Assembly: GCF_013409625.1 (NCBI RefSeq)
Contig: NZ_JACCBF010000001.1
Coordinates: forward strand, 2,545,001 to 2,609,000
Reading direction: 5' to 3'
Length of the DNA: 64,000 bases
DNA from: Nocardioides kongjuensis
Lineage (GTDB): Bacteria; Actinomycetota; Actinomycetes; Propionibacteriales; Nocardioidaceae
A program made the position numbers and the translations under genes. Below, piece by piece: positions 1 to 64,000 of this stretch. Each line of letters starts with the position of its first letter. Positions within the stretch are counted from its first letter, which is position 1. The notes beneath the pieces are model-generated. The model searched no databases and was not told where the DNA came from. It saw only the letters and a list, made by a program, of their open reading frames with translations.

Positions 1-25
1 CCGGTGTTCGGTCGACCGACACCGG
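1..25. terminator. Hairpin at window edge, probable terminator of an upstream gene
   Basis: The first 25 bases fold into a stem (CCGGTGT + CGG paired with CCG + ACACCGG) with one bulged T and a TCGA loop. No gene covers it. A GC-rich stem without a U-tract is usual for actinobacterial terminators. The gene it would serve lies outside the window, so the role is inferred. Confidence 0.4.
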
Positions 26-63
26 GGTAGTTAGATGGTCACGAGCACGAACCACCTTATTGC

Positions 64-82
64 ATGCTGTTTGCAACAGCAT
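64..82. promoter_or_regulatory. Perfect 8-3-8 palindrome upstream of bcp
   Basis: ATGCTGTT-TGC-AACAGCAT is a perfect inverted repeat ending 21 bases before the peroxiredoxin start. Its AT-rich composition stands out from the surroundings. It could be an operator for a redox regulator or a 5'-leader hairpin; no known consensus is recognised. Confidence 0.4.
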
Positions 83-103
83 CACGGCATCAGGAGAACC
101 CTC

Positions 104-598
104 ATGAGCGACCAGGCCAGGCTGGCAGCAGGAGACCGCGCCCCGGACTTCTCCCTCGCCTCCGACCAGGGTGGCGAGGTCGACCTCTACGACCTCCTCG
201 AGCAGGGCAAGAAGGTGATCGTCTACTTCTACCCGGCCGCGATGACCCCCGGGTGCACCAAGCAGGCGTGCGACTTCACCGACTCCCTCGACGCCCTGCA
301 GGCCGCCGGGTACACGGTCGTCGGCATCTCGAAGGACACCACGACCAAGCTGGCGAAGTTCCGCGAGCGCGACGGCCTCACCATCACGCTGCTCGCCGAC
401 CCGGAGCTGGCGGTGCACCGTGCCTACGGCGCGTACGGCGAGAAGAAGCTCTACGGCAAGCTCGTCGAGGGCGTGATCCGCTCGACCTTCGTGATCGACA
501 CCGACGGCACCGTCGAGCTGGCCCAGCACAACGTCAAGGCCACCGGGCACGTCGCCAAGCTGCGCCGCGACCTCGGGCTCCCCGTCCCGCCCGCCTGA
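104..598 (+). CDS. bcp: Thioredoxin-dependent peroxiredoxin, Bcp/PrxQ type
   Basis: Cytoplasmic thiol peroxidase that reduces H2O2 and organic hydroperoxides using thioredoxin. The 164-residue protein has the AhpC/TSA fold. The active-site segment PAAMTPGCTKQAC carries the peroxidatic Cys51 and, five residues on, Cys56, the resolving cysteine of atypical 2-Cys PrxQ enzymes. The ATG at 104 is preferred over an in-frame ATG at 35 because AGGAGAA sits just upstream of 104 and the family begins near this residue. A perfect palindrome lies in the leader (64-82). The following gene starts 55 bases later. Family assignment is firm; the physiological substrate is not visible. Confidence 0.93.
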   Translation: MSDQARLAAGDRAPDFSLASDQGGEVDLYDLLEQGKKVIVYFYPAAMTPGCTKQACDFTDSLDALQAAGYTVVGISKDTTTKLAKFRERDGLTITLLADPELAVHRAYGAYGEKKLYGKLVEGVIRSTFVIDTDGTVELAQHNVKATGHVAKLRRDLGLPVPPA

Positions 599-653
599 TC
601 CATCCCGCACCCGGCTGACCGGCCCGGACCTGCCTGTACCTGAAGGACTCCCG

Positions 654-1868
654 ATGAAGCTGCACCAGTCGCTCGCCGAGCTCGCCCGCGACCACGGCAC
701 CGCGCTGTTCCGCGACGCGACCGCGTTCCGTGGTTCCCTCGACGACTACCTCGACGAGGGACAGGCGTCCAGCGGCACCATCAACCTGCTCACCGACGCG
801 GTCCGGCTCGGCGCGCTCGACGGCCTGGTCACCATGCTCGACAGCGGTGCCCGGCCGGCCGACGCCGTCGAGTCCGCCGGCCAGCGCCTGGCCCGCGACC
901 GCGGCAGCGCCGACGTCCGGGGCTGCCAGTGGGCGATCGCGGTCCTGGGCTTCGCGCTGGGCAAGGTCCCCGAGTCGCTCGTCGACGGGCTCGACCCCGA
1001 CGCAGGTACGGCGGCCCCGCCGAGCCACGGCCCCGGTGGCACCGCGCCCAGCCAGCCGCCGCTCACCTCGCCGATCACCTCGCCGGTCCAGCAGCCCTTC
1101 GCGGCCCCGGTCTCGCACCAGCCGATCGTGTCGCCGCCGCACCAGCCGGTCCAGCCGTCGTACGGCGCCCCGGCACAGGCGTCCTGGAGCCAGCCCACGC
1201 CGCCGAAGAAGTCCGGCACCGGCTTCGTCGTCGGCGCGATCGCCGTTGCACTGGTCATCATCGTGGCCGGCATCATCGGCATCATCGCGGTCGCCAACAG
1301 CGGCGGGGACAAGAAGGCCGACGACCCGTCGAGCAGGACGACCGAGGCCACCAGCGACGCCACGGACTCCAGTGACGAGCCCACCGACAACTCGAAGGGC
1401 AGCGGCAACACCGCCACCGGCACCGGCTACGAGACCGAGCTGCCCTCCGGTTGGATCGACGGCACCGAGGACTTCAGCGCGCAGAACCCCGGCCTGAGCA
1501 CGCTCGACCGGGTGTTCATCTGGGGCTCGACCTTCAACACCGCGCGCGGCAACGTGATCGTGGAGACGCAGTCGTCCTACGGCAGCACCGACCCCGCCGA
1601 CCTCTCCGACGACTGGAAGACCGCACTGGTCTCCGACGACGACACCGCGACCACCACCGACATCGACGACCGGACCATCGGCGGCCAGACCGCCCTCGGT
1701 GTCGACATCAGCCGCACCAACGAGAACGGCATCGACGTCGCGCAGCGGTCCTACCTGGTCATCAACGGCGACACGGCGTACTCGATCACCGTCTCGCTCA
1801 AGGACGGCGACGACGACGTGCTGACCAAGTTCGACGACATCCTCACCGCCTGGACCTGGACGGACTGA
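654..1868 (+). CDS. Single-pass membrane protein with proline-rich linker and exported C-terminal domain
   Basis: Function unknown. The 404 residues divide into a helical N-terminal domain (1-115), a Pro/Gln/Ser-rich linker (118-187), one membrane helix (about 190-214), an Asp/Ser/Thr-rich stretch (218-255) and a globular domain outside the membrane (256-404). The N-domain, with its RGCQWAIAVLGFALG segment, resembles a small helical module that recurs at the ends of bacterial multidomain proteins. The C-domain looks like the ligand-binding part of lipoprotein-type surface proteins (both are impressions from pattern only). The ATG follows GAAGGA by 6 bases. The stop lies one base before the next GTG, so the two genes are probably co-transcribed. 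Confidence 0.7.
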   Translation: MKLHQSLAELARDHGTALFRDATAFRGSLDDYLDEGQASSGTINLLTDAVRLGALDGLVTMLDSGARPADAVESAGQRLARDRGSADVRGCQWAIAVLGFALGKVPESLVDGLDPDAGTAAPPSHGPGGTAPSQPPLTSPITSPVQQPFAAPVSHQPIVSPPHQPVQPSYGAPAQASWSQPTPPKKSGTGFVVGAIAVALVIIVAGIIGIIAVANSGGDKKADDPSSRTTEATSDATDSSDEPTDNSKGSGNTATGTGYETELPSGWIDGTEDFSAQNPGLSTLDRVFIWGSTFNTARGNVIVETQSSYGSTDPADLSDDWKTALVSDDDTATTTDIDDRTIGGQTALGVDISRTNENGIDVAQRSYLVINGDTAYSITVSLKDGDDDVLTKFDDILTAWTWTD

Positions 1869-1869
1869 G

Positions 1870-3837
1870 GTGAGGCCGCGCGGTCGGCGGTTGCTCCGCT
1901 GCCTGCTGGCCGCGCCCCTCGTCGCCCTGCTGCTGGCCGCGGCGCCCGCGCAGGCCGACGGCGATCCCGGCGGCGATCCCGGCGGGGATCCCGGCGTCGC
2001 CGCCGAGCAGGCCCTGGCCGACAGGTTCGCGCCGGTCCTGATGCTGGTGCGCCAGGACCACGGCTGCGGTCCCGGCGAGCCCTACTCCCCCAGCGCCGTC
2101 GAGGTGCTCTTCGACAACCCGACCGTGGCGCTGCGCGGCCCGTGGACCTCGCGCGACCTGGTCGAGGTCGGCCCGTCCGCCGAGGACGTGTCGGCCGGCC
2201 TGCCGGGCTACGAGCTCGACCTGCCCGGCAACCCGCTCACGCCCGGCTGCGACTACGAGCGCTGGGCCAAGCGGCAGTGGCGCGGGACGAAGCCGACGAT
2301 CTACGCCCACGTCGCGACCCAGAAGGGCGTCGCGGACCGGTTCGCGCTGCAGTACTTCTTCTTCTACGCGTTCAACGACTACAACAACTTGCACGAGACC
2401 GACTGGGAGCGGATCCAGCTCGAGTTCGCGGCGCCCGACGCCACGACAGCACTGGCCGAGGGGCTCGACCCGGACCTGGTCGTCTACTCCCAGCACTACG
2501 GGTCGGAGAAGGCGGACTGGGGAGACGACAAGCTCGAGGTCGACGACGCCACGCACCCGGTCGTCTACGTCTCGGCCGGTTCGCACGCCAACCAGTTCTC
2601 CGCCGGCGTGTTCATGGGCAACACCGCCACCACGGGGTTCGGCTGCGACACCACGGCCGGCGAGCACGACGCCGTTCGGGCCGAGGTGCGCTCGATCCCC
2701 TCGGACCCGGGACTGGCCCGGGCGGCGTACCCGTGGATCACCTACGAGGGCCACTACGGCGAGGTCGGCCCGAAGCGGTTCTACACCGGTCCGACCGGCC
2801 CGAACCGCAAGCAGGCGTGGGCGAAGCCGTTCTCGTGGTCGGCCAAGGCCCGTGACTCCTCGATCGAGGTGCCGGGTGCCGGCGCCAGCAGCAGCGCGGT
2901 GGCCGAGACCTACTGCGACCTGGTCGGCAGGGGCAGCGACCTGTTCCGTGGGTACGTCGACGACCCGTGGCGCGGGCTGGTGGTGCTGGTGGCTGCGCTG
3001 CTCGGGGTGGGCTGGCTGGTGCGCCGCACGTCGTGGGCGACGACCGCGCTGCCGCTGCGGGTCCGCCGATCCAGCGGCCAGGTGGTCGCCGCGTCGCTCG
3101 CCGTGCTGCGGGAGCGGCCGGCCGTGTTCGCGCTGGCGATGGCACCGCCGGCGCTGCTCAACGTGCTCGCAGCGGTGCTGCAGGGCGTCGCCGTGTCGAG
3201 CCCGGTCCCGGGCTGGGTCGGCGGTGCGGCCGTGCTGCTGGGCGTGCTGTCGCTGCCTGTGTCCGCGGGTGCGCTGGCCCTGGTGGTGCAGGTGCTCGAC
3301 GACGAGGGTGTCGGGACGCGGGTGGACCTGCGGGCGGCGTACGGCGCCAGCGTGCGGCGTCTCCTCGCCGGCCTGCCCGCGGTGCTCGTCACGGCCCTGC
3401 TCGTGGTCGGCCTGACGACCTCGATCGTGCTCGCGCCACTGGCCCTCGTGGTCCTCACCGCAGGAGTGCTGCTGGTGCCGGTCGTGGTGCTCGAACGGGC
3501 CCGCGGGTTCGGCGGACTCCCCCGCAGCATCCGGCTGGTCCGGCACTCGTTCGGCACCCTGGTGCCGGTGCTGGCGCTCGGGCTGCTGCTGCTCACGACG
3601 ACCGGCGCGGTCGTCGCCGCCCTTCTGTTCGTCGTGGTGCCGGTGCCGTTCGTCGTGCTCAACACCGTGCCGTCGGTCGTGCTCGGCGCCGTCTGGCCGT
3701 TCGTCGCGCTGACGTGCGTCTACGCCTGTGCGAGCGCCGTGACGCGGTCCGAGGAGGCTCAGGCGAGCCAGGCCCGCGCGGCAGTCACCAGCGCGGCCAC
3801 GCCGGACTCCAGCGTCGGGCCGGCGAGCGGGGCGTAG
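1870..3837 (+). CDS. Secreted/membrane protein with Vps62-like domain and multi-pass C-terminus
   Basis: 655 residues from a GTG one base after the previous stop. A signal peptide (RR-containing, cleavage near AQA, residue 29) is followed by a domain of about 300 residues. That domain carries the FAPVL, ETDWERIQLEF, QHYGSEKADW and YVSAGSHANQF segments typical of Vps62-related/DUF946 proteins, which are found in fungi and bacteria and have no settled biochemical role. The last 280 residues form several membrane helices resembling the membrane domain of some glycerophosphodiesterase-like proteins. Its 3' end overlaps the convergent amidohydrolase gene by 79 bases. I infer an envelope role with the preceding gene. 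Confidence 0.72.
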   Translation: MRPRGRRLLRCLLAAPLVALLLAAAPAQADGDPGGDPGGDPGVAAEQALADRFAPVLMLVRQDHGCGPGEPYSPSAVEVLFDNPTVALRGPWTSRDLVEVGPSAEDVSAGLPGYELDLPGNPLTPGCDYERWAKRQWRGTKPTIYAHVATQKGVADRFALQYFFFYAFNDYNNLHETDWERIQLEFAAPDATTALAEGLDPDLVVYSQHYGSEKADWGDDKLEVDDATHPVVYVSAGSHANQFSAGVFMGNTATTGFGCDTTAGEHDAVRAEVRSIPSDPGLARAAYPWITYEGHYGEVGPKRFYTGPTGPNRKQAWAKPFSWSAKARDSSIEVPGAGASSSAVAETYCDLVGRGSDLFRGYVDDPWRGLVVLVAALLGVGWLVRRTSWATTALPLRVRRSSGQVVAASLAVLRERPAVFALAMAPPALLNVLAAVLQGVAVSSPVPGWVGGAAVLLGVLSLPVSAGALALVVQVLDDEGVGTRVDLRAAYGASVRRLLAGLPAVLVTALLVVGLTTSIVLAPLALVVLTAGVLLVPVVVLERARGFGGLPRSIRLVRHSFGTLVPVLALGLLLLTTTGAVVAALLFVVVPVPFVVLNTVPSVVLGAVWPFVALTCVYACASAVTRSEEAQASQARAAVTSAATPDSSVGPASGA

Positions 3838-4985
3838 CGCGGCGAGTGGTTCGACGGCAGGTCCGCGACGACGTTGCGGATCTCCTCGATCGTCGTGGCG
3901 CCCTCGAACAGCGCCGGGTCGGCGCCACCGAGCAGCCAGTACGCGCACGGCGCCCCCGCGGCCTCGGCCAGGACCCCGACGTCCTCGCTGCCGGTGACCG
4001 GCCCGGGGTCGACGACGATCCAGCGCGCCGCGTCGGTGAACGCCTCGCGGACCTGCTCGCAGGCCGCCGCATCGTTGACGACCGGCGGGAAGGAGTCGCG
4101 CACCTCGATCTCCGGCTCCTTGGGCGCCCCGGCGGCGAGGGCCTCGGCCCGCACCATCCGCTCGACCGCGGCGAGCACGCTCGCCCGGACCCGCTCGTCG
4201 GTGGTCCGGATGCTCAGCCCGAGCACCGCGTTGTCGGGGATGACGTTCGGGGCGACGCCCGCGTGGAAGGAGCCGACCGTCACCACGACGGTGTCGGTGG
4301 CTGCGACGTCGCGCGAGACGACCGTCTGCAGCCGCTGCACGAGCGAGGCACCCATCACGACCGGGTCGACGGTGGCCTCCGGCCGCGACCCGTGCCCACC
4401 GGCGCCGTGCAACGTGATCCGCAGCGAGTCGGACGCCGCGAACGCCGGACCGGAGCGGACACCGAGAACGCCCACCGGGACCGGCGCCACGTGCTGCCCG
4501 AGCACCACGTCCGGCGTACCGAACCGCTCGAACAGGCCGTCGTCGACCATGGCCTGCGCACCGCCACCGCCCTCCTCGTCGGGCTGGAAGACCAGCAGCA
4601 GCCGGCCCTGCCAGCCGTCGTCGTCGGCCAACGCGGCCGCGGCGCCGAGCAGGCAGGTGGTGTGGATGTCGTGCCCGCAGGCGTGCATCACCGGCACGGT
4701 CTCGCCGTCGGCACTGGTCGCGGTCGCCGTGCTGGCGTAGGGCAGCCCGGTCGCCTCGAGCACCGGCAGCGCGTCCATGTCGGCGCGCAGCAGCACCGTG
4801 CTCCCCTGGCCCCGCTCCAGCACGCCCACCACGCCCGTGCCACCGACGCCGGTCGTGACGTCGTACCCGAGGGCGCGGAGCTGCTCGGCGACGATGCCGG
4901 CCGTGCGGTGCTCCTGCCGGCCGAGCTCCGGGTGGCGGTGCAGGTCCTCGTAGGTCGCGATGAGGGCGTCGAGCTCGATCGGCAT
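3759..4985 (-). CDS. M20 family metallo-amidohydrolase
   Basis: A 408-residue zinc or manganese-dependent amidohydrolase of the M20/HipO-AbgB type. These enzymes remove N-acyl groups from amino acids or cleave aminoacyl conjugates in the cytoplasm. Metal-site segments are visible: DMDALP (69-74), MHACGHDIH (100-108), the DEEGGGGA acidic motif and a GQH histidine. A lid/dimerisation domain follows in the middle third. The ATG at 4985 has AGGA about 8 bases upstream; upstream codons run into tRNA DNA, so a longer start is unlikely. The exact substrate cannot be read. The gene is convergent with, and overlaps, the Vps62-like gene by 79 bases. Confidence 0.88.
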   Translation of the reverse strand: MPIELDALIATYEDLHRHPELGRQEHRTAGIVAEQLRALGYDVTTGVGGTGVVGVLERGQGSTVLLRADMDALPVLEATGLPYASTATATSADGETVPVMHACGHDIHTTCLLGAAAALADDDGWQGRLLLVFQPDEEGGGGAQAMVDDGLFERFGTPDVVLGQHVAPVPVGVLGVRSGPAFAASDSLRITLHGAGGHGSRPEATVDPVVMGASLVQRLQTVVSRDVAATDTVVVTVGSFHAGVAPNVIPDNAVLGLSIRTTDERVRASVLAAVERMVRAEALAAGAPKEPEIEVRDSFPPVVNDAAACEQVREAFTDAARWIVVDPGPVTGSEDVGVLAEAAGAPCAYWLLGGADPALFEGATTIEEIRNVVADLPSNHSPRYAPLAGPTLESGVAALVTAARAWLA

Positions 4986-5042
4986 GCCCCGATCCTGCCC
5001 GGGCGCACCTGAGGCTGCAACGAACGCGCCTGCGGCGCACCC

Positions 5043-5048
5043 TAGACT
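5043..5048 (+). promoter_or_regulatory. -10 box of tRNA-Leu
   Basis: TAGACT lies 12 bases before the first base of the tRNA, fitting the TAnnnT -10 consensus used by the housekeeping sigma factor. No convincing -35 box is visible. Confidence 0.5.
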
Positions 5049-5060
5049 CGTCCCGCTCAC

Positions 5061-5142
5061 GCCGGAGTGGTGGAACTGGCAGACACGCGGCACTTAGGAT
5101 GCCGTGCCTTCGGGTGTGCGGGTTCGAGTCCCGCCTTCGGCA
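5061..5142 (+). tRNA. tRNA-Leu (anticodon UAG)
   Basis: An 82-base class II tRNA. The acceptor stem is GCCGGAG/CTTCGGC (one G-T pair). The anticodon stem CGGCA/TGCCG encloses loop CTTAGGA with anticodon TAG, reading CUA (and CUG by wobble). There is a long variable arm and a T arm GCGGG-TTCGAGT-CCCGC. The 3' CCA is not fully encoded (A-CC then G), as is common in actinobacteria. It stands between the amidohydrolase and rdgB, both on the opposite strand. Confidence 0.95.
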
Positions 5143-5157
5143 CCGACCAGGATCGGC

Positions 5158-5756
5158 TCAGCCCAGCAGCTGCGCCACGAGCGGCGCGACCTCCCGCAGC
5201 GCCTTGCCGCGGTGGGAGATCGCGTCCTTGTCCGCACGGGACAGCTCGGCCGTGGTCACCCCGGGGCGGTCGTCGGCGACGAAGAGGACGTCGTAGCCGA
5301 AGCCGCCGGCGCCGCGGACCTCGCGGATCACGTGGCCGTCCATCCGGCCCTCGACGACCAGCTCCCGGCCGTCGGGGTGCACGACGGCGACGGCGCACGC
5401 GAAGTGCGCCCTGCGACGCTCGTCGGGCACGTCGGCGAGCTGGGCGAGCAGCAGCTCGTTGTTGCGCTCGTCACTCTTGGGCGGGCCGGACCAGCGGGCG
5501 GACAGCACGCCGGGCATGCCGTTGAGGGCGTCGACGCACAGGCCGGAGTCGTCGGCGAGGGTGGGCAGGCCGGTGGCGGCGACGCCGGCGCGGGCCTTGA
5601 GCAGCGCGTTGCCCTCGAAGGTGGGCTGGTCCTCGACCGGCTCGTCGAACGGGGCGACGTCGTCGAGGCCGACGACCTCGACGGCTCCCATGTGCCCGGC
5701 GAGGATGCGGCGCATCTCCTCGAGCTTCTTGGCGTTGCGGGAGGCGACGAGGACCT

Positions 5757-5760
<4 letters not shown>
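5158..5760 (-). CDS. rdgB: XTP/dITP pyrophosphatase (RdgB/HAM1)
   Basis: House-cleaning nucleotide hydrolase that converts non-canonical purine triphosphates (ITP, dITP, XTP) to monophosphates, keeping them out of DNA and RNA. The 200-residue protein begins [12 protein letters not shown], the family's nucleotide-binding N-terminus. It carries the [17 protein letters not shown] and GFGYDVLF motifs and the final SHRGKAL segment. The GTG start overlaps the rph stop as GTGA, so translation is coupled. The rph-rdgB pair is conserved in actinobacteria. Confidence 0.96.
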
Positions 5761-6464
<704 letters not shown>

Positions 6465-6474
6465 GAGGCCCAAC

Positions 6475-7233
6475 CTACCGAGCGGCGGCGAGTGCTCTGC
6501 GCACCGCCCACGGACCCAGGTCACGAGCCCGGCGGCCGAACCACGGCGCTCCCTCGGTGACCATCCACGCCACGTCACGACGCCAGCTGGGCTCGCGGCC
6601 CCCACCGGCCTCGAGGCTCGGCAGCGGGAAGTCCAGGCCGGCCGCGCACAGCCGCTCCGCCCAGGCCCGGGCCAGCGCCCGGTGACCCAGCTCGGAGGGG
6701 TGGAAGCGGTCGATCGACCAGCAGGTGCGGTCGGTCACCTCGGGCATCAGGGCGAGGTCGAGTCGCAGGCCGCCGTAGGTCGCGTGCAGGTCGTCGTAGA
6801 CCTCGTTGACGCGTGTGATCCGCTCGGCCATCGGCCGCACCAGCACGCGGGGCAGGCCGAGCAGGGCGGCGTGGTCGTGCCAGCGCACGGTCAGCAGCGT
6901 GGCCCCGCCGTCGACCAGTGCACCGGCGACGTGGTCCAGGTCGGCGTGCAGCCGATCGGGGTCCCACGTGGAGCGGAGCGTGTCGTTGACGCCGACGAGC
7001 AGGGAGGCGAGGTCCGGCCGGTGGGCGAGTGCCTGGTCGAGCTGCTGCTCCCGGACGACCGCAGCCGTCGCCCCCGAGAGAGCGACGTTGCAGAACGAGA
7101 CGTCGTACGACGCCTGCAGCGACTCGACCAGCAGCCGGGCCCAGCCCCGCCAGCCGCCGCCCGGCAGCGGGTCGCCGAGGCCGACGGTGGTGCTGTCGCC
7201 GAGAGCGGCGAAGCGGAGGTAGCCGTTGCCCAC
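6475..7233 (-). CDS. SGNH/GDSL-type esterase
   Basis: Serine hydrolase of the SGNH fold, about 252 residues. The nucleophile is in ALGDSTT (Ser14), the oxyanion-hole Asn in LLVGVNDT, and the catalytic Asp-x-x-His in [10 protein letters not shown]. There is no signal peptide, so it is probably cytoplasmic; substrate unknown. GTG 7233 is preferred over TTG 7242 because TTG is swallowed by a strong hairpin (7242-7280). Neither start has a clear ribosome-binding site. Together with the ABC genes it interrupts the conserved murI-to-rph order. Confidence 0.85.
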
Positions 7234-7241
7234 GGGACACA

Positions 7242-7280
7242 ACCGTGGCGGAGCCCGCTACGCGCAGGCTCCGCCACGGT
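7242..7280 (-). terminator. Strong 14-bp hairpin after the ABC exporter operon
   Basis: Bases 7242-7255 pair perfectly with 7267-7280 (ACCGTGGCGGAGCC with its complement) around an 11-base loop. It lies 40 bases past the permease stop on the minus strand and directly before the esterase start. That placing suits an intrinsic terminator, without a U-tract, separating the two transcription units. Confidence 0.7.
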
Positions 7281-7319
7281 GACGTGTCCGGCAACCTTCG
7301 GTGAAGGGCCGGGGAGGTG

Positions 7320-8117
7320 CTACTTGAACTCGATGCGCAGCAGCCGCATCGTGCCCAGCACCAGCGGGACGACCAGCCACAGGAATCCGGCGGTGGCGAA
7401 CTGCGCCCACTCCTCGCCGGACGGCTGGTAGTCGCCGGTGAACAGCGGCGCCTGGGCGGTGTTGAACTCGATCCAGGGCGCGATCTTCTCGAAGCCGGAG
7501 CTGAGCGCGCTCAGGATGCCGGCGGCGATCGGGAGGATCAGGCTGTAGGCGAAGTAGACGACGATGCCGGCCGGGGTGTTCATCAGCAGCATCGCGATGG
7601 CGAACCCGACGAAGATGCCGATCAGGTTGGCGAGCACGAAGCCGTTGAACAGCAGGTTGCCGTCGACGGACCACTCGGGCGAGCTGCCGGTCGCTGCGCC
7701 GATGGCGGTGAACACGACGGCGAGCAGCGCGGCCAGGACCATGACCACGCCGCCGAGGCTGATCCCGGCGAGGAACTTGGCGGCCACGACCCGCGAGCGC
7801 TTCGGTTCGAGGGTGAAGGTGACCAGTCCGTTGCGCTGCGACTGCTCGCTGGTGACCAGCATGATGATCAGGATCGGCAGGAAGTACCCGAGCACTCCGC
7901 CGGCGACGGGCAGCATGTCGCCGAGGTCCTTCGACCCGTCCGGCGCGACGAGGGTGTAGATCAGCAGCACGACGGAGACCAGCCCGACGATCGAGGTCGC
8001 GAACCAGAAGCCGGCGCGGGTGTCGATCGCCTTGCGGATCTCCACGCCGACCAGGCGGCTCAGCGGGGTGGGCGGCGTGCCGGAGATGTCCAGGGTGGGG
8101 ACGGTCGTGGTGCTCAT
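7320..8117 (-). CDS. ABC transporter permease (ABC-2 type)
   Basis: 265-residue membrane protein with about six helices and the ABC-2 permease layout: a cytoplasmic N-terminus starting a helix after the VEIRKAIDTRAGFW segment, then LVTSEQSQRNGLVTFTLEPK, typical of this family. It partners the ATPase encoded just upstream (ATGA overlap) to form an exporter. A histidine kinase-regulator pair is divergent, an arrangement common for drug or peptide-antibiotic efflux pumps; substrate unknown. A strong terminator hairpin follows. Confidence 0.85.
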   Translation of the reverse strand: MSTTTVPTLDISGTPPTPLSRLVGVEIRKAIDTRAGFWFATSIVGLVSVVLLIYTLVAPDGSKDLGDMLPVAGGVLGYFLPILIIMLVTSEQSQRNGLVTFTLEPKRSRVVAAKFLAGISLGGVVMVLAALLAVVFTAIGAATGSSPEWSVDGNLLFNGFVLANLIGIFVGFAIAMLLMNTPAGIVVYFAYSLILPIAAGILSALSSGFEKIAPWIEFNTAQAPLFTGDYQPSGEEWAQFATAGFLWLVVPLVLGTMRLLRIEFK

Positions 8118-9052
8118 GCGGGGATACCTCCGGGGGTCGGGGCGCCGAAGCCGGCGACGGCCTCGCGGGCGTCGGCCGAGGTCAGCTCGAGGAACAGGTC
8201 CTCCAGGCCGGCACCGCCGGACCGGAGGTCGGTGAGGACGACGCCGGCCGCCAGGGCGGCACGACCGACCTGCTCGGGGCTCGCCTGCACCTTGAGACCC
8301 GGCCCGGCCGGCTCGACCGCGTGGCCGGCGTGGGTCAGCGCGGCACCGAGCGCGGTGTTGTCGAGCGAGGTGACCAGGGTGACCGGCGTGCCGTTGGCGC
8401 CGGCCAGCAGCGTCTCCCGGTCTCCCTGGGCGACGATCTTGCCGCGGCCGATGAGGATCATCTCGTCGGCGATCTGCTCGACCTCGTGCAGCAGGTGGCT
8501 GGACAGCAGCACCGTGCCCCCACGGTCGGCGTACCCCTTGAGCAGGCCACGCATCCAACGGATGCCGGCCGGGTCCAGGCCGTTGGCGGGCTCGTCGAGG
8601 ATGAGGACCGACGGGTCACCGAGCAGCGCGTGGGCGATGCCGAGGCGCTGCTTCATGCCGAGGGAGTAGTTGCGCAGGCGGCGCCCGGCCTCGTCGTCGT
8701 TGAGCCCGACGAGCGCGAGCATCTCGTCGACGCGGGTCCCGGGCAGGCCCATGGTCTTCGCGGCGATCGTGAGGATCTCGCGGCCCGTGCGGCCGACGTG
8801 CTGCGCCGACGCGTCGAGAAGGGTCCCGACGTGGCGGCCGGGGTTGGGGATGTCGTGGTAGCGCAGGCCACCGATGGTGACACTGCCGTGGGTCGGGAGG
8901 GTGAGGCCGACCATGACCCGCATGGTGGTGGTCTTGCCCGCGCCGTTGGGGCCGAGGAAGCCGGTCACGCGGCCGGGCTGGCACACGAAGCTGACGTCGT
9001 CCACGGCGGTGTACGCGCCGTAGGTCTTGGTGAGTCGATCAACGGTGATCAT
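8114..9052 (-). CDS. ABC transporter ATP-binding protein
   Basis: 312-residue ATPase of the DrrA/CcmA-like exporter class. Walker A GPNGAGKTT (34-42), the signature NYSLGMKQRLGIAHALLG, Walker B VLILDEPANGLDPAG, and a C-terminal accessory region of about 90 residues are visible. The MKQR form of the signature is typical of drug exporters. Start ATG 9052 has a CAGGCT -10-like box six bases upstream, so the mRNA may be leaderless. The stop overlaps the permease start. Probably controlled by the divergent two-component system. Confidence 0.92.
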   Translation of the reverse strand: MITVDRLTKTYGAYTAVDDVSFVCQPGRVTGFLGPNGAGKTTTMRVMVGLTLPTHGSVTIGGLRYHDIPNPGRHVGTLLDASAQHVGRTGREILTIAAKTMGLPGTRVDEMLALVGLNDDEAGRRLRNYSLGMKQRLGIAHALLGDPSVLILDEPANGLDPAGIRWMRGLLKGYADRGGTVLLSSHLLHEVEQIADEMILIGRGKIVAQGDRETLLAGANGTPVTLVTSLDNTALGAALTHAGHAVEPAGPGLKVQASPEQVGRAALAAGVVLTDLRSGGAGLEDLFLELTSADAREAVAGFGAPTPGGIPA

Positions 9053-9169
9053 GGCTCCAGCCTGCCCGACCCGACGGACGCGCACATCGACCCCACGTCG
9101 CGAGTCGCCCCGACCAAAGTAGGTGCTGCTCCGGTCCCGGGGCGCTGCCGGCGGGGGTCCCCGAGGCCC

Positions 9170-9175
9170 TAGCCT
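9170..9175 (+). promoter_or_regulatory. -10 box of a leaderless histidine-kinase mRNA
   Basis: TAGCCT is followed by six bases and then the GTG start at 9182, so transcription would begin at or next to the start codon. No Shine-Dalgarno sequence is present. Confidence 0.6.
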
Positions 9176-9181
9176 CGGACC

Positions 9182-10396
9182 GTGGACACGCCGGACGACT
9201 ACCAACCGCGCCTGCGCTGGTACAGCCAGCTGTGGCGCTACGTCCTGGCCCTCGCGCTCGGGCTGCTGGTCTGGGGACCGGTGATGGACGCCCAGCTCGA
9301 CCGGAACCCACTGCTGTTCTGGGCCGATCTCGTCGTCGGCCTGCTGGCCTTCGTGCTCGTCTGGTTCCGGCGACGCTGGCCCTTCACCATCGCCGTGGTG
9401 ACCATCCTGATGGCCCCGATCAGCTCGCTGTCAGCCGGCCCGGCTGCGCTCGCCACCGTCTCGCTGGCGACCCGCCGCCGCTGGTGGCAGGTGATCACCG
9501 TCGGCGCGCTCAACGTGGTGTTCAGCCTCGTCTACTACGCGGTCCAGCCGAGCGACCAGGCCGACCCGTGGTGGGTCAACCTGTCCGTGACCGTCGCCGT
9601 CGTGCTGGCGATCACCGCCTGGGGCATGTACATCGGCTCGCGCCGTGAGCTGATCTGGACGCTGCGGCAGCGGGCCGAGACCGCCGAGGCCGAGCGCGAC
9701 CTGCGCGCGACGCAGGCCCGGACCAACGAGCGCGCCCGGATCGCGCGCGAGATGCACGACGTGCTCGCCCACCGGATCTCGCAGATCTCCATGCACGCCG
9801 GAGCGCTGACCTACCGCGAGGACCTGTCGGCCGACGAGATGCGCAGCAGCGTCGCGGTCATCCAGGCCAAGGCGCACGAGGCGCTCACCGACCTGCGCGA
9901 GGTCCTCGGCGTGCTCCGCGACGTCGACGGCTTCAACGGGACCGGCCCGCTCACCGGCCCCCAGCCGACGTACGGCGATCTCGGCGCGCTGGTCGCCGAC
10001 GCACGGGCGGCCGGCGCCGCGATCGAGTACGACGATGGCCTCGCCGACGGCGAGCCACTCCCCGACGCGGTGGGCCGCACGGTCTACCGGATCGTGCAGG
10101 AGGGCATCACCAACGCCGGCAAGCACGCGCCCGCGGCCACCCTGCGGATCCGGGTGAGCGGCTCCCCCGCCGACGGGGTCGACGTGGTGCTGCGCAACGC
10201 CCTGGGCTTCGGTCCGACCCGGACCCCGGGTGCCGGTCTCGGCCTGGTCGGGCTCACCGAGCGGGCCGAGCTGCGCGGTGGGACGCTCGAGCACCGCTTC
10301 GAGCACGCGACCGACCGGGCCGGCGCCGAGGTGTTCGTGCTGCAGGCATGGCTACCGTGGGCTGCCGAGCCCGGCCAGGGAGAGGACCCGTCGTGA
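9182..10396 (+). CDS. Sensor histidine kinase, HisKA_3 (NarL-partner) family
   Basis: 404 residues. The N-terminal half holds four to five membrane helices (20-150) with no large extracellular loop, the form of intramembrane-sensing kinases. A coiled linker follows, then the HisKA_3 dimerisation helix with the phospho-accepting His192 in REMHDVLAHRIS. The HATPase domain shows VQEGITNAGKHA (N box) and GAGLGLVGLTERA (G box). GTG start with a -10 box six bases upstream (leaderless). Overlaps the regulator by GTGA. It probably senses an envelope or antibiotic signal and controls the divergent ABC exporter; that target is inferred from position. Confidence 0.93.
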   Translation: MDTPDDYQPRLRWYSQLWRYVLALALGLLVWGPVMDAQLDRNPLLFWADLVVGLLAFVLVWFRRRWPFTIAVVTILMAPISSLSAGPAALATVSLATRRRWWQVITVGALNVVFSLVYYAVQPSDQADPWWVNLSVTVAVVLAITAWGMYIGSRRELIWTLRQRAETAEAERDLRATQARTNERARIAREMHDVLAHRISQISMHAGALTYREDLSADEMRSSVAVIQAKAHEALTDLREVLGVLRDVDGFNGTGPLTGPQPTYGDLGALVADARAAGAAIEYDDGLADGEPLPDAVGRTVYRIVQEGITNAGKHAPAATLRIRVSGSPADGVDVVLRNALGFGPTRTPGAGLGLVGLTERAELRGGTLEHRFEHATDRAGAEVFVLQAWLPWAAEPGQGEDPS

Positions 10397-11058
10397 CCGA
10401 CCAGATCCGCGTCATCGTCGTCGACGACGACCCGTTGGTGCGCTCCGCGCTGAGCCTGATGCTCGGTGGGCAGTCCGACATCGCCGTCGTCGGCGAGGCC
10501 CCCGACGGCAAGGCCGGCATCGCCCTGGCTCGCGAGCTGCGACCCGACGTCGTCTTGATGGACATCCGGATGCCCGTCCTCGACGGCCTGGCAGCCACCC
10601 GGGTTCTGCACGCCGACCCCCAGCCGCCGCGGGTGATCGTGCTGACCACCTTCGACGCCGACGACTACGTCGTGGGCGCGCTCGCGGCCGGCGCCGACGG
10701 CTTCCTCCTCAAGGACACCGCTCCTCCGGAGATCGTCGCCGCTCTGCGCAAGGTCGCCGACGGCGACCCGATGCTCTCCCCCTCCGTCACCCGGACCCTG
10801 ATCGAGCGGGTCCGCACCGAGTCCGGTGACAGCCGGGCCGCCGACGCCCAGCGACGACTGGACCGGCTCACCGAGCGCGAGCTCGAGGTCGCCGGCGCCG
10901 TCGGGCGCGGGCTGTCCAACGCCGAGATCGCCCGAGAGCTGCACCTGTCGGTGCCGACCGTGAAGGGGCACGTGTCGAAGCTGTTCGAGAAGCTGGGGAC
11001 CACCAACCGGGTCCAGATCGCGCTGACGATCAGGGACGCGGGACACCCGGTGGAGTGA
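10393..11058 (+). CDS. NarL/LuxR-family response regulator
   Basis: 221-residue DNA-binding regulator. The receiver domain has the acidic pair DDD (11-13), the phospho-acceptor Asp57 in VVLMDIRMP and the LLKD lysine region. The C-terminal LuxR helix-turn-helix is LTERELEVAGAVGRG followed by SNAEIARELHLSVPTVKGHV. It is translationally coupled to the kinase (GTG inside the TGA of the kinase). The GTG at 10393 is chosen because the receiver fold starts there. The divergent ABC exporter is the likely target. Confidence 0.94.
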   Translation: MTDQIRVIVVDDDPLVRSALSLMLGGQSDIAVVGEAPDGKAGIALARELRPDVVLMDIRMPVLDGLAATRVLHADPQPPRVIVLTTFDADDYVVGALAAGADGFLLKDTAPPEIVAALRKVADGDPMLSPSVTRTLIERVRTESGDSRAADAQRRLDRLTERELEVAGAVGRGLSNAEIARELHLSVPTVKGHVSKLFEKLGTTNRVQIALTIRDAGHPVE

Positions 11059-11125
11059 GCGGCGGCAGAGCGCCCCTGTCCCGCCACCGGCTGTCGGTCC
11101 TACTCTGACCCCGAGGAGGTGGACC

Positions 11126-12118
11126 GTGTCGCTCACAGAGATGGCTGACGTCATCCGGGTGGCGGGCTCCTCGCTCCTGCAGTCCGTCGACGAGGTCGAC
11201 GCCGTTGTCGATGCGTGCACGACGGCGCTGCGTCCCCACCGCCTGCGCATCCTCGGCCGTGACCGGACCCTCGCCGCCCGCCTCGACCACCTGTCGGGCG
11301 CCCTGGCCCTGAGCCGCCTCAGCTACGGCGCAGACGTGACGATCTCCGAGGTCTCCCCCGAGCAGGACGAGTTCATCGTCGCGCTCCCCCTGGCCGGCCG
11401 CGCTCGCTTCGGGTACGGCGGCGCGACCGCGCTCCTCGAACCGGGCACCATGTCGGTCGTCAGCCCCTACCGTCCCTTCACCCTCGAGATCGGCCACGAG
11501 TTCGACCAGATCCTGGTGCGCCTCGACCGGACCAGGGTCGAAGCCGCCGCGGCGTTGCTGGTCGGGGCAGCCGACACCGTCCCGGTCCATTTCGACCTGG
11601 CCTCTCCACACGTCAGCTCCGGCCTCGTCGGGCTGATCGAGGCGTCGGCCCTGGTGGCAAGCGACTCCGGCCTGGATCGTCGCGCCCGGCTCGCCGGCCA
11701 GCTCGAGGCGCTCGTCATCGACGCCTTGCTGCTGGCCGTCCCGAGCAACCTCAGCGGACGCCTGACGGGTAAGGCGCAGAGTCCCTCGGCCGACCGGGTC
11801 GCGCGGGCGATGGACTACATGCTCGAGAACCTGGCCGACCAGTTCGCCCTGTCGGCCGTGGCCGCGCACTGCGGCGTGACGCTTCGCAGCCTGCAGATCG
11901 GGTTCCACCGCGAGCTCGGCACCACGCCCGGCCAGTGGCTTCGCGAGCGTCGCCTCGACCGTGCGCACCTCCTGCTCGTCGGGTCCGACCCGGCCGAGAC
12001 GACCGTGACCGCGGTCGCCGTCGCGTGCGGCTTCCTGCACCTCGGCGACTTTGCCGCGCGGTTCCGGCAGCGCTTCGGCGAGTCGCCGTCGGTGGTGCTT
12101 CGCAGCACCTCGCGCTGA
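11126..12118 (+). CDS. AraC-family transcriptional regulator
   Basis: 330 residues: an N-terminal cupin-like AraC-binding domain (about 40-190) and a C-terminal double helix-turn-helix (about 230-330) with FALSAVAAHCGVTLRSLQ and the second helix pair ending in FAARFRQRFGESPS. The GTG start follows GAGGAGG by six bases; TACTCT (11101-11106) is a fair -10 box. It lies directly before a SnoaL-like gene and an alpha/beta hydrolase on the same strand, which it may control; no ligand can be named. Confidence 0.9.
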   Translation: MSLTEMADVIRVAGSSLLQSVDEVDAVVDACTTALRPHRLRILGRDRTLAARLDHLSGALALSRLSYGADVTISEVSPEQDEFIVALPLAGRARFGYGGATALLEPGTMSVVSPYRPFTLEIGHEFDQILVRLDRTRVEAAAALLVGAADTVPVHFDLASPHVSSGLVGLIEASALVASDSGLDRRARLAGQLEALVIDALLLAVPSNLSGRLTGKAQSPSADRVARAMDYMLENLADQFALSAVAAHCGVTLRSLQIGFHRELGTTPGQWLRERRLDRAHLLLVGSDPAETTVTAVAVACGFLHLGDFAARFRQRFGESPSVVLRSTSR

Positions 12119-12210
12119 GCAGGACTGCGGGCTCGACACCTTTCGCGAACCTGCTGGCCCCCGTTCGCATCGGCGATTGGAGCGCATCCTCCGGACGACG
12201 AGACTCCTGC

Positions 12211-12228
12211 GCACCGCATCAGCGGTGC
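12211..12228. promoter_or_regulatory. 7-4-7 inverted repeat before the SnoaL-like gene
   Basis: GCACCGC-ATCA-GCGGTGC is perfect and ends 23 bases before the start codon at 12252, between the AraC gene and its neighbour. It could be an attenuating hairpin or a regulator site; which is unclear. Confidence 0.35.
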
Positions 12229-12251
12229 CCACCCCACAAGGAGGATTCGCC

Positions 12252-12701
12252 ATGCCCCTCTCCCTCGAGGACAAGCTCGCCATCATCGAGCTCTCCAACG
12301 CCCAGATGCGCTCGCTCGACGAGCACGACATCGACGCCTGGGTCGATGCCTGGGTTCCCGACGGGACCTTCGTCGCCACTTACGGCACCTTCGCTGGCCA
12401 CGCCGCGATCCGCACCTTCATCGAGGGCCACATCGCCGCCGGCAAGGAGGACGGTGCCCGTCACCTGATGACGAACCACGTCGTCGCCGCCGGCCACACG
12501 GCCGGCACCGCCACCCTCACCTGCGCCGTCACCAAGCTCCAGGTGGAGGAGCCGCCCTACATCATTGCCAGCGGCATCTACCGCGACGTCGTCGTCCGCA
12601 CCGCCGACGGCTGGCGCTTCACCTCGCGGGAGCTCAGTATCGACCGCGGCGTGTTCGCCCGCGCCGAGCTCGCCGCCGCCTCGAACGGGGGCGGGCAGTG
12701 A
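12252..12701 (+). CDS. SnoaL-like (NTF2-fold) protein
   Basis: 149-residue single-domain protein of the NTF2-like superfamily. The first helix contains LEDKLAIIELSNAQMRSLDEHD, then DAWVDAWVPDGTF and, at the end, VRTADGWRFTSRELSIDR, the usual SnoaL-4 layout. Members include small isomerases, hydratases and dehydratases acting on aromatic or terpenoid substrates; catalytic residues cannot be assigned. AAGGAGGA stands 7 bases before the ATG. GTGA overlap couples it to the hydrolase, suggesting the two act on one compound. Confidence 0.82.
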   Translation: MPLSLEDKLAIIELSNAQMRSLDEHDIDAWVDAWVPDGTFVATYGTFAGHAAIRTFIEGHIAAGKEDGARHLMTNHVVAAGHTAGTATLTCAVTKLQVEEPPYIIASGIYRDVVVRTADGWRFTSRELSIDRGVFARAELAAASNGGGQ

Positions 12702-13465
12702 GCGATCTCGCCGCCGAGCGTTGGGGAACGTCCGGCCCGCGCGTGGTCATGGTGCACGGGAGCCTGAGCAGTGCGGCCACCGCCTTCGCCGAGCAGAAGG
12801 TGCTCGCCGACCGGTACCAGATCGTGGCGCCGTACCGCCGCGGGTACAGCCCCAGCCCCCACACGGACACGATCGACCCCGACCGGGACGCCGCCGAGAT
12901 CGCCGAGCTCCTCTGTGACGGCGCCCACCTCGTCGGGACGTCGATGGGCGGGGTGGTGGCGATGCGGGCTGCCGCCTTGGCGCCGGACCAGGTCCGCTCG
13001 CTCACGGTGATCGAGCCCCCGGCGATGCCCAACGGCGCCGGACGCCCCGTGGCCGATGACCTGATCGCTGCCCTCAGCGCCTATTGGGCGGGAGCCGACA
13101 GCAGCGACCTGCCGGGCTTCGCCGCCGGCTTCCTCGAGATCCTCGGAATCGACCTGGTCCTGCCGTCCCCGCTGCCGCCGCCGCTCGAGGAGGCGATCCG
13201 CAACCTGACGACCGAGCGGCCGTGGCTGACGGGCGCGCCCGCCGCGGAGCTGGCGCCGGCCCCGTTCCCGAAGCTGGTCGTCACCGGCGGCGGCACGCCG
13301 GGCTTCGAGGAGGTCGCGGACGCGCTGGCCGACGAGCTCCTTGCTAAGCGGGTGCTCTTTGACGGCAGCCCTCATGCGGTCCAGCGGATCGGCGCGCGGT
13401 TCAACGAGGAGCTCGTCGCTCATTTCGAGTCGGCAGACCGAGCCGGCAGTGCCTACAGCTCGTAG
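12698..13465 (+). CDS. Alpha/beta hydrolase
   Basis: 255-residue alpha/beta-fold hydrolase. The oxyanion motif is MVHGSL near residue 20, the nucleophile elbow is GTSMGG, and the catalytic His is likely in DGSPHAVQR near the C-terminus. Closest in form to small esterases and haloperoxidase-like hydrolases; substrate unknown. The GTG start is embedded in the SnoaL stop. Its 3' end overlaps the convergent metallo-beta-lactamase-fold gene by 13 bases. Confidence 0.88.
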   Translation: MSDLAAERWGTSGPRVVMVHGSLSSAATAFAEQKVLADRYQIVAPYRRGYSPSPHTDTIDPDRDAAEIAELLCDGAHLVGTSMGGVVAMRAAALAPDQVRSLTVIEPPAMPNGAGRPVADDLIAALSAYWAGADSSDLPGFAAGFLEILGIDLVLPSPLPPPLEEAIRNLTTERPWLTGAPAAELAPAPFPKLVVTGGGTPGFEEVADALADELLAKRVLFDGSPHAVQRIGARFNEELVAHFESADRAGSAYSS

Positions 13466-14292
13466 ACGGTGCCCTGCGCGGCGAGCTCGGTCGGCCCGTC
13501 GTAGGCCGCCTCGGCCTCGGCGAGCATCGTCGCGGCGTCGTGCCACGGCGGGACGTGGGTGACGACGAGCCGCTTGGCGCCGGCCTTGGCGGCGACCTCG
13601 CCGGCCTCGGTGCCGGTGAGGTGCAGGTTGGGCGGGTTGTCGTCGCAGGAGCGGAACGACGCCTCGCACAGGAACAGGTCGGCGTCGGCGGCGATGTCCA
13701 TCAGCGCCGCGGTCGGGCCGGTGTCGCCGCTGTAGGCGAGCACCTTGCCGAAGGCCGAGACCCGCAGGCCGTACGCCGGCACCGGGTGGTCGACCTCGTA
13801 GGGCTCGATGCGGAACGGGCCGATCTCGATCGGCTCGGAGTAGACGCGGAAGGAGAACTCCTCGCGCATGCCGGGCTTGCGCGGCAGGTCGTAGGCCTTC
13901 GCCAGCCGCTTGGCGGTGCCCTTCGGCCCCCAGACCGGGATCTTCGGCTGGGTGCCCGTGGGGTGGTACTTGCGCAGCACGTAGTAGCTGGTCATGTCGA
14001 CGCAGTGGTCGGCGTGCAGGTGACTGATGAAGACCGCGTCGACCTGCAGCGGGTCGACGTAGCGCTGCAGTGCGCCGAGCGCGCCGTTGCCCATGTCGAG
14101 CACCAGGCTCCAGGTGCGCAGTGAGTCGATGGCCTGGACGAGGTAGCAGCTCGCGGGCGAGTCCGGTCCGGGATAGGAGCCCGAGCAGCCGACGATCGTC
14201 ACCTTCACCGTGTTCGGCGCGGGTGGCACCCGCAGCACCGTCGTCGCCGGGGCCACGACCCCTGCGTCCTGGGAACCGTTCTCGTCAACCAT
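13453..14292 (-). CDS. Metallo-beta-lactamase-fold hydrolase (Rv1339-like, cyclic-nucleotide phosphodiesterase type)
   Basis: 279 residues. The metal motif SHLHADHCVD (H91, H93, D95, H96) and later AYSGDTGPT and VVTHVPPWHD supply the two-metal site of the RNase Z/CpdA-like branch. The gene sits between murI and rph on the conserved backbone; the M. tuberculosis counterpart Rv1339 has been described as an atypical cAMP phosphodiesterase. About 30 extra N-terminal residues precede the first strand. The ATG shares its A with the murI stop (TGATG), so they are co-translated. The cAMP activity here is inferred from synteny and family. Confidence 0.85.
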   Translation of the reverse strand: MVDENGSQDAGVVAPATTVLRVPPAPNTVKVTIVGCSGSYPGPDSPASCYLVQAIDSLRTWSLVLDMGNGALGALQRYVDPLQVDAVFISHLHADHCVDMTSYYVLRKYHPTGTQPKIPVWGPKGTAKRLAKAYDLPRKPGMREEFSFRVYSEPIEIGPFRIEPYEVDHPVPAYGLRVSAFGKVLAYSGDTGPTAALMDIAADADLFLCEASFRSCDDNPPNLHLTGTEAGEVAAKAGAKRLVVTHVPPWHDAATMLAEAEAAYDGPTELAAQGTVYEL

Positions 14293-15131
14293 CAACGCAC
14301 ACCCCCTGCGAACTGACCTGCCGCGACGAGCTCCGGTCCGAGGAACCGGCGCCCGATCGTCTCGAACTCCGCCGGGGAGCCGGTCGTCGTGAAGGTGTAC
14401 GACGGCTCGCCGGTCGGCCGCATGAGGCCGGAGTCGGCCAGCATCCGGTAGACGTCCTTGGCGCACTCCTCCGCGCTGCTCACCAGCGTGACGTCGTCGC
14501 CCATCACGTAGGAGATGACGCCGGTGAGCAGCGGGTAGTGCGTGCAGCCGAGGATCAGGGTGTCGATGCCGAGCTCGGTCAGCGGGTCGAGGTAGTCGTG
14601 GGCGACGGCGATGAGCTCGTCGCCGCCGGTCACCCCCGCCTCCACGAAGTCGACGAAGCGCGGGCAGGCGCGCGTGGTGAGGGAGATGTGGGGAGCCGCC
14701 GCGAAGGCGTCGTCGTAGGCCATCGAGTCGGCGGTCGCGCGCGTCGAGATGACCCCGATCCGGCCGTTGCGGGTCGCGGCGACCGCGCGTCGGGTGGCCG
14801 GGTAGATCACCTCGACCACGGGGACGTCGTAGCGCTCCCGGGCGTCGCGGAGCATCGCGGCCGACGCGGAGTTGCAGGCGATGACGAGGGCCTTGACGCC
14901 CTGGTCGACGAGGTGGTCGAGGCACTCCAGGGCGTACTCGCGCACCTCGCCGATCGGCTTGGGGCCGTAGGGCTGGCGGGCCGTGTCGCCGACGTAGGTG
15001 ATCGACTCGTGGGGCAGCTGGTCGATGACCGAGCGGGCGACGGTGAGTCCGCCGAAGCCCGAGTCGAAGATCCCGATCGGAGCATCGAGATCCGGTCCGA
15101 CGCCGACGTCGGGATCATTCACCTGCCGCAC
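14292..15131 (-). CDS. murI: Glutamate racemase
   Basis: Interconverts L- and D-glutamate, supplying D-Glu for peptidoglycan. 279 residues with both catalytic cysteines: Cys86 in VIACNSASA and Cys196 in LGCTHYPLL. The substrate-binding [10 protein letters not shown] (21-30) and DTARQPYG segments are also present. GTG 15131 is chosen because a TAGTCT -10 box lies six bases upstream (15138-15143), giving a leaderless message; an in-frame GTG at 15122 is the alternative. Stop overlaps the next start (TGATG). Essential housekeeping gene of the backbone. Confidence 0.95.
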
Positions 15132-15137
15132 CCGGTC

Positions 15138-15143
15138 AGACTA
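15138..15143 (-). promoter_or_regulatory. -10 box for leaderless murI
   Basis: On the minus strand TAGTCT is followed by six bases and the murI GTG. This placing makes the start codon the probable transcription start. Confidence 0.6.
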
Positions 15144-15230
15144 CGGCGTCACCGTGCCCGCAGTCGGCATTCCGGGACCGAGATCACGTCGGTCCCCGGA
15201 TCGGGGAGCACGGCACGTAAGGTCGGGCGG

Positions 15231-16250
15231 GTGACCCACCTGCGCCGCCCTGCCGTCGTCCTCGCCGCCGCGCTCGCGGCCTCCTTCCTCGCCGCGCCCG
15301 GTCCGGCAACGGCCGACCGCGCCGACACGGCGAGGGTCAACGAGAAGCACGTGATCGCGATCTCGGTCGACGGCCTCAACCCGCGCGCGCTCAACAGGCT
15401 CGGCCGCACCGGCGCGCCGAACCTGAACCGGCTGATCCGCGACGAGGGCGCCGGCACGGTCAACGCCCGCACCCAGCTCGAGATGACCCTCACCCTGCCC
15501 AACCACACCAGCATGGTCACCGGGCGCCGGATCAAGGCGAGCAAGGGCGGGCACGGGGTCACCTGGAACGACGACACGGTGACCAAGACCGTCCAGCAGG
15601 CCGCGGGACACGAGGTCGACTCGGTGTTCACGCAGGTCCACGAGGCGGGCGGCACGACGGCGGTCTACGCGACGAAGTCGAAGTTCTGGCTCTTCGAGCG
15701 CTCCTGGCCGAAGGCGGTCGACAAGAACGTCATCCAGGTCGAGAAGAACGCCGCGGTCGTGAAGGCGCTGCGCTCCGACCTCGCCAGCGACCCGGCGACC
15801 TTCTCGTTCGTGCACCTGGGCCGACCCGACCAGATCGGTCACCGCGACGGGTGGATGACGCCGACGTACCTCAAGGCGGTTGCGCAGGTCGACAAGCTGG
15901 TCGGCTCGATCATGGCCCAGGTGGAGTCGACGCCCTCGCTGCGCAACAACACCGTCATCGTGCTCACCTCCGACCACGGCGGCATCCCCGGCACGAGGAA
16001 CCACGGCATCAGGACCAACCGTGAGGACTACCGGGTGGCGTTCGCGTTCTGGGGTGCGGGCGTCCCCCACGCCGACCTCTACGCACTGAACCCCGACCGG
16101 GCGAAGCCCGGCCGCACCCGCCCGGGCTTCGGCGCGTCCCCGCAGCCGATCCGCAACGGCGAGATCGCCAACGTCAGCCTCGACATCCTCGGCATCGGCC
16201 CGGTCCCGGACAGCCTGTGGGACCGCGACCAGGACCTCGCCTGGAAGTGA
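15231..16250 (+). CDS. Secreted alkaline-phosphatase-superfamily protein
   Basis: 339 residues with a signal peptide (cleavage near residue 26, ATA-DR). It has the type I phosphodiesterase/nucleotide pyrophosphatase fold: ISVDGLNPRAL (first metal Asp), TLPNHTSMVTG (nucleophilic Thr), HLGRPDQIGHRDGW and LTSDHGGIPGTRNHG (metal ligands). A phosphate- or sulfate-ester hydrolase acting outside the membrane is likely; substrate unknown. GTG start 15231 with TAAGGT seven bases upstream, so probably leaderless and divergent from murI. It is one of the genes inserted between cysM and murI. Confidence 0.85.
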   Translation: MTHLRRPAVVLAAALAASFLAAPGPATADRADTARVNEKHVIAISVDGLNPRALNRLGRTGAPNLNRLIRDEGAGTVNARTQLEMTLTLPNHTSMVTGRRIKASKGGHGVTWNDDTVTKTVQQAAGHEVDSVFTQVHEAGGTTAVYATKSKFWLFERSWPKAVDKNVIQVEKNAAVVKALRSDLASDPATFSFVHLGRPDQIGHRDGWMTPTYLKAVAQVDKLVGSIMAQVESTPSLRNNTVIVLTSDHGGIPGTRNHGIRTNREDYRVAFAFWGAGVPHADLYALNPDRAKPGRTRPGFGASPQPIRNGEIANVSLDILGIGPVPDSLWDRDQDLAWK

Positions 16251-16259
16251 CGCCCTCGC

Positions 16260-16856
16260 TCAGCGGCGGTGGAGCTCGGCCGGCGTCGGCCACGGGTTGA
16301 GCCGGCAGCCGCCCGTGCCCTTGGACTGCTGCATCATCACCGGCGCGAGGGCACCGCGCCGCGGGCACGAGGCGTGCCCGTAGCCGAGCCAGTGCCCGGT
16401 CTCGTGGTTGACCACCATGTGCTGGTAGTCGCGCAGCGCGAGGCCCGCCTTGTTCCACGCCGGAGACGCGCCGCGCCACCGGTCGAGGTTGATGATCACG
16501 TTGCGCCCGGCCCGGCACGACCACTGCGCGCTGCAGCTGCTGGAGAAGCTGGGCACCAGGCGGGCGCGGGAGAGCCACAGCGTGAACGCGCCGCCGTGCT
16601 TCACCTGCTCGAACCGGATGCCCCCGCCCTTGGCGGACCAGCCGCGCGGGTCGTCGTACGTCTCCTGGGCGAGGACGCGGAACTCCCGCCTGGTCGTGCG
16701 GCCGATCTCGCCGCGCACCCGCACCGAGTAGCGGATCACGCGCGGCTTGTCCTGCTCGGCGCGCACCTGCGTCGTGCCGGTGTGGGTGTCGGCGTGGGCG
16801 ACGGGTGCGACCAGCCAGGCGGAGAGGGCGAGCAGCAGGCCCAGGAGGATCCTCAC
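16260..16856 (-). CDS. Secreted DUF3152 protein, metzincin-like
   Basis: 198 residues. A signal peptide (about 1-22, VAHA-DT) precedes a domain of the actinobacterial DUF3152 family. The HETGHWLGYGH motif (151-161) fits the HExxHxxGxxH zinc signature of metzincin proteases with a Met-containing segment after it (PVMMQQ). Two cysteine pairs suggest disulfides outside the cell. The GTG start has no clear ribosome-binding site; TAGGGT about 25 bases upstream may be the -10 box. A perfect palindrome sits just before the start. Zinc protease activity is inferred. Confidence 0.82.
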   Translation of the reverse strand: MRILLGLLLALSAWLVAPVAHADTHTGTTQVRAEQDKPRVIRYSVRVRGEIGRTTRREFRVLAQETYDDPRGWSAKGGGIRFEQVKHGGAFTLWLSRARLVPSFSSSCSAQWSCRAGRNVIINLDRWRGASPAWNKAGLALRDYQHMVVNHETGHWLGYGHASCPRRGALAPVMMQQSKGTGGCRLNPWPTPAELHRR

Positions 16857-16857
16857 C

Positions 16858-16872
16858 GGGCCATCATGGCCC
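16858..16872. promoter_or_regulatory. 7-1-7 palindrome in the leader of the DUF3152 gene
   Basis: GGGCCAT-C-ATGGCCC is a perfect palindrome between the cysM stop and the DUF3152 start, ending one base from the start codon. On the mRNA it could hide the initiation site; on DNA it could bind a regulator. Confidence 0.4.
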
Positions 16873-16884
16873 CCGCGGTGGACC

Positions 16885-18154
<1,270 letters not shown>

Positions 18155-18155
18155 G

Positions 18156-18602
18156 TCAGCTGCTCTCCTCTGCTGCTTCGGTGCTGCTGGCGATCGTGAC
18201 CTCTTCCTCGGTCACGGCGCCGTCGACGATTCTGTAGGACCTGAACTCCACGGGCCCGGGGTTATTCCCGTGCTCACGCGTGCTGACCAGCACGTAGTGC
18301 GCGCCCGGCTCGCTGGCCAGGTTGATGTCGGTCACGCTCGGGTACGCCTCGGTCGCGGAGTGCGAGTGGTAGATCACCACCGGCTCCTCGTCGCGGTCGT
18401 CCATCTCGCGGTAGAGGTGGAGCAGGTCGGTCGAGTCGTACTCGTAGAAGGTCGGGCTGCCGGCCGCGTTCACCATCTCGATCAGCCGCGCCGGCCGGTC
18501 GCTCCCGATCGGGCCCGCGACCATCCCGCACGCCTCGACGGGGTGGTCCCGCTTGGCGTGCTCCACGATGGCGTCGTACGTCGCCTGGTCGATCCGCAAC
18601 AC
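18156..18602 (-). CDS. mec: Mec, JAMM-type CysO-cysteine metallopeptidase
   Basis: 148-residue zinc peptidase that, in M. tuberculosis, hydrolyses CysO-cysteine to free cysteine and CysO. The JAMM set is complete: Glu23 (VEACG), His79-Ser-His81, and Ser89-x-x-Asp92 in HSHSATEAYPSVTD, matching HxHx7Sx2D. GTG 18602 is chosen because TACCCT (18610-18615) lies seven bases upstream (leaderless) and the family starts at this LRID segment; longer in-frame codons are Pro/Gly-rich non-family sequence. Head of the mec-cysO-cysM operon. Confidence 0.93.
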   Translation of the reverse strand: MLRIDQATYDAIVEHAKRDHPVEACGMVAGPIGSDRPARLIEMVNAAGSPTFYEYDSTDLLHLYREMDDRDEEPVVIYHSHSATEAYPSVTDINLASEPGAHYVLVSTREHGNNPGPVEFRSYRIVDGAVTEEEVTIASSTEAAEESS

Positions 18603-18609
18603 GCGGTCA

Positions 18610-18615
18610 AGGGTA
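18610..18615 (-). promoter_or_regulatory. -10 box of the mec-cysO-cysM operon
   Basis: TACCCT on the minus strand, seven bases before the mec GTG. No Shine-Dalgarno sequence intervenes, so the message is probably leaderless. Confidence 0.55.
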
Positions 18616-18679
18616 TGGCGTCGGCCGGTCTCCACCGGAATCGGGCCGGGTGGCGGGACGGTGGGCGGGGCGGCGCCGG

Positions 18680-18837
18680 CCGCTGTAACACGTGGTTCGC
18701 CGCTGTGGGGGGCCGGTGCCGTATGTAACACGTCGTTGGCCCCACCACCCGCCACGTGTCACCTCTGGCAGCCCCGTGCAGCCCGGCATTCGGGTGGTCT
18801 CGGGGCGGGTAGTGCAGCGAACCACGTGTTACAGCGG
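18680..18837. repeat. 158-bp intergenic inverted-repeat element with four copies of a GTAACACGTnGTT core
   Basis: The 294-base gap between mec and the desaturase holds no gene. Its outer arms, 18680-18700 and 18817-18837, are perfectly complementary over 21 bases. The core GTAACACGTGGTT occurs forward at 18685-18697, as the variant GTAACACGTCGTT at 18725-18737, reversed as a partial copy at 18750-18762, and reversed in full at 18820-18832. The copies therefore nest as two hairpins. No target-site duplication is obvious at the edges. It could be a mobile palindromic element (MITE/REP type), an operator array, or a large RNA hairpin after the desaturase gene. Confidence 0.75.
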
Positions 18838-18896
18838 TGGAGCCGCCCGCCACCTCGCCCACCGAGCCCGCCCCACCGAGCCCCGGCCCGGTGGAC

Positions 18897-19850
18897 TCAG
18901 GCGGCAGGCGTGACGGACTTGGCCCGGATCCGCTCGGCCGTGGGCCAGCGCACGTCGCGCACCCAGCCCAGTTTCTCGAGCACCCAGATGATGCGGGCGG
19001 AGGTGTCGAGCTGGAAGCGCTTCACCCCGTGCCGCGCGGAGGTCGGGTCGGCGTGGTGGAGGTTGTGCCAGGACTCGCCGCCCGACGGGATGGCGAGCCA
19101 CCACACGTTGCCGGAGAAGTCGCGCGAGGCGAACGGGCGCTCGCCGAGGGTGTGGCAGATCGAGTTGATCGACCAGGTGACGTGGTGGATCAGGCCGATC
19201 CGGACCACGGTGCCCCAGAAGAACGCGGTGAGCGCGCCCTGCCACGACCAGGTGAGCAGCGCGCCGAGGAGCGGCGGGAGGAAGATCGAGGTGAGCACCC
19301 ACAGCCAGAACAGGCGGGAGATGCGGACCAGGTCGCGGTCCTTGGCGAGGTCGGGGGCGTACTTGTCGATGGAGGTCTGCTCGGGGTCGAACAGCCAGCC
19401 GACGTGCGCCCACACGAAGCCCTTCGTGAGGCCGCGCAGGCTGTTGCCGTAGCGCCACGGCGAGTGCGGGTCGCCGTCCTTGTCGGAGAACTTGTGGTGC
19501 TTGCGGTGGTCGGCGACCCAGCGGATCACCGGACCCTCGATCGCCATCGACCCGAGGATCGCGAGGGTGATCTTCACGGCCCGGTTCGGCTTGAACGACT
19601 TGTGCGTGAAGAGCCGGTGGAAGCCGACGGTGATGCCGTGCAGGGTCAGGCCGTACATCACGAAGGTGATCACGACGTCGCTCCAGCCGAGCCAGCCACC
19701 CCACGCGACGGGGATCGCGGCGAGGAAGGCGAGGAACGGGACGGCGATGAACAGGCCCAGCGCGAGGCGCTCCCAGAAGCCCTGGGTGTCGCCACCCATG
19801 GTCGCCCTGGGGGTGGTCGGCGGCTGCGGACGCTCGTCGATCGCGGTCAC
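18897..19850 (-). CDS. Acyl-CoA (stearoyl-CoA type) fatty acid desaturase
   Basis: Membrane di-iron desaturase that puts a cis double bond (delta-9 type in relatives) into acyl chains. 317 residues with all three histidine boxes: HRLFTH (78-83), HRKHH (115-119) and HNLHH (262-266), and four membrane helices (about 33-50, 57-75, 183-200, 207-225). GTG start at 19850 has the -10 box TAGGCT seven bases upstream (leaderless). That box shares bases with the stop codon of the response-regulator gene. Part of the insertion between DUF2017 and mec. Adjusts membrane fluidity. Confidence 0.92.
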   Translation of the reverse strand: MTAIDERPQPPTTPRATMGGDTQGFWERLALGLFIAVPFLAFLAAIPVAWGGWLGWSDVVITFVMYGLTLHGITVGFHRLFTHKSFKPNRAVKITLAILGSMAIEGPVIRWVADHRKHHKFSDKDGDPHSPWRYGNSLRGLTKGFVWAHVGWLFDPEQTSIDKYAPDLAKDRDLVRISRLFWLWVLTSIFLPPLLGALLTWSWQGALTAFFWGTVVRIGLIHHVTWSINSICHTLGERPFASRDFSGNVWWLAIPSGGESWHNLHHADPTSARHGVKRFQLDTSARIIWVLEKLGWVRDVRWPTAERIRAKSVTPAA

Positions 19851-19857
19851 ACGACCA

Positions 19858-19863
19858 AGCCTA
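19858..19863 (-). promoter_or_regulatory. -10 box of the desaturase, overlapping the upstream stop codon
   Basis: TAGGCT on the minus strand begins with the TAG stop of the CitB-type regulator gene (19861-19863) and is seven bases from the desaturase GTG. Confidence 0.55.
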
Positions 19864-20568
19864 TGCCGTGACGCGATACCTGCGTTCGGGCCGTCCAGTG
19901 CCGCCGTACCGCAGCCGGACCTCGGCCGTCCCGATGTCGACGAAGTGCTCGAGGTAGCGCCGCGCCGTGACCCGCGAGAGCCCGACCGCGTCGGCGGTCT
20001 CGGACGCCGAGATCTCCCCCGCGGCCCGCGCCGCCTCGAGGACGAGGTCGGCCGTCTCGGGGCTGAGCCCCTTCGGCAGTCCCTGCGGTACGACGGCCTG
20101 TCGGCCCGCCCCGAACGCCCGGTCGATCGTCGCCTGGTCGACCTCCTCCTCGTCGTGGCCGACGGCGCCCGGCAGCGTGGCCAGCGTGGCCGCGACCCGG
20201 CGCAGGCGGTCGGCGAGGTCGTCGTACTCGAAGGGCTTGACGAGGTACTGCATCGCGCCGCCGTGGAGGGCGGCACGGACGGCGGCGGCACCGCGCTCGG
20301 CGGTGACCATGACGACCGCGACGTCGCGGCCCTGCTCGCGGGACTGGCCGCGCAGCCGCTCGAGCACCTCGAGACCGGACAGGTCGGGCAGGTGGACGTC
20401 GAGGAGGACCAGGTCGGGCTGCAGGGCGGCCGCGAGCTCGATCGCCTCGCCGCCGGTGCGAGCGGTGCCGACGACCTCGAAGCCGTCGGTCTGCTCGACG
20501 AAGCGCCCGTGGATGCGCGCGACCATGAAGTCGTCGTCGACGACGAGGACCCTCAGCGCCCGGCTCAC
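19861..20568 (-). CDS. CitB/DcuR-type response regulator
   Basis: 235 residues. The receiver domain has DDD at 11-13, phospho-acceptor Asp57 in LVLLDVHLPD and YLVKPFEYDD. The C-terminal domain has a helix-turn-helix in ISASETADAVGLSRVTARRY and an RYGGTGRPERRY wing, as in CitB/DctR regulators of di- and tricarboxylate transport. The GTG overlaps the kinase stop (GTGA). With the kinase it most likely controls the divergent tctCBA-usp operon. Confidence 0.92.
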   Translation of the reverse strand: MSRALRVLVVDDDFMVARIHGRFVEQTDGFEVVGTARTGGEAIELAAALQPDLVLLDVHLPDLSGLEVLERLRGQSREQGRDVAVVMVTAERGAAAVRAALHGGAMQYLVKPFEYDDLADRLRRVAATLATLPGAVGHDEEEVDQATIDRAFGAGRQAVVPQGLPKGLSPETADLVLEAARAAGEISASETADAVGLSRVTARRYLEHFVDIGTAEVRLRYGGTGRPERRYRVTA

Positions 20569-22253
20569 GGTTGCCCATCCTGACCCACGGCGCTCCCGAT
20601 CGGGAGGACCACCCGGAACTCGGCGCCGCTGCCGTCGCCGTCCTCCTCGGGATCGGCGGCGTCGACGACGACCTCGCCGCCGCGCTGGGCACAGATCAGG
20701 CGGACCAGCGGCAGCCCGATCCCCCGCCCGCCGAGGACCGCCTCCTTGGTGGAGAAGCCGCGCACGAAGATCGCGTCCCGCAGCTCGTCCGGGACGCCCG
20801 GGCCGTTGTCGCGGACGCGGACGTGGACGGCCCGCTCGTCCGCGTGCACCCACACCTCGACCAGCGCGTCCGGCCGGCCGGCGCACGCGTCGACCCCGTT
20901 GTCGACCAGGTTGCCCAGGACCGTCGTCAGGTCCGCGCTCTCGTCGGGCGCGAGGACGGGCAGCCGGGACCCGGGATCCAGCTCGAGCGCGACCCCGCGC
21001 TCCTCGGCGACCGCGTGCTTGGCGACGACGAGTGCCGCGACCGCGGGGTCGGCGAGGCGCTTCGCGACGTGCTCGCCCACCTCGGCACGGTGCCGGGTCA
21101 GGGTGCCGACGAGGGCGGCCACCTCGTCGTACTCCCCCAGCTGGACCAGCCCGGAGATCGTGTGCAGCCGGTTGTCGAACTCGTGGGTCTGCGCGCGCAG
21201 GGTGTCGGTGATCGAGAGGTTCGAGCTGAGCTGGCTCTGCAGCGAGACCAGCTCGGTGCGGTCGCGGAGCGTGGTGACGGTGCCGATGCCGCGGCCGCCG
21301 GACGACGCGTCGCCGCGGTTGAACACGACCACCCGGGTGCCGACGAGGGCGAGCGCGTCGCGGACCTCGGCCCCCTCCCCTGTCAGCAGCGCCACGACGT
21401 GCGGGTCGAGGCCGAGCTCGTCGACCCGTCGCCCCACCGGGTCGGGGCCGGCGTCGAGGCCGAGCGTGGCGCGGGCGGCGTCGTTCATCGCCGTCACCCG
21501 GCCGTCGGTCCCGACGCCGACGACGCCCTCACGGATGGCGTGCAGCAGTGCCTCGCGGTGGTCGGCCAGGTGGGCGAGCTCGGTGGTGCCGAGGCCCCGC
21601 GTCGAGCGGCGCACCATCCGCGCGACCAGCCAGGTGCCGACCAGGCCCAGCAGGGCGCCGAGCCCCAGGAAGAGGCCCAGCTCGGGCACGGCCTCGGCGA
21701 GCTGGTCCCCCAGCGACGGGTACGCCGCCTCCGCGACGATGGCGCCGACGGCACCGTTGTCACCGGGCAGGTCCGCGATGACGGGCGCGAAAGCCGCCAC
21801 CCGGCGCTCTCCCCCGGCCTCGACGTCGACGGTGCCGCCCCGCCCGGCCGCCACGTCGGCACCGCCGAGGTCGGCCCGCTTCCCCACCCGGCTGGCGTCG
21901 GTGGCTGCCAGCACGGTGCCGTCGGGACCCACGACGAGGACGTCGGTGGCGCCCGAGAGGCGCACCCCGCGCTCGGCGTACGACGTGAGGTCGGCCGTGA
22001 CCTGCCACAGCTCGGTGCCGCCGCGGACGTCCTCGAGCGCGGTCCGCACGAAGTCCTGCACGGCGACGTACTCCGCCAGCGAGCGCATCTGCGCGCCGCG
22101 CTCGTCGGCGAAGTCGGCGTTGGACTGGCGGATGCTCAGCACACCGACGGCAGTGAGCAGCACGACGATCACGACGAGCTGCAGGAGCAGCACCTTCGCC
22201 GCCAGGGTCAGCTCTCCGCGACGCCATCGCAGCGGGTTCATCGGCGTGACCAC
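20565..22253 (-). CDS. CitA/DcuS-type sensor histidine kinase
   Basis: About 562 residues: membrane helix near 18-38, a periplasmic-type PAS/sCache ligand domain (about 40-170), a second membrane helix, a cytoplasmic PAS, then the SpoOB-like dimerisation helix with the phospho-acceptor His in QTHEFDNRLHTISGL, and a HATPase domain (VLGNLVDNGVDAC, GRGIGLPLV). This layout senses citrate or related carboxylates directly. GTG 22253 is favoured because AGGAGG ends 11 bases upstream; ATG 22241 is the alternative. Divergent from tctC across 110 bases. Confidence 0.9.
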   Translation of the reverse strand: MVTPMNPLRWRRGELTLAAKVLLLQLVVIVVLLTAVGVLSIRQSNADFADERGAQMRSLAEYVAVQDFVRTALEDVRGGTELWQVTADLTSYAERGVRLSGATDVLVVGPDGTVLAATDASRVGKRADLGGADVAAGRGGTVDVEAGGERRVAAFAPVIADLPGDNGAVGAIVAEAAYPSLGDQLAEAVPELGLFLGLGALLGLVGTWLVARMVRRSTRGLGTTELAHLADHREALLHAIREGVVGVGTDGRVTAMNDAARATLGLDAGPDPVGRRVDELGLDPHVVALLTGEGAEVRDALALVGTRVVVFNRGDASSGGRGIGTVTTLRDRTELVSLQSQLSSNLSITDTLRAQTHEFDNRLHTISGLVQLGEYDEVAALVGTLTRHRAEVGEHVAKRLADPAVAALVVAKHAVAEERGVALELDPGSRLPVLAPDESADLTTVLGNLVDNGVDACAGRPDALVEVWVHADERAVHVRVRDNGPGVPDELRDAIFVRGFSTKEAVLGGRGIGLPLVRLICAQRGGEVVVDAADPEEDGDGSGAEFRVVLPIGSAVGQDGQP

Positions 22254-22363
22254 AACGACCACAACCTCCTTTGCGTCCGCAAGCGTGACGGCCGCCACAG
22301 GCCACGGACATGCTGGCACGGATCGCCCGTGACGGCGCTCACCACCCAACCCGGAGGTACCCC

Positions 22364-23350
22364 ATGCATCGCCCAGGGCGTGTCCTGACGGCACTCCTCG
22401 TCGCGCTGGCGCTCGCGGTCGTCGCGAGCGGCTGCGGCGTCACCCGCGGCTCGGACGACCCGAGCAACCGGCGGCTGCGGATGATGATCCCCAACAGCGT
22501 CGGCGGCGGCTACGACCTCACCGGCCGCGCCGCGGCACGCGCGATGGAGGACAACGACCTCACCGGTCGCTTCGAGATCACCAACGTGCAGGGTGCCAGC
22601 GGCACCGTCGCGATGCAGCGGCTGGTCAACGAGAAGGGCGCCGACGACCTCATGATGATCATGGGGCTCGGCGTGGTCGGCGCGGTCTACACCAACAAGT
22701 CCAGCGCCACCCCGCTGAAGATGACGCCGATCGCGCGGCTCGTCGAGGAGCAGGAGGGCATCCTGGTGCCCGCCGACTCGCCGTTCGAGACGGTCGACGA
22801 CCTGGTCGCGGCCTGGCGCAAGGACCCGGGCGGCCTCACCGTCGGCGGCGGCTCCAGCAACGGCGGCCCCGACCACCTGTTCCCGATGCAGCTCGCCGAC
22901 ACGATCGGCGTCGACCCGAAGCAGGTCAACTACATCTCCTACGACGGCGGCGGCCCCCTCACGACCGCGCTGCTCGGCGCCAAGATCGACGTGGGCATGT
23001 CCGGCCTCGGCGAGTTCGAGGGCCAGATCAAGGACGGCAAGCTGCGGGTCCTCGCGGTCTCGGGCGCCGAGCGCCTCGACGGGATCGACGCCCCGACGCT
23101 CACCGAGTCCGGCGTCGACCTGGTGTTCACCAACTGGCGCGGGGTCCTCGCGCCGCCCGGCATCTCCGAGGCCCAGCGGGACTACCTCACCGACCTGCTG
23201 ACCGAGATGCACGACACGGCCGAGTGGAAGGACGCACTCGAGGCCAACGGCTGGACCGACAACTTCGCCACCGGCAAGGAGTTCGAGGACTTCCTCGCCG
23301 AGCAGGACGACCGCGTCGCCGACACCCTGAAGGAGCTGGGACTCGCATGA
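22364..23350 (+). CDS. tctC: TctC, tricarboxylate-binding lipoprotein
   Basis: Extracytoplasmic substrate-binding component of a tripartite tricarboxylate transporter (TTT). 328 residues with a lipoprotein signal peptide (VVASGC, lipidated Cys24). The Bug/TctC fold shows GGGYDLTGRAAA near the N-terminus, NVQGASGTVAMQRL and YDGGGPLTTALLGAKIDVG. It delivers citrate or a similar acid to TctA/TctB. GGAGG lies 7 bases before the ATG. ATGA overlap with tctB. Likely induced by the divergent CitAB-type pair. Substrate identity is inferred. Confidence 0.92.
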   Translation: MHRPGRVLTALLVALALAVVASGCGVTRGSDDPSNRRLRMMIPNSVGGGYDLTGRAAARAMEDNDLTGRFEITNVQGASGTVAMQRLVNEKGADDLMMIMGLGVVGAVYTNKSSATPLKMTPIARLVEEQEGILVPADSPFETVDDLVAAWRKDPGGLTVGGGSSNGGPDHLFPMQLADTIGVDPKQVNYISYDGGGPLTTALLGAKIDVGMSGLGEFEGQIKDGKLRVLAVSGAERLDGIDAPTLTESGVDLVFTNWRGVLAPPGISEAQRDYLTDLLTEMHDTAEWKDALEANGWTDNFATGKEFEDFLAEQDDRVADTLKELGLA

Positions 23351-23850
23351 GCGCGACACCGACCACCCCCCTGATCGACAAGGCGCAGTACGGCCTGGCC
23401 GCCTTCCTCGGCCTCGCCGGGGGCTACGTCCTGCTCGACGCGGCCGGCCTCGAGGACGGCTTCGCCGACCAGCCGGTCCAGCCCTACACGCTGCCGTACG
23501 TCGTCGGCGCCGGCCTCGTGGTCCTCGGGATCCTGCTCGCGATCGCCACCGCCCGCGGCGACCGGCCCGAGGCCGAGGAGGGCGAGGACATCGACCTCAC
23601 CCAGGGCACGGACGTCCGTACGGTCGGGCTGCTCGCCCTCGTGCTGGTCGCCAACATCGTGCTGATCGACTTCCTCGGCTGGGCGATCACCGGCGCCCTG
23701 CTGTTCGCCGGCTCGGCCGTCGTGCTCGGCAGCCGCAGCTGGTTGCGTGACATCGCCGTGGGCGTCGCCCTGTCGGTCGGCAGCTGGTACGGCTTCTACG
23801 TCGGCCTCGGGATCCCGATCCCCGCCGGCATCCTGGACGGAGTGCTCTGA
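23347..23850 (+). CDS. tctB: TctB, small membrane subunit of the TTT transporter
   Basis: 167 residues with four predicted helices (about 16-34, 50-68, 95-115, 130-160) and a charged cytoplasmic loop (69-90, rich in Asp/Glu). Low sequence conservation is normal for TctB; identity rests on size, topology and its place between tctC and tctA. Starts in an ATGA overlap with tctC and ends in TGATG with tctA, so the three are translationally coupled. Confidence 0.88.
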
Positions 23851-25370
23851 TGGACCTGCTGCTCGACGGCTTCCAGACCGCCCTCACCCCCGAGAACCTG
23901 CTCTTCGCCGCCCTCGGCGTGCTGCTCGGCACCGCTGTCGGCGTGCTCCCGGGCATCGGGCCGGCGATGACCCTGGCCCTGCTGCTGCCGGTGACCTACA
24001 GCGTCGGCGCGGACAGCGCGATCATCATGTTCGCCGGCATCTACTACGGCGGCATGTACGGCGGCTCGACCACCTCGATCCTGCTCAACACCCCCGGCGA
24101 GTCCTCGTCGGTGATCACGGCGATCGAGGGCAACAAGATGGCCAAGGCGGGACGAGCGGCCCAGGCCCTCGCCACCGCCGCGATCGGCTCGTTCGTGGCC
24201 GGCAGCATCGCGACGGTGCTGCTGTGGATCGTCACCCCGCAGGTGGCCGACGTCGTCGTCACGCTCGGCTCCCCGTCGTACTTCGCCCTGATGGTGCTGG
24301 CGCTCTTCGCCGTCACCGCGGTGCTGGGCTCCTCCAAGCTGCGCGGCTTCATCGCGCTCTTCCTCGGCCTCGCGATCGGCCTGGTCGGCACCAGCACCGG
24401 CCAGGCGCGGCTGACCTTCGGGGAGCCGCTGCTGGCCGACGGCATCGACATCGTCGTCGTCGCGGTCGCGCTGTTCGCGATCGGCGAGGCGCTGTGGGTC
24501 GCCGCCCACCTGCGCCGCAAGCCGCTGGAGATCATCCCTGTCGGCCAGCCGTGGATGAGCCGCGAGGACTGGGGCCGCTCGTGGAAGCCGTGGCTGCGCG
24601 GCACCGCCTTCGGCTTCCCGTTCGGTGCGCTGCCCGCCGGTGGCGCGGAGCTGCCGACCTTCTTGTCGTACGCGACCGAGAAGAAGCTCACCAAGCACCC
24701 CGAGGAGTTCGGCAAGGGCGCGATCGAGGGCGTCGCCGGCCCGGAGGCCGCCAACAACGCCTCGGCCGCCGGCACCCTGGTCCCGCTGCTCGCGCTCGGG
24801 CTGCCGACCACGGCGACCGCCGCGATCATGCTGGTCGCGCTGCAGGGCTACGGCTTCCAGACCGGCCCGACCCTGATGGACGACCACCCCGACCTGGTCT
24901 GGGGCCTGCTGGCCAGCCTGTTCGTGGCCAACGCGCTGCTGCTCGTCCTCAACCTGCCGATGGCCCCGCTGTGGGCGCGACTGCTGCGGATCCCCCGGCC
25001 CTACCTGTACGCCGGCATCCTCTTCTTCGCCTCGCTCGGCGCCTACAGCGTGAACTTCCAGGCCTTCGACCTGGCCCTTCTGCTGGCGATCGGCGTCCTC
25101 GGCTTCTTCATGCGCCGCTTCGGCGTCCCGGTGCTGCCGCTGATCATCGGCGTCATCCTCGGCCCGAAGCTCGAGGACCAGCTGACCACCGCACTGAAGA
25201 TCTCGCAGGGCGACGTCAGCACCCTGTGGAGCGAGCCGGTCGCCGTCGTCGTCTACGTCGTGATGGCGCTGCTGCTCGTCGCCATGACCGTCGCCGGCCT
25301 GCGCAAGCCGTCGGCCCCGCCGGCCGGCACCGGCACCGACACCGAGGAGAAGGAGATGGTCGAGCGATGA
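23850..25370 (+). CDS. tctA: TctA, large membrane subunit of the TTT transporter
   Basis: 506 residues, about 11-12 membrane helices, the transport channel of the TTT system. Family signatures are clear: [21 protein letters not shown] near residue 30 (with the conserved G-x-x-P-G-I-G-P), [20 protein letters not shown], and [34 protein letters not shown]. The charged C-terminal tail ([21 protein letters not shown] in part) is longer than usual. Overlaps the universal stress protein gene by ATGA. Confidence 0.95.
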
Positions 25371-25759
25371 GCATCGTGGTCGCCTACAGCGCGGACCGGT
25401 ACGGCGCCGCCGCCCTCGAGCACGCCGCCGAGCTCGCCCGCAAGGACCGCACCCGCCTGGTCGTGGTCAACGCGACGCTCGGCAGCAGCCTGGTCGACAG
25501 CCGCTTCGCGCACGACGCGGACATCGCCGCGTTGCAGGACCGGCTGGCCGCGGAGGGGCTCGACGTCGTCGTACGCCACGACGTGGTCGACGACGTCGCC
25601 GACGCCGTCGTCGCCGCGGCCGACGAGGAGCACGCCACGCTGATCGTGGTCGGCATCCGGCACCGCACGCCTGTGGGCAAGCTGCTGCTCGGCAGCGTCG
25701 CGCAGCGGATCATCCTCGAGGCGCACTGCCCGGTGCTGGCGGTCAAGCCGGCGGCCTGA
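25367..25759 (+). CDS. Universal stress protein, UspA family
   Basis: 130-residue single Usp domain beginning [20 protein letters not shown] and with the ATP-binding-type segment [22 protein letters not shown] (G-2x-G-9x-G-S form). It overlaps tctA by four bases and so belongs to the tct operon. Usp domains sometimes regulate the transporter they are encoded with, but the role here is only inferred from the coupling. The end is convergent with DUF2017, 48 bases away. Confidence 0.9.
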
Positions 25760-25807
25760 CACGTGGGTCGCGGCTGCCGGACCAGCTGTCGGGAGCCCGC
25801 ACCGCGC

Positions 25808-26392
25808 TCAACGCACCGCGGCGACCAGCGTCTCCTGCAGGAACCCGAGCCACTCGTAGATGTTGTGCGCCTGGGCGCGCGGGTCGTCGTCGGGCAGCGA
25901 GTACCAGTAGCCCTCGTCGCCCTCCTCGACCTCGAGGCGGGTGCCGAGGGCCAGGCGCAGGTCGGTGAGGGAACGCATCCAGACCAGCGCGGTCTCGGGC
26001 TCCAGCTCCACGTCGATGGTGATGCCCTCGTCGGTCGGCTCGGGCGGCAGCCCGGCCTCCTCGAGCACGTCGATCACGGTGCCCGCGGCGCGGGCCTTGC
26101 CGTCGCGCAGGGCACCCTCGGTGTAGCGGCGGAACTCACCGGCCGCCTCGTCGTCGCCCCGGTAGGCGTTGGGGAACAGCCGGCGCAGGACCGGGTCGTC
26201 GGGCTCGGTGGTCGGACCGGAGAAGTCGAGGAGGGCCTCGAGCGGGTCGCGCTCGGTGGCGGCGATCGCCGACTCGTTGTGCAGCAGCTCGACGAGCTGG
26301 CCGGCCAGCGAGCGCAGCAGGTCGGCCTCGAAGACCGAGAAGGTCGCGATGGCGCGCTTGCTCCGACGGTGCCGGACGAATCCAGAGGTCAC
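25808..26392 (-). CDS. DUF2017 family protein
   Basis: 194-residue acidic cytoplasmic protein of the actinobacterial DUF2017 family, nearly always encoded directly after clpS. Recognisable segments are FSVFEADLLRSLAGQLVELL at the start and HNIYEWLGFLQETLV at the end. Function unknown; the fixed pairing suggests a link with ClpS-dependent proteolysis. The GTG start shares a base with the clpS stop (TAGTG). In M. tuberculosis the same place is held by Rv1332. Confidence 0.88.
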   Translation of the reverse strand: MTSGFVRHRRSKRAIATFSVFEADLLRSLAGQLVELLHNESAIAATERDPLEALLDFSGPTTEPDDPVLRRLFPNAYRGDDEAAGEFRRYTEGALRDGKARAAGTVIDVLEEAGLPPEPTDEGITIDVELEPETALVWMRSLTDLRLALGTRLEVEEGDEGYWYSLPDDDPRAQAHNIYEWLGFLQETLVAAVR

Positions 26393-26700
26393 TACTCAGC
26401 CTTCGACAGGGTCGCCCAGAGGCCGTACTCGTGCATCGCCTGCACGTCGCGCTCCATCTCCTCGCGGGTGCCGCTGCTGACGACGGACCTGCCGTCCTCG
26501 TGGACCTCCATCATCAGCTTCTCGGCCTTCTTCTTGCCGTAGCCGAAGTGCTTCTGGAAGACGAAGGTGACGTACGACATCAGGTTCACGGGGTCGTTCC
26601 ACACCACCGTCACCCACGGGGTGTCGGCGAGCGTGATCGATTCCGGGGTGAGGTCCTGCTGGACTCCCGGATCGACCTTCTCCGGGCTCGCGGTCGTCAC
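26392..26700 (-). CDS. clpS: ClpS, N-end-rule adaptor of the ClpAP/ClpCP protease
   Basis: Delivers proteins with destabilising N-terminal residues to the Clp ATPase. 102 residues: a flexible N-terminus (1-25), then the core with VVWNDPVNLMSYV (the NDPVN loop that binds the N-degron), FQKHFGYGKKKAEKLMMEVHEDGRS in part, and the final ERDVQAMHEYGLWATL. GTG start; no Shine-Dalgarno visible. Head of the conserved backbone that continues (after an insertion) with mec-cysO-cysM. Confidence 0.94.
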   Translation of the reverse strand: MTTASPEKVDPGVQQDLTPESITLADTPWVTVVWNDPVNLMSYVTFVFQKHFGYGKKKAEKLMMEVHEDGRSVVSSGTREEMERDVQAMHEYGLWATLSKAE

Positions 26701-26722
26701 GGTCCCATGGTGTCACAGGGGG

Positions 26723-27265
26723 TCAGGAGCACCACTTGTCGGCCAGCGTCGTGACGACGTTGAAGTTCCGGTTGGTGGCCACCACCTGCAGCGCCTTCTC
26801 GCACTTGAACGGGTCCACCCCACCCGCCTGGTAGCCCGGTCCGAGCAGCAGGTGCACCGCGCGATGTCGTACGACGGCCGCGTTGACCTCGTCGCTGCGC
26901 GCCTCCAGCTCGGCGACCCGGGCGGGGTCGGGCTCCTCCTTGAGCAGGTAGACGTAGTGCCGTTCGAGGTCGGCCCGGGCCGCGGTCAGCTCTCGTGCGT
27001 CCTGCGCGACGACGCGCAGCTCGTCCGGCGTGTACACGATGGTCGGCACCTCGAACCCGGCCTGCTCCCGGTAGGCCCGCTCCAGGGTCGCCTCGACCTT
27101 CGCACGCGAGCGCAACGAGGTGGTCAGCCGCACGTTGCCGGTGTTGATGTGGGTCAGCACGTCGGTGCCGCCGGCCGCCTCGGTCGCGGCGACGATGTCG
27201 GCCTTGGCGAACCTGCGGTTCGGCCCGAGGTTGATGGCGCGCAGGAAGGCGACGTAGGTCGGCAT
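26723..27265 (-). CDS. DUF1697 family protein
   Basis: 180-residue protein with the DUF1697 hallmark N-terminus TYVAFLRAINLGPNRRFAKADI and the HINTGNVRLTT and FKCEKALQVVATNRNFNVV segments. The family is widespread, monomeric and without an agreed function. The ATG at 27265 is the family start. It ends 22 bases before the clpS start on the same strand and is divergent from the marR gene. Confidence 0.88.
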   Translation of the reverse strand: MPTYVAFLRAINLGPNRRFAKADIVAATEAAGGTDVLTHINTGNVRLTTSLRSRAKVEATLERAYREQAGFEVPTIVYTPDELRVVAQDARELTAARADLERHYVYLLKEEPDPARVAELEARSDEVNAAVVRHRAVHLLLGPGYQAGGVDPFKCEKALQVVATNRNFNVVTTLADKWCS

Positions 27266-27302
27266 GGACTCATTGTGGCGTGCCCCACCCTCACTCGACT
27301 TG

Positions 27303-27317
27303 CATAGGTTTCCTATG
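27303..27317. promoter_or_regulatory. CATAGG-TTT-CCTATG palindrome, likely MarR operator
   Basis: A perfect 6-3-6 palindrome immediately before the marR gene and overlapping its probable promoter (TAATGT at 27318-27323, eight bases before GTG 27332). The flanks TG…TAA keep partial symmetry. AT-rich, single and well placed for autorepression. Confidence 0.7.
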
Positions 27318-27331
27318 TAATGTGGACGGAC

Positions 27332-27766
27332 GTGAGCACACCCGCCGCGGACGACCTCAGCAGCGACCTGACGGTCTACGCCGCCCGCCTGGTCCGGCTC
27401 GTCCGTCGCGAGCACGCCCCGTCGGCCGGCACCCGGGTGCTCTCGGTCCTCGACGAGACCGGTCCGCTCGCGATCACCGCGCTCGCCCAGATCGACCGCT
27501 GCTCGCAGCCGACGATGACCGGCCAGGTCAACCAGCTGGTCGAGGCCGGGTGGGTGACCAAGGAGCCGAACCCGGCCGACGCACGCAGCAGCCTGGTCCA
27601 CCTCACCGGGGCCGGCCGGGCCGAGCTGGCCCGGATCCGGCGGCTCAGCGCCGCGCTCGTCTCGCAGCGCCTCGCTCGTCGTACCGATCTCTCCACCGAC
27701 GACCTCGCGACCGCCGTGGCCGTGCTCCAGGCCGTCCTCGAACCCACCACGGAAGGAAGCTCGTGA
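27332..27766 (+). CDS. MarR-family transcriptional regulator
   Basis: 144 residues with the MarR winged helix: GTRVLSVLDETGPLAITALAQ, the recognition region DRCSQPTMTGQVNQLVEAG and the wing VTKEPNPADARSSLVHLT. GTG 27332 is preferred because a TAATGT -10 box fits a leaderless start; ATG 27320, overlapping the box, is the alternative. Coupled to the MFS exporter (GTGA overlap), which it probably represses through the palindrome at 27303-27317, being relieved by a substrate of the pump. Confidence 0.9.
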   Translation: MSTPAADDLSSDLTVYAARLVRLVRREHAPSAGTRVLSVLDETGPLAITALAQIDRCSQPTMTGQVNQLVEAGWVTKEPNPADARSSLVHLTGAGRAELARIRRLSAALVSQRLARRTDLSTDDLATAVAVLQAVLEPTTEGSS

Positions 27767-29034
27767 CCGCCACCGCCGACCCCGGCACGCACACCCCCAC
27801 CCACGCCGCACCGGGCGGCTCGTTCCTGCACCAGCCGCGCGCGGTGTGGGCCGTCGCCTTCGCCTGCGTCATCGCCTTCATGGGCATCGGCCTGGTCGAC
27901 CCGATCCTCAAGGAGATCGCGGCCAAGCTGGAGGCGACGCCGAGCCAGGTCTCGCTGCTGTTCACCAGCTACATGGCGGTGATGGGCGTCGCGATGCTCA
28001 TCACCGGCGTCGTCTCGACCCGGATCGGCGCCAAGAGGACGCTGCTCACCGGCCTGGTCCTGATCATCGTGTTCGCCGGCCTGGCCGGCATGTCCGGCTC
28101 GGTCGGCGCCGTGATCGGCTTCCGCGCCGGGTGGGGCCTGGGCAACGCACTGTTCATCGCGACCGCACTGTCCACGATCGTCAGCGCGTCGAAGGGCTCG
28201 CTGGCGCAGGCGATCATCCTGTTCGAGGCGGCCCTCGGCCTCGGCATCGCCTCCGGCCCGCTGGTCGGCGGCCTGCTCGGCGAGCAGTCGTGGCGCGGCC
28301 CGTTCTTCGGCGTCTCGGTGCTGATGACGATCGCCCTCCTCGCGACCGCGGTGTTCCTGCCCGCGACCCCACCGGCCGCCCGTCGTACGACGCTCGCGGA
28401 CCCGTTCAAGGCCCTCACCTACCCCGCACTCGCCGTGATGGCGGCGGTCGCGGTCTGCTACAACCTCGGCTTCTTCTCGCTGCTCGCCGCCGGCCCCTTC
28501 GCCCTGCCGGAGGCCGGGATCATGCAGATCGGCTGGATCTTCTTCGGCTGGGGCGTGCTGCTCGCCGTGGCCTCCGTCGTCCTCGCGCCGTGGGTCCAGC
28601 GCAAGGTCGGCACCGTGCCCGCGCTGATCGGCGCGCTCGCGCTGTTCGCGCTCGACCTGCTGGCGATGGCGCTCGGCGCCGAGACGAGCACCGTGGTGAT
28701 CGTCGGCATCGTCGTCGCCGGCGCCTTCCTCGGCGTCATCAACACCCTGGTCACCGAGGCCGTCATGGGCGCCGCCCCCGTCGAGCGGCCGGTCGCGTCG
28801 GCGGCGTACTCCTTCGTCCGGTTCACCGGCGGCGCGGTCGGCCCGTACGTCGCCCTCAAGCTCGCCGAGCACCAGGGCTCCGCGGCGCCGTTCTGGTTCG
28901 GCGGCATCGCGGTCGCGGTCGGCGTCGTGGTCCTCGTGGCCGGCGCCCGCACCCTCCACACCGCCCTGCACGGCGCCCCCGCCGCCCACTCCCCCGAGGA
29001 GGCCGAGGCCGAGGCGCTCGGCGACCTGGCCTGA
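27763..29034 (+). CDS. MFS transporter, drug:H+ antiporter type
   Basis: 423 residues, 12 predicted helices. Motif A-like loop between helices 2 and 3 (GVVSTRIGAKRTLLTG) and FIATALSTIVSASKGSLAQAI resemble the DHA1 branch. Acidic C-terminal tail (EEAEAEALGDLA). Starts inside the marR stop codon and is therefore expressed with it. Substrate unknown; an efflux role is inferred from the linked MarR regulator. Convergent with the thioesterase gene; a structured repeat fills the gap. Confidence 0.9.
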   Translation: MTATADPGTHTPTHAAPGGSFLHQPRAVWAVAFACVIAFMGIGLVDPILKEIAAKLEATPSQVSLLFTSYMAVMGVAMLITGVVSTRIGAKRTLLTGLVLIIVFAGLAGMSGSVGAVIGFRAGWGLGNALFIATALSTIVSASKGSLAQAIILFEAALGLGIASGPLVGGLLGEQSWRGPFFGVSVLMTIALLATAVFLPATPPAARRTTLADPFKALTYPALAVMAAVAVCYNLGFFSLLAAGPFALPEAGIMQIGWIFFGWGVLLAVASVVLAPWVQRKVGTVPALIGALALFALDLLAMALGAETSTVVIVGIVVAGAFLGVINTLVTEAVMGAAPVERPVASAAYSFVRFTGGAVGPYVALKLAEHQGSAAPFWFGGIAVAVGVVVLVAGARTLHTALHGAPAAHSPEEAEAEALGDLA

Positions 29035-29049
29035 CGCCGACCCGGCTCG

Positions 29050-29169
29050 AACTGGCTCGAAAACAACGCCGACCCGGCAGGAAGTGGCTCTCATGACGGC
29101 CACCTTCTGCCGGGTCAGCGCCTTTTCACGACCACTTTGTGCCGGGTCGGCGGGATCGAGGAGCCAGTT
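29050..29169. repeat. Nested inverted repeats between convergent genes
   Basis: The 144-base gap between the MFS and thioesterase genes holds layered complementarity. Outer arms AACTGGCTC (29050-29058) and GAGCCAGTT (29161-29169) match perfectly. A left arm at 29067-29087 can pair with 29100-29116 (17 bases, two mismatches) or with 29132-29152 (13 perfect bases, then a short break, then five more). GACCCGGC is repeated in both directions. It probably works as a bidirectional terminator, but the choice of two partners for one arm is more elaborate than a simple hairpin. Confidence 0.65.
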
Positions 29170-29178
29170 GGCGACGGG

Positions 29179-29643
29179 TCAGCTGAAGATCATGCAGCTC
29201 GAACTCGCGTAGGCGACCAGCTTGCCGCGGCCGTCGTACAGCTTCGCCTCGGCGAGGGCGGTACGCCGGCCGCGCTGCAGCACGGTGCCGACGGCGCGCA
29301 GCCGTCCGGAGTCGACGGTGACCGGCTTGAGGAACTTCACGGTCAGGTCGAGCGAGGTGTAGCCCTCGCCGACAGCCAGGGTGGAGTGCACCGCGCAGCC
29401 GCAGGCGGAGTCGAGCAGCGTGGCGAAGACGCCGCCGTGGACGCTGCCGATCGGGTTGTAGTGACGCAGCTCCGGGTCGAGCTCGAAGATCGCGGTCCCC
29501 CGCTCGGGCACCTCGAAGCCCACGAACCCGAGGGTGTCCGCGATCGGCGCGGCGGGCAGCCGGCCGTCGAGGATCGCGTGCAGCTGCTCGAAGCCGTCGA
29601 GCGCGCTCGGGTCCACCTGGGTCTGGATCAGGGACTCAGTCAT
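29179..29643 (-). CDS. PaaI-type hotdog thioesterase
   Basis: 154-residue single hotdog-fold acyl-CoA thioesterase. HYNPIGSVHGGVFATLLDSACG holds the HGG-x-x-x-x-x-x-D signature of the PaaI/YbgC-like branch; YTSLDLTVKFLKPV and AEAKLYDGRGKLVAYA complete the fold. ATG 29643 is chosen because TCTGAT lies six bases upstream with TTGACA 18 bases further (leaderless promoter). The acyl substrate is unknown. Divergent from an HxlR regulator across 64 bases, which may control it. Confidence 0.88.
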   Translation of the reverse strand: MTESLIQTQVDPSALDGFEQLHAILDGRLPAAPIADTLGFVGFEVPERGTAIFELDPELRHYNPIGSVHGGVFATLLDSACGCAVHSTLAVGEGYTSLDLTVKFLKPVTVDSGRLRAVGTVLQRGRRTALAEAKLYDGRGKLVAYASSSCMIFS

Positions 29644-29707
29644 GGAGCCATCAGACCAATCCGAAGCTGAGTCTGTCAATGAGACCTGGGTCGCCTATGC
29701 TGGCGGG
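29644..29707. promoter_or_regulatory. 64-bp divergent promoter of thioesterase and HxlR genes
   Basis: Minus strand: TTGACA, 18 bases, TCTGAT, six bases, ATG of the thioesterase. Plus strand: TATGCT at 29695-29700, seven bases before the HxlR ATG. Both messages would be leaderless. The two promoters are packed together, so HxlR bound here could affect both. Confidence 0.6.
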
Positions 29708-30217
29708 ATGGACACCCCGCCGGCACTGGAGTGGTCGGTCGACAACTGCACGCTCGGCCGGGCGATGGCGATCCTCGGCGAGCGGTGGACGGTGGTCGTG
29801 CTGCGCGAGGTCTTCTTGGGCGTACGCCGCTTCGACGACATCCGCCGGCACGCCGGGATCCCCCGGCAGGTGCTGACCAACCGGCTCGCGACCCTGGTCG
29901 ACGAGGGCATCCTGCGCAAGGAGCCCTACCGCGAGGACGGCGCCCGCACCCGCCACGAGTACCGGCTCACCGCGAAGGGCCTCGAGCTCCAGCCGATCCT
30001 GCTGGCCATCAGCCACTGGGGCGACCGGCACCTCGCGGACCCCGGCGGCCCGCCGACGGTGTTCGTGCACCGCGGGTGCGAGGAGCCGGTCCACGTGGAG
30101 GTCCGCTGCGCCGCCGGCCACGAGGTCGACGACCCCCGCGGGGTCGCCACCCGCCCCGGCCCGGGGGTGCGGCTGTTCGAGGGCTCGGGTCAGGCCCGCG
30201 ACCTGGCCAGCAGGTAG
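29708..30217 (+). CDS. HxlR/MarR-like winged-helix regulator
   Basis: 169 residues. The HxlR domain begins with the typical CTLGRAMAILGERWTVVVLRE, then LGVRRFDDIRRHAGIPRQVL (recognition region) and a YREDGARTRHEYRLT wing. A further 60 residues follow, including CEEPVHVEVRCAAGHEV, where paired Cys/His could bind a metal. ATG with a -10 box seven bases upstream. The 3' end overlaps the convergent FecCD permease gene by 28 bases. Likely regulates the divergent thioesterase and itself. Confidence 0.88.
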   Translation: MDTPPALEWSVDNCTLGRAMAILGERWTVVVLREVFLGVRRFDDIRRHAGIPRQVLTNRLATLVDEGILRKEPYREDGARTRHEYRLTAKGLELQPILLAISHWGDRHLADPGGPPTVFVHRGCEEPVHVEVRCAAGHEVDDPRGVATRPGPGVRLFEGSGQARDLASR

Positions 30218-32325
30218 ACGAAGTACGGCGCCCCGATCAGCGCCACCACCAGCCCGGCCGGCACCTGCGCCGGCGCGATCACGGTCCGGCCGACGAGGTC
30301 GGCGAGGCCGAGCAGCACGGCCCCGACGAGCACCGCGACCGGCACCGAGCGGGCGTGCCGACCGCCGACGAGGGCCCGAGCCAGGTGCGGGGCGACGAGG
30401 CCGACGAAGCCGACCACGCCGACCGCGGCCACGCTGGTCGCGGCGAGCAGCGCGGCCGTGACCAGCACGACGAGCCGGACCGTCTCCAGGCGCACACCCA
30501 CGAGACGCGGGGTGTCCTCGTCCAGCGCGAGCAGGTCGAGCTCGCGGCGCACCAGCCACGCGAGCGGGAGCGCGACGGCGAGCACGACCGCGACAGGCAG
30601 GACCTGCTCGAAGGTGCGGCCGTACGTCGTACCGGACATCCAGGTGTAGATCCGCGGCGTGTCCCAGGGGTTCGAGCGCACCAGCAGGAAGGTGGTGAGC
30701 GCCGCGGCGCCGTACCAGGTGCCGATGCCGATCAGCAGCAGCCGGTCGGCGTTGAGCCCGTGCCGCCAGGACAGGCCGTAGACGAGGGCGAAGGAGACCA
30801 GCGCGCCGACGACGGCACCGACGAGGATCGCGCCGTTGCCGGCGGCCTGCGAGACGCCGGCAGCGGTGACCACGACGACCGCACCGACGCCGGCACCGCC
30901 GGTGATGCCGAGGATCCCGGGCTCCGCGAGCGGGTTGCGGCAGGTCGCCTGGACCAGTGCGCCGGACAGGGCGAGCGCGGCGCCGCCGAACACGGCGGCC
31001 GCGACCCGTGGCGCCCGCTCGTCGAGCGCGAACTGGACCAGCGGCACCGCCTCGCCGTCGAACCACAGGGCGATGTCGCCGAGCTTGAGCCACGTGTCGC
31101 CGGCGAGCAGGCCCAGCAGGACGATGCCGAGCGCAGCCAGGGCCACCACGACGAGCACCACCACGAACCGCAGCCGGGTCCCGACCCGGACCCGCGCGGC
31201 GGCGGGCTGCCGGGTCGGCCCCGAGTCGCGACCACGCCGGGCGAGCACGATCATCACGACCGCCCCGACGAGGGTGGTGGTGATCCCGGTCGGGATCGAG
31301 ATCGCCTCGTCCGCGCCGAGCACGGCCCGGACGAGGGCGTCGGCGAGGACGACGACCACCGCGCCGGTCAGGCCGGCGGCCGGGATCAGCACGGCGTGCC
31401 GGTTCAGCGCGGGCACGACCCGGCCGGTCAGCCGCACGATCACCGGCGCGAACAGGCCGACGAAGCCGATCGGTCCGGCCAGCGTCACCGACGCCGCGGT
31501 CAGCAGCACGGCGAGCACGGTGCCGGCCGCACGCGTCGACCGGACGGGGACGCCGAGCACTGCCGCGCTGTCGTCACCGAGGCCGAGCAGGTCGAGCCGG
31601 CGCGCGAGGAGCAGCGCAGCGAGGGTGCACACGACGACGACCGGTGCGGCCTGCTGGAAGGCCCGCATCCCGAGCTGGCTGAGCGAGCCGCTCCCCCAGG
31701 CGAACAGGCTGGTCGTCTCCTCCTCGAACAAGATGAGGAGCGTCGAGGTGGCGGCCTGCAGGGCGAGCGCGACGGCCGACCCGGCGAGCACGAGGCGGGT
31801 CGTCGCCGTACCCGCTCCGCCGGCGAGTCCGAGGACGAGGAAGGCGGCGAGCGAGCCGCCGGCGAAGGCGGTCAGGCCCGAGGCCCAGATCGGGACCGTG
31901 ATCCCGAACGCCGCGACCACGGTGACCGCCAGGTAGGCGCCGCCGGTGACAGCGAGGGTGTCGGGCGAGGCGAGCGCGTTGCGCGCCAGCGACTGGAACA
32001 GCGCGCCGGCCACGCCGAGCGCGAAGCCGACCGCGATCCCGGCGGCGAGCCGCGGCATCCGCGAGCCGATCAGGACGTCGCCGGCGTCGGCTCCCGCGCC
32101 CGCGTCGGACCGGTCGCCGAGCAGCCAGCGGACCAGGTCGCCCGCGCCGACGGCGGAGGTGCCCTGCGTCAGGTGCCAGGCGGAGACCCCGAGCAGGGCG
32201 ACGAGGAGCAGCAGCAACGCACCGGTGGCGCTGCTGACACCGGAGCGTCCCAGGCGTGGCGTCGCCCCGGCCTGCCCGGTCGTCCCGGCAGGCGCGGCGG
32301 TGCGCTGCTGCTGCTCGACGCTCAT
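30190..32325 (-). CDS. Fused double-length FecCD iron-siderophore permease
   Basis: 711 residues, two FecCD/BtuC-like permease domains in one chain (about 30-345 and 380-711), each with about ten helices, like FhuB. The internal duplication is clear: ALGVAGALFQSLARNALASPDTLAVTGGA in the first half against LSGALVQATCRNPLAEPGILGITGGA in the second (quoted in part). A single fused subunit replaces the usual heterodimer. The ATG is four bases after the binding-protein stop, so it is last in the iron operon. Overlaps the HxlR gene end by 28 bases. Confidence 0.93.
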   Translation of the reverse strand: MSVEQQQRTAAPAGTTGQAGATPRLGRSGVSSATGALLLLLVALLGVSAWHLTQGTSAVGAGDLVRWLLGDRSDAGAGADAGDVLIGSRMPRLAAGIAVGFALGVAGALFQSLARNALASPDTLAVTGGAYLAVTVVAAFGITVPIWASGLTAFAGGSLAAFLVLGLAGGAGTATTRLVLAGSAVALALQAATSTLLILFEEETTSLFAWGSGSLSQLGMRAFQQAAPVVVVCTLAALLLARRLDLLGLGDDSAAVLGVPVRSTRAAGTVLAVLLTAASVTLAGPIGFVGLFAPVIVRLTGRVVPALNRHAVLIPAAGLTGAVVVVLADALVRAVLGADEAISIPTGITTTLVGAVVMIVLARRGRDSGPTRQPAAARVRVGTRLRFVVVLVVVALAALGIVLLGLLAGDTWLKLGDIALWFDGEAVPLVQFALDERAPRVAAAVFGGAALALSGALVQATCRNPLAEPGILGITGGAGVGAVVVVTAAGVSQAAGNGAILVGAVVGALVSFALVYGLSWRHGLNADRLLLIGIGTWYGAAALTTFLLVRSNPWDTPRIYTWMSGTTYGRTFEQVLPVAVVLAVALPLAWLVRRELDLLALDEDTPRLVGVRLETVRLVVLVTAALLAATSVAAVGVVGFVGLVAPHLARALVGGRHARSVPVAVLVGAVLLGLADLVGRTVIAPAQVPAGLVVALIGAPYFVYLLARSRA

Positions 32326-32329
32326 CGCA

Positions 32330-33370
32330 CTACTGGGTCAGCAGGTCGACGTACGCGTCGATGACCTGCTCGGCCGAGCGGGGGCCACCGAAGGTCCAGA
32401 TCCCGGCCGGGAACGCGTGGGTGCGGCCCTCGGCGACGGCGGGGATCTTCTGCCACACGGCGTTCTCGGCGAGCGCGGCGTTGACGTCGCCCTCGGGGTC
32501 GACGGTGCCGGTGTGGAAGAAGGTGGCGTCGCCGAGCTCGCTCATGCCCTCGATGTCGGTCTGCCCCAGGCCGTACGCCGGGTCGACCTCGCCGGTCCAC
32601 GCGTTCTCCAGCCCCAGCTGCTCGCCGAGCTCGCCCATCAGCGAGCCCTGGCCGAACGGGCGGATCGAGACGTTGCCGCCCTGGACCCAGCCGTCGAAGT
32701 AGACGAACTTCCCGGCGCCCTTCCCGGCATCGGCAGCGGCGACCTTCTCCCTGGCCTCGGCCAGGTGCGCCTCGAAGCCGTCGACGACGGCCTTCGCCCG
32801 CTCCTCGCGGCCGGTCGCCTTCGCGATCAGCTCGAAGGTGTCGATCATGTTGGCGACGGGGTCGGCGGCGTCGGCGCCCTTGGTCGCGAGCACCGGGACG
32901 TCGTACTTCGCCAGCTGCTTGAGGATCTCGTCGTCGGGCGTGTAGGCCTCGACGATGACCAGGTCGGGATCGGTGCCGAACAGCGTCTCCAGGTTCGGCT
33001 CGCCGCGGGTGCCGACGTCGGTCACGCCCTCGGGGAGCTTCTCGGCGGTGTCCCAGGTGGTGTAGCCCTCGGCGTCGGCGACGGCGACCGGCGCCACGCA
33101 CAGCGAGAGCACGTCCTCGACCTGCTGCCACTCGAGCACGGCCACCCGCTCGGCAGGCTTGTCGAGCTCGACCGTGCGGCCGTAGCTGTCGGTCAGCTTC
33201 ACCCGTCCCGTCGAGGTCGTCGTCTCGTCAGCGGAGCACTCGGCGGAGTCGGCTGCCTTCGGGGCCGGCTTGTCGTCGGCGTCGGCCTCGGTCGTGCCGC
33301 ATGCGGCCAGGAGCAGGCCGAGCGGCAGCACCGCGACGGGAGCCAGGGCAGCGATCGGTCGGGTCTTCAT
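32330..33370 (-). CDS. Iron-siderophore ABC transporter substrate-binding lipoprotein
   Basis: 346 residues with a lipoprotein signal (LLLAACGTT, lipidated Cys) followed by the FepB/FhuD-type class III fold: VKLTDSYGRTVELDKPAERVAVLEW and DPDLVIVEAYTPDDEILKQL, and later TFGGPRSAEQVIDAYVDLL. Binds ferric siderophores at the cell surface. ATG 33370 is preferred over the overlapping GTG 33382 because AGGAAC stands just before it and the signal peptide is then of normal length. Middle gene of an ATPase-binding protein-permease operon. Confidence 0.93.
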   Translation of the reverse strand: MKTRPIAALAPVAVLPLGLLLAACGTTEADADDKPAPKAADSAECSADETTTSTGRVKLTDSYGRTVELDKPAERVAVLEWQQVEDVLSLCVAPVAVADAEGYTTWDTAEKLPEGVTDVGTRGEPNLETLFGTDPDLVIVEAYTPDDEILKQLAKYDVPVLATKGADAADPVANMIDTFELIAKATGREERAKAVVDGFEAHLAEAREKVAAADAGKGAGKFVYFDGWVQGGNVSIRPFGQGSLMGELGEQLGLENAWTGEVDPAYGLGQTDIEGMSELGDATFFHTGTVDPEGDVNAALAENAVWQKIPAVAEGRTHAFPAGIWTFGGPRSAEQVIDAYVDLLTQ

Positions 33371-33378
33371 CGGGTTCC

Positions 33379-34203
<825 letters not shown>

Positions 34204-34210
34204 ACAAGGC

Positions 34211-34232
34211 AGCCTAACCTAAGTTAGGTGAG
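34211..34232 (-). promoter_or_regulatory. DtxR/IdeR-type iron box
   Basis: AGCCTAACCTAAGTTAGGTG contains the perfect palindrome ACCTAA-G-TTAGGT; read on the minus strand it includes TTAGGTTAGGCT, close to the left part of the DtxR/IdeR consensus TTAGGTTAGSCTAACCTAA. It ends 7 bases before the GTG of the iron transporter ATPase, where bound repressor would block transcription or start. Confidence 0.75.
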
Positions 34233-34260
34233 CCTTTCCTGTGGGGTGGCTCACGCAGTC

Positions 34261-34348
34261 GGAATCACCTCTGAAGAGGCGAAACCTGCGCTTCCCGGCC
34301 GTTGCAACGGTCAAGAAGCGCGGGAATCGCCTCTTCAGAGGTGATTCC
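34261..34348. repeat. 88-bp near-perfect palindrome downstream of the helicase gene
   Basis: Arms 34261-34282 and 34327-34348 are perfect complements over 22 bases. Towards the centre a 7-base stem (GCGCTTC/GAAGCGC) and a 12-base perfect palindrome CCGTTGCAACGG at the exact centre continue the symmetry, with two small mismatched bulges between. About 38 of 44 positions pair. It begins 12 bases after the helicase stop and ends some 28 bases from the iron box. It may be a terminator, but size and symmetry recall a palindromic mobile element or a recombination/protein-binding site. Confidence 0.75.
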
Positions 34349-34360
34349 TGCAGCCGCCGC

Positions 34361-36139
34361 TCAGGACGTCTTGCGGACCGCCCACTCCCGGATCCGGTCG
34401 ATCCGCTTCTGCAGCTGGTCGGCGTTGGCGACCGCAGCAGCGGGGCCGCCGCACTCCTTGCGCAGGGCGGCGTGGGTGATGCCGTGCGCCTGTCCGGTGC
34501 GGTGGTGCCAGGACGCGACGAGCGAGTTGAGCTCACGGCGCAGCAGGCCGAGGTGCTCGTGGGTGGTGACCTCGGTCAGGGTGTCGGCGGCCCGCTCGTG
34601 CTCGGACTGGCCCGAGGACTCCGGACGGCGCGAGCGTCGCCGGTCGGCCTGGCGCTGCTGGAGCAGCGCGCTGACCTGGTCGGGCTCGAGCAGGCCGGGG
34701 ATGCCGAGGAAGTCCATCTCCTCCTCGGAGCCGACGTGGACCTCGCCCTCGTGGCCGAACTGCGCGCCGTCGTACAGCGCGTGGTCGAAGCGGGCCTCGG
34801 AGCCGAGGGCCTCGAAGGGCCCGAGCTCCAGCTCCTCCGACGCCGACTCGCTCGCGTTGGCCTGGTTCATCAGGTCTTCCTCGGCGGCGAAGATGTCGCC
34901 GTCCTCGCTGACCTTGCGCTTGAGCACGTGGTCGCGCTGGGCCTCGAGCTCGGCGGCGAAGCCGAGCAGGTTGGGCACCGACGGCAGGAAGACCGAGGCG
35001 ATCTCGCCGCGCTTGCGGGCGCGCACGAAGCGGCCGACGGCCTGGGCGAAGAACAGCGGGGTGGAGGTGGTCGTCGCCCACACGCCGACCGCGAGCCGCG
35101 GGACGTCGACGCCCTCGGACACCATCCGGACCGCGACCATCCAGCGCGAGTCGCCCTCGCTGAACGTCGAGATCTTCTTCGACGACGCCTTCTCGTCGGA
35201 CAGGACGACGGTCACCGACTCGCCGCTGATCTGCTTGAGCAGCTTGGCGTAGGCGCGGGCGCTGTCCTGGTCGGAGGCGATGACCAGGCCGCCGGCATCG
35301 GGGATGTGACGGCGCACCTCCGACAGGCGCTTGTCGGCGGCCTCGAGCACCGACGGCATCCAGGACCCGTTGGGGTCGAGGGCGGTGCGCAGCGCCTGGG
35401 ACGTCATGTCCTTGGTGAGCGGCTCCCCCAGCGACGCGGCGACCTCGTCGCCCGCCCGGGTGCGCCAGCTCATCTGGCCGGAGTAGGCCAGGAACAGCAC
35501 GGGACGCACGACGTGGTCGGCGAGCGCGTCGGCGTAGCCGTAGGTGTAGTCGGCCACCGAGGTCGGTACGCCGCCCTCGCCGGGCGCGTAGGTGACGAAC
35601 GGGATCGGGTTGATGTCGGAACGGAACGGCGTGCCGGTCAGCGCCAGACGGCGGGCGGCCGGCTCGAACGCCTCGCGCACGCCCTCGCCCCAGCTCAGCG
35701 AGTCACCGGCGTGGTGGATCTCGTCGAGGATGACCAGGGTCTTGAACCGCTCGGTGCGGATCCGCATGGCGAGCGGGTTGACGCCGACACCGGCGTAGGT
35801 GACCGCGACGCCGACGTAGTCGCTGGCGATCTTGCCCGAGCCCGCCGAGTACGTCGGGTCGATCGGGATGCCGGCGCGGGCGGCGGCCTCGGCCCACTGG
35901 AGCTTGAGGTGCTCGGTGGGCGCGACGATCACCAGCCGGTCGACGACGCGCCGGCCGAGCAGCTCCGCGGCGACGGTGAGCGCGAAGGTGGTCTTGCCGG
36001 CACCGGGCGTCGCGACGGCGAGGAAGTCACGCGGGTTGCGGGCGAGGTAGTCGGTGAGCGCAGCGGACTGCCAGGCACGCAGCGACGGCGCCGTGCCCCA
36101 GGCTGCCCGCTCCGGCCACGCCGGACCGAGCGAGGTCAT
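34361..36139 (-). CDS. DEAD/DEAH-box superfamily 2 helicase
   Basis: 592 residues. Motif I ATPGAGKTT (43-51), motif II ILDEIHHAGDS, motif III LTGTPFRSD, and in the second RecA domain VRMVSEGVDVPRLAVGVWAT and QAVGRFVRARK (motif VI). A 200-residue C-terminal region, acidic then Arg-rich, is typical of this actinobacterial group related to XPB/UvrB-like DNA translocases. DNA repair or phage-related functions have been suggested for similar proteins, but none is established. ATGA overlap with the DUF3039 gene; the pair is conserved in actinobacteria. Confidence 0.88.
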   Translation of the reverse strand: MTSLGPAWPERAAWGTAPSLRAWQSAALTDYLARNPRDFLAVATPGAGKTTFALTVAAELLGRRVVDRLVIVAPTEHLKLQWAEAAARAGIPIDPTYSAGSGKIASDYVGVAVTYAGVGVNPLAMRIRTERFKTLVILDEIHHAGDSLSWGEGVREAFEPAARRLALTGTPFRSDINPIPFVTYAPGEGGVPTSVADYTYGYADALADHVVRPVLFLAYSGQMSWRTRAGDEVAASLGEPLTKDMTSQALRTALDPNGSWMPSVLEAADKRLSEVRRHIPDAGGLVIASDQDSARAYAKLLKQISGESVTVVLSDEKASSKKISTFSEGDSRWMVAVRMVSEGVDVPRLAVGVWATTTSTPLFFAQAVGRFVRARKRGEIASVFLPSVPNLLGFAAELEAQRDHVLKRKVSEDGDIFAAEEDLMNQANASESASEELELGPFEALGSEARFDHALYDGAQFGHEGEVHVGSEEEMDFLGIPGLLEPDQVSALLQQRQADRRRSRRPESSGQSEHERAADTLTEVTTHEHLGLLRRELNSLVASWHHRTGQAHGITHAALRKECGGPAAAVANADQLQKRIDRIREWAVRKTS

Positions 36140-36411
36140 GCGTCGGGACCGGACCCCTCCGGGCCCTTGTCGTCCGACAGGCCCTCCCAGATCTCCTTGC
36201 AGTCGGGGCAGACCGGGAACTTCTCCGGCGCCCGGCTGGGCACCCAGACCTTCCCGCACAGGGCCACGACCGGCGTGCCCATGACCATCGCCTCGGTCAG
36301 CTTGTCCTTCTCCACGTAGTGGGAGAAGCGCTCGTGGTCGCCCTCGTCGGTCGGGACGGTACGGCGGTCCTCGCGGACGTCCGTGTCTGTCGAGAATCCG
36401 ATCGTGGTCAC
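36136..36411 (-). CDS. DUF3039 protein with zinc-ribbon-like cysteines
   Basis: 91-residue actinobacterial protein. The C-terminal half reads TPVVALCGKVWVPSRAPEKF then PVCPDCKEIWEGL; C-x-n-CPDC resembles a small zinc-binding knuckle. A histidine (FSHYVEKDKL) may complete it. Function unknown; coupling to the helicase (ATGA) suggests a partner subunit. GTG 36411 is chosen because the -10 box TAGACT lies seven bases upstream. Confidence 0.85.
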   Translation of the reverse strand: MTTIGFSTDTDVREDRRTVPTDEGDHERFSHYVEKDKLTEAMVMGTPVVALCGKVWVPSRAPEKFPVCPDCKEIWEGLSDDKGPEGSGPDA

Positions 36412-36418
36412 GTCCCGC

Positions 36419-36424
36419 AGTCTA
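36419..36424 (-). promoter_or_regulatory. -10 box of DUF3039-helicase operon, overlapping an upstream stop codon
   Basis: TAGACT on the minus strand starts with the TAG stop of the MFS efflux gene (36422-36424) and is seven bases from the DUF3039 GTG: a leaderless promoter built into the end of the previous gene. Confidence 0.55.
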
Positions 36425-37906
36425 GTGCCCTCCGGAGACATCGACGTCCTCCGGGAGCCCGCGCCACACGACGACCGCGACCAGCAGCGTGATCACGGCG
36501 CCGGCGAGGCCGACGATCCCGAACGCGTCGGTGTACGACGCCAGCGCGGCCGGCTCCACGGCGGTCCCGAGCGCGCCGGTGACCGACTCCACGGCGGCGT
36601 CGGGAGCGCCGGACGGGAGGCCGTGACGGTAGACGACGCCGGCGAGGCTGCCCAGCACGGCGATGCCCAGCACGCCACCGACCTCGTAGGACATCTCCTC
36701 GACCGCGGCCGCCGAGCCCGCCTGGTGCGCGGGCGCGGCGCCCATGATCAGCGCGGAGGCCAGGCCCAGCGCCGCCGTGCCGAAGCCGACGAGGAGCAGG
36801 GAGACCGCGATGCCGGCGTACGGCATCGGCCGGGGCAGCAGCCACAGCACGAGCAGGCCGGCAGCGAGGACCACGAGACCGGCGACGACCACGGTGCGCG
36901 CGCCGAACCGGGCGGCGACGCTCGGGGCCAGCGGCGGCCCGACCAGGCCGCCGAGGGCCATGGGCAGCAGCGCGACGCCGGCCACCAGCGGGCTCCAGCC
37001 CTGGACCAGCTGCAACCACTGCGAGCCCACGAACAGCAGCGCCATCATCGCCGTGCTGCTCACCAGCGCGGTCGCCACACCCGAGCGGAAGACCGGGTTC
37101 GCGAACAGGCGTACGGCGAGCATCGGCTCGTCCTGGCGCAGGCAGCGCCGCACGAACAGCGCCAGCATCGCGACGCCCGCGACGAGCACGAGCAGCGTGA
37201 CGACGTCGAGGTCGCCCTTGCCGAGGTGCTTGACGCCGTAGACGGCGGTGACCATGCCGGCGACCGAGAGCACGGTGCCGATCGCGTCCACCCGGCCCGG
37301 CCGCTCCGAGCGGCTCTCGGGCAGCAGCAGCAGGCCCGCGACGAGCGCGACGACCATGAGCGGCACGTTGACGAGGAAGGCGGCGTGCCAGCTGAACGCG
37401 CTGAGCAGCGCGCCGCCGACGATCGGCCCGACCGCGCCGCCGACCGCGGCGGTCGCGGCCCACAGCCCGAGGGCGAAGGCCCGCTCCCGGGCGTCGGGGA
37501 ACAGCGCGCGGATCAGGGAGAGCGTGGCCGGCATGATCATGGCGCCGCCGAGCCCGAGCAGGGCGCGCACGGCGATCACGTCGCCGGGGCTGCGCGCGAC
37601 GAGCGCGGCGAGCGAGGCGACGGCGAAGATCGTGAAGCCGGTGAGCAGCATCCGGCGCCGGCCCCAGCGGTCGGCGAGCGCGGCGACCGGCACGAGCAGC
37701 CCGGCGAGGACGAGCGAGTAGACGTCGACGATCCACAGCTGGGCCAGCGCCCCGGCGTGCAGGTCCTCGGTGAGGTCGGGAAGCGCGACGTTGAGGACGG
37801 TCATGTCCATCACGACGACGAGCAGGCTGGCCGCGAGCACGGCCAGGCCGCCCCAACGACGGCGGCCCCGCACCTCGGCGGACCGCTGACCCAGGGTCGT
37901 GGTCAT
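36422..37906 (-). CDS. MFS multidrug efflux pump, DHA2 (EmrB/QacA/LfrA) type
   Basis: 494 residues, 14 predicted helices. The DHA2 hallmarks are VVMDMTVLNVALPDLTEDL in helix 1 (motif D1), LADRWGRRRML (motif A) and GLGGAMIMPATLSLI with the antiporter motif C WAATAAVGGAVGPIVGGAL. Closest in form to LfrA/QacA pumps for cationic drugs and dyes. Coupled to the upstream TetR gene (ATGA overlap) and probably repressed by it through the tandem operators at 38477-38514. Confidence 0.93.
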   Translation of the reverse strand: MTTTLGQRSAEVRGRRRWGGLAVLAASLLVVVMDMTVLNVALPDLTEDLHAGALAQLWIVDVYSLVLAGLLVPVAALADRWGRRRMLLTGFTIFAVASLAALVARSPGDVIAVRALLGLGGAMIMPATLSLIRALFPDARERAFALGLWAATAAVGGAVGPIVGGALLSAFSWHAAFLVNVPLMVVALVAGLLLLPESRSERPGRVDAIGTVLSVAGMVTAVYGVKHLGKGDLDVVTLLVLVAGVAMLALFVRRCLRQDEPMLAVRLFANPVFRSGVATALVSSTAMMALLFVGSQWLQLVQGWSPLVAGVALLPMALGGLVGPPLAPSVAARFGARTVVVAGLVVLAAGLLVLWLLPRPMPYAGIAVSLLLVGFGTAALGLASALIMGAAPAHQAGSAAAVEEMSYEVGGVLGIAVLGSLAGVVYRHGLPSGAPDAAVESVTGALGTAVEPAALASYTDAFGIVGLAGAVITLLVAVVVWRGLPEDVDVSGGH

Positions 37907-38463
37907 CGTGCAGCACCTCCCTCGAGGAACGTGGAGCGGACCAGCGCCTGGGCGTCGTTGCGGGCGATGTCGCCTGCGACGAGAGCGTCGCGCGCGGCGA
38001 CGAGCAGGCCGTAGACGCTGTGCCCCAGCCAGCGAGCGGGTACGTCGGAGCGCAGCACGCCGGCCGCCTGTGCGGCGGCGTAGAGCGCGACCTCGTCGGC
38101 GAACAGCGCCGTCGCGCGCTCGTGCAGGTCGGCGGCGTTGAGCACGGTCGGGTCGGTCAGCGCGATGCCGAGCTCGTGGGCGTCGATGACGAACCGACCG
38201 AGGATCTCCTCGATGCAGGCCCGGATGCGCTCGGGGTCGGCCGAGGCGATGACGTCGGTGACCTCGGCCTCGACGAGCGTCGCCGCCCAGCGGTCGAGGG
38301 AGCGCCGGCCGATCTCGTGGAGCAGGTCCTCACGGCTGGCGAAGTGGCGGTGAACGGTCGCGCGGCCCACGCCGGCCGCGGTGGCGATCTGCGCCATCGA
38401 CGCGGTCGGGTCCGTGGTGAGCAGGCGCTGGGCGGCGGCCAGCACCGTGTCCCGGGTGGTCAT
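37903..38463 (-). CDS. TetR-family repressor of the efflux pump
   Basis: 186 residues. N-terminal helix-turn-helix MAQIATAAGVGRATVHRHFASREDLLHEI; ligand domain of mostly helices. AGGAGG lies five bases before the ATG at 38463; an in-frame ATG at 38487 lies inside the operator and lacks a ribosome site. The LfrR-LfrA pair of mycobacteria is the nearest known arrangement. It should bind the palindromes immediately upstream and so control itself and the pump. Confidence 0.92.
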   Translation of the reverse strand: MTTRDTVLAAAQRLLTTDPTASMAQIATAAGVGRATVHRHFASREDLLHEIGRRSLDRWAATLVEAEVTDVIASADPERIRACIEEILGRFVIDAHELGIALTDPTVLNAADLHERATALFADEVALYAAAQAAGVLRSDVPARWLGHSVYGLLVAARDALVAGDIARNDAQALVRSTFLEGGAAR

Positions 38464-38476
38464 GATTCCTCCTTGA

Positions 38477-38514
38477 TGAGACATCACTGTCTCACATGAG
38501 ACAGTGATGTCTCA
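38477..38514. promoter_or_regulatory. Two tandem TetR operators, TGAGACA-N4-TGTCTCA
   Basis: Site 1 (38477-38494) TGAGACA-TCAC-TGTCTCA and site 2 (38497-38514) TGAGACA-GTGA-TGTCTCA, two bases apart. Each is a 7-4-7 palindrome and the two sites are exact reverse complements of each other, centre spacing 20 bases. They overlap the likely -35 (TTGAGA) and -10 (GACAGT) region of the tetR-MFS operon. Expected to bind two TetR dimers on one or opposite faces about two helical turns apart. Confidence 0.85.
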
Positions 38515-38528
38515 AGACGAGGAACCGG

Positions 38529-39089
38529 TCAGTTGAGCTCCGGGTCCGCCGGCCGGGTGGCGTGGAACGCGAGGTCGCCGGGCTGGCGACGCAGCACCTG
38601 ACGGCGCAGGTCGTGGGTGTCACCGAGGAAGACGTCGTCGACCCGGCTGGGGACGACGTACCAGCTGCCCTCGGCGATCTCGGCCTCGAGCTGGCCGGCG
38701 CCCCAGCCGGCGTACCCGGCGAAGATCCGCAACCGGTCGACGGTGCCGTCGACGAGCTCGCGCGGGGTGTCGAGGTCGAGCAGCCCGAGCCGGTCCCACA
38801 GCACCCGGAAGCCGGCGGCGTTCTCGCCGCCGGGTGCCGCCAGGGCGACGGCGAGGGCACCGTCGGTCGCGACCGGGCCGCCCTGGAAGAGGACCTCGGG
38901 CTCCTCGACGACCTCGCCCCACTCCCCCAGCACCTCGGAGACCGGCAGTGCGGTGGGGCGGTTGAGGACGACGCCGAGGGCCCCCTCGTCGTTGACGTCG
39001 AGCAGGAGCACGACGGTGTCGACGAAGTTGGGGTCGAGCAGGTCGGGCGACGCCAGCAACAGGCGTCCGGCGCTCAGCTCGCTGGACAT
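38529..39089 (-). CDS. YqgE/AlgH family protein (DUF179)
   Basis: 186 residues. It begins SAGRLLLASPDLLDPNFVDTVVLL, the family hallmark, and continues with GALGVVLNRPTALPVSEVL, FQGGPVATD and FAGYAGWGAGQLEAEI. The family is widespread and its biochemical role is not settled. It is cytoplasmic. The ATG is the family start; no strong ribosome site. It stands alone, followed by the tandem TetR operators. Confidence 0.92.
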   Translation of the reverse strand: MSSELSAGRLLLASPDLLDPNFVDTVVLLLDVNDEGALGVVLNRPTALPVSEVLGEWGEVVEEPEVLFQGGPVATDGALAVALAAPGGENAAGFRVLWDRLGLLDLDTPRELVDGTVDRLRIFAGYAGWGAGQLEAEIAEGSWYVVPSRVDDVFLGDTHDLRRQVLRRQPGDLAFHATRPADPELN

Positions 39090-39131
39090 GGGTCCATCAT
39101 CCCTCTTCGTCGGCCGCGTGCGGAACGCAAA

Positions 39132-39184
39132 GCGGCCCCGGACCCGACGCGGATTGGGAGGGAGACGCGTCGGGCCGGGGCCGC
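39132..39184 (-). terminator. Long GC-rich hairpin terminator
   Basis: Bases 39132-39151 pair with 39166-39184 (GCGGCCCCGG and CCCGACGCG with their complements) with one bulged A and a 14-base loop. It lies 38 bases after the stop of the gene at 39223 on the minus strand. Very stable; no U-tract. Confidence 0.7.
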
Positions 39185-39222
39185 ACCCGGGAGGGGGCTG
39201 GTGCCGGTTGGTTCGGGAGAGG

Positions 39223-39768
39223 TCAGGCGGCGACCACGGCGCGCAGGCGCTCGAGGAGGGTGCCGCGGACCTCGGGCTCGGCGTAGACCGCATCGGGCGT
39301 GACGACCGGCATGCCGCGGTGGAGCAGGCGGGCCCGCTCCTCGATCTCGGCGCCGATCCGGTCGGCAGCCTCGTCGCCGATGCTGGTGCGACCGGCCATC
39401 ACGGCCAGCAGGTGGTGCTCCTTGAAGGAGGCCGCCTCCATCGCCGAGGCCATGGCGTCGTCGAGGGGGTGGGCGCGGTAGTGGTCGATGATCATCCGCA
39501 CCCCGGCCAGCTCGTGGGCGGTGTTGCTCCACGCGATCTCGACGGCCTCGGCGAGGTCCATCGGCTGGTGGGCGAGCATCCGCTCGATCTGGCCGGACAG
39601 GCGGGTGTGCCACTTCAGGGTGAGGGCGGCGAGGAGGTCGAGCTCGTCGCGGAACGCGACGGACACGCCGTCGACGTCCATGGGCAGCAGGCCGTCGCGG
39701 CGGACAGCGGAGGTCGCGATGACGGAGCGGAGGGTCTCGCCCCGGTTGTGAAAGGCCGTCCAGGTCAT
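39223..39768 (-). CDS. Hypothetical protein
   Basis: 181 residues, not recognised. Mostly helical: WHTRLSGQIERMLAHQPMDLAEAVEIAW, then HELAGVRMIIDHYRAHP and SFKEHHLLAVMAG, rich in His and acidic residues. No signal peptide or membrane helix. A helical-bundle metal protein is possible but the conserved spacing of hemerythrin was not found. ATG 39768 has AGGAG eight bases upstream. Followed by a strong terminator and divergent from a TetR gene across 170 bases, so regulation by that TetR is plausible. Confidence 0.7.
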   Translation of the reverse strand: MTWTAFHNRGETLRSVIATSAVRRDGLLPMDVDGVSVAFRDELDLLAALTLKWHTRLSGQIERMLAHQPMDLAEAVEIAWSNTAHELAGVRMIIDHYRAHPLDDAMASAMEAASFKEHHLLAVMAGRTSIGDEAADRIGAEIEERARLLHRGMPVVTPDAVYAEPEVRGTLLERLRAVVAA

Positions 39769-39820
39769 GGTCAGCACTCCTGTTTCGATCGGCGGTCGTC
39801 CGGAACTCGGGGTATCCGAC

Positions 39821-39835
39821 ATACCGCTGGTACGT
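39821..39835. promoter_or_regulatory. GGTAT-N5-ATACC inverted repeat in divergent region
   Basis: GGTAT-CCGAC-ATACC lies between the hypothetical gene and the TetR gene, in the only AT-rich part of the gap, near TACGTACTAC. A possible operator or promoter part; not matched to a known consensus. Confidence 0.35.
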
Positions 39836-39904
39836 ACTACGAGTATGGAGCCGACCGCGGGTATGCCCAAGGGAACGACACCGTGATCCCGCCCACCCGC
39901 CGCA

Positions 39905-39932
39905 GTGACGGGTGTCACGGCGCGCCTATGCT
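39905..39932 (+). promoter_or_regulatory. Promoter and possible operator of the TetR gene
   Basis: GTGAC-GGGT-GTCAC (39905-39918) is a 5-4-5 palindrome; TATGCT (39927-39932) is the -10 box, six bases before GTG 39939, implying a leaderless message. The palindrome lies between the -35 and -10 positions and could serve autoregulation. Confidence 0.55.
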
Positions 39933-39938
39933 GAGGCG

Positions 39939-40664
39939 GTGGCGAAGGCATCGGTGTCCAAACTCGTCCCCAAGGTCCCCGTGCCCGGGGTGCCCGGGGC
40001 GTCCCGCCGGGCGGCGTACTCCGCCTCCACCAAGCGGGCCCTGGTCGACGTCGCCGAGCAGCTCTTCGCCGAGAAGGGGTACGCCGCGACCTCCCTCGAC
40101 GCCATCGTGTCCGGCGCGCGGGTGACCAAGGGCGCGCTCTACCACCACTTCTCGGGCAAGCAGGCGCTCTTCGAGTCCGTCTTCGAGCGGGTCGAGCAGG
40201 AGGCCGCCAAGCGGATCCAGAAGTCGCTGCGCGGCCAGAAGGACCCCTGGCGCAAGGCGACCGAGGGCCTGCGCGCGTTCCTCGACGTGGTCCAGGAGCC
40301 GCCGTACCGCCGGATCGTGATCCAGGACGGTCCGGCCGTGCTCGGCTACGAGCGCTACCGCGAGCAGGAGGAGCGCTCGACCTTCGCCAACATCGTCGAG
40401 ATCGTCCGCGCCACCCTCGATGCCGGCTCCTGGGACCTCGACGAGGACATGCTGCAGACGTTCGCGCGGATCTTCTTCGGCGCGATGTCCTCGGCCGGCG
40501 AGTCCGTCGCCACGGCCGCCGACCCGGAGGCCGCGGCCCGGCGGGTCGAGGGCGCGATCGGGTTCCTGCTCGCGGGCGTGCAGAGCCTCGTCGAGCAGGG
40601 CGTCGCGATGCCGAGCACGCTCGACGAGGACGACGAGGACGGCGAGGCCGCCGACCCGGAGTGA
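39939..40664 (+). CDS. TetR/AcrR-family regulator
   Basis: 241 residues. A basic, Pro-rich leader (about 1-25, SKLVPKVPVPGVPG) precedes the helix-turn-helix LDAIVSGARVTKGALYHHFSGKQALFESVF. The ligand-binding part is helical and the end is highly acidic (TLDEDDEDGEAADPE). GTG 39939 fits a -10 box six bases upstream. Divergent from the hypothetical gene, which is its best candidate target. Confidence 0.9.
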   Translation: MAKASVSKLVPKVPVPGVPGASRRAAYSASTKRALVDVAEQLFAEKGYAATSLDAIVSGARVTKGALYHHFSGKQALFESVFERVEQEAAKRIQKSLRGQKDPWRKATEGLRAFLDVVQEPPYRRIVIQDGPAVLGYERYREQEERSTFANIVEIVRATLDAGSWDLDEDMLQTFARIFFGAMSSAGESVATAADPEAAARRVEGAIGFLLAGVQSLVEQGVAMPSTLDEDDEDGEAADPE

Positions 40665-40689
40665 CCGGGCCGGCGGCGTGGGTCGCAGG

Positions 40690-41733
40690 TCAGTTGTAGG
40701 TGACCGAACCGGTCGACGCGGCGCCCTTGCCGGGCACCAGCTCGAGCCAGGTCCGGCCGGCGGGCAGCTCGACCTCGTTGCCCGCGGCGTCCTTGAAGGT
40801 CAGCTCGGCACCCTCGTCGGCCTTCTCCCAGGTGACGTCGATGGCCTGGCCGCCGTGGAAGATGACCGCCTTGCCCTTGCCCTCGAAGTGCGAGACCGGG
40901 ACCGGGTTGCCGGCGGGGTCCTTGTAGGGCGCCAGGCTGGTGCGCACGGTCGCCGCGATCACGGTGTCGGGCTTGAAGACGTCGCCGTCGGCCATGTAGC
41001 CGTTCTGCAGGACGTACTTCGAGCCGTCGTACTTCCAGTGCGAGGTGCGCCCGGCGGAGAGCTTGGCGTCGATCGTGGTCGCGGGCGCGCCGGCCGGGAG
41101 CGGGCTGTCGCCGAACGGCAGGTAGTCGTCGGGGCGGGTGGCGGTGCCGCGTGCCGAGGCGCCGATCTTCTTCAGGTCGGCCATGACGCTGTGCAGCGAG
41201 TCGTGGGTGCCGTCGTTGATGCGCACCACGTTGGGGTTGTTCATGTCGAGGAACTTGATGCCGGCCTTGCGGATGCCGTTGAGCGTCACCGGGGCCGCGC
41301 CCGAGGTGACGATGGTGGCGCCGAGCGGCTTGGCGATGCCGACGTCGGTGAGGCGCATCGACCGGACCGGGCCGGCCTTCTCGGGCAGCTTCTCGTAGAA
41401 GAACACGGCGAGCCGGGTGATCCCGCCCTCGACCAGCTCCTCGACCACCAGGTCGGCCTTGCCGATGCCGATCTGCGGGTCGCTGTCGACGGAGTTGTCG
41501 ATCTTGACGATGTACGCCGGGTGCTTGCGCGCCGGGTCCGCCCCGCCCTGGGTCAGCTCGCCGGTCAGCGGCCACGTGGCCGGCGGCGCCGGCGTCTCGC
41601 TGGCCGTGGTCGGGGCGTCGCCCCCGCCGCTCGACTTCTTCCCGCCGTCGTCACCACCCCCGCAGCCGGCGAGCGCGAGGCTCAGCACGACGAGCGAGGC
41701 GGGCAGGGCACGGCGGATGATCGAAGGACGCAC
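40690..41733 (-). CDS. DUF3048 lipoprotein (YerB-like)
   Basis: 347 residues. Lipoprotein signal LVVLSLALAGCGGG, then a Gly/Ser/Thr-rich spacer and the DUF3048 domain: YIVKIDNSVDSDPQIGIGKADLVVEELVEGG (in part) and PVRSMRLTDVGI, ending with the second YerB domain (VSHFEGKGKAVIFHGGQAIDVTW in part). B. subtilis YerB is the named relative; function unknown. GTG 41733 with CAGACT six bases upstream (leaderless) is better than a longer start. Convergent with the TetR gene, 25 bases away. Confidence 0.9.
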   Translation of the reverse strand: MRPSIIRRALPASLVVLSLALAGCGGGDDGGKKSSGGGDAPTTASETPAPPATWPLTGELTQGGADPARKHPAYIVKIDNSVDSDPQIGIGKADLVVEELVEGGITRLAVFFYEKLPEKAGPVRSMRLTDVGIAKPLGATIVTSGAAPVTLNGIRKAGIKFLDMNNPNVVRINDGTHDSLHSVMADLKKIGASARGTATRPDDYLPFGDSPLPAGAPATTIDAKLSAGRTSHWKYDGSKYVLQNGYMADGDVFKPDTVIAATVRTSLAPYKDPAGNPVPVSHFEGKGKAVIFHGGQAIDVTWEKADEGAELTFKDAAGNEVELPAGRTWLELVPGKGAASTGSVTYN

Positions 41734-41852
41734 GCGGCAAGTCTGACCCACGCCGGTCCCACAGGGCGCAGCCGCCCCCCGCGTGTCGGGATGTGACATG
41801 ACCGGCCCGGGCAGCGTCGTACCGGGAAAGCACACCGCTCCCCGGGAGAGAC

Positions 41853-42353
41853 ATGATCGAGCCCGTGCCCGACTCCTTCGACGCCTTCGCGCGCAGCCAG
41901 GCCCCGCAGCTGTACCGCGCGGCCTGGCTGCTGTGCGGCGAGCGGACCCAGGCCGAGGACCTGGTCCAGGAGACGCTGGCGAAGGTCTACGTGCGGATGC
42001 ACCGTCGGCTCGGGCCCCGCCTGGACAACCCGGCGGCCTACGCGCACACGGTGCTGACCCGCACCTTCATCAGCAGCCGCCGGCGCCGGAGCAGCACCGA
42101 GACGCCCTACGCCGACCTGCCGGGACTCGGGTCGGCGGCCACCGCCGACCACGCCGAGGCCACCGACCTGCGTCTCGCGCTCACCGAGGCCCTCGCCGGG
42201 CTGGCGCCGGTGGACCGGGCGGTCGTGGTGCTGCGGCACCTCGAGGACCTGTCGGTCGAGGAGGTGGCCGAGGTGCTCGGCCTGAGCCCGGGGGCGGTGC
42301 GGAACCGGAGCATGCGCGCGCTGGCGCGCATGCGGGAGGAGGTAGCGCGATGA
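41853..42353 (+). CDS. ECF sigma factor, SigE family
   Basis: 166 residues. Region 2: LYRAAWLLCGERTQAEDLVQETLAKVY; region 4: GLAPVDRAVVVLRHLEDLSVEEVAEVLGLSPGAVRNRSMRALARM (both in part). The actinobacterial SigE-family sigma factors have this short form. GGGAGAG stands before the ATG. ATGA overlap couples it to the next gene, a single-pass membrane protein that takes the place of an anti-sigma factor. No anti-sigma zinc motif is visible there, so control is uncertain. Confidence 0.92.
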   Translation: MIEPVPDSFDAFARSQAPQLYRAAWLLCGERTQAEDLVQETLAKVYVRMHRRLGPRLDNPAAYAHTVLTRTFISSRRRRSSTETPYADLPGLGSAATADHAEATDLRLALTEALAGLAPVDRAVVVLRHLEDLSVEEVAEVLGLSPGAVRNRSMRALARMREEVAR

Positions 42354-43159
42354 CCGAGCACGAGCTGACCGTGGTGCTGGAGCGGGCCGTCGAGCGGCTC
42401 GACCCCGATGTCACCGGCCTGGTCGCGGGCGGGGCGCGGCGGGGGCGGCGCAAGGTCCGCCGGCGCCGGGCCGCGGCGCTGGCCGCGGGCAGTGCGGTGG
42501 CGGCACTCGTCGTCGGCGCGGTGGCCTGGCAGTCGTCGCTCGGGGCGACCACCGCCCACGACCGGGTGGCGACCCGGCCGACGCCACCCGCGCCGAGCCC
42601 CGCGTGGACCGCGGGACTCACGCCGGAGAACCAGCGGTCCCTGGCGCCGGACGACGTGGTGCTGGAGCGGTTCTTGCGCCAGCTGCCGGCCGGCCGGGTC
42701 ACCGACCTGCGGATGACCCCCGTCGACGACCCGGACCACGTCAGCCAGCACGGCCTGGAGATCAACCTTCGGCTCGACGGCGCCGACCTCGAGGTCAGGC
42801 TCTACGACATGAGCCCCGATCCCGAGCACTGGAGAGAGGTCGCCCGCTCGCTGCCCGGGAACGAGCGCTGCGCGGCCTCGCCGGCGTGCACGGCCCGGCG
42901 AACGACCTACTCCGCCGAGAAGACCTGCGGGGCACCCGAGTGCAGGCCGCTCCCGGACGGCTCGTGGCTGTGGCTGCGGTCGGGCGACGGCGGCGACGGC
43001 TCGGACACGAGCGGATTCACGGCGAACTGGTCGGGCGTCTTCGCCCCGGACGGATGGATGGTCGACGTCTCCGCAACCAACCGGGACGACGTCGGCGATC
43101 CGCTGCTGAGTCTCGACCAGCTCACCGCGCTGGCGACCTCCGACCTCTGGTTCTCCTGA
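42350..43159 (+). CDS. Single-pass membrane protein linked to the ECF sigma factor
   Basis: 269 residues. A short cytoplasmic part (1-42) with a strongly basic patch (RRGRRKVRRRR), a membrane helix (about 44-64), then an exported domain with four cysteines in a short stretch (RCAASPACTARR, TCGAPECRP). The N-terminal LERAVERLDPD and GGARRG pattern recurs in actinobacterial proteins encoded next to SigE-family sigma factors. It probably anchors or restrains the sigma factor, and the Cys-rich part may be the sensor; both are inferences. Starts inside the sigma stop. Confidence 0.75.
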   Translation: MTEHELTVVLERAVERLDPDVTGLVAGGARRGRRKVRRRRAAALAAGSAVAALVVGAVAWQSSLGATTAHDRVATRPTPPAPSPAWTAGLTPENQRSLAPDDVVLERFLRQLPAGRVTDLRMTPVDDPDHVSQHGLEINLRLDGADLEVRLYDMSPDPEHWREVARSLPGNERCAASPACTARRTTYSAEKTCGAPECRPLPDGSWLWLRSGDGGDGSDTSGFTANWSGVFAPDGWMVDVSATNRDDVGDPLLSLDQLTALATSDLWFS

Positions 43160-43162
43160 GGG

Positions 43163-43206
43163 TCGGGTGGGTGGGAGTGACCCGCTGGTCACTGCCACCC
43201 ACCCGA
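43163..43206. terminator. Bidirectional terminator hairpin
   Basis: TCGGGTGGGTGG pairs perfectly over 12 bases with 43195-43206; after a G-G mismatch a further 6 bases (AGTGAC/GTCACT) close a six-base loop. It lies exactly between the convergent sigma-factor operon and fabG, so it can stop both. Confidence 0.8.
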
Positions 43207-43220
43207 TGTCCTGCGGTGGA

Positions 43221-43991
43221 TCAGGTTCCGAGCGAGATGCCGCCGTCGACGTAGAGCGTCTGGCCGGTGATGTACGACGCCTCGTCGCTGGACAGGAAGG
43301 TCACCGCGGCGGCGATGTCCTCGGGGAAGCCGACCCGCTTGACCGGGTTGGCCTCGGCGTTGAGGCGGCGGAACTCGTCGACGTCGAGCTTGAGCCGGGC
43401 CGCGGTGGCATCGGTCATCTCGGTCGCGATGAACCCGGGCGCCACCGCGTTGACGTTGATCCCGAACGGGCCCAGCTCGATGCCCAGGGTCCGGGTGAAG
43501 CCCTGGATGCCCATCTTGGCCGCCGAGTAGTTGGCCTGGCCCCGGTTGCCCAGCGCGGAGATCGAGGAGATGTTCACGACCTTGCCGTACTTCTGCTCCA
43601 CGAAGTGCTTCTGAGCAGCCTTGGTCATCAAGAACGCACCCTTGAGGTGCACGCCCATGACCAGGTCCCAGTCGTCCTCGGTCATCTTGAACAGCAGGTT
43701 GTCGCGGGTGATGCCCGCGTTGTTCACCAGGATGTGGATCCCGCCGAGCTCGGCGACGACCCGCTCGATCGCGGCGTCGACCGACGCGGCGTCGGAGACG
43801 TTCGCGCCCACGCCGATGGCCTTGGCGCCCTCGGTCAGGGGCAGCTTGGCCGCGGCCTCGGCGGCAGCGGCCTCGTCGAGGTCGACGATCGCGACCGATG
43901 CGCCCTCCTCGGCGTAGCGGCTGGCGGTGCCGAACCCGATCCCTCGTGCGGCTCCGGTGATGACGGCCACTCGCCCGTCGAAACGACCCAT
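43221..43991 (-). CDS. fabG: 3-oxoacyl-ACP reductase FabG-type SDR
   Basis: 256-residue NADPH-dependent short-chain dehydrogenase. TGAARGIGFGTA (cofactor loop), NNAGITRDNLLFKM (FabG-specific), catalytic Ser in NISSISALGN, and YSAAKMG (Tyr-Lys) are all present, and the end is YITGQTLYVDGGISL. In fatty acid synthesis FabG reduces 3-oxoacyl-ACP; the isolated location means a different acyl substrate cannot be excluded. TAGGCT at 44035-44040 (minus strand) is a good -10 box, giving a leader of about 35 bases. Confidence 0.9.
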   Translation of the reverse strand: MGRFDGRVAVITGAARGIGFGTASRYAEEGASVAIVDLDEAAAAEAAAKLPLTEGAKAIGVGANVSDAASVDAAIERVVAELGGIHILVNNAGITRDNLLFKMTEDDWDLVMGVHLKGAFLMTKAAQKHFVEQKYGKVVNISSISALGNRGQANYSAAKMGIQGFTRTLGIELGPFGINVNAVAPGFIATEMTDATAARLKLDVDEFRRLNAEANPVKRVGFPEDIAAAVTFLSSDEASYITGQTLYVDGGISLGT

Positions 43992-44241
43992 GTGCTTACC
44001 TCAGCTCTTCTCGAGTCCAGTCCGATCGCGTCGCAGCCTACGACGAGCCCTGGTACGGCGTTCCTGCTGTCCGGCACTCAGTCCTCAGCCGGGCGGGCCG
44101 CCGGGCCGGTCCCCACAACTGGGTATCTCTGGGCCCGGCGGGCCGGCTGGGCCGCCAATCCCCTGCGGACCGCGACGACCCGCTCCTACCTTCGGGGTCG
44201 CGCGATCGCCACGGGGGCGCCGCGGGCAGGGGGACGCCGTG
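43992..44241. promoter_or_regulatory. Divergent intergenic region of fabG and the giant repeat protein
   Basis: 250 bases without a gene. Minus strand: -10 box TAGGCT (44035-44040) for fabG. Plus strand: TACCTT (44187-44192) as a possible -10 box for the large gene, which would have a leader of about 43 bases containing AGGGGG before its start. The middle is rich in GGGCC/GGCCG runs but has no clear operator. Confidence 0.45.
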
Positions 44242-47200
44242 ATGATGAGCTCTACGACCTGGACGCGTCGGGCGGCATGGCCGACGAGCCTGCTGCTGGT
44301 GCTCGGCTCGCTGCTGGCGCTGGGTGCGACCAGGAGTCCGGCGTCCGCGTCCAGCGTGAGTGCGGCCGTCTTCACCGGTGGTTCCGGGACGACCTCGGTG
44401 AACGGCACGCTCTACGCCAGGCAGGGCGGCGCGCTCACCCTGACGGTGACGACCTCGAGCGACACCAAGTGCGTCACGGTGTCCGGGGCGCTGTCGGGCA
44501 TGCAGGTCTCGGACACCGCGAGGTCCTCGTGGACGTTCGCCTTCGCCGCGGGGTCCGGCGACGGGTCGCGAGCGGTCACCGCGGCCGCCTCCCCCGGTTT
44601 CAACACCCCGCGCACGAACTGCACCGGCGCCTCGAACAGCACCCAGGCGTCGTACGTCGTGGACAACACCGGCCCCACCGCGACGCCTGCCCTCACGCCG
44701 GTGCCGAACGGCGCGGGCTGGAACGCCACCAACACGACGGTGAGGTGGACCGTCGCCGACGCCGTGGGCGGTGTCGGCGTGGCCGACGCGAACCCGTTCC
44801 CCGACCAGACCGTCACCCAGAACGGCGTCACCACCGTCAGCGTCGCCGCGAGCACCGACCGGCTCGGCAACCAGGGCTCCCCCGCGTCGGTCGACGTACG
44901 GGTGGACAAGGCGAGGCCGACCATCACCGGCACCGAGACCAGGAACGCCAACGGCACCTCGACCGTCACCTTCACCTGCTCCGACACGAGCCCCGGCGGC
45001 GCCACGGCGTCCGGCGTCGCGAGCTGCGTGGCCGACGGGACCAGCCCTGCCTCGAGCTCGAGGACCGTGACGTCGGGTACGACGGTCACCGGCACCGCCA
45101 CCGACAACGCCGGCAACAGCGCCACCGCGTCCGTCACCACCGCTCCGGCCGACGCCACCGCACCCACGATCACGGCGGCCGTCGCACCCGCTCCCAACGC
45201 CGCGGGCTGGAACAGGTCCGACGCAACGGTCACCTTCACCTGCGCGGACGAGGCAGGCGGATCGGGCGTGGCGTCCTGCCTCGCCGACGGCACCTCTCCG
45301 GCCTCCGCCTCCCGGACGATCACCACGGAGACGGCCGGCACTCTCGTCTCCGGCACCGGCACCGACAACGCCGGCAACAAGGCGACGACGGCCACCACGG
45401 TCAAGCTCGACAGGACCGCGCCGAGCATCACGGCGTCGACGGATCGCGCACCCAACGCCGCCGGCTGGTACGACCACGACGTCACCGTCTCGTTCCAGTG
45501 CGCCGACGCGCTCTCCGGCGTCCAGAGCTGCCCGGCGGCCCCGACCCTGGGCGAGGGGGCCGACCAGTCGGCCGGCGGCTCGGCGACCGACCGCGCCGGC
45601 AACACGGCGAGCGCGCAGCAGAGCGGGATCGACGTCGACACCACGGCGCCGGTGCTGACCGGCAGCTTCCCGGCCGGCTGGCACACCGGCGACGTCACCG
45701 TCACCTGGACCTGCACCGACGCGCTCTCCGGCGTCGCCGGCCAGCCCGCCAGCAGCACCGTCGGCGGCGAGGGCGCGAACCTCTCCGCGACCGCGAGCTG
45801 CACCGACCGAGCCGGCAACACGACGACGCGGACGGTCGACGGGATCCAGATCGACCGGACCGCCCCCGTCACCGGGCTCTCCGGCGTCTCGAACAGCTGG
45901 ACCAACGGCAGCGTCACCGTGACGCTCGCGCCGACGGACGGGCTGTCCGGCGTCGCCGCGACGTACTACGCCGTCGACGGCGGCGACCTCCGGTCGGGGA
46001 CCAGCCTCACCCTGACCGACGAGGGCGCGCACACCCTCACCTACTTCAGCACCGACCGTGCCGGCAACGGCGAGCAGCTGCAGAGCGTGGTGGTCCGCAT
46101 CGACAGGACCGCGCCCACCATCGCCCACCTCTTCACCCCGCTCTCCTACACCGACGGCGCCTGGACCAACCACGACGTCACCGTCTCGTTCGACTGCGCG
46201 GACCAGGGCGGCTCCGGCGTCGCGAGCTGCTCCGCGCCGGTCACCGTGTCGGAGGAGGGCGAGGCCCAGCAGGTGGTCGGCACGGTCACGGACCACGCGG
46301 GCGGCTCCGCGACGGACACCGCCGTGGTGAGCATCGACAGGACCGACCCGACCATCACCGCCTCCGAGGACCGGCCGGCCGACCACGGCGCCTGGTACGA
46401 CGCCGACGTCACCGTGACCTTCGCCTGCGCCGACGCGCTGTCCGGCGTCGCCTCCTGCCCCGCACCGAAGGTCCTGCACGAGGGCGCGGACCAGGCCGCC
46501 GGCGGCTCGGCCCACGACAACGCCGGCAACTCCGCCAGCGACGAGGTCACCGGCATCAACGTCGACGAGACCGCACCGGTGCTCACCGGGAGCTTCCCCG
46601 GCGGCTGGCACACCGGCGACGTCACGGTCACCTGGACGTGCACCGACGAGCTGTCCGGCATCCCCGACCAGCCCGCCGACAGCACCGTGACCGGTGAGGG
46701 CGGCAACCTCGGCGCGACGACGACGTGCACCGACCGGGCCGGCAACAGCACCACCGAGTCGGTCAGCAGCATCCGGATCGACCGCACGGCCCCGACCACC
46801 TCGGCGACCGTCTCCGGCGACCTGCACCAGGGCTGGTACCAGGCCGGCGTCGACGTCGCCCTCTCCGCGAGTGACAACCTCTCGGGCGTCGACGCGACGT
46901 ACTACTCACTCGAAGGCGGCGACGCGCGGCCCTACCTGGCGCCGGTCTCCGTCGCCGACGACGGCACGCACACCCTGCGCTACTGGAGCGTGGACGCGGC
47001 GGGCAACGTCGAGCCGAGGGCCGGCAACACCATCACCCTCAGGATCGACCAGACTCCCCCGACGCTGACGGGTGCCGCGACCACCGCGCCCAACGACGAC
47101 GGGTGGTACGGCGGCGACGTGACCGTGGCCTGGAGCTGCTCCGACGCGACCTCGGGCATCGACGGCACCTGCCCCGCCGACAGCACGGTCGGTGGCGAGG

Positions 47201-49890
47201 GCGCGAACCTCGGCGCGAGCGCCTCGGTGTCCGACCACGCCGGCAACTCCACCGGCCGGACGGTCGACGGGATCCGGATCGACCGGACCGCCCCGACCAC
47301 CACGGCGGACGTGGCCGCCGCGCCGGACAGTGGCTGGTACGCCGCACCCGTCGAGGTCACGCTGCACGGCAGCGACAACCTGTCCGGCGTGTCCGTGACG
47401 CGCTACAGCGTCGACGGCGGCGAGCCGCAGCGCTACGACGGCGCCTTCACCGTCTCCACCGACGGCCCCCACGAGGTCACCTTCTGGAGCCGGGACGCGG
47501 CCGGCAACGTCGAGACGGCCGGCGCCCCGCTGACCTTCCGGATCGACCGGACCGCACCGGTCACCACCGTGATCAACCCGATCTCGCCGGACACCGGCTG
47601 GTTCGTCACCAGCGGCATCCCGTTCGCCTTCGACGCGAGCGACGCGCAGTCGGGCGTCGCGGCGACGTACTACACGATCGACGACGGCGCCCCGCAGGAG
47701 TACGGCGAGCCGTTCACCGCGGACCTCTCCACCGGCCGCCACACCGTCGGCTACTGGAGCGTCGACGTCGCCGGCAACGCGGAGCAGGTGCGCACCTTCC
47801 CGCTCGCCATCGACACCGTCGCGCCCACGATCACCGGCAGCCAGAGTCCCGCCGCGAACGGCAACGGCTGGAACAACGGCGACGTCGACGTGACCTTCCA
47901 CTGCACCGACGCCGACTCCGGGATCGACGGGGTGGCCGGCTGCGCCGGGGACACGACGCTGGTCAACGAGGGTGCGCACCAGGTCGTCCACGGCGACGCC
48001 GTCGACGTCGCGGGCAACCGCAGCAGCACCGACTACGGGCCGGTCCGGATCGACAGGACCGCGCCGACGCTCCAGGGCGTGCTGCCCGCCGGGGCTCGCG
48101 ACGGTTGGTACCGCGGCGACGTGGCGGTCCAGTGGGTCGGCGACGACGCGCTCTCGGGCATCGACCCGGCGATCAAGCCGGCGAGCAGCACAGTGACCGG
48201 CGAGGGCGCCGACCTGACGGCCGGGCCGGTCACGATCGACGACAGGGCCGGCAACGAGAGCGCACCCGCGACGGCGCACGTGAAGATCGACCGGACGGCG
48301 CCCACGATCAACGGCGCGCCGACGAGCCAGCCCAACGCGGCCGGTTGGTACAACAGCCAGGTCATCGTCGACTTCAGCTGCACCGACGCCCTGTCGGGCG
48401 TGGCCACCTGCCCCACCAGCAAGGCGATCCGCACCGACGGCGCGAACCAGTCGGTGACCAGCGACCCGGCGTCCGACGTCGCCGGCAACGAACGCTCCGG
48501 CAAGACGGTCGGCGACATCGACGTCGACGGGACCGCTCCCGCCACCACGGCCAACAACCAGTGCACGAAGGTCAACGGCTGGTGCACCGGCGCGACCGCG
48601 AACGTGGTGCTGACCGCGACCGACCAGCCCGGGCTGTCCGGGGTGAGGGAGATCCGCTACCAGGTCAACGGCGGCACGACCCAGGTGGCGAACGGCGCGA
48701 CGAAGACCGTGACCGTGCCGCTCGACGGGTCCGGGGCCGCGACCCTCACCTACTGGGCGGTCGACTACGCCGACAACCGGGAGCCGGCCAACAGCGTGGC
48801 GCTCACGTGGGACAACATCGCGCCGACCGTGACGCACACGGTGACCCCGAAGCCCAACAGCGCGGACTGGAACAACGCCGACGTGACCGTCCACTTCGAC
48901 GCCAAGGACGACGACGCCGGGTCCGGCGTCAAGGCCGGCAGCGTCACGCCCGACGTCGTGGTCGGCACCGAGACCGCGGGCCGCGACATCACCGGGACGG
49001 CCGAGGACGTCGCCGGCAACAAGGGCAGCGACAAGGTGACGGTCAAGCTCGACAAGACCGCTCCGGTCATCACCGGGGCGATCGTCGACGGAACGCTCGG
49101 CACCAACGGCTGGTACACCTCCCCCGTCACGGTGCGGTTCACCTGCTCCGACGCCCTCTCCGGCATCGCCACCTGCCCGGACCCGGTGGTGCTGGCGACC
49201 AACGGGGCGAGCAACTCCGCGACGCGCACCGCCACCGACAACGCCGGGAACACGGCGTCCGCGACCGTGTCGGGCATCAGGATCGACCAGGAGCGGCCGA
49301 GGCTCACGACCGCCGACGTCAACGTGGCCGGCGCGACGTACACCCTGGGCGCCGTACCGAGCGCGTCCTGCAGCGCGACCGACGCCGTCTCCGGGATCGA
49401 CTCGTGCCGGGTGAGCGTCACCGGCGGCAACGCCAACGGCGTCGGCGGCTTCGCCTACACCGCGGTCGCCACCGACCGGGCCGGCAACACCACCACGGTG
49501 ACCGGCGTCTACACGGTGAAGTACCGGTTCGACGGCTTCCTCCAGCCGATCAACGACACCGCGCACCAGGTCGGCGTCGCGACCAGCACCTTCAAGGCAG
49601 GCAGCACCGTGCCGGCGAAGCTCCAGCTGAAGCGGGACGACGGTGCCGTGGTCCAGTCGCCGACCGCGCCGGTGTGGCTCACGCCCGTGAAGGGCAGCGC
49701 CACCAGTGCCGCCGTGGACGAGACGGTCTACACCGCCTCGGCCGACAGCGGAAGCACCTTCCGGTACGACGCGACCGCCCAGCAGTACCTCTACAACTGG
49801 AAGAGCACCAGCGCCGGGGGCAACTACTGGCGGATCGGCGTGCGGCTCGACGACGGGCAGACCTACTACGTCAACATCGGCCTTCGCTGA
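44242..49890 (+). CDS. Giant secreted Ig-like repeat protein with PxKF C-terminal domain
   Basis: 1882 residues. Signal peptide (about 1-38, SPASASS), a 105-residue N-terminal domain with two cysteines, about 20 Ig-like/Big-type repeats (145 to about 1758), then a PxKF domain (about 1759-1882, containing GSTVPAKLQLKRDD). Repeats of 75-90 residues each start near DRTAPTITG and contain DNAGNxA. Most carry a Cys pair (FTCADALSGVxSC); at least five (units 6, 10, 12, 13, 17) are of the OmpL47 kind (YSVDGGEPQRYDG, VTFWSRDAAGNVE). No sortase signal or membrane anchor is seen, so it is released or held by partners. Probably a surface adhesin or matrix protein (inferred). ATG 44242 is eight bases after a G-rich site; GTG 44239 is possible. 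Confidence 0.88.
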   Translation: MMSSTTWTRRAAWPTSLLLVLGSLLALGATRSPASASSVSAAVFTGGSGTTSVNGTLYARQGGALTLTVTTSSDTKCVTVSGALSGMQVSDTARSSWTFAFAAGSGDGSRAVTAAASPGFNTPRTNCTGASNSTQASYVVDNTGPTATPALTPVPNGAGWNATNTTVRWTVADAVGGVGVADANPFPDQTVTQNGVTTVSVAASTDRLGNQGSPASVDVRVDKARPTITGTETRNANGTSTVTFTCSDTSPGGATASGVASCVADGTSPASSSRTVTSGTTVTGTATDNAGNSATASVTTAPADATAPTITAAVAPAPNAAGWNRSDATVTFTCADEAGGSGVASCLADGTSPASASRTITTETAGTLVSGTGTDNAGNKATTATTVKLDRTAPSITASTDRAPNAAGWYDHDVTVSFQCADALSGVQSCPAAPTLGEGADQSAGGSATDRAGNTASAQQSGIDVDTTAPVLTGSFPAGWHTGDVTVTWTCTDALSGVAGQPASSTVGGEGANLSATASCTDRAGNTTTRTVDGIQIDRTAPVTGLSGVSNSWTNGSVTVTLAPTDGLSGVAATYYAVDGGDLRSGTSLTLTDEGAHTLTYFSTDRAGNGEQLQSVVVRIDRTAPTIAHLFTPLSYTDGAWTNHDVTVSFDCADQGGSGVASCSAPVTVSEEGEAQQVVGTVTDHAGGSATDTAVVSIDRTDPTITASEDRPADHGAWYDADVTVTFACADALSGVASCPAPKVLHEGADQAAGGSAHDNAGNSASDEVTGINVDETAPVLTGSFPGGWHTGDVTVTWTCTDELSGIPDQPADSTVTGEGGNLGATTTCTDRAGNSTTESVSSIRIDRTAPTTSATVSGDLHQGWYQAGVDVALSASDNLSGVDATYYSLEGGDARPYLAPVSVADDGTHTLRYWSVDAAGNVEPRAGNTITLRIDQTPPTLTGAATTAPNDDGWYGGDVTVAWSCSDATSGIDGTCPADSTVGGEGANLGASASVSDHAGNSTGRTVDGIRIDRTAPTTTADVAAAPDSGWYAAPVEVTLHGSDNLSGVSVTRYSVDGGEPQRYDGAFTVSTDGPHEVTFWSRDAAGNVETAGAPLTFRIDRTAPVTTVINPISPDTGWFVTSGIPFAFDASDAQSGVAATYYTIDDGAPQEYGEPFTADLSTGRHTVGYWSVDVAGNAEQVRTFPLAIDTVAPTITGSQSPAANGNGWNNGDVDVTFHCTDADSGIDGVAGCAGDTTLVNEGAHQVVHGDAVDVAGNRSSTDYGPVRIDRTAPTLQGVLPAGARDGWYRGDVAVQWVGDDALSGIDPAIKPASSTVTGEGADLTAGPVTIDDRAGNESAPATAHVKIDRTAPTINGAPTSQPNAAGWYNSQVIVDFSCTDALSGVATCPTSKAIRTDGANQSVTSDPASDVAGNERSGKTVGDIDVDGTAPATTANNQCTKVNGWCTGATANVVLTATDQPGLSGVREIRYQVNGGTTQVANGATKTVTVPLDGSGAATLTYWAVDYADNREPANSVALTWDNIAPTVTHTVTPKPNSADWNNADVTVHFDAKDDDAGSGVKAGSVTPDVVVGTETAGRDITGTAEDVAGNKGSDKVTVKLDKTAPVITGAIVDGTLGTNGWYTSPVTVRFTCSDALSGIATCPDPVVLATNGASNSATRTATDNAGNTASATVSGIRIDQERPRLTTADVNVAGATYTLGAVPSASCSATDAVSGIDSCRVSVTGGNANGVGGFAYTAVATDRAGNTTTVTGVYTVKYRFDGFLQPINDTAHQVGVATSTFKAGSTVPAKLQLKRDDGAVVQSPTAPVWLTPVKGSATSAAVDETVYTASADSGSTFRYDATAQQYLYNWKSTSAGGNYWRIGVRLDDGQTYYVNIGLR
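44674..49515 (+). repeat. About 20 coding repeats in the giant protein
   Basis: DNA for the Ig-like units, each 225-270 bases, linked by codons for DRTAPT or close variants. Units 4-5-6 (45421 to about 46120) and 8-9-10 (46348 to about 47055) match in type and order and are nearly identical in places (for example TAPVLTGSFP followed by GWHTGDVTVTW), so blocks of units, not only single ones, have been copied. Confidence 0.85.
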
Positions 49891-50293
49891 GGGCCGTCCG
49901 CAGGCGGGCGGCGTACTGTGCGGACTCCCCCGCGGCGTACTTGGTGCGCGGCCAGAAGAAGCCACGCAGCCCGTCCCCCTTGGTCCGCGGTACGACGTGC
50001 AGGTGCAGGTGCGGCACCGACTGGCTGACCACGTTGTTCATCGCCACGAAGCTGCCCTGCGCCCCGAGCCCGTCGACCACCGCGCTCGCCAGGCGCTGCG
50101 CTGCGCCCAGGAAGCCGTCACGCTGCCCGGCCGGGAGGTCGGGCAGCGTCACGACGTGGGTCCGGGGCACGAGCAGGACGTGGCCCTTGAACACCGGGCG
50201 CCGGTCGAGGAACGCGAGCAGGTCGGGCTCGTCGAGCACGACGTCCGCCTCGGTGTCGCCGGCGACGATGGAGCAGAAGACACAGTCCGCCAT
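49871..50293 (-). CDS. HIT family nucleotide hydrolase/transferase
   Basis: 140 residues. FCSIVAGDTEADVV and FLDRRPVFKGHVLLVPRTH, and the histidine triad VPHLHLHVVPR, with the catalytic middle His. HIT proteins hydrolyse or transfer nucleotides from adenylated compounds (Hint/AP4A type). The CVFC start could hold zinc with a His, as in Hint-like members. ATG start; its last 20 bases overlap the end of the giant repeat gene on the other strand. Confidence 0.93.
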   Translation of the reverse strand: MADCVFCSIVAGDTEADVVLDEPDLLAFLDRRPVFKGHVLLVPRTHVVTLPDLPAGQRDGFLGAAQRLASAVVDGLGAQGSFVAMNNVVSQSVPHLHLHVVPRTKGDGLRGFFWPRTKYAAGESAQYAARLRTALSEGRC

Positions 50294-50323
50294 GTCGCCG
50301 AATCTAGGCCCTGGGACCGACGC

Positions 50324-51475
50324 TCAGGCCGCGCCCTCGCCCGCCAGCCAGGAGTCGCGGGTGGCGACGGCGATGTCCGGGTTGTCGGAGAACAGCGCGT
50401 CGACACCGGCGTCGAGGAAGGCGTCGACCTCGCCGGCGAGGTCGCCCTTCGCGTTCGGGTCGGTGCCGATGCGGTGGTTGGTCGGCAGGAACTGGTTCTC
50501 GACGCGCATCGTCCAGGTCACCACGCGCAGACCGGCGGCGTGCGCGTCGGCGACCAGCGCGCTCGGTGCACCGATCGCGCCGGACCCGTCGCGCGGGATG
50601 ACCAGGCCCTTCGTCGGTGCCACCCAGTCGGCGTAGGTCGCGATGTCGGCGAGGCCGGCGGGCGTGACCAGGTCGGCGTACGTCGTGGTGGAGCCGGCCG
50701 CCCTCAGGTCGTACGGCGCCCCGCTGCCGTCGACGAGCTGGGCCAGCGGGACGCGGGTCATCGTCGAGAGCTGACGCAGGTTGGCGGTCTCGAAGGACTG
50801 GATGACGACCTTGGCGTTGGGCCGGTCGAGGCCGTTGCGGCGAAGGGTGCGCACGAGCGGCTCCTCGAGGGAGAGCCCGATCGAGTCGAAGTACGACGGG
50901 TGCTTGGTCTCCGGCGCGATGCCGATGGTCCGCCCGGTGCGGCCCGACTCGCGCTTGACGAGCTGGATCACCTCCTCGAGCGTCGGGACCTCGAGCTGGC
51001 CGTCGTAGCGGGTGTTGTCGGGGCGGACCTGCGGCAGCCGCTCCTTGGCCCGCAGCGTCTTGAGCTCGGCGAGGGTGAAGTCCTCGGTGAACCAGCCGGT
51101 GACGCTGACGCCGTCGATGGTCCTGGTCGTGCGCCGGCCCGCGAACTCCGGGTGGGCGGCGACATCGGTCGTCCCGCTGATCTCGTTCTCGTGCCGCGCG
51201 ACGAGCACCCCGTCCTTGGTGGAGACGAGGTCGGGCTCGACGTAGTCGGCACCCATCCGGATGGCGAGGCGGTACGCGGCGAGCGTGTGCTCGGGGCGGT
51301 AGCCCGAGGCGCCGCGGTGCGCGATCACGATCGGCTCGGCACCGGGGTGCCGCTCGGCGTGGGCGTTGCCGTTGCCGGGCGCGGCCTGCGCGGGGACGGC
51401 GGCGGCGCCGAGGGCGACGACGGCGGTGGTGGTGGCAGCCATGAGGGTCCTCCCGAGGAGGGTCGTCCGGGTCAT
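50324..51475 (-). CDS. glpQ: Secreted glycerophosphodiester phosphodiesterase
   Basis: 383 residues. Signal peptide (cleavage near VPAQA-AP). GDPD domain: VIAHRGASGYRPEHTLAAY (catalytic His, Arg and Glu), DYVEPDLVSTKDGVLVARHE (metal Glu/Asp and second His), then KVVIQSFE and VVTWTMRVENQFLPTNHR near the end. Cleaves glycerophosphodiesters from phospholipid or teichoic-acid turnover to glycerol-3-phosphate and an alcohol, outside the membrane. ATG 51475 chosen; GTG 51484 is also in frame. The long form with a 40-residue insertion is like periplasmic GlpQ. Confidence 0.92.
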   Translation of the reverse strand: MTRTTLLGRTLMAATTTAVVALGAAAVPAQAAPGNGNAHAERHPGAEPIVIAHRGASGYRPEHTLAAYRLAIRMGADYVEPDLVSTKDGVLVARHENEISGTTDVAAHPEFAGRRTTRTIDGVSVTGWFTEDFTLAELKTLRAKERLPQVRPDNTRYDGQLEVPTLEEVIQLVKRESGRTGRTIGIAPETKHPSYFDSIGLSLEEPLVRTLRRNGLDRPNAKVVIQSFETANLRQLSTMTRVPLAQLVDGSGAPYDLRAAGSTTTYADLVTPAGLADIATYADWVAPTKGLVIPRDGSGAIGAPSALVADAHAAGLRVVTWTMRVENQFLPTNHRIGTDPNAKGDLAGEVDAFLDAGVDALFSDNPDIAVATRDSWLAGEGAA

Positions 51476-51538
51476 GACCGCCACCCGAGCAGCCCCAGGT
51501 GGCCCGCCGGGGAGGGGAAGGTGAAGTGCGGGCAGCCG

Positions 51539-51973
51539 TCAGCGGGCGAGCAGGAGGATGCCGCCGGCGAGCAGGGCGACGACCTTGAGGACCTCTGCGC
51601 CGACGTACCACAGGTGCGCGCGCGATCGCGGCGCCTCGGTGCCCGCGGGAGCCGCGAGGACCGCGTCGGTCCGCCGGGTGAGCGCGGGCCGGACGAGGAG
51701 CAGCTGGGCGAGGAGCACCGCCACGGCGACGCCCAGCGCGATCCCCGCGCCGGCACCGGGATCGCCGACGAGCAGGGAGATCACGACCAGCACCGCGAGG
51801 ACCAGCTCGCACGCGTTGAGGGCCCGGAACACCAGCCTGCCGATGCCCAGCCCGACCTGCAGCGTCACGCCGGGAGCCCGGAACTTCACCGGCGCCTCGA
51901 CGAACGAGATCGCCAGCACCATGCCCAGCCAGACGAACGACGCGGCGGTGGCGGTGGCGTGCGACGCGGGCAT
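51539..51973 (-). CDS. Four-helix membrane protein, unknown function
   Basis: 144 residues with about four membrane helices: ASFVWLGMVLAISFVEAPVKF, a second with LVFRALNACELVLAVLVVISLL, a third of Gly/Ala/Leu and a fourth at the C-terminus (VLKVVALLAGGILLL). The FVEAPVKF segment after helix 1 recurs in small actinobacterial membrane proteins; the family has no known activity. The ATG has a weak ribosome site; an upstream GTG (51988) is in frame. Divergent from the thioesterase gene by 64 bases. Confidence 0.65.
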   Translation of the reverse strand: MPASHATATAASFVWLGMVLAISFVEAPVKFRAPGVTLQVGLGIGRLVFRALNACELVLAVLVVISLLVGDPGAGAGIALGVAVAVLLAQLLLVRPALTRRTDAVLAAPAGTEAPRSRAHLWYVGAEVLKVVALLAGGILLLAR

Positions 51974-52037
51974 GAGGTGATCATCCACCCTCCGTTCGGG
52001 GGTACGCCGGGCTCCGAGCGCGCGTGAGAATGGCCCG

Positions 52038-52805
52038 GTGGCGTACTGGCACCGGACCGCACCGCACACCTTCTCCCCCACCGAGCACGTGGGCGGCGCC
52101 TGGGACCGGGCGACGCAGCACATCGCGCCTGCGCTGGGCGTCCTCGCCCACGAGGTCGAGCGCGATCGCGACGCACGCCGCTCCGACGGGCTGGTGGTCA
52201 GCCGGCTGTCCTACGACATCCTCGGCACGGTGCCGATCGAGCCGATCGAGGTGGCCGTGGAGGTCCTCCGGCCCGGCCGGACCATCGAGCTGGTCCAGGC
52301 CACGGCGTCGTACGCCGGCCGGGCGGTCGCGGTGCTGCGGGCCTGGCTGGTCGAGCCCTACGACACCACTCCCCTGGCCGGCACCGACCTGCCGTCGATC
52401 CCGGGCCCGGACGAGATGGAGCCGTGGGACATGGCCGGGCTGTGGCCGGGCGGGTTCATCGCCTCGATCGAGATCCGCCGCAAGGAGCTGGGCCCGGGCC
52501 GCTCGATGGTGTGGGTCCGGACCCCGCACGCGCTGGTCGCCGACGAGCCCGTGAGCCGGCTCGCCGCGGTCGCCGGACTGGTCGACGTGACCAACGGGAT
52601 CGCGGTGCGGAGCGACCCGGCCGAGGTCGCCTTCCCGAACCTCGACCTGACCGCCCACTTCCTGCACCACCCCGCGGAGGGCTGGCTCGGGCTCGACACC
52701 ACCCAGTCCTACGGGGCCGGCGGGATCGGCGTCACGAGCTCGAAGATGCACGACGAGAACGGCCCGCTCGGCACCATCGCGCAGACGCTCACCGTGCGCC
52801 CGTAG
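52038..52805 (+). CDS. TesB-like double-hotdog acyl-CoA thioesterase
   Basis: 255 residues with two hotdog halves. N-terminal half: HVGGAWDRATQHIAPALGVLAHEVE and VVSRLSYDILGTVPIEPIEVAVEVLRPGRTIEL (in part), typical of the actinobacterial thioesterase-like superfamily; C-terminal half: LTAHFLHHPAEGWLGLDTTQSYGAGGIG, close to TesB. Hydrolyses acyl-CoA; chain length unknown. GTG 52038 with GAGAAT six bases upstream fits a leaderless start. Confidence 0.88.
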   Translation: MAYWHRTAPHTFSPTEHVGGAWDRATQHIAPALGVLAHEVERDRDARRSDGLVVSRLSYDILGTVPIEPIEVAVEVLRPGRTIELVQATASYAGRAVAVLRAWLVEPYDTTPLAGTDLPSIPGPDEMEPWDMAGLWPGGFIASIEIRRKELGPGRSMVWVRTPHALVADEPVSRLAAVAGLVDVTNGIAVRSDPAEVAFPNLDLTAHFLHHPAEGWLGLDTTQSYGAGGIGVTSSKMHDENGPLGTIAQTLTVRP

Positions 52806-52918
52806 CCGCTGGTGTCCGCCGGCCCCCTCCTCGCCGGCACTTATCGGTCACCTGCCCGATCCGCTGGTCCGCCGCGCCGCCCTACGGTGCGCCGAAGACC
52901 CCGACCAGAGGAGCCGAG

Positions 52919-54370
52919 ATGACCGACCCGAACACCCCCGCACCCGACGAGATCGGGTGGCTGAGCGCCACCGACCTGGTCGCCGCCGTCCGCTCCCGCC
53001 GCCTCCGGGTGGCCGACGTCGCGGAGGCCCTGATCGAGCGGGTCGAGCGGCTGAACCCTGCCCTGAACGCCCTCGTGTGGTTCGACGCCGAGCAGGTCCG
53101 CCGGGACGCCGCCGCCCTGGACGCCGCGCAGGACGCGGGTGCCGACCTCGGCCCACTGCACGGCGTGCCGTTCACGATCAAGGACCTGACCGCCGTCGCC
53201 GGGGTGCCCCTGACCTTCGGGATGAAGCCGCTCGCCGAGAACCTCGCCGACCACGACGCGGTGATCGTCGAGCGCCTGGTCGGCGCCGGCGGGCTCTTCC
53301 TCGGCAAGACCAACACCCCCGAGTCGGGCTACAAGGCCTGCACCGACAACCACCTGTTCGGCCCGACGCACAATCCGTGGAAGCCCGGCTTCAACGCGGG
53401 CGGCTCCTCCGGCGGGGCCGGGGCCGCCGTCGCCGCGGGGCTCGGCCCCCTCGCCGAGGCCAGCGACGGCGGGGGCTCGGTGCGGATCCCCGCATCCCTG
53501 TGCGGTGTCGTCGGGGTGAAGGCGTCCACCGGCCGGATCCCGCAGACGGTGCTCCCCGGTCGCTACTACTCGTGGGCCTACCACGGCCCGATCACGCGGA
53601 CCGTCGCCGACGCCGCGCTGATGCTGGACGTCGTCACCGGTCCCGACCCGCGCGACCCGCTCAGCCTCCCCGACCGGGTCGACTTCACCGCCGCCATCGC
53701 CGACCGGGACCTCACCGGCGTCCGGGTCGCCTGGTCGCCGGACCTCGGTCTCGGCATCCCCGTGGATCCCGAGATCCTCGCCGTGTGCGAGGAGGCGGTC
53801 GGTGCGCTGGCGGCCGCCGGCGCCGAGGTCGAGAAGGCGGAGCCCGACTGGGGCGAGCTCGACCCGCAGCTCGCGATGTGGCACGGCATCTGGGTCCCCG
53901 GTTTCGCCTCGGAGCACGACCTGCTCGACTGGCCCTCCCTGCGCGGCGACGTGGACGACGAGCTCATCGAGCTGGTCGCCGAGGGCGAGCGGCTGACCGG
54001 GGTCGACGTCGGTCGTGCCGACGCGGCACGCGGGCAGATGTGGGACGTCTTCACCCGCTTCATGGGTCGGTACGACGTCCTGGTCTCGCCGACCGTCGCC
54101 ACCCGCACCTTCCCGCACGGCCAGTTCGCCCCGGACCACCTCGCCGACCGCCCGCTGCGCGAGCAGCTGCTCGGCTGGTTCCTGACCTATCCCTTCAACC
54201 TGTTGACCACCCCGGCCATGTCCGTGCCGGCCGGCTTCACCGCGGACGGCGGTCCGGTCGGGCTGCAGCTGGCCACCGGCCTGCACCAGGACGCGCTGCT
54301 GCTGCGCACGGCGGCGGCACTGGAGGAGAAGCGCCCGTGGGCGCAGCACTTCCCGGCGTCCTGCCGCTGA
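52919..54370 (+). CDS. Amidase (amidase-signature family)
   Basis: 483-residue serine amidase. The Ser-cisSer-Lys triad is visible: Lys88 (TIKDL), Ser164 in AGGSSGGAGAAVAAG and nucleophile Ser187 in DGGGSVRIPASLCG. Related to GatA and fatty-acid amide or aryl-acylamidases; the free-standing setting, without gatB/gatC, argues for a catabolic amidase. AGAGGAG before the ATG; TACGGT at 52882-52887 is a plausible -10 box. It is followed at once by a LuxR gene. Confidence 0.92.
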   Translation: MTDPNTPAPDEIGWLSATDLVAAVRSRRLRVADVAEALIERVERLNPALNALVWFDAEQVRRDAAALDAAQDAGADLGPLHGVPFTIKDLTAVAGVPLTFGMKPLAENLADHDAVIVERLVGAGGLFLGKTNTPESGYKACTDNHLFGPTHNPWKPGFNAGGSSGGAGAAVAAGLGPLAEASDGGGSVRIPASLCGVVGVKASTGRIPQTVLPGRYYSWAYHGPITRTVADAALMLDVVTGPDPRDPLSLPDRVDFTAAIADRDLTGVRVAWSPDLGLGIPVDPEILAVCEEAVGALAAAGAEVEKAEPDWGELDPQLAMWHGIWVPGFASEHDLLDWPSLRGDVDDELIELVAEGERLTGVDVGRADAARGQMWDVFTRFMGRYDVLVSPTVATRTFPHGQFAPDHLADRPLREQLLGWFLTYPFNLLTTPAMSVPAGFTADGGPVGLQLATGLHQDALLLRTAAALEEKRPWAQHFPASCR

Positions 54371-54384
54371 CGAATACTGGGGCG

Positions 54385-55065
54385 GTGCCCGTCCCCGAAC
54401 CGTCGCCCGGCGCGTACCCGTCGACGTCGCGCCGTGCTCGCCAGCTCCTCGAGCTGGCGAGCACCGCGGTGCCGTTCTGCGCCTGGGCCCTCGGCTACCG
54501 CGACGCGCAGTCGGGCGTGATGCGGCCGCTGGTCCACACCGGCTACCGACCGGAGATGATCGAGTTCATCTTCGGCGAGCTCGGCGACCTCCCGCTGACG
54601 CGGCGGCTGCTGGCCCGGACCGGGACGCCGTACTTCTGGGAGGACATCGCCGGCTTCGCCGATGGCCCCGTGGCCCGCGAGGTGCTCCGGCCGAGCGGCT
54701 TCACCGAGGGCACCTCCATGTCGCTGCGCGGCACCGACGGACGCGCGGTCGGCGTCGCGCACCTGAGCCTGGCCGAGGACCGGGTCCCCGCCAACGCGCG
54801 CGCGGTGCTGGCCAGCCTGACCGAGGCGCTCGGCGAGCTCGCCGAGACCACGTCCCGTGCCTCGGGCGTGCTCCTGACTCCACGGGAGCGGGAGGTCCTC
54901 GCGCTGGTCGCGAAGGGCCGGACGAACCCGCAGATCTGTGCCGAGCTGGTGCTCTCACGCAGCACGGTCGGCACCCACATCGAGCACATCCTGGCCAAGA
55001 TGGGTGTGGCGACCCGGGTCGAGGCCGTGGCCCGGGCGTTCGCGCTGGACCTGGTCGACCCCTGA
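54385..55065 (+). CDS. LuxR-type regulator with GAF-like N-terminus
   Basis: 226 residues. The N-terminal 150 residues resemble a GAF/sensor domain (VPFCAWALGYRDAQSG, then GFTEGTSMSLRG); the C-terminal LuxR helix-turn-helix is LLTPREREVLALVAKG then TNPQICAELVLSRSTVGTHI. No receiver domain, so it is not a classical response regulator and may sense a ligand. GTG 54385 follows the -10-like AATACT by six bases. It lies 14 bases after the amidase stop and may control the amidase or the SDR that follows. Confidence 0.88.
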   Translation: MPVPEPSPGAYPSTSRRARQLLELASTAVPFCAWALGYRDAQSGVMRPLVHTGYRPEMIEFIFGELGDLPLTRRLLARTGTPYFWEDIAGFADGPVAREVLRPSGFTEGTSMSLRGTDGRAVGVAHLSLAEDRVPANARAVLASLTEALGELAETTSRASGVLLTPREREVLALVAKGRTNPQICAELVLSRSTVGTHIEHILAKMGVATRVEAVARAFALDLVDP

Positions 55066-55083
55066 CGACGTACGGTGGAGCGC

Positions 55084-55743
55084 ATGCGCGTCGCCGTCGT
55101 CGGAGGTCACGGACAGATCGCCCGCCTGCTGCACCCCCTGCTGGTCTCAGCCGGCCACCAGCCGGTCGCCCTGGTGCGCCGCGAGGCCCAGCGGACCGCA
55201 CTCGAGGCGGTGGGTGCCGAGGTCCGGCTGCTCGACATCGAGAACGACGACGTCGCTGGCTTCACCCGGGCGTTCGAGGGCTGCGACGCGGTCGTGTTCA
55301 GCGCCGGCGGTGGCCCCGACGGCAACGCGGCCCGCAAGCGCAGCGTCGACCTGGAGGGCTCGCTGAAGTCCGCGGCCGCCGCGTCGGCGTCGGGCATCCG
55401 CCGCTTCGTCCAGGTCTCGGCGATCGACGTGGACCAGCCCGTCGCACCCGACGCCGGCGAGGTGTGGGCGGCGTACGTCGCCGCCAAGCGTGACGCCGAC
55501 GCGGCGCTGCGTGCCGGCCCGCTGGACTGGACGATCCTGCGGCCGGGCCGGCTCACCGACGAGCCGGCCACCGGCCGGGTCGCGCTCGGGGCCGACGTCC
55601 CGCGCGGCGAGGTCACCCGGGCCGACGTCGCCCTGGTCGTCGCGGCCGTGCTCGATCGCACCGAGGCCGTGCACCACCAGTGGAACCTGGTGGGCGGTGA
55701 CGTCCCCGTCGCCGACGCGGTCGCGCGGGCCGCGGCCTCCTGA
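55084..55743 (+). CDS. NAD(P)-binding atypical SDR (NmrA/YwnB-like)
   Basis: 219 residues. Rossmann start MRVAVVGGHGQIARLL; the middle has FVQVSAIDVD and WAAYVAAKRDAD (Y-x-x-x-K-like), and RPGRLTDEPATG is typical of the NmrA-like SDRs that repair or sense NAD(P)H state. Substrate unknown. The ATG has TACGGT (55071-55076) seven bases upstream. Its stop codon lies in the loop of a 13-bp hairpin. Confidence 0.86.
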   Translation: MRVAVVGGHGQIARLLHPLLVSAGHQPVALVRREAQRTALEAVGAEVRLLDIENDDVAGFTRAFEGCDAVVFSAGGGPDGNAARKRSVDLEGSLKSAAAASASGIRRFVQVSAIDVDQPVAPDAGEVWAAYVAAKRDADAALRAGPLDWTILRPGRLTDEPATGRVALGADVPRGEVTRADVALVVAAVLDRTEAVHHQWNLVGGDVPVADAVARAAAS

Positions 55744-55756
55744 CCGCGGCCCGCGC
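55723..55756 (+). terminator. Terminator hairpin enclosing the SDR stop codon
   Basis: GCGCGGGCCGCGG (55723-55735) pairs perfectly with 55744-55756; the eight-base loop CCTCCTGA contains the TGA stop. The last codons thus form the stem. Being symmetrical it can also act on the convergent small gene. Confidence 0.75.
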
Positions 55757-55765
55757 AGAGCGTCC

Positions 55766-55927
55766 TCAGACGGTGTTGCCGCGTCCGTTGAAGATCGAGA
55801 CGCCGCCGGGGCCGACCAGCAGGCCGAGAACGATCAGCACGATGCCGAGCACGATGCTGCCCTGCAGCAGGGTCACGATGCCGGCGATCACCAGGACAGC
55901 CGCGATGATCCACAAGAGCATGCCCAT
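55766..55927 (-). CDS. Small two-helix membrane protein
   Basis: 53 residues with two membrane helices (about 3-20 and 24-42) separated by a tight QGS turn, and a conserved-looking tail GPGGVSIFNGRGNTV. Very small hydrophobic proteins with this form are frequent in actinobacteria, but function is unknown. AAAGGAAA stands 8 bases before the ATG, supporting a real gene. Start GTG 55930 would add one residue. Confidence 0.72.
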   Translation of the reverse strand: MGMLLWIIAAVLVIAGIVTLLQGSIVLGIVLIVLGLLVGPGGVSIFNGRGNTV

Positions 55928-55956
55928 CACTGTTTCCTTTCCCTCGCCCACCGGTT

Positions 55957-56004
55957 GTGGGGTGCTCGGGCAGTACCCGGGCGCTCGCCCGGCACACGCC
56001 CCAC
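55957..56004 (-). terminator. Hairpin after the flavin-binding protein gene
   Basis: GTGGGG (55957-55962) pairs with CCCCAC (55999-56004), and inside it CCGGGC-GCTC-GCCCGG (55977-55992) forms a perfect smaller hairpin. It begins 9 bases past the stop of the gene at 56013 on the minus strand and is the likely end of the catabolic operon. Confidence 0.45.
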
Positions 56005-56012
56005 CACTCCGG

Positions 56013-56651
56013 TCAGCGCACGCCGCGGACCCGGTCGAGCGAGCCCGGCTCGGGCGTGCCGGGCCGCAGGTCGGGTGCCGCGTGGCGGGTCACCGGCGGT
56101 GGGCCGTAGCGCAGGTGGCCGGCCCACGCGGGTCCGGCGACGTCGTGCTCCGGGTCCTCGGGCCAGCCGTCGGAGCGACGGAGCGACCAGGTCTCGATCG
56201 GCATCGCCACCACCTCGGTGGCGGCGAGCTCGCGGCGGGTCGGACGGCGAACCTCGCTCGTGCGGCCGGGCAGCACCCGGTCGGTCAGCACGTCGAGGGC
56301 GGCCTCGTGGTCGGCCCCGTCGAGCACGTGGAACTCCCCGAAGAGCACCGCGCTCGTGTAGAGCAGCGACGACTCGAACGCCGACCGGGCGACCACGACG
56401 CCGTCGACGACGGCGATCGAGACGGCGACCGGGACCCCGGCCGCGACCCGGCGCATCCAGCGCGACCCGGTCGAGCCGTGGGCGAGCAGCAGGTCTCCCC
56501 ACCGGGCGACGGCGGTGGGCAGGACCGCCGGGGTGCCGTCCAGGTCCACGAACCCCACGTGGGCGAGCACCCCGCTGTCGAGGAGCGCGTCGAGGTCGGC
56601 CCGGGCGTGCGACATCAGCTCGGGCATCCGGGTCGGCTCGGTGCGGCTCAT
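56013..56651 (-). CDS. Pyridoxamine 5'-phosphate oxidase-like flavin-binding protein
   Basis: 212 residues, split-barrel fold. VLAHVGFVDLDGTPAVLPTAVARWGDLLLAHGSTGSRW (in part) is the FMN/F420/heme-binding signature of the Pnp-oxidase-like group, and VVARSAFESSLLYTSAVLFG follows. Such proteins may bind FMN or F420, and no reaction can be named. Overlaps the amidotransferase-like gene (ATGA), so it is the last gene of the polyamine/ethanolamine-type cluster. Confidence 0.82.
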   Translation of the reverse strand: MSRTEPTRMPELMSHARADLDALLDSGVLAHVGFVDLDGTPAVLPTAVARWGDLLLAHGSTGSRWMRRVAAGVPVAVSIAVVDGVVVARSAFESSLLYTSAVLFGEFHVLDGADHEAALDVLTDRVLPGRTSEVRRPTRRELAATEVVAMPIETWSLRRSDGWPEDPEHDVAGPAWAGHLRYGPPPVTRHAAPDLRPGTPEPGSLDRVRGVR

Positions 56652-57376
56652 CCCGGCCCCCGCCGCGTCGACGCCGCCTGCACCAGCCCGGCGAACAGTC
56701 CGGCGTCCGCGTCCATCTCGGGATGCCACTGCACGGCCAGCCGGAACGGGTGGTCCGGGTCCTCGATCGCCTCGAGCAGTCCGTCGGCGGCCCAGGCCAC
56801 GGCGGCGAAGCCGGGATGCTCGCGGACCGACTGGTGGTGGTGGCACGCCACCGGCGCGACCCCGTCCAGGAGCGCACCCAACCGGCTCCCGGCCGCGACC
56901 CGCACGGCCGTGCGTCCGTAGACGTCCCCGCCGGGGCTGTGCTTCTCGTGGTCGACGAGGTCGGGCACGTGCTGGTCGAGGGTGCCACCGGCGTGGACGG
57001 CCATCACCTGCATGCCCCGGCAGATCCCGAGCACCGGCAGTGCTGGAGCGAGCGAGGCGGCCGCGTCCAGCAGCGCCAGCTCCCACGCGTCGCGGTCGCG
57101 TCGCGGCCCGCCGGTCTCCGGGTGGGCCGCGGCGCCGTACCGCTCGGGGTCGACGTCGGCGCCGCCGCTGATGACCAGCCCGTCGAGGCGTCGTACGACG
57201 TCGCTGGCCGCCTGCGCGAAGGGCTCCGTCGGTGGCAGCAGGACGGGCACCCCACCGGCCGCCTCGACCGAGCGCGCGTACGCGGCCGGCAGCAGGTCGG
57301 CCGTGGCGTCCCAGACACCCCAGCGGGCGGGCTCGCGGTAGGCCGAGAGCCCGATCAGCGGTCGCACCGGACTCAC
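56648..57376 (-). CDS. Gamma-glutamyl-GABA hydrolase-like (PuuD, class I amidotransferase fold)
   Basis: 242 residues. Peptidase C26 fold: IGLSAYREPARWGVWD at the start, ISGGADVDPERYG, catalytic Cys119 in LGICRGMQ, and the His-Glu of VQWHPEMD. In the Puu pathway this enzyme releases glutamate from the gamma-glutamyl carrier. The GTG overlaps the SDR stop. In this cluster it would free the oxidised product of a gamma-glutamyl conjugate and recycle glutamate for the ligase. Confidence 0.9.
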   Translation of the reverse strand: MSPVRPLIGLSAYREPARWGVWDATADLLPAAYARSVEAAGGVPVLLPPTEPFAQAASDVVRRLDGLVISGGADVDPERYGAAAHPETGGPRRDRDAWELALLDAAASLAPALPVLGICRGMQVMAVHAGGTLDQHVPDLVDHEKHSPGGDVYGRTAVRVAAGSRLGALLDGVAPVACHHHQSVREHPGFAAVAWAADGLLEAIEDPDHPFRLAVQWHPEMDADAGLFAGLVQAASTRRGPG

Positions 57377-58140
57377 AGGGGCGTGACGTAGGCGCCCGAG
57401 ATGCCGCCGTCGACCAGGAACGTGGAGGCCGTGATGAAGGACGACTCGTCGGAGGCGAGGAAGAGGACCGCGTTGGCCATCTCCTCGGGCTCGCCGAACC
57501 GGCCCATCGGGACGTGCACCAGCCGCCGCGCGGCGCGCTCCTCGTCCTTGGCGAACAGCTCCTGCAGCAACGGGGTGTTGACCGGTCCGGGGCACAGCGC
57601 GTTGACCCGCACCCCCTCGCGGGCGAACTGCACGCCGAGCTCGCGCGACATCGACAGCACGCCGCCCTTGGACGCGGAGTACGAGATCTGCGAGGTGGCC
57701 GCACCCATCACCGCGACGAACGATGCGGTGTTGATGATCGAGCCCTTGCCCTGCTCGAGCATGTACGGCAGGGCGGCCTTGCAGCACAGGTAGACGCTGG
57801 TCAGGTTCACCTCCTGCACCTTGCGCCAGGCGTCGAGGTCGGTGTCGAGGATCGAGTCGTCCTCCGGCGGGCTGATGCCCGCGTTGTTGAAGGCGACGTC
57901 GACCGAGCCGTAGGTGTCCTTGGCGGTGCGGAAGAGGGCGTCGACCTCCTCCTTCGACGTCACGTCGACGTGGGCGTAGGTGAAGCCGAGCTCGGCCGAC
58001 AGCTCCTTCCCGCGGACGTCGTCGACGTCGCCGACGACCACCTTCGCCCCTTCCTCGAGGAACCTCCGGACCGTGGCCAGACCGATCCCCGAGCAACCCC
58101 CGGTGACGACGGCGACCTTGCCTTCCAGGCGACCAGACAA
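57373..58140 (-). CDS. Short-chain dehydrogenase/reductase of the gamma-glutamyl cluster
   Basis: 255 residues. TGGCSGIGLATV (NAD(P) loop), DVDDV acid residue for NAD(H) preference, NNAGISPPED, and Tyr-Lys in YSASKGG. The start is TTG 58140: AAGGAAG lies 7 bases upstream, and this gives the expected family N-terminus LSGRLEGKVAVVTGG. It probably oxidises the hydroxyl of a gamma-glutamyl amino-alcohol, or a related alcohol, to the aldehyde used by the next enzyme (inferred). Coupled to the PuuD-like gene. Confidence 0.88.
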   Translation of the reverse strand: MSGRLEGKVAVVTGGCSGIGLATVRRFLEEGAKVVVGDVDDVRGKELSAELGFTYAHVDVTSKEEVDALFRTAKDTYGSVDVAFNNAGISPPEDDSILDTDLDAWRKVQEVNLTSVYLCCKAALPYMLEQGKGSIINTASFVAVMGAATSQISYSASKGGVLSMSRELGVQFAREGVRVNALCPGPVNTPLLQELFAKDEERAARRLVHVPMGRFGEPEEMANAVLFLASDESSFITASTFLVDGGISGAYVTPL

Positions 58141-58166
58141 CGCGTTCTTCCTTTCGATCGGGTGGG

Positions 58167-59537
58167 TCAGTCGTGTGCGATGAAGACGTTCTTCTCCTCG
58201 GTGAACGCGTTCGGGGCCTCGGGCCCGAGCTCGCGTCCCAGGCCGGACTGCTTGAAGCCGCCGAACGGCGTCCAGTACCGGACCGAGGAATGGGAGTTGA
58301 CACTGAGGTTGCCCGCCTCGACCGCGCGTGCCACGCGCAGGGCGCGACCGACGTCGCGGGTGAAGATCGACCCCGACAGGCCGTACTCCGTGTCGTTGGC
58401 GAGCCGGATAGCGTCGGCCTCGTCGTCGAAGGGCATGACCGCGACGAGCGGGCCGAACACCTCCTCGCGCCACACGGGCGCCCGCGTGTCCTCGGCGACC
58501 ACGACCGTCGGGGGCAGCCAGAACCCCTCGGCGAAGGACGTGTCGTCGGGCACGCTGCCGGTGATCACCGGCTCGGCGCCGTCGAGGTAACGGGCCACGC
58601 TGTCACGCTGCTGCGCCGAGACGAGCGGTCCCATCTCGCTGTCGGGGCTGGCCGGGTCGGCGACCCGCAGGCCCTTGACCGCCGTCTCGAGGCCGGCCAT
58701 GAAGTCGTCGTACGCCGAGCGCTGGACCAGGATCCGTGACCGGGCGCAGCAGTCCTGCCCAGCGTTGTCGAACACGGCGTACGGCGCCGCGGCCGCCGCC
58801 CTGGCCACGTCGGCGTCGGCGAACACGATGTTGGCGCTCTTGCCGCCGAGCTCGAGGGTCACCCGCTTGACCTGGTCGGCGCAGCCGGCCATGATCCGCT
58901 TGCCGACCTCCGTGGAGCCGGTGAAGCAGACCTTGCGCACCGCAGGATGGGTCACGAACCGCTCCCCCACCACCGACCCCTTGCCGGGAATCACCGTGAA
59001 CACGCCCTCCGGGATGCCGGCCTCGAGGGCCAGCTCCCCGAGCCGGATCGCGGTCAGCGGCGTCAGCTCGGCCGGCTTGAGCACCACCGTGTTGCCGGCC
59101 GCGAGCGCGGGCGCGAACCCCCAGCCGGCGATGGGCATCGGGAAGTTCCACGGCACGATCACGCCGACGACGCCGAGCGGCTCGCGGAAGGTGACGTCGA
59201 CGCCCCCGGGCACCGGGATCTGCCGGCCGAAGAGACGCTCCGGTGCGGCCGAGTAGTAGTTGAGCACGTCGCGGACGTTGCCGGCCTCCCACCGGGCGTT
59301 GCCCAGGGTGTGGCCGGCGTTGGCGACCTCCAGCTGCGCGAGCTCCTCGAGGTGCGCGTCGACCACGGAGGCGAAGGACCGCAGCAGCCGGGCCCGCTCG
59401 CCGGGCGCGAGGTCCCGCCAGGCCGGGAAGGCCGCCTGGGCGCGGGCGATCAGCGCGTCGGTCTCCTCGACCGAGGCCTGGCCGACCTCGGTGATCGGTA
59501 CGGCGGTCGCCGGGTTGAGGACGGTGACGGTGGACAT
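58167..59537 (-). CDS. NAD(P)-dependent aldehyde dehydrogenase
   Basis: 456-residue ALDH. The Rossmann part VIVPWNFPMPIAGWGFAPALAAGNTVVLKP and GSTEVG are present; catalytic Glu is in LELGGKSANIV and the nucleophilic Cys in NAGQDCCARSRIL (a Cys-Cys pair). Relatives include PuuC, which oxidises gamma-glutamyl-aminobutyraldehyde. GGGAGAG before the ATG at 59537. Lies 26 bases after the glutamine-synthetase-like gene. Expected to oxidise the aldehyde of a gamma-glutamyl conjugate. Confidence 0.92.
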   Translation of the reverse strand: MSTVTVLNPATAVPITEVGQASVEETDALIARAQAAFPAWRDLAPGERARLLRSFASVVDAHLEELAQLEVANAGHTLGNARWEAGNVRDVLNYYSAAPERLFGRQIPVPGGVDVTFREPLGVVGVIVPWNFPMPIAGWGFAPALAAGNTVVLKPAELTPLTAIRLGELALEAGIPEGVFTVIPGKGSVVGERFVTHPAVRKVCFTGSTEVGKRIMAGCADQVKRVTLELGGKSANIVFADADVARAAAAAPYAVFDNAGQDCCARSRILVQRSAYDDFMAGLETAVKGLRVADPASPDSEMGPLVSAQQRDSVARYLDGAEPVITGSVPDDTSFAEGFWLPPTVVVAEDTRAPVWREEVFGPLVAVMPFDDEADAIRLANDTEYGLSGSIFTRDVGRALRVARAVEAGNLSVNSHSSVRYWTPFGGFKQSGLGRELGPEAPNAFTEEKNVFIAHD

Positions 59538-59563
59538 CTCTCCCTTTCTCGTTTCGTCCGGTC

Positions 59564-60928
59564 TCACATGCGCTCGAAGCTGCGACGCAGCTCCCAGTCG
59601 GTGACGGCGGCGTCGAAGGCGGCGAGCTCGACGTCGGCCATGTTGGTGTAGTGGTCGACCACCTCGTCACCCAGCGCGGCCCGGGCCACGGTCGAGTCAC
59701 GGAAGGCGTCGCGGGCGGCGCGCAGGGTGCCGGGGACCCGCGGCCGGTCGGAGGCGTAGGCGTTGCCGACCAGTGCGGGCTCGAGGTCGAGCCCCTTCTC
59801 GATGCCGTGCAGGCCGCCGGCGAGCATCGCGGCCAGCGCGAGGTACGGGTTCACGTCACCGCCCGGCACCCGGTTCTCCATCCGGGCGCCGGCTCCGCGA
59901 CCGACCAGGCGGAGCGCGCAGGTGCGGTTGTCCTCGCCCCACGCGATGGTGGTCGGCGCGAACGAGCCGTCGGCGAAGCGCTTGTAGGAGTTGATGTTGG
60001 GCGCGTAGAGCAGGGTCAGGTCCGGCATCGTGTCGAGCACCCCGGCGACGAAGGAGTCGTAGAGGGCCGACCGGGTCCCTGACCCCTCGTCCCAGAACGC
60101 CAGCGACCCGTCCCTCCCGCGCAGGGACAGGTGGATGTGGCAGGAGTTGCCCTCCCGCTCGTCGTACTTCGCCATGAAGGTGAGCGACTTGCCGTGCGCC
60201 GAGGCGATCTCCTTGGCGGCCGTCTTGTAGACCGCGTGGTTGTCGGCGGTGACCAGGGCCTCGTCGTACAGGAAGCCGATCTCGTGCTGACCGTGGTTGC
60301 ACTCGCCCTTGGAGCCCTCGACGTTCATGCCCGCGCCGTACATGGCGTTGCGGATGTCGCGGATGACCGGCTCGACCCTCGTGCCGCCGAGGATCGAGTA
60401 GTCGACGTTGTACTGGTTCGAGGGGGTCAGCCCGACGTAGCACCGCTCGGACGCGGCCTCGTAGGTGTCCTCGAACAGGATGAACTCCAGCTCGGTGCCG
60501 GCCAGCGCCGTGTAGCCGAGCTCGGCGGCCCGGTCGAGCTGGGCGCGCAGGACGGCGCGCGGCGAGGCCGCCACCGGGCGGTGGTCGGGCCAGGTCAGGT
60601 CGCACTGGACCATCGCCGTGGCGGGCAGGTGCGGCAGCAGCCGCAATGTGGCGAAGTCGGGCACGAACTCCATGTCGCCGTACCCGCGCTCCCACGACGT
60701 CATCGCGTAGCCCGGCACCGTGTTCATCTCGACGTCGACGCCGAGCAGGTAGTTGCAGCCCTCGGTGCCGTGCTCGAGGACGACGTCGAGGAAGTACTGC
60801 CCGTGCAGGCGCTTGCCCTGCAGCCGGCCCTGCATGTCGGTGAACGCGACGACCACGGTGTCGACCCGGCCGTCGCCGATCATCGTGCGCAGGTCGTCGA
60901 GGGTCAGGTGCCGCTCGTTGCGGGTCAT
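59564..60928 (-). CDS. Glutamine-synthetase-like gamma-glutamyl-amine ligase (GlnA3/GlnA4/PuuA type)
   Basis: 454 residues with the GS fold: ELEFILFEDTYE (metal Glu), VEGSKGECNHGQHEIGF, GNSCHIHLSL (HxH), NRTCALRLVG and ENRVPGGDVNPYLALAA. The adenylylation-site loop of true GlnA is absent, as in PuuA and in GlnA3/GlnA4 of Streptomyces, which attach glutamate to polyamines or ethanolamine. AGGGAGACCC precedes the ATG. First enzyme of a gamma-glutamylation pathway (with ALDH, SDR, PuuD-like and permease). Substrate is inferred, see findings. Confidence 0.92.
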   Translation of the reverse strand: MTRNERHLTLDDLRTMIGDGRVDTVVVAFTDMQGRLQGKRLHGQYFLDVVLEHGTEGCNYLLGVDVEMNTVPGYAMTSWERGYGDMEFVPDFATLRLLPHLPATAMVQCDLTWPDHRPVAASPRAVLRAQLDRAAELGYTALAGTELEFILFEDTYEAASERCYVGLTPSNQYNVDYSILGGTRVEPVIRDIRNAMYGAGMNVEGSKGECNHGQHEIGFLYDEALVTADNHAVYKTAAKEIASAHGKSLTFMAKYDEREGNSCHIHLSLRGRDGSLAFWDEGSGTRSALYDSFVAGVLDTMPDLTLLYAPNINSYKRFADGSFAPTTIAWGEDNRTCALRLVGRGAGARMENRVPGGDVNPYLALAAMLAGGLHGIEKGLDLEPALVGNAYASDRPRVPGTLRAARDAFRDSTVARAALGDEVVDHYTNMADVELAAFDAAVTDWELRRSFERM

Positions 60929-60968
60929 GGGTCTCCCTGTCGTCGGTTTGTCGTGGGTGCTCCGCGGC

Positions 60969-61727
60969 TCAGCCGAGGAGGCCACGCAGCAGTGCGGCCG
61001 TGTCGTCGCAGTGCTGCTCCATCGCCCGGCGCGCCCGGACGGGGTCGCCGCCCAGGATCGCGGTGACGATCGCGCGGTGCTGCGTGCTGGAGTGCTCGAT
61101 GTTGACGTCCAGGACCGGGATGGCCTGGAGCATGTCGTGCAGGCAGGCCTGCACGTCGGTGACCGCCGCAACGGTTCTGGGTGAGCCGGTGACGCCGGCG
61201 ATCGCGAGATGCAGCCGGGAGTCGGCCTGCCGGTGCTCGGCGGGGTCGCTGGCCCCGTCGACCTCGGCCAGCGCCGTGGTCAGCAACATCCGCTCGCTCG
61301 CGCTCAGCTCCCGGCTGGCTGCGAGGTGGCAGGCGCCCGGCTCCACGACCCGGCGGAAGACGAGCGAGTCGAGGAGCTCCTCGCGCCGCTCGGCGATCCC
61401 TCCGTCGGCCCGCGGCTCCCCGGGGGCCGACGGCTGGTACGACACCACGGTGCCGCCGCCCCGCCCCCGCGTCGTCCGGACCATCCCCGCGGCCCGCAGT
61501 CCGGCGATCGCCTCCCGCAGCGTGGCTCGCGCGACCCCCATCCGGTCGGCGAGCTCACGCTCGGGCGGCAGCGCTGCGCCGTACGCGAACACGCCGAGCC
61601 GGATGGCCGTCGCGAGCTGCTCGACACAGCTCTCGAAGGCGTGGTGCCCCCGCACGGGGCGCAGCACGAGGTCGCCGAGAGGACGGGCCGGGTCGAGCTC
61701 CGGCGCCGGGTCCGGGGAAGGAGTCAT
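60969..61727 (-). CDS. FadR-family (GntR) regulator
   Basis: 252 residues. The winged helix (about 30-95: LPPERELADRMGVARATLREAIAGL, then the RTTRGRGGGT wing) and a helical FCD domain with metal/ligand histidines (HLAASREL, RQADSRLHLAIAG, HRAIVTAIL). ATG with GACACT six bases upstream. A FadR-like palindrome GGTCCGACC sits in the permease promoter next door, so it probably controls the cluster in response to the amine or a conjugate. Confidence 0.9.
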   Translation of the reverse strand: MTPSPDPAPELDPARPLGDLVLRPVRGHHAFESCVEQLATAIRLGVFAYGAALPPERELADRMGVARATLREAIAGLRAAGMVRTTRGRGGGTVVSYQPSAPGEPRADGGIAERREELLDSLVFRRVVEPGACHLAASRELSASERMLLTTALAEVDGASDPAEHRQADSRLHLAIAGVTGSPRTVAAVTDVQACLHDMLQAIPVLDVNIEHSSTQHRAIVTAILGGDPVRARRAMEQHCDDTAALLRGLLG

Positions 61728-61750
61728 GGTCCGAGTGTCGACCCGCGTGG

Positions 61751-63355
61751 CTAGAGGGCCCCGGCCGGGTCCGCCTCGTCCACGGTCCGGATCGGTCCCT
61801 TGAACCAGTTCTTCGCCGACACCTGCCACCACACGGTGATCCCGAGCAGGATGCCGAGGGTCACGATCGGCGCGTAGTTGACGAACTTCCACTCGAAGTC
61901 GTCGCTGAACGGCACCGCCCCCGGCACGAACGGCATCATCAGGTAGATCGAGACGATGACGATCTCGGCGACCGCGAGCGGGTTCATCCACTTGTACTTC
62001 GCACCGTTGTTCCACGGTCCGACCTCGAACTTCTCGCCGTGCCGCCAGCGCAGGAAGATCGGGATCGCGAAGGACAGGTAGAGGCCGATCACCGCGATCG
62101 AGGTGACGGCGTAGAAGGCGACCGGGATGATCAGCGGAGCCTCCGCAGTGCCGAGGTTGACCTCGATCAGCGCCGGTGCGGTCACGATCGCGCTCACCGC
62201 CGCCACCAGCAGCACGGCCCGCGCCGGCACCCGGCTGGCCGTGAGCTGCTGCCAGTGCCGCGAGCCCGGCACCGCACCGTCACGACTGAATGCGTAGAGC
62301 ATCCGCGACGCCGACGTCATGCACGCCGTCGCGCAGAAGACCTGGGCGGTGGCCGAGATGAAGAGCACGAGCCCGGCCTTGGTGCTGCCCAGCGAGCTGA
62401 CGAAGACGTAGGCGACACCGCCGGCGCCGACGCCGGCGTTGTCGGGCGCACCGTTGACGCTCGGGATCGCGAAGACCACGGCGAGCAGCAGGACGTAGCC
62501 GCCGATGGCCGAGTACGCGATCGACTTCCACAGGCCCTGGGCGGCGCCTTGCGAGGCGCCCTGGGTCTCCTCGGAGAGGTGCACCGAGGCATCGAAGCCG
62601 GTGATCGTGTACTGGGTCAGCAGGAAGCCGAACGGGATGATCGCGAGGAAGAAGCCGAGGCTCGAGGTGCTGCCGTCACCGAAGCCGGAGTTGTTGAAGC
62701 GCTCGGTGAACACGTAGCCGATGCTCTGGTGCTCGTCCGGGACGACCACCAGCAGGACGACGATCAGCGCGGCCCCGAAGACGTGCCACCAGACCGAGAT
62801 GTTGTTCATGATCGCCATCAGGTGGCCGCTGAAGATGTTGACGACCGCCGTGAACACCAGGACCACGAGGAAGGTGAGGAACACGCGGGTCAGCGAGTAG
62901 TCGGCCGCGTAGCCCTCCGACCACGTGCTGATCGTCAGGTCGATGAAGGTGGCGCAGCCGTAGGCGACACCGGCGGTCACCGCGACCAGGCCGACCAGGT
63001 TGAGCCAGCCGGTGTAGAAGCCGGCCCGCGGCCCGCCCAGCTTGGACGCCCACCAGTAGATGCCGCCGGAGGTCGGGTACGACGACACCAGCTCGGACAT
63101 CGTGAACCCGATGATCAAGATGAACACCGACAGGATCGGCCACGACCAGGAGATCGAGATCGGTCCGCCGTTGTTGAAGCCGGCACCGAAGTTGGTGAAG
63201 CAGCCGGCCAGGATCGAGATGATCGAGAAGGAGATCGCGAAGTTGGAGAAGCTCGACCAGCTCCGCTTGAGGTCCTGCTTGTAGCCGAGCTCGGCCAGAC
63301 GCTTCGCGTCCGCGTCGAGGTGCGGGTCGGCACCCGGGTCGTTCGTCACTGCCAT
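61751..63355 (-). CDS. APC-superfamily amino acid/amine permease
   Basis: 534 residues, about 12-14 helices. LGYKQDLKRSWSSFSNFAISFSIISILAG is the start typical of the GabP/ethanolamine-permease branch of APC transporters, then GPISISWSWPILSVFILIIGFTMSELVSSYPTSGGIYWW (in part), followed by helix 3. Proton-coupled uptake of an amine or amino acid such as GABA, putrescine or ethanolamine. AGAGGAC before the ATG 63355; promoter at 63402-63431 with a FadR-like site next to it. It is first in the minus-strand cluster. Confidence 0.92.
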   Translation of the reverse strand: MAVTNDPGADPHLDADAKRLAELGYKQDLKRSWSSFSNFAISFSIISILAGCFTNFGAGFNNGGPISISWSWPILSVFILIIGFTMSELVSSYPTSGGIYWWASKLGGPRAGFYTGWLNLVGLVAVTAGVAYGCATFIDLTISTWSEGYAADYSLTRVFLTFLVVLVFTAVVNIFSGHLMAIMNNISVWWHVFGAALIVVLLVVVPDEHQSIGYVFTERFNNSGFGDGSTSSLGFFLAIIPFGFLLTQYTITGFDASVHLSEETQGASQGAAQGLWKSIAYSAIGGYVLLLAVVFAIPSVNGAPDNAGVGAGGVAYVFVSSLGSTKAGLVLFISATAQVFCATACMTSASRMLYAFSRDGAVPGSRHWQQLTASRVPARAVLLVAAVSAIVTAPALIEVNLGTAEAPLIIPVAFYAVTSIAVIGLYLSFAIPIFLRWRHGEKFEVGPWNNGAKYKWMNPLAVAEIVIVSIYLMMPFVPGAVPFSDDFEWKFVNYAPIVTLGILLGITVWWQVSAKNWFKGPIRTVDEADPAGAL

Positions 63356-63401
63356 CAGCCGTCCTCTTTCGCCATGGGGAGGGGGAGGTGAACTGGCCGT
63401 C

Positions 63402-63431
63402 AGTGTGTTCCGGACCACGCCGCCCTGTCAA
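63402..63431 (-). promoter_or_regulatory. Promoter of the permease gene
   Basis: Minus strand: TTGACA (63431-63426), 18 bases, CACACT (63407-63402). The spacing and boxes fit the housekeeping sigma factor. The leader is about 40 bases and contains AGAGGAC. Confidence 0.55.
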
Positions 63432-63442
63432 TGGTCCGACCT
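63432..63442. promoter_or_regulatory. FadR-type operator TGGTCCGACCT
   Basis: GGTC-C-GACC is a perfect palindrome matching the core TGGTCnGACCT of the E. coli FadR consensus. It lies next to the -35 box of the permease promoter, two genes from a FadR-family regulator (61727). Confidence 0.6.
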
Positions 63443-63484
63443 TGAACCTTTAGAGCCGGGCCACCCGGCGTGCGAGGGTCGCAA

Positions 63485-63508
63485 CGCCGCCCACCCGGCG
63501 GGGCGGCG
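63485..63508. other. CGCCGCCC hairpin in the right intergenic region
   Basis: CGCCGCCC-ACCCGGCG-GGGCGGCG is a perfect 8-8-8 hairpin between the divergent permease and nucleotidase genes. Role unclear; might be a small terminator or a promoter-proximal structure. Confidence 0.35.
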
Positions 63509-63542
63509 CTGCCACGGCCCCGAAACTTCACCATGCAGGGCG

Positions 63543-63571
63543 TTGACGGGCCGGCACCGGAGGAGAAATGT
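63543..63571 (+). promoter_or_regulatory. Possible promoter of the nucleotidase gene
   Basis: TTGACG, 17 bases, AAATGT, then about 34 bases to the GTG start. The -35 is good and the -10 fair. Confidence 0.4.
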
Positions 63572-63605
63572 CGCCAGCAGTCCCCAGCCCCGAAAGGCCA
63601 GCCCC

Positions 63606-64000
63606 GTGCCTCACCTCACCTCCACCGCCCGGCGCCGCCTCGGCGCCGCCGGCACCGCCGTAATCGCCGTCCTCGCCCTCGGCCTGCCACCCACCTCGGC
63701 GCACGCCGCCCCGCCGGGTGCACAGCCCGCCGCCTCTCCCACCGCAGTGGGCAAGCTGCTCGCCTTCAACGACTTCCACGGCGCCATCGACCCACCGGTC
63801 GGCAGCAGCGGCACCGTGGCCGGCGTCCCGGCAGGGGGCGTGGAGTACCTCGCCCACGAGGTCAAGCGGCTGCGGGCCCAGGCCCAGCTGGAGACCAAGG
63901 ACGTCTACACCGTCGCGGCCGGCGACCTGGTCGGCGCGAGCCCGCTGGTCAGCGCGGCCTTCCACGACGAGCCGGCGATCGAGGAGATGAACGCGCTCGG
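63606..64000 (+). CDS. Secreted 5'-nucleotidase-type metallophosphatase, 5' part only
   Basis: First 131 codons; the gene runs off the window. GTG start (AAAGG about 8 bases upstream), Arg-rich signal peptide cleaved near SAHA-AP (residue 35), then the calcineurin-like metal motifs LLAFNDFHGAIDPP (D-x-H) and VAAGDLVGASPLVSAAF (GD). These are typical of UshA/YfkN-like 5'-nucleotidases, which hydrolyse nucleotides and nucleotide sugars outside the cell. The rest of the catalytic domain and the C-terminal specificity domain are not in the window. Confidence 0.88.
   Translation, partial: MPHLTSTARRRLGAAGTAVIAVLALGLPPTSAHAAPPGAQPAASPTAVGKLLAFNDFHGAIDPPVGSSGTVAGVPAGGVEYLAHEVKRLRAQAQLETKDVYTVAAGDLVGASPLVSAAFHDEPAIEEMNAL

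What the first reader, a model, noticed from the sequence alone, without database searches (positions are those of the whole stretch)
18680..18837. Perfect 21-bp inverted repeats enclosing two further copies of the same core
The gap between mec and the desaturase contains four copies of a GTAACACGTnGTT core in the order forward, forward, reverse, reverse. The outer pair is identical over 21 bases; the inner pair is degraded. No gene or known operator explains it. It resembles a palindromic non-autonomous mobile element or a cooperative operator array rather than a simple terminator, because the core is direct-repeated as well as inverted.
Basis: seen in the sequence. Interest (0 to 1): 0.72.

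Follow-up and report, generated by a model that had tools for sequence, protein, structure and literature searches.

The report
Dispersed palindromes paired with a nuclease
This palindrome is one of dozens of copies scattered through a soil bacterium's genome, and relatives of it bracket genes for a predicted DNA-cutting protein that databases call an antitoxin, which points to a small mobile DNA system of a kind not recognised before, as far as could be checked.

Summary
The repeat is real and is one copy of a dispersed family. The host genome (a Nocardioides relative) holds 32 copies of a 110-bp palindrome, TGTAAC...GTTACA, with near-fixed geometry. The window copy (18724-18833) carries an extra 40-bp half-unit (18684-18723). 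In the orthologous mec-desaturase gap none of 19 other genomes has the full element; one keeps a 39-bp remnant.

Matching palindromes bracket genes of one protein family: 23 of 28 Nocardioides genes, against 1 of 30 control loci. Eight distant homologues, from six other genomes plus a third paralogue here, are all bracketed, each by its own palindrome. The protein is a predicted fusion of an AbiEi-antitoxin-like half and a Vsr/I-Bth0305I-like homing-endonuclease domain. Palindrome type tracks protein type (Mantel r 0.62). Copies show no target-site duplication.

The architecture is that of REP-RAYT, but the enzyme is unrelated. I infer that the nuclease spreads the palindromes; binding, cutting and movement are untested. 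Nine open-access literature searches listed no paper describing it.

The parts
18680..18837 (.). whole palindromic stretch: outer half-unit plus 110-bp element plus a few flanking paired bases
18684..18723 (+). outer 40-bp half-unit (optional extension), starting with core TGTAACACGTGGTT at 18684-18697
18724..18833 (+). 110-bp palindromic element TGTAAC...GTTACA; model R1 covers 18722-18835
18724..18737 (+). left terminal core TGTAACACGTCGTT
18820..18833 (-). right terminal core TGTAACACGTGGTT

Best explanation
The window feature is a non-autonomous palindromic element of a REP-like family, served in trans by two paralogous genes elsewhere on the same chromosome (C1:5383206-5384267 minus strand and about 5295903-5296931 plus strand). 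Each encodes a fusion of an AbiEi-antitoxin-like module (winged helix plus C-terminal domain) with a Vsr/EDxHD-type homing-endonuclease fold. Shown here by sequence: dispersal, near-fixed geometry, presence/absence at orthologous sites, bracketing of the nuclease genes by a pair of cognate palindromes, palindrome type tracking protein type, no target-site duplication. Inferred: the AbiEi half binds the TGTAAC-headed arms; the nuclease cuts at or near a palindrome, or at a target resembling a half-unit; repair or recombination then copies a palindrome, rarely palindrome-gene-palindrome, into the site. The 40-bp half-units may be landing sites or remnants.
Against: No binding, cutting or movement was observed. 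G020 and G108 have 9 and 8 R1 hits but no gene hit at 1e-30; G113 has the gene only at 1e-75, though bracketed. 15 genomes have the gene at E <= 1e-80 and fewer than 8 R1 hits: of the 10 of them read, 9 carry palindromes with other inner letters and one locus is truncated; 5 were not read. Most genomes have 1-2 gene copies, many at shared positions, which fits vertical inheritance as well as mobility. Five of 28 genus genes fail the matched-pair test (L151, L156, L157, L162, L169), and two truncated loci (L163, L166) were dropped before that count. In the phylum search 191 of 198 genomes had no match at 1e-20. The Mantel correlation is confounded by shared ancestry.
Confidence: 0.75

Rival explanations
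1. The palindromes are dispersed binding sites of an AbiEi-type DNA-binding protein that regulates genes or organises the chromosome; the copies beside the gene are autoregulatory operators, and copies arose by ordinary duplication.
For: AbiEi binds inverted repeats at its own promoter (PMC3985639, passages). Spacing is near-fixed at 40 and 94-95 bp. Family-1 copies are biased to the origin-proximal half: 19 of 23 loci, p 0.0026.
Against: Palindromes lie on both sides of the gene. Copies prefer convergent gaps, 11 of 25 against 8 of 95. The second family in the same genome shows no significant origin bias (18 of 31, KS p 0.23). Sites are gained or lost between species. The protein has a nuclease fold with invariant acidic residues.
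Confidence: 0.15
2. The palindromes are MITEs or REPs moved by a conventional transposase (DDE type or a RAYT) encoded elsewhere; the association with AbiEi-nuclease genes is secondary.
For: Short elements of fixed length with inverted ends. An IS256-like transposase gene lies between two copies in L054.
Against: 0 of 37 copies with a target duplication of 3 bp or more. The bracketing is seen around AbiEi-nuclease genes and recurs with unrelated palindrome sequences in distant homologues. No genome-wide search for RAYT genes was run, so this rival is not fully tested.
Confidence: 0.06
3. A structured RNA or a bidirectional transcription terminator.
For: Each copy folds strongly, -47 to -83 kcal/mol as RNA; many lie between convergent genes. 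The covariation score of the full hairpin, 0.124, exceeds all 500 shuffles (mean 0.097), though the tool warns that relatedness alone can do this.
Against: Cells paired 70.7% against 69.3% in shuffles; number of extra pair types no higher than shuffled. The only Rfam match at E <= 1 is far below its gathering score, 16.6 against 145.1 bits, and outside the element. It does not explain bracketing of nuclease genes by clade-specific palindromes.
Confidence: 0.04

Closest known systems
REP sequences with REP-associated tyrosine transposases (RAYTs)
   Same: Gene flanked by two cognate palindromes, dispersed further copies, gene and palindrome changing together, gene less conserved than its neighbours (passages of PMC2817692; here)
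   Different: The protein is AbiEi plus a Vsr/EDxHD-like nuclease domain, not a Y1 (Pfam01797) transposase. Palindromes are 48 to about 114 bp, not the 20-40 bp of REPs with GTAG/CGTC tags (title and start of abstract of PMC3733652).
EDxHD homing endonucleases (I-Bth0305I) and Vsr endonuclease
   Different: Here fused to an AbiEi module and bracketed by palindromes; no intron or phage target was looked for or seen
AbiE type IV toxin-antitoxin systems
   Same: AbiEi_4 domain in 26 of 26 members at E <= 0.1; fold of residues 1-198 like AbiEi 6y8q; a studied AbiEi binds inverted repeats (PMC3985639, passages)
   Different: Extra nuclease domain; no nucleotidyltransferase among the neighbours examined
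MITEs of DDE transposons (recalled, no call)
   Same: Short, non-coding, inverted ends, intergenic
   Different: No target-site duplication in 37 copies; the whole element is a palindrome

Membership tests
REP-RAYT | gene flanked by two cognate palindromes | tested here: met
   matched pair at 23 of 28 genus genes and 6 of 8 distant homologues (8 of 8 with a palindrome on both sides), against 1 of 30 control loci
REP-RAYT | many dispersed copies of the palindrome | tested here: met
   32 places; second family 33+37 core hits; 14, 12 and 11 copies in three other genomes. Fewer than the 37 to 427 perfect copies quoted for Stenotrophomonas REPs (PMC2817692, passage)
REP-RAYT | protein is a Y1/HUH tyrosine transposase (Pfam01797) | tested here: not met
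   hmmscan of 26 members gives AbiEi_4 in 26 and no Pfam01797 among the 8 families listed; fold matches AbiEi and I-Bth0305I/Vsr
REP-RAYT | GTAG or CGTC tag at one end of the repeat | tested here: not met
   palindromes read here start TGTAAC, GAAACT and other heads
MITE of a DDE transposon | target-site duplication | tested here: not met
   0 of 37 copies with 3 bp or more; 2-bp matches as frequent as in mispaired flanks. Tested in three relatives, not in the window genome
AbiE toxin-antitoxin system | AbiEi-like antitoxin domain | tested here: met
AbiE toxin-antitoxin system | adjacent AbiEii nucleotidyltransferase gene | tested here: not met
   neighbour representatives: 7 of 10 have a Pfam family, none a nucleotidyltransferase; 3 of 10 have no hit; UvrD-type helicase on one side of the commonest position. 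52 neighbour clusters exist, so a sample
EDxHD homing endonuclease | Vsr-like catalytic fold with acidic residues | tested here: met
EDxHD homing endonuclease | cuts a long specific target and copies its own gene into it | not testable with these tools
   needs biochemistry and genetics

The most novel reading that the evidence does not exclude
A class of selfish palindrome systems found in several actinobacterial families and evolved independently of RAYT-REP: an AbiEi-EDxHD endonuclease recognises its own clade-specific palindrome and spreads it by cutting and repair, without target duplication. Many genes now named 'type IV toxin-antitoxin system AbiEi family antitoxin' would then be palindrome-spreading nucleases, not antitoxins.
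Probability: 0.6. Interest if true: 0.93.

Novelty: categorically new. Interest (0 to 1): 0.87.

Why it matters
It ties unexplained intergenic palindromes to one identifiable protein family. It suggests that bacteria evolved REP-like systems more than once with unrelated enzymes, gives a possible role to Vsr-like/DUF559/MTES_1575-like nuclease domains, and questions the antitoxin label of many genes. How such palindromes spread becomes directly testable: one protein of about 350 residues and one DNA of 70 to 114 bp.

Tried and rejected
Known RNA or plain terminator: one Rfam match far below its gathering score and outside the element; mixed, weak covariation. Canonical MITE: no target duplication. 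Species-specific repeat: the exact two-arm pattern hit 1 of 39 genomes, but model R1 hit 39 of 147, so the first result was a matter of sensitivity. Composite transposon: an IS256-like gene lies between two copies in L054, but the other twice-bracketed genes in G000 are AbiEi-nucleases. Sequence search of solved structures: one hit at E 0.26, a designed protein. parS, attC, MtrA and GlnR sites were considered from memory only and not tested. Other AbiEi_4 hits in G000: 0 of 5 bracketed, but distances were taken from the domain hit, not from gene ends, so this is no firm control; one search shows single palindromes near some of them.

Literature: nine searches of open-access PMC, listings only, many cut short (shown of found: 20 of 247, 20 of 66, 20 of 41, 5 of 5, 10 of 13, 12 of 81, 6 of 6, 8 of 652, 10 of 188). 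No listed title or abstract start links AbiEi/DUF559 proteins with bracketing palindromes. bioRxiv and most subscription papers are not held, so novelty is provisional. Three papers were opened for passages: PMC2817692, PMC3943268, PMC3985639.

Full report
What is in the window. Three exact cores TGTAACACGTnGTT lie at 18684 (+), 18724 (+) and 18820 (-).

It is a dispersed family. The genome G000 is one contig of 5,673,606 bases; that it is a Nocardioides is inferred from the named genomes with the same element. The core gives 40+34 hits at up to 1 mismatch and 0 for the reversed control. Model R1 gives 64 hits, 32 places found on both strands. Thirty copies align over 114 columns, 26 without a gap and 4 with one. 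Terminal cores start 95 bp apart in 26 and 94 bp apart in 4. An extra half-unit starts exactly 40 bp outside on the left at 8 loci and on the right at 3. Some loci hold two or three units in tandem. By a simple codon-usage gene caller all 30 lie between genes, one overlapping a gene end by 7 bases. Of 25 element-bearing gaps 11 are convergent, against 8 of 95 other gaps of at least 20 bp (p 1e-4; the caller is crude and the comparison gaps come from the same loci). With dnaA at 4.118 Mb, 19 of 23 loci lie in the origin-proximal half (p 0.0026).

It comes and goes. The desaturase was found in 31 of 147 genus genomes at E <= 1e-50 and 30 loci were read. R1 hits only the window's own locus. In 19 others mec follows the desaturase after 17-159 bp without the full element; in one more mec is about 1.1 kb away, and in nine no mec was found within 1.5 kb. 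One of the 19, G095, keeps a 39-bp stretch like the outer half-unit. G095 is probably N. albidus, as its locus L116 has the same element and flanks as the N. albidus locus L081. Two further orthologous gaps have a full element in N. albidus and a fragment in G000; a third has the element in both.

The family is older than the species. The exact two-arm pattern hit only G000 among 39 genomes. In the named collection it hit 13 stretches in N. albidus, N. sp. J54, N. caeni and a Nocardioidaceae MAG. R1 hit 39 of 147 genus genomes at E <= 0.001, 24 of them with 8 or more hits (hits count both strands and 25 candidates per genome were scored, so these are not copy numbers).

The partner gene. Comparing neighbours of copies in different species showed one gene family beside them. 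In G000 the genes with an element on each side are two paralogues of an AbiEi_4 protein (5383206-5384267 and about 5295903-5296931) and an IS256-like gene. The gene was found in 96 of 147 genomes at E <= 1e-30. Of the 24 genomes with at least 8 R1 hits, 21 have it at E <= 1e-80, against 15 of the other 123 (p 5.5e-13). A sequence-blind palindrome finder on the flanks of the 30 best genes shows palindromes starting TGTAAC and ending GTTACA beside most of them, including genomes that R1 had missed, with clade-specific inner letters. Two counts: requiring GTAAC/GTTAC ends, 23 of 30 on both sides, 3 on one side, 4 none, while one shuffle of each locus gave 7 palindromes and none with TGTAAC...GTTACA; requiring palindromes that share a 12-base word, 23 of 28 (two truncated loci dropped), against 1 of 30 desaturase loci; palindromes of any kind on both sides 25 of 28 against 7 of 30. 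Arm distance follows protein distance: Mantel r 0.62, 0 of 9999 permutations, n 25 of 26, confounded by ancestry.

Wider than the genus. A profile of 26 members matched 7 of 198 genomes of the phylum at E <= 1e-20, G000 included (10 candidates per genome were scored). All eight further genes read (seven in six other genomes, one the third G000 paralogue) have palindromes on both sides, and the palindromes differ between them; 6 of 8 pass the shared-word test, L186 and L191 do not. The third paralogue (1241784-1242683) lies between 48-bp GAAACT palindromes, and their core has 33+37 hits at up to 2 mismatches in G000 against 4+2 in the control.

No target duplication. In G113, G102 and G132 the cognate palindromes occur 14, 12 and 11 times; 36 are 70 bp and one is 71 bp. 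None has a direct duplication of 3 bp or more; 2-bp matches are as frequent as in mispaired flanks. G000 has one unpaired hit to that pattern.

Interpretation. PMC2817692 (passages) describes RAYT genes as always flanked by two REPs, co-evolving with them and less conserved than their neighbours: the same architecture with a different enzyme. PMC3985639 (passages) shows an AbiEi protein binding long inverted repeats at its promoter, so binding of these palindromes by the AbiEi half is plausible. PMC3943268 (passages) says that EDxHD homing endonucleases bind very long targets and dimerise. From these I infer a selfish palindrome-nuclease system. Binding, cutting, copying and any benefit to the host are untested. 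I rate it categorically new because it fails a defining feature of each family considered, while it works, in outline, like REP-RAYT; that rating rests on a limited literature.

Noticed in passing
window 34261-34348: Strong 88-bp palindrome (GGAATCACCTC...GAGGTGATTCC) with a head unlike either family described; owner unknown.
   Followed up: no
window 38477-38514: 38-bp palindrome TGAGACATCACTGTCTCA...; perhaps an operator or another small palindrome family.
   Followed up: no
G000:C1, 140135 to 5615673: Second dispersed family of 48-bp palindromes (GAAACT...AGTTTC), belonging to a third AbiEi-nuclease paralogue at 1241784-1242683.
   Followed up: partly
G000 loci of family 1: Family-1 copies lie mostly in the origin-proximal half (19 of 23 loci); the second family shows no significant bias (18 of 31). 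No explanation.
   Followed up: partly
L054:4300-5496: IS256-like transposase gene between two family-1 elements (4261362 and 4262960).
   Followed up: partly
L196 (G014), gap between desaturase and mec: A different palindrome of 34 bp occupies the same orthologous gap, so this gap may receive more than one palindrome family.
   Followed up: no
L158 (G075) and L173 (G158): Partner genes with an in-frame stop are still bracketed by palindromes, which suggests decaying systems.
   Followed up: no
L164, L165, L166, L167, L168, L169, L171: In this clade a further TGTAAC palindrome lies about 1 kb out, beyond a UbiA-type prenyltransferase gene.
   Followed up: no
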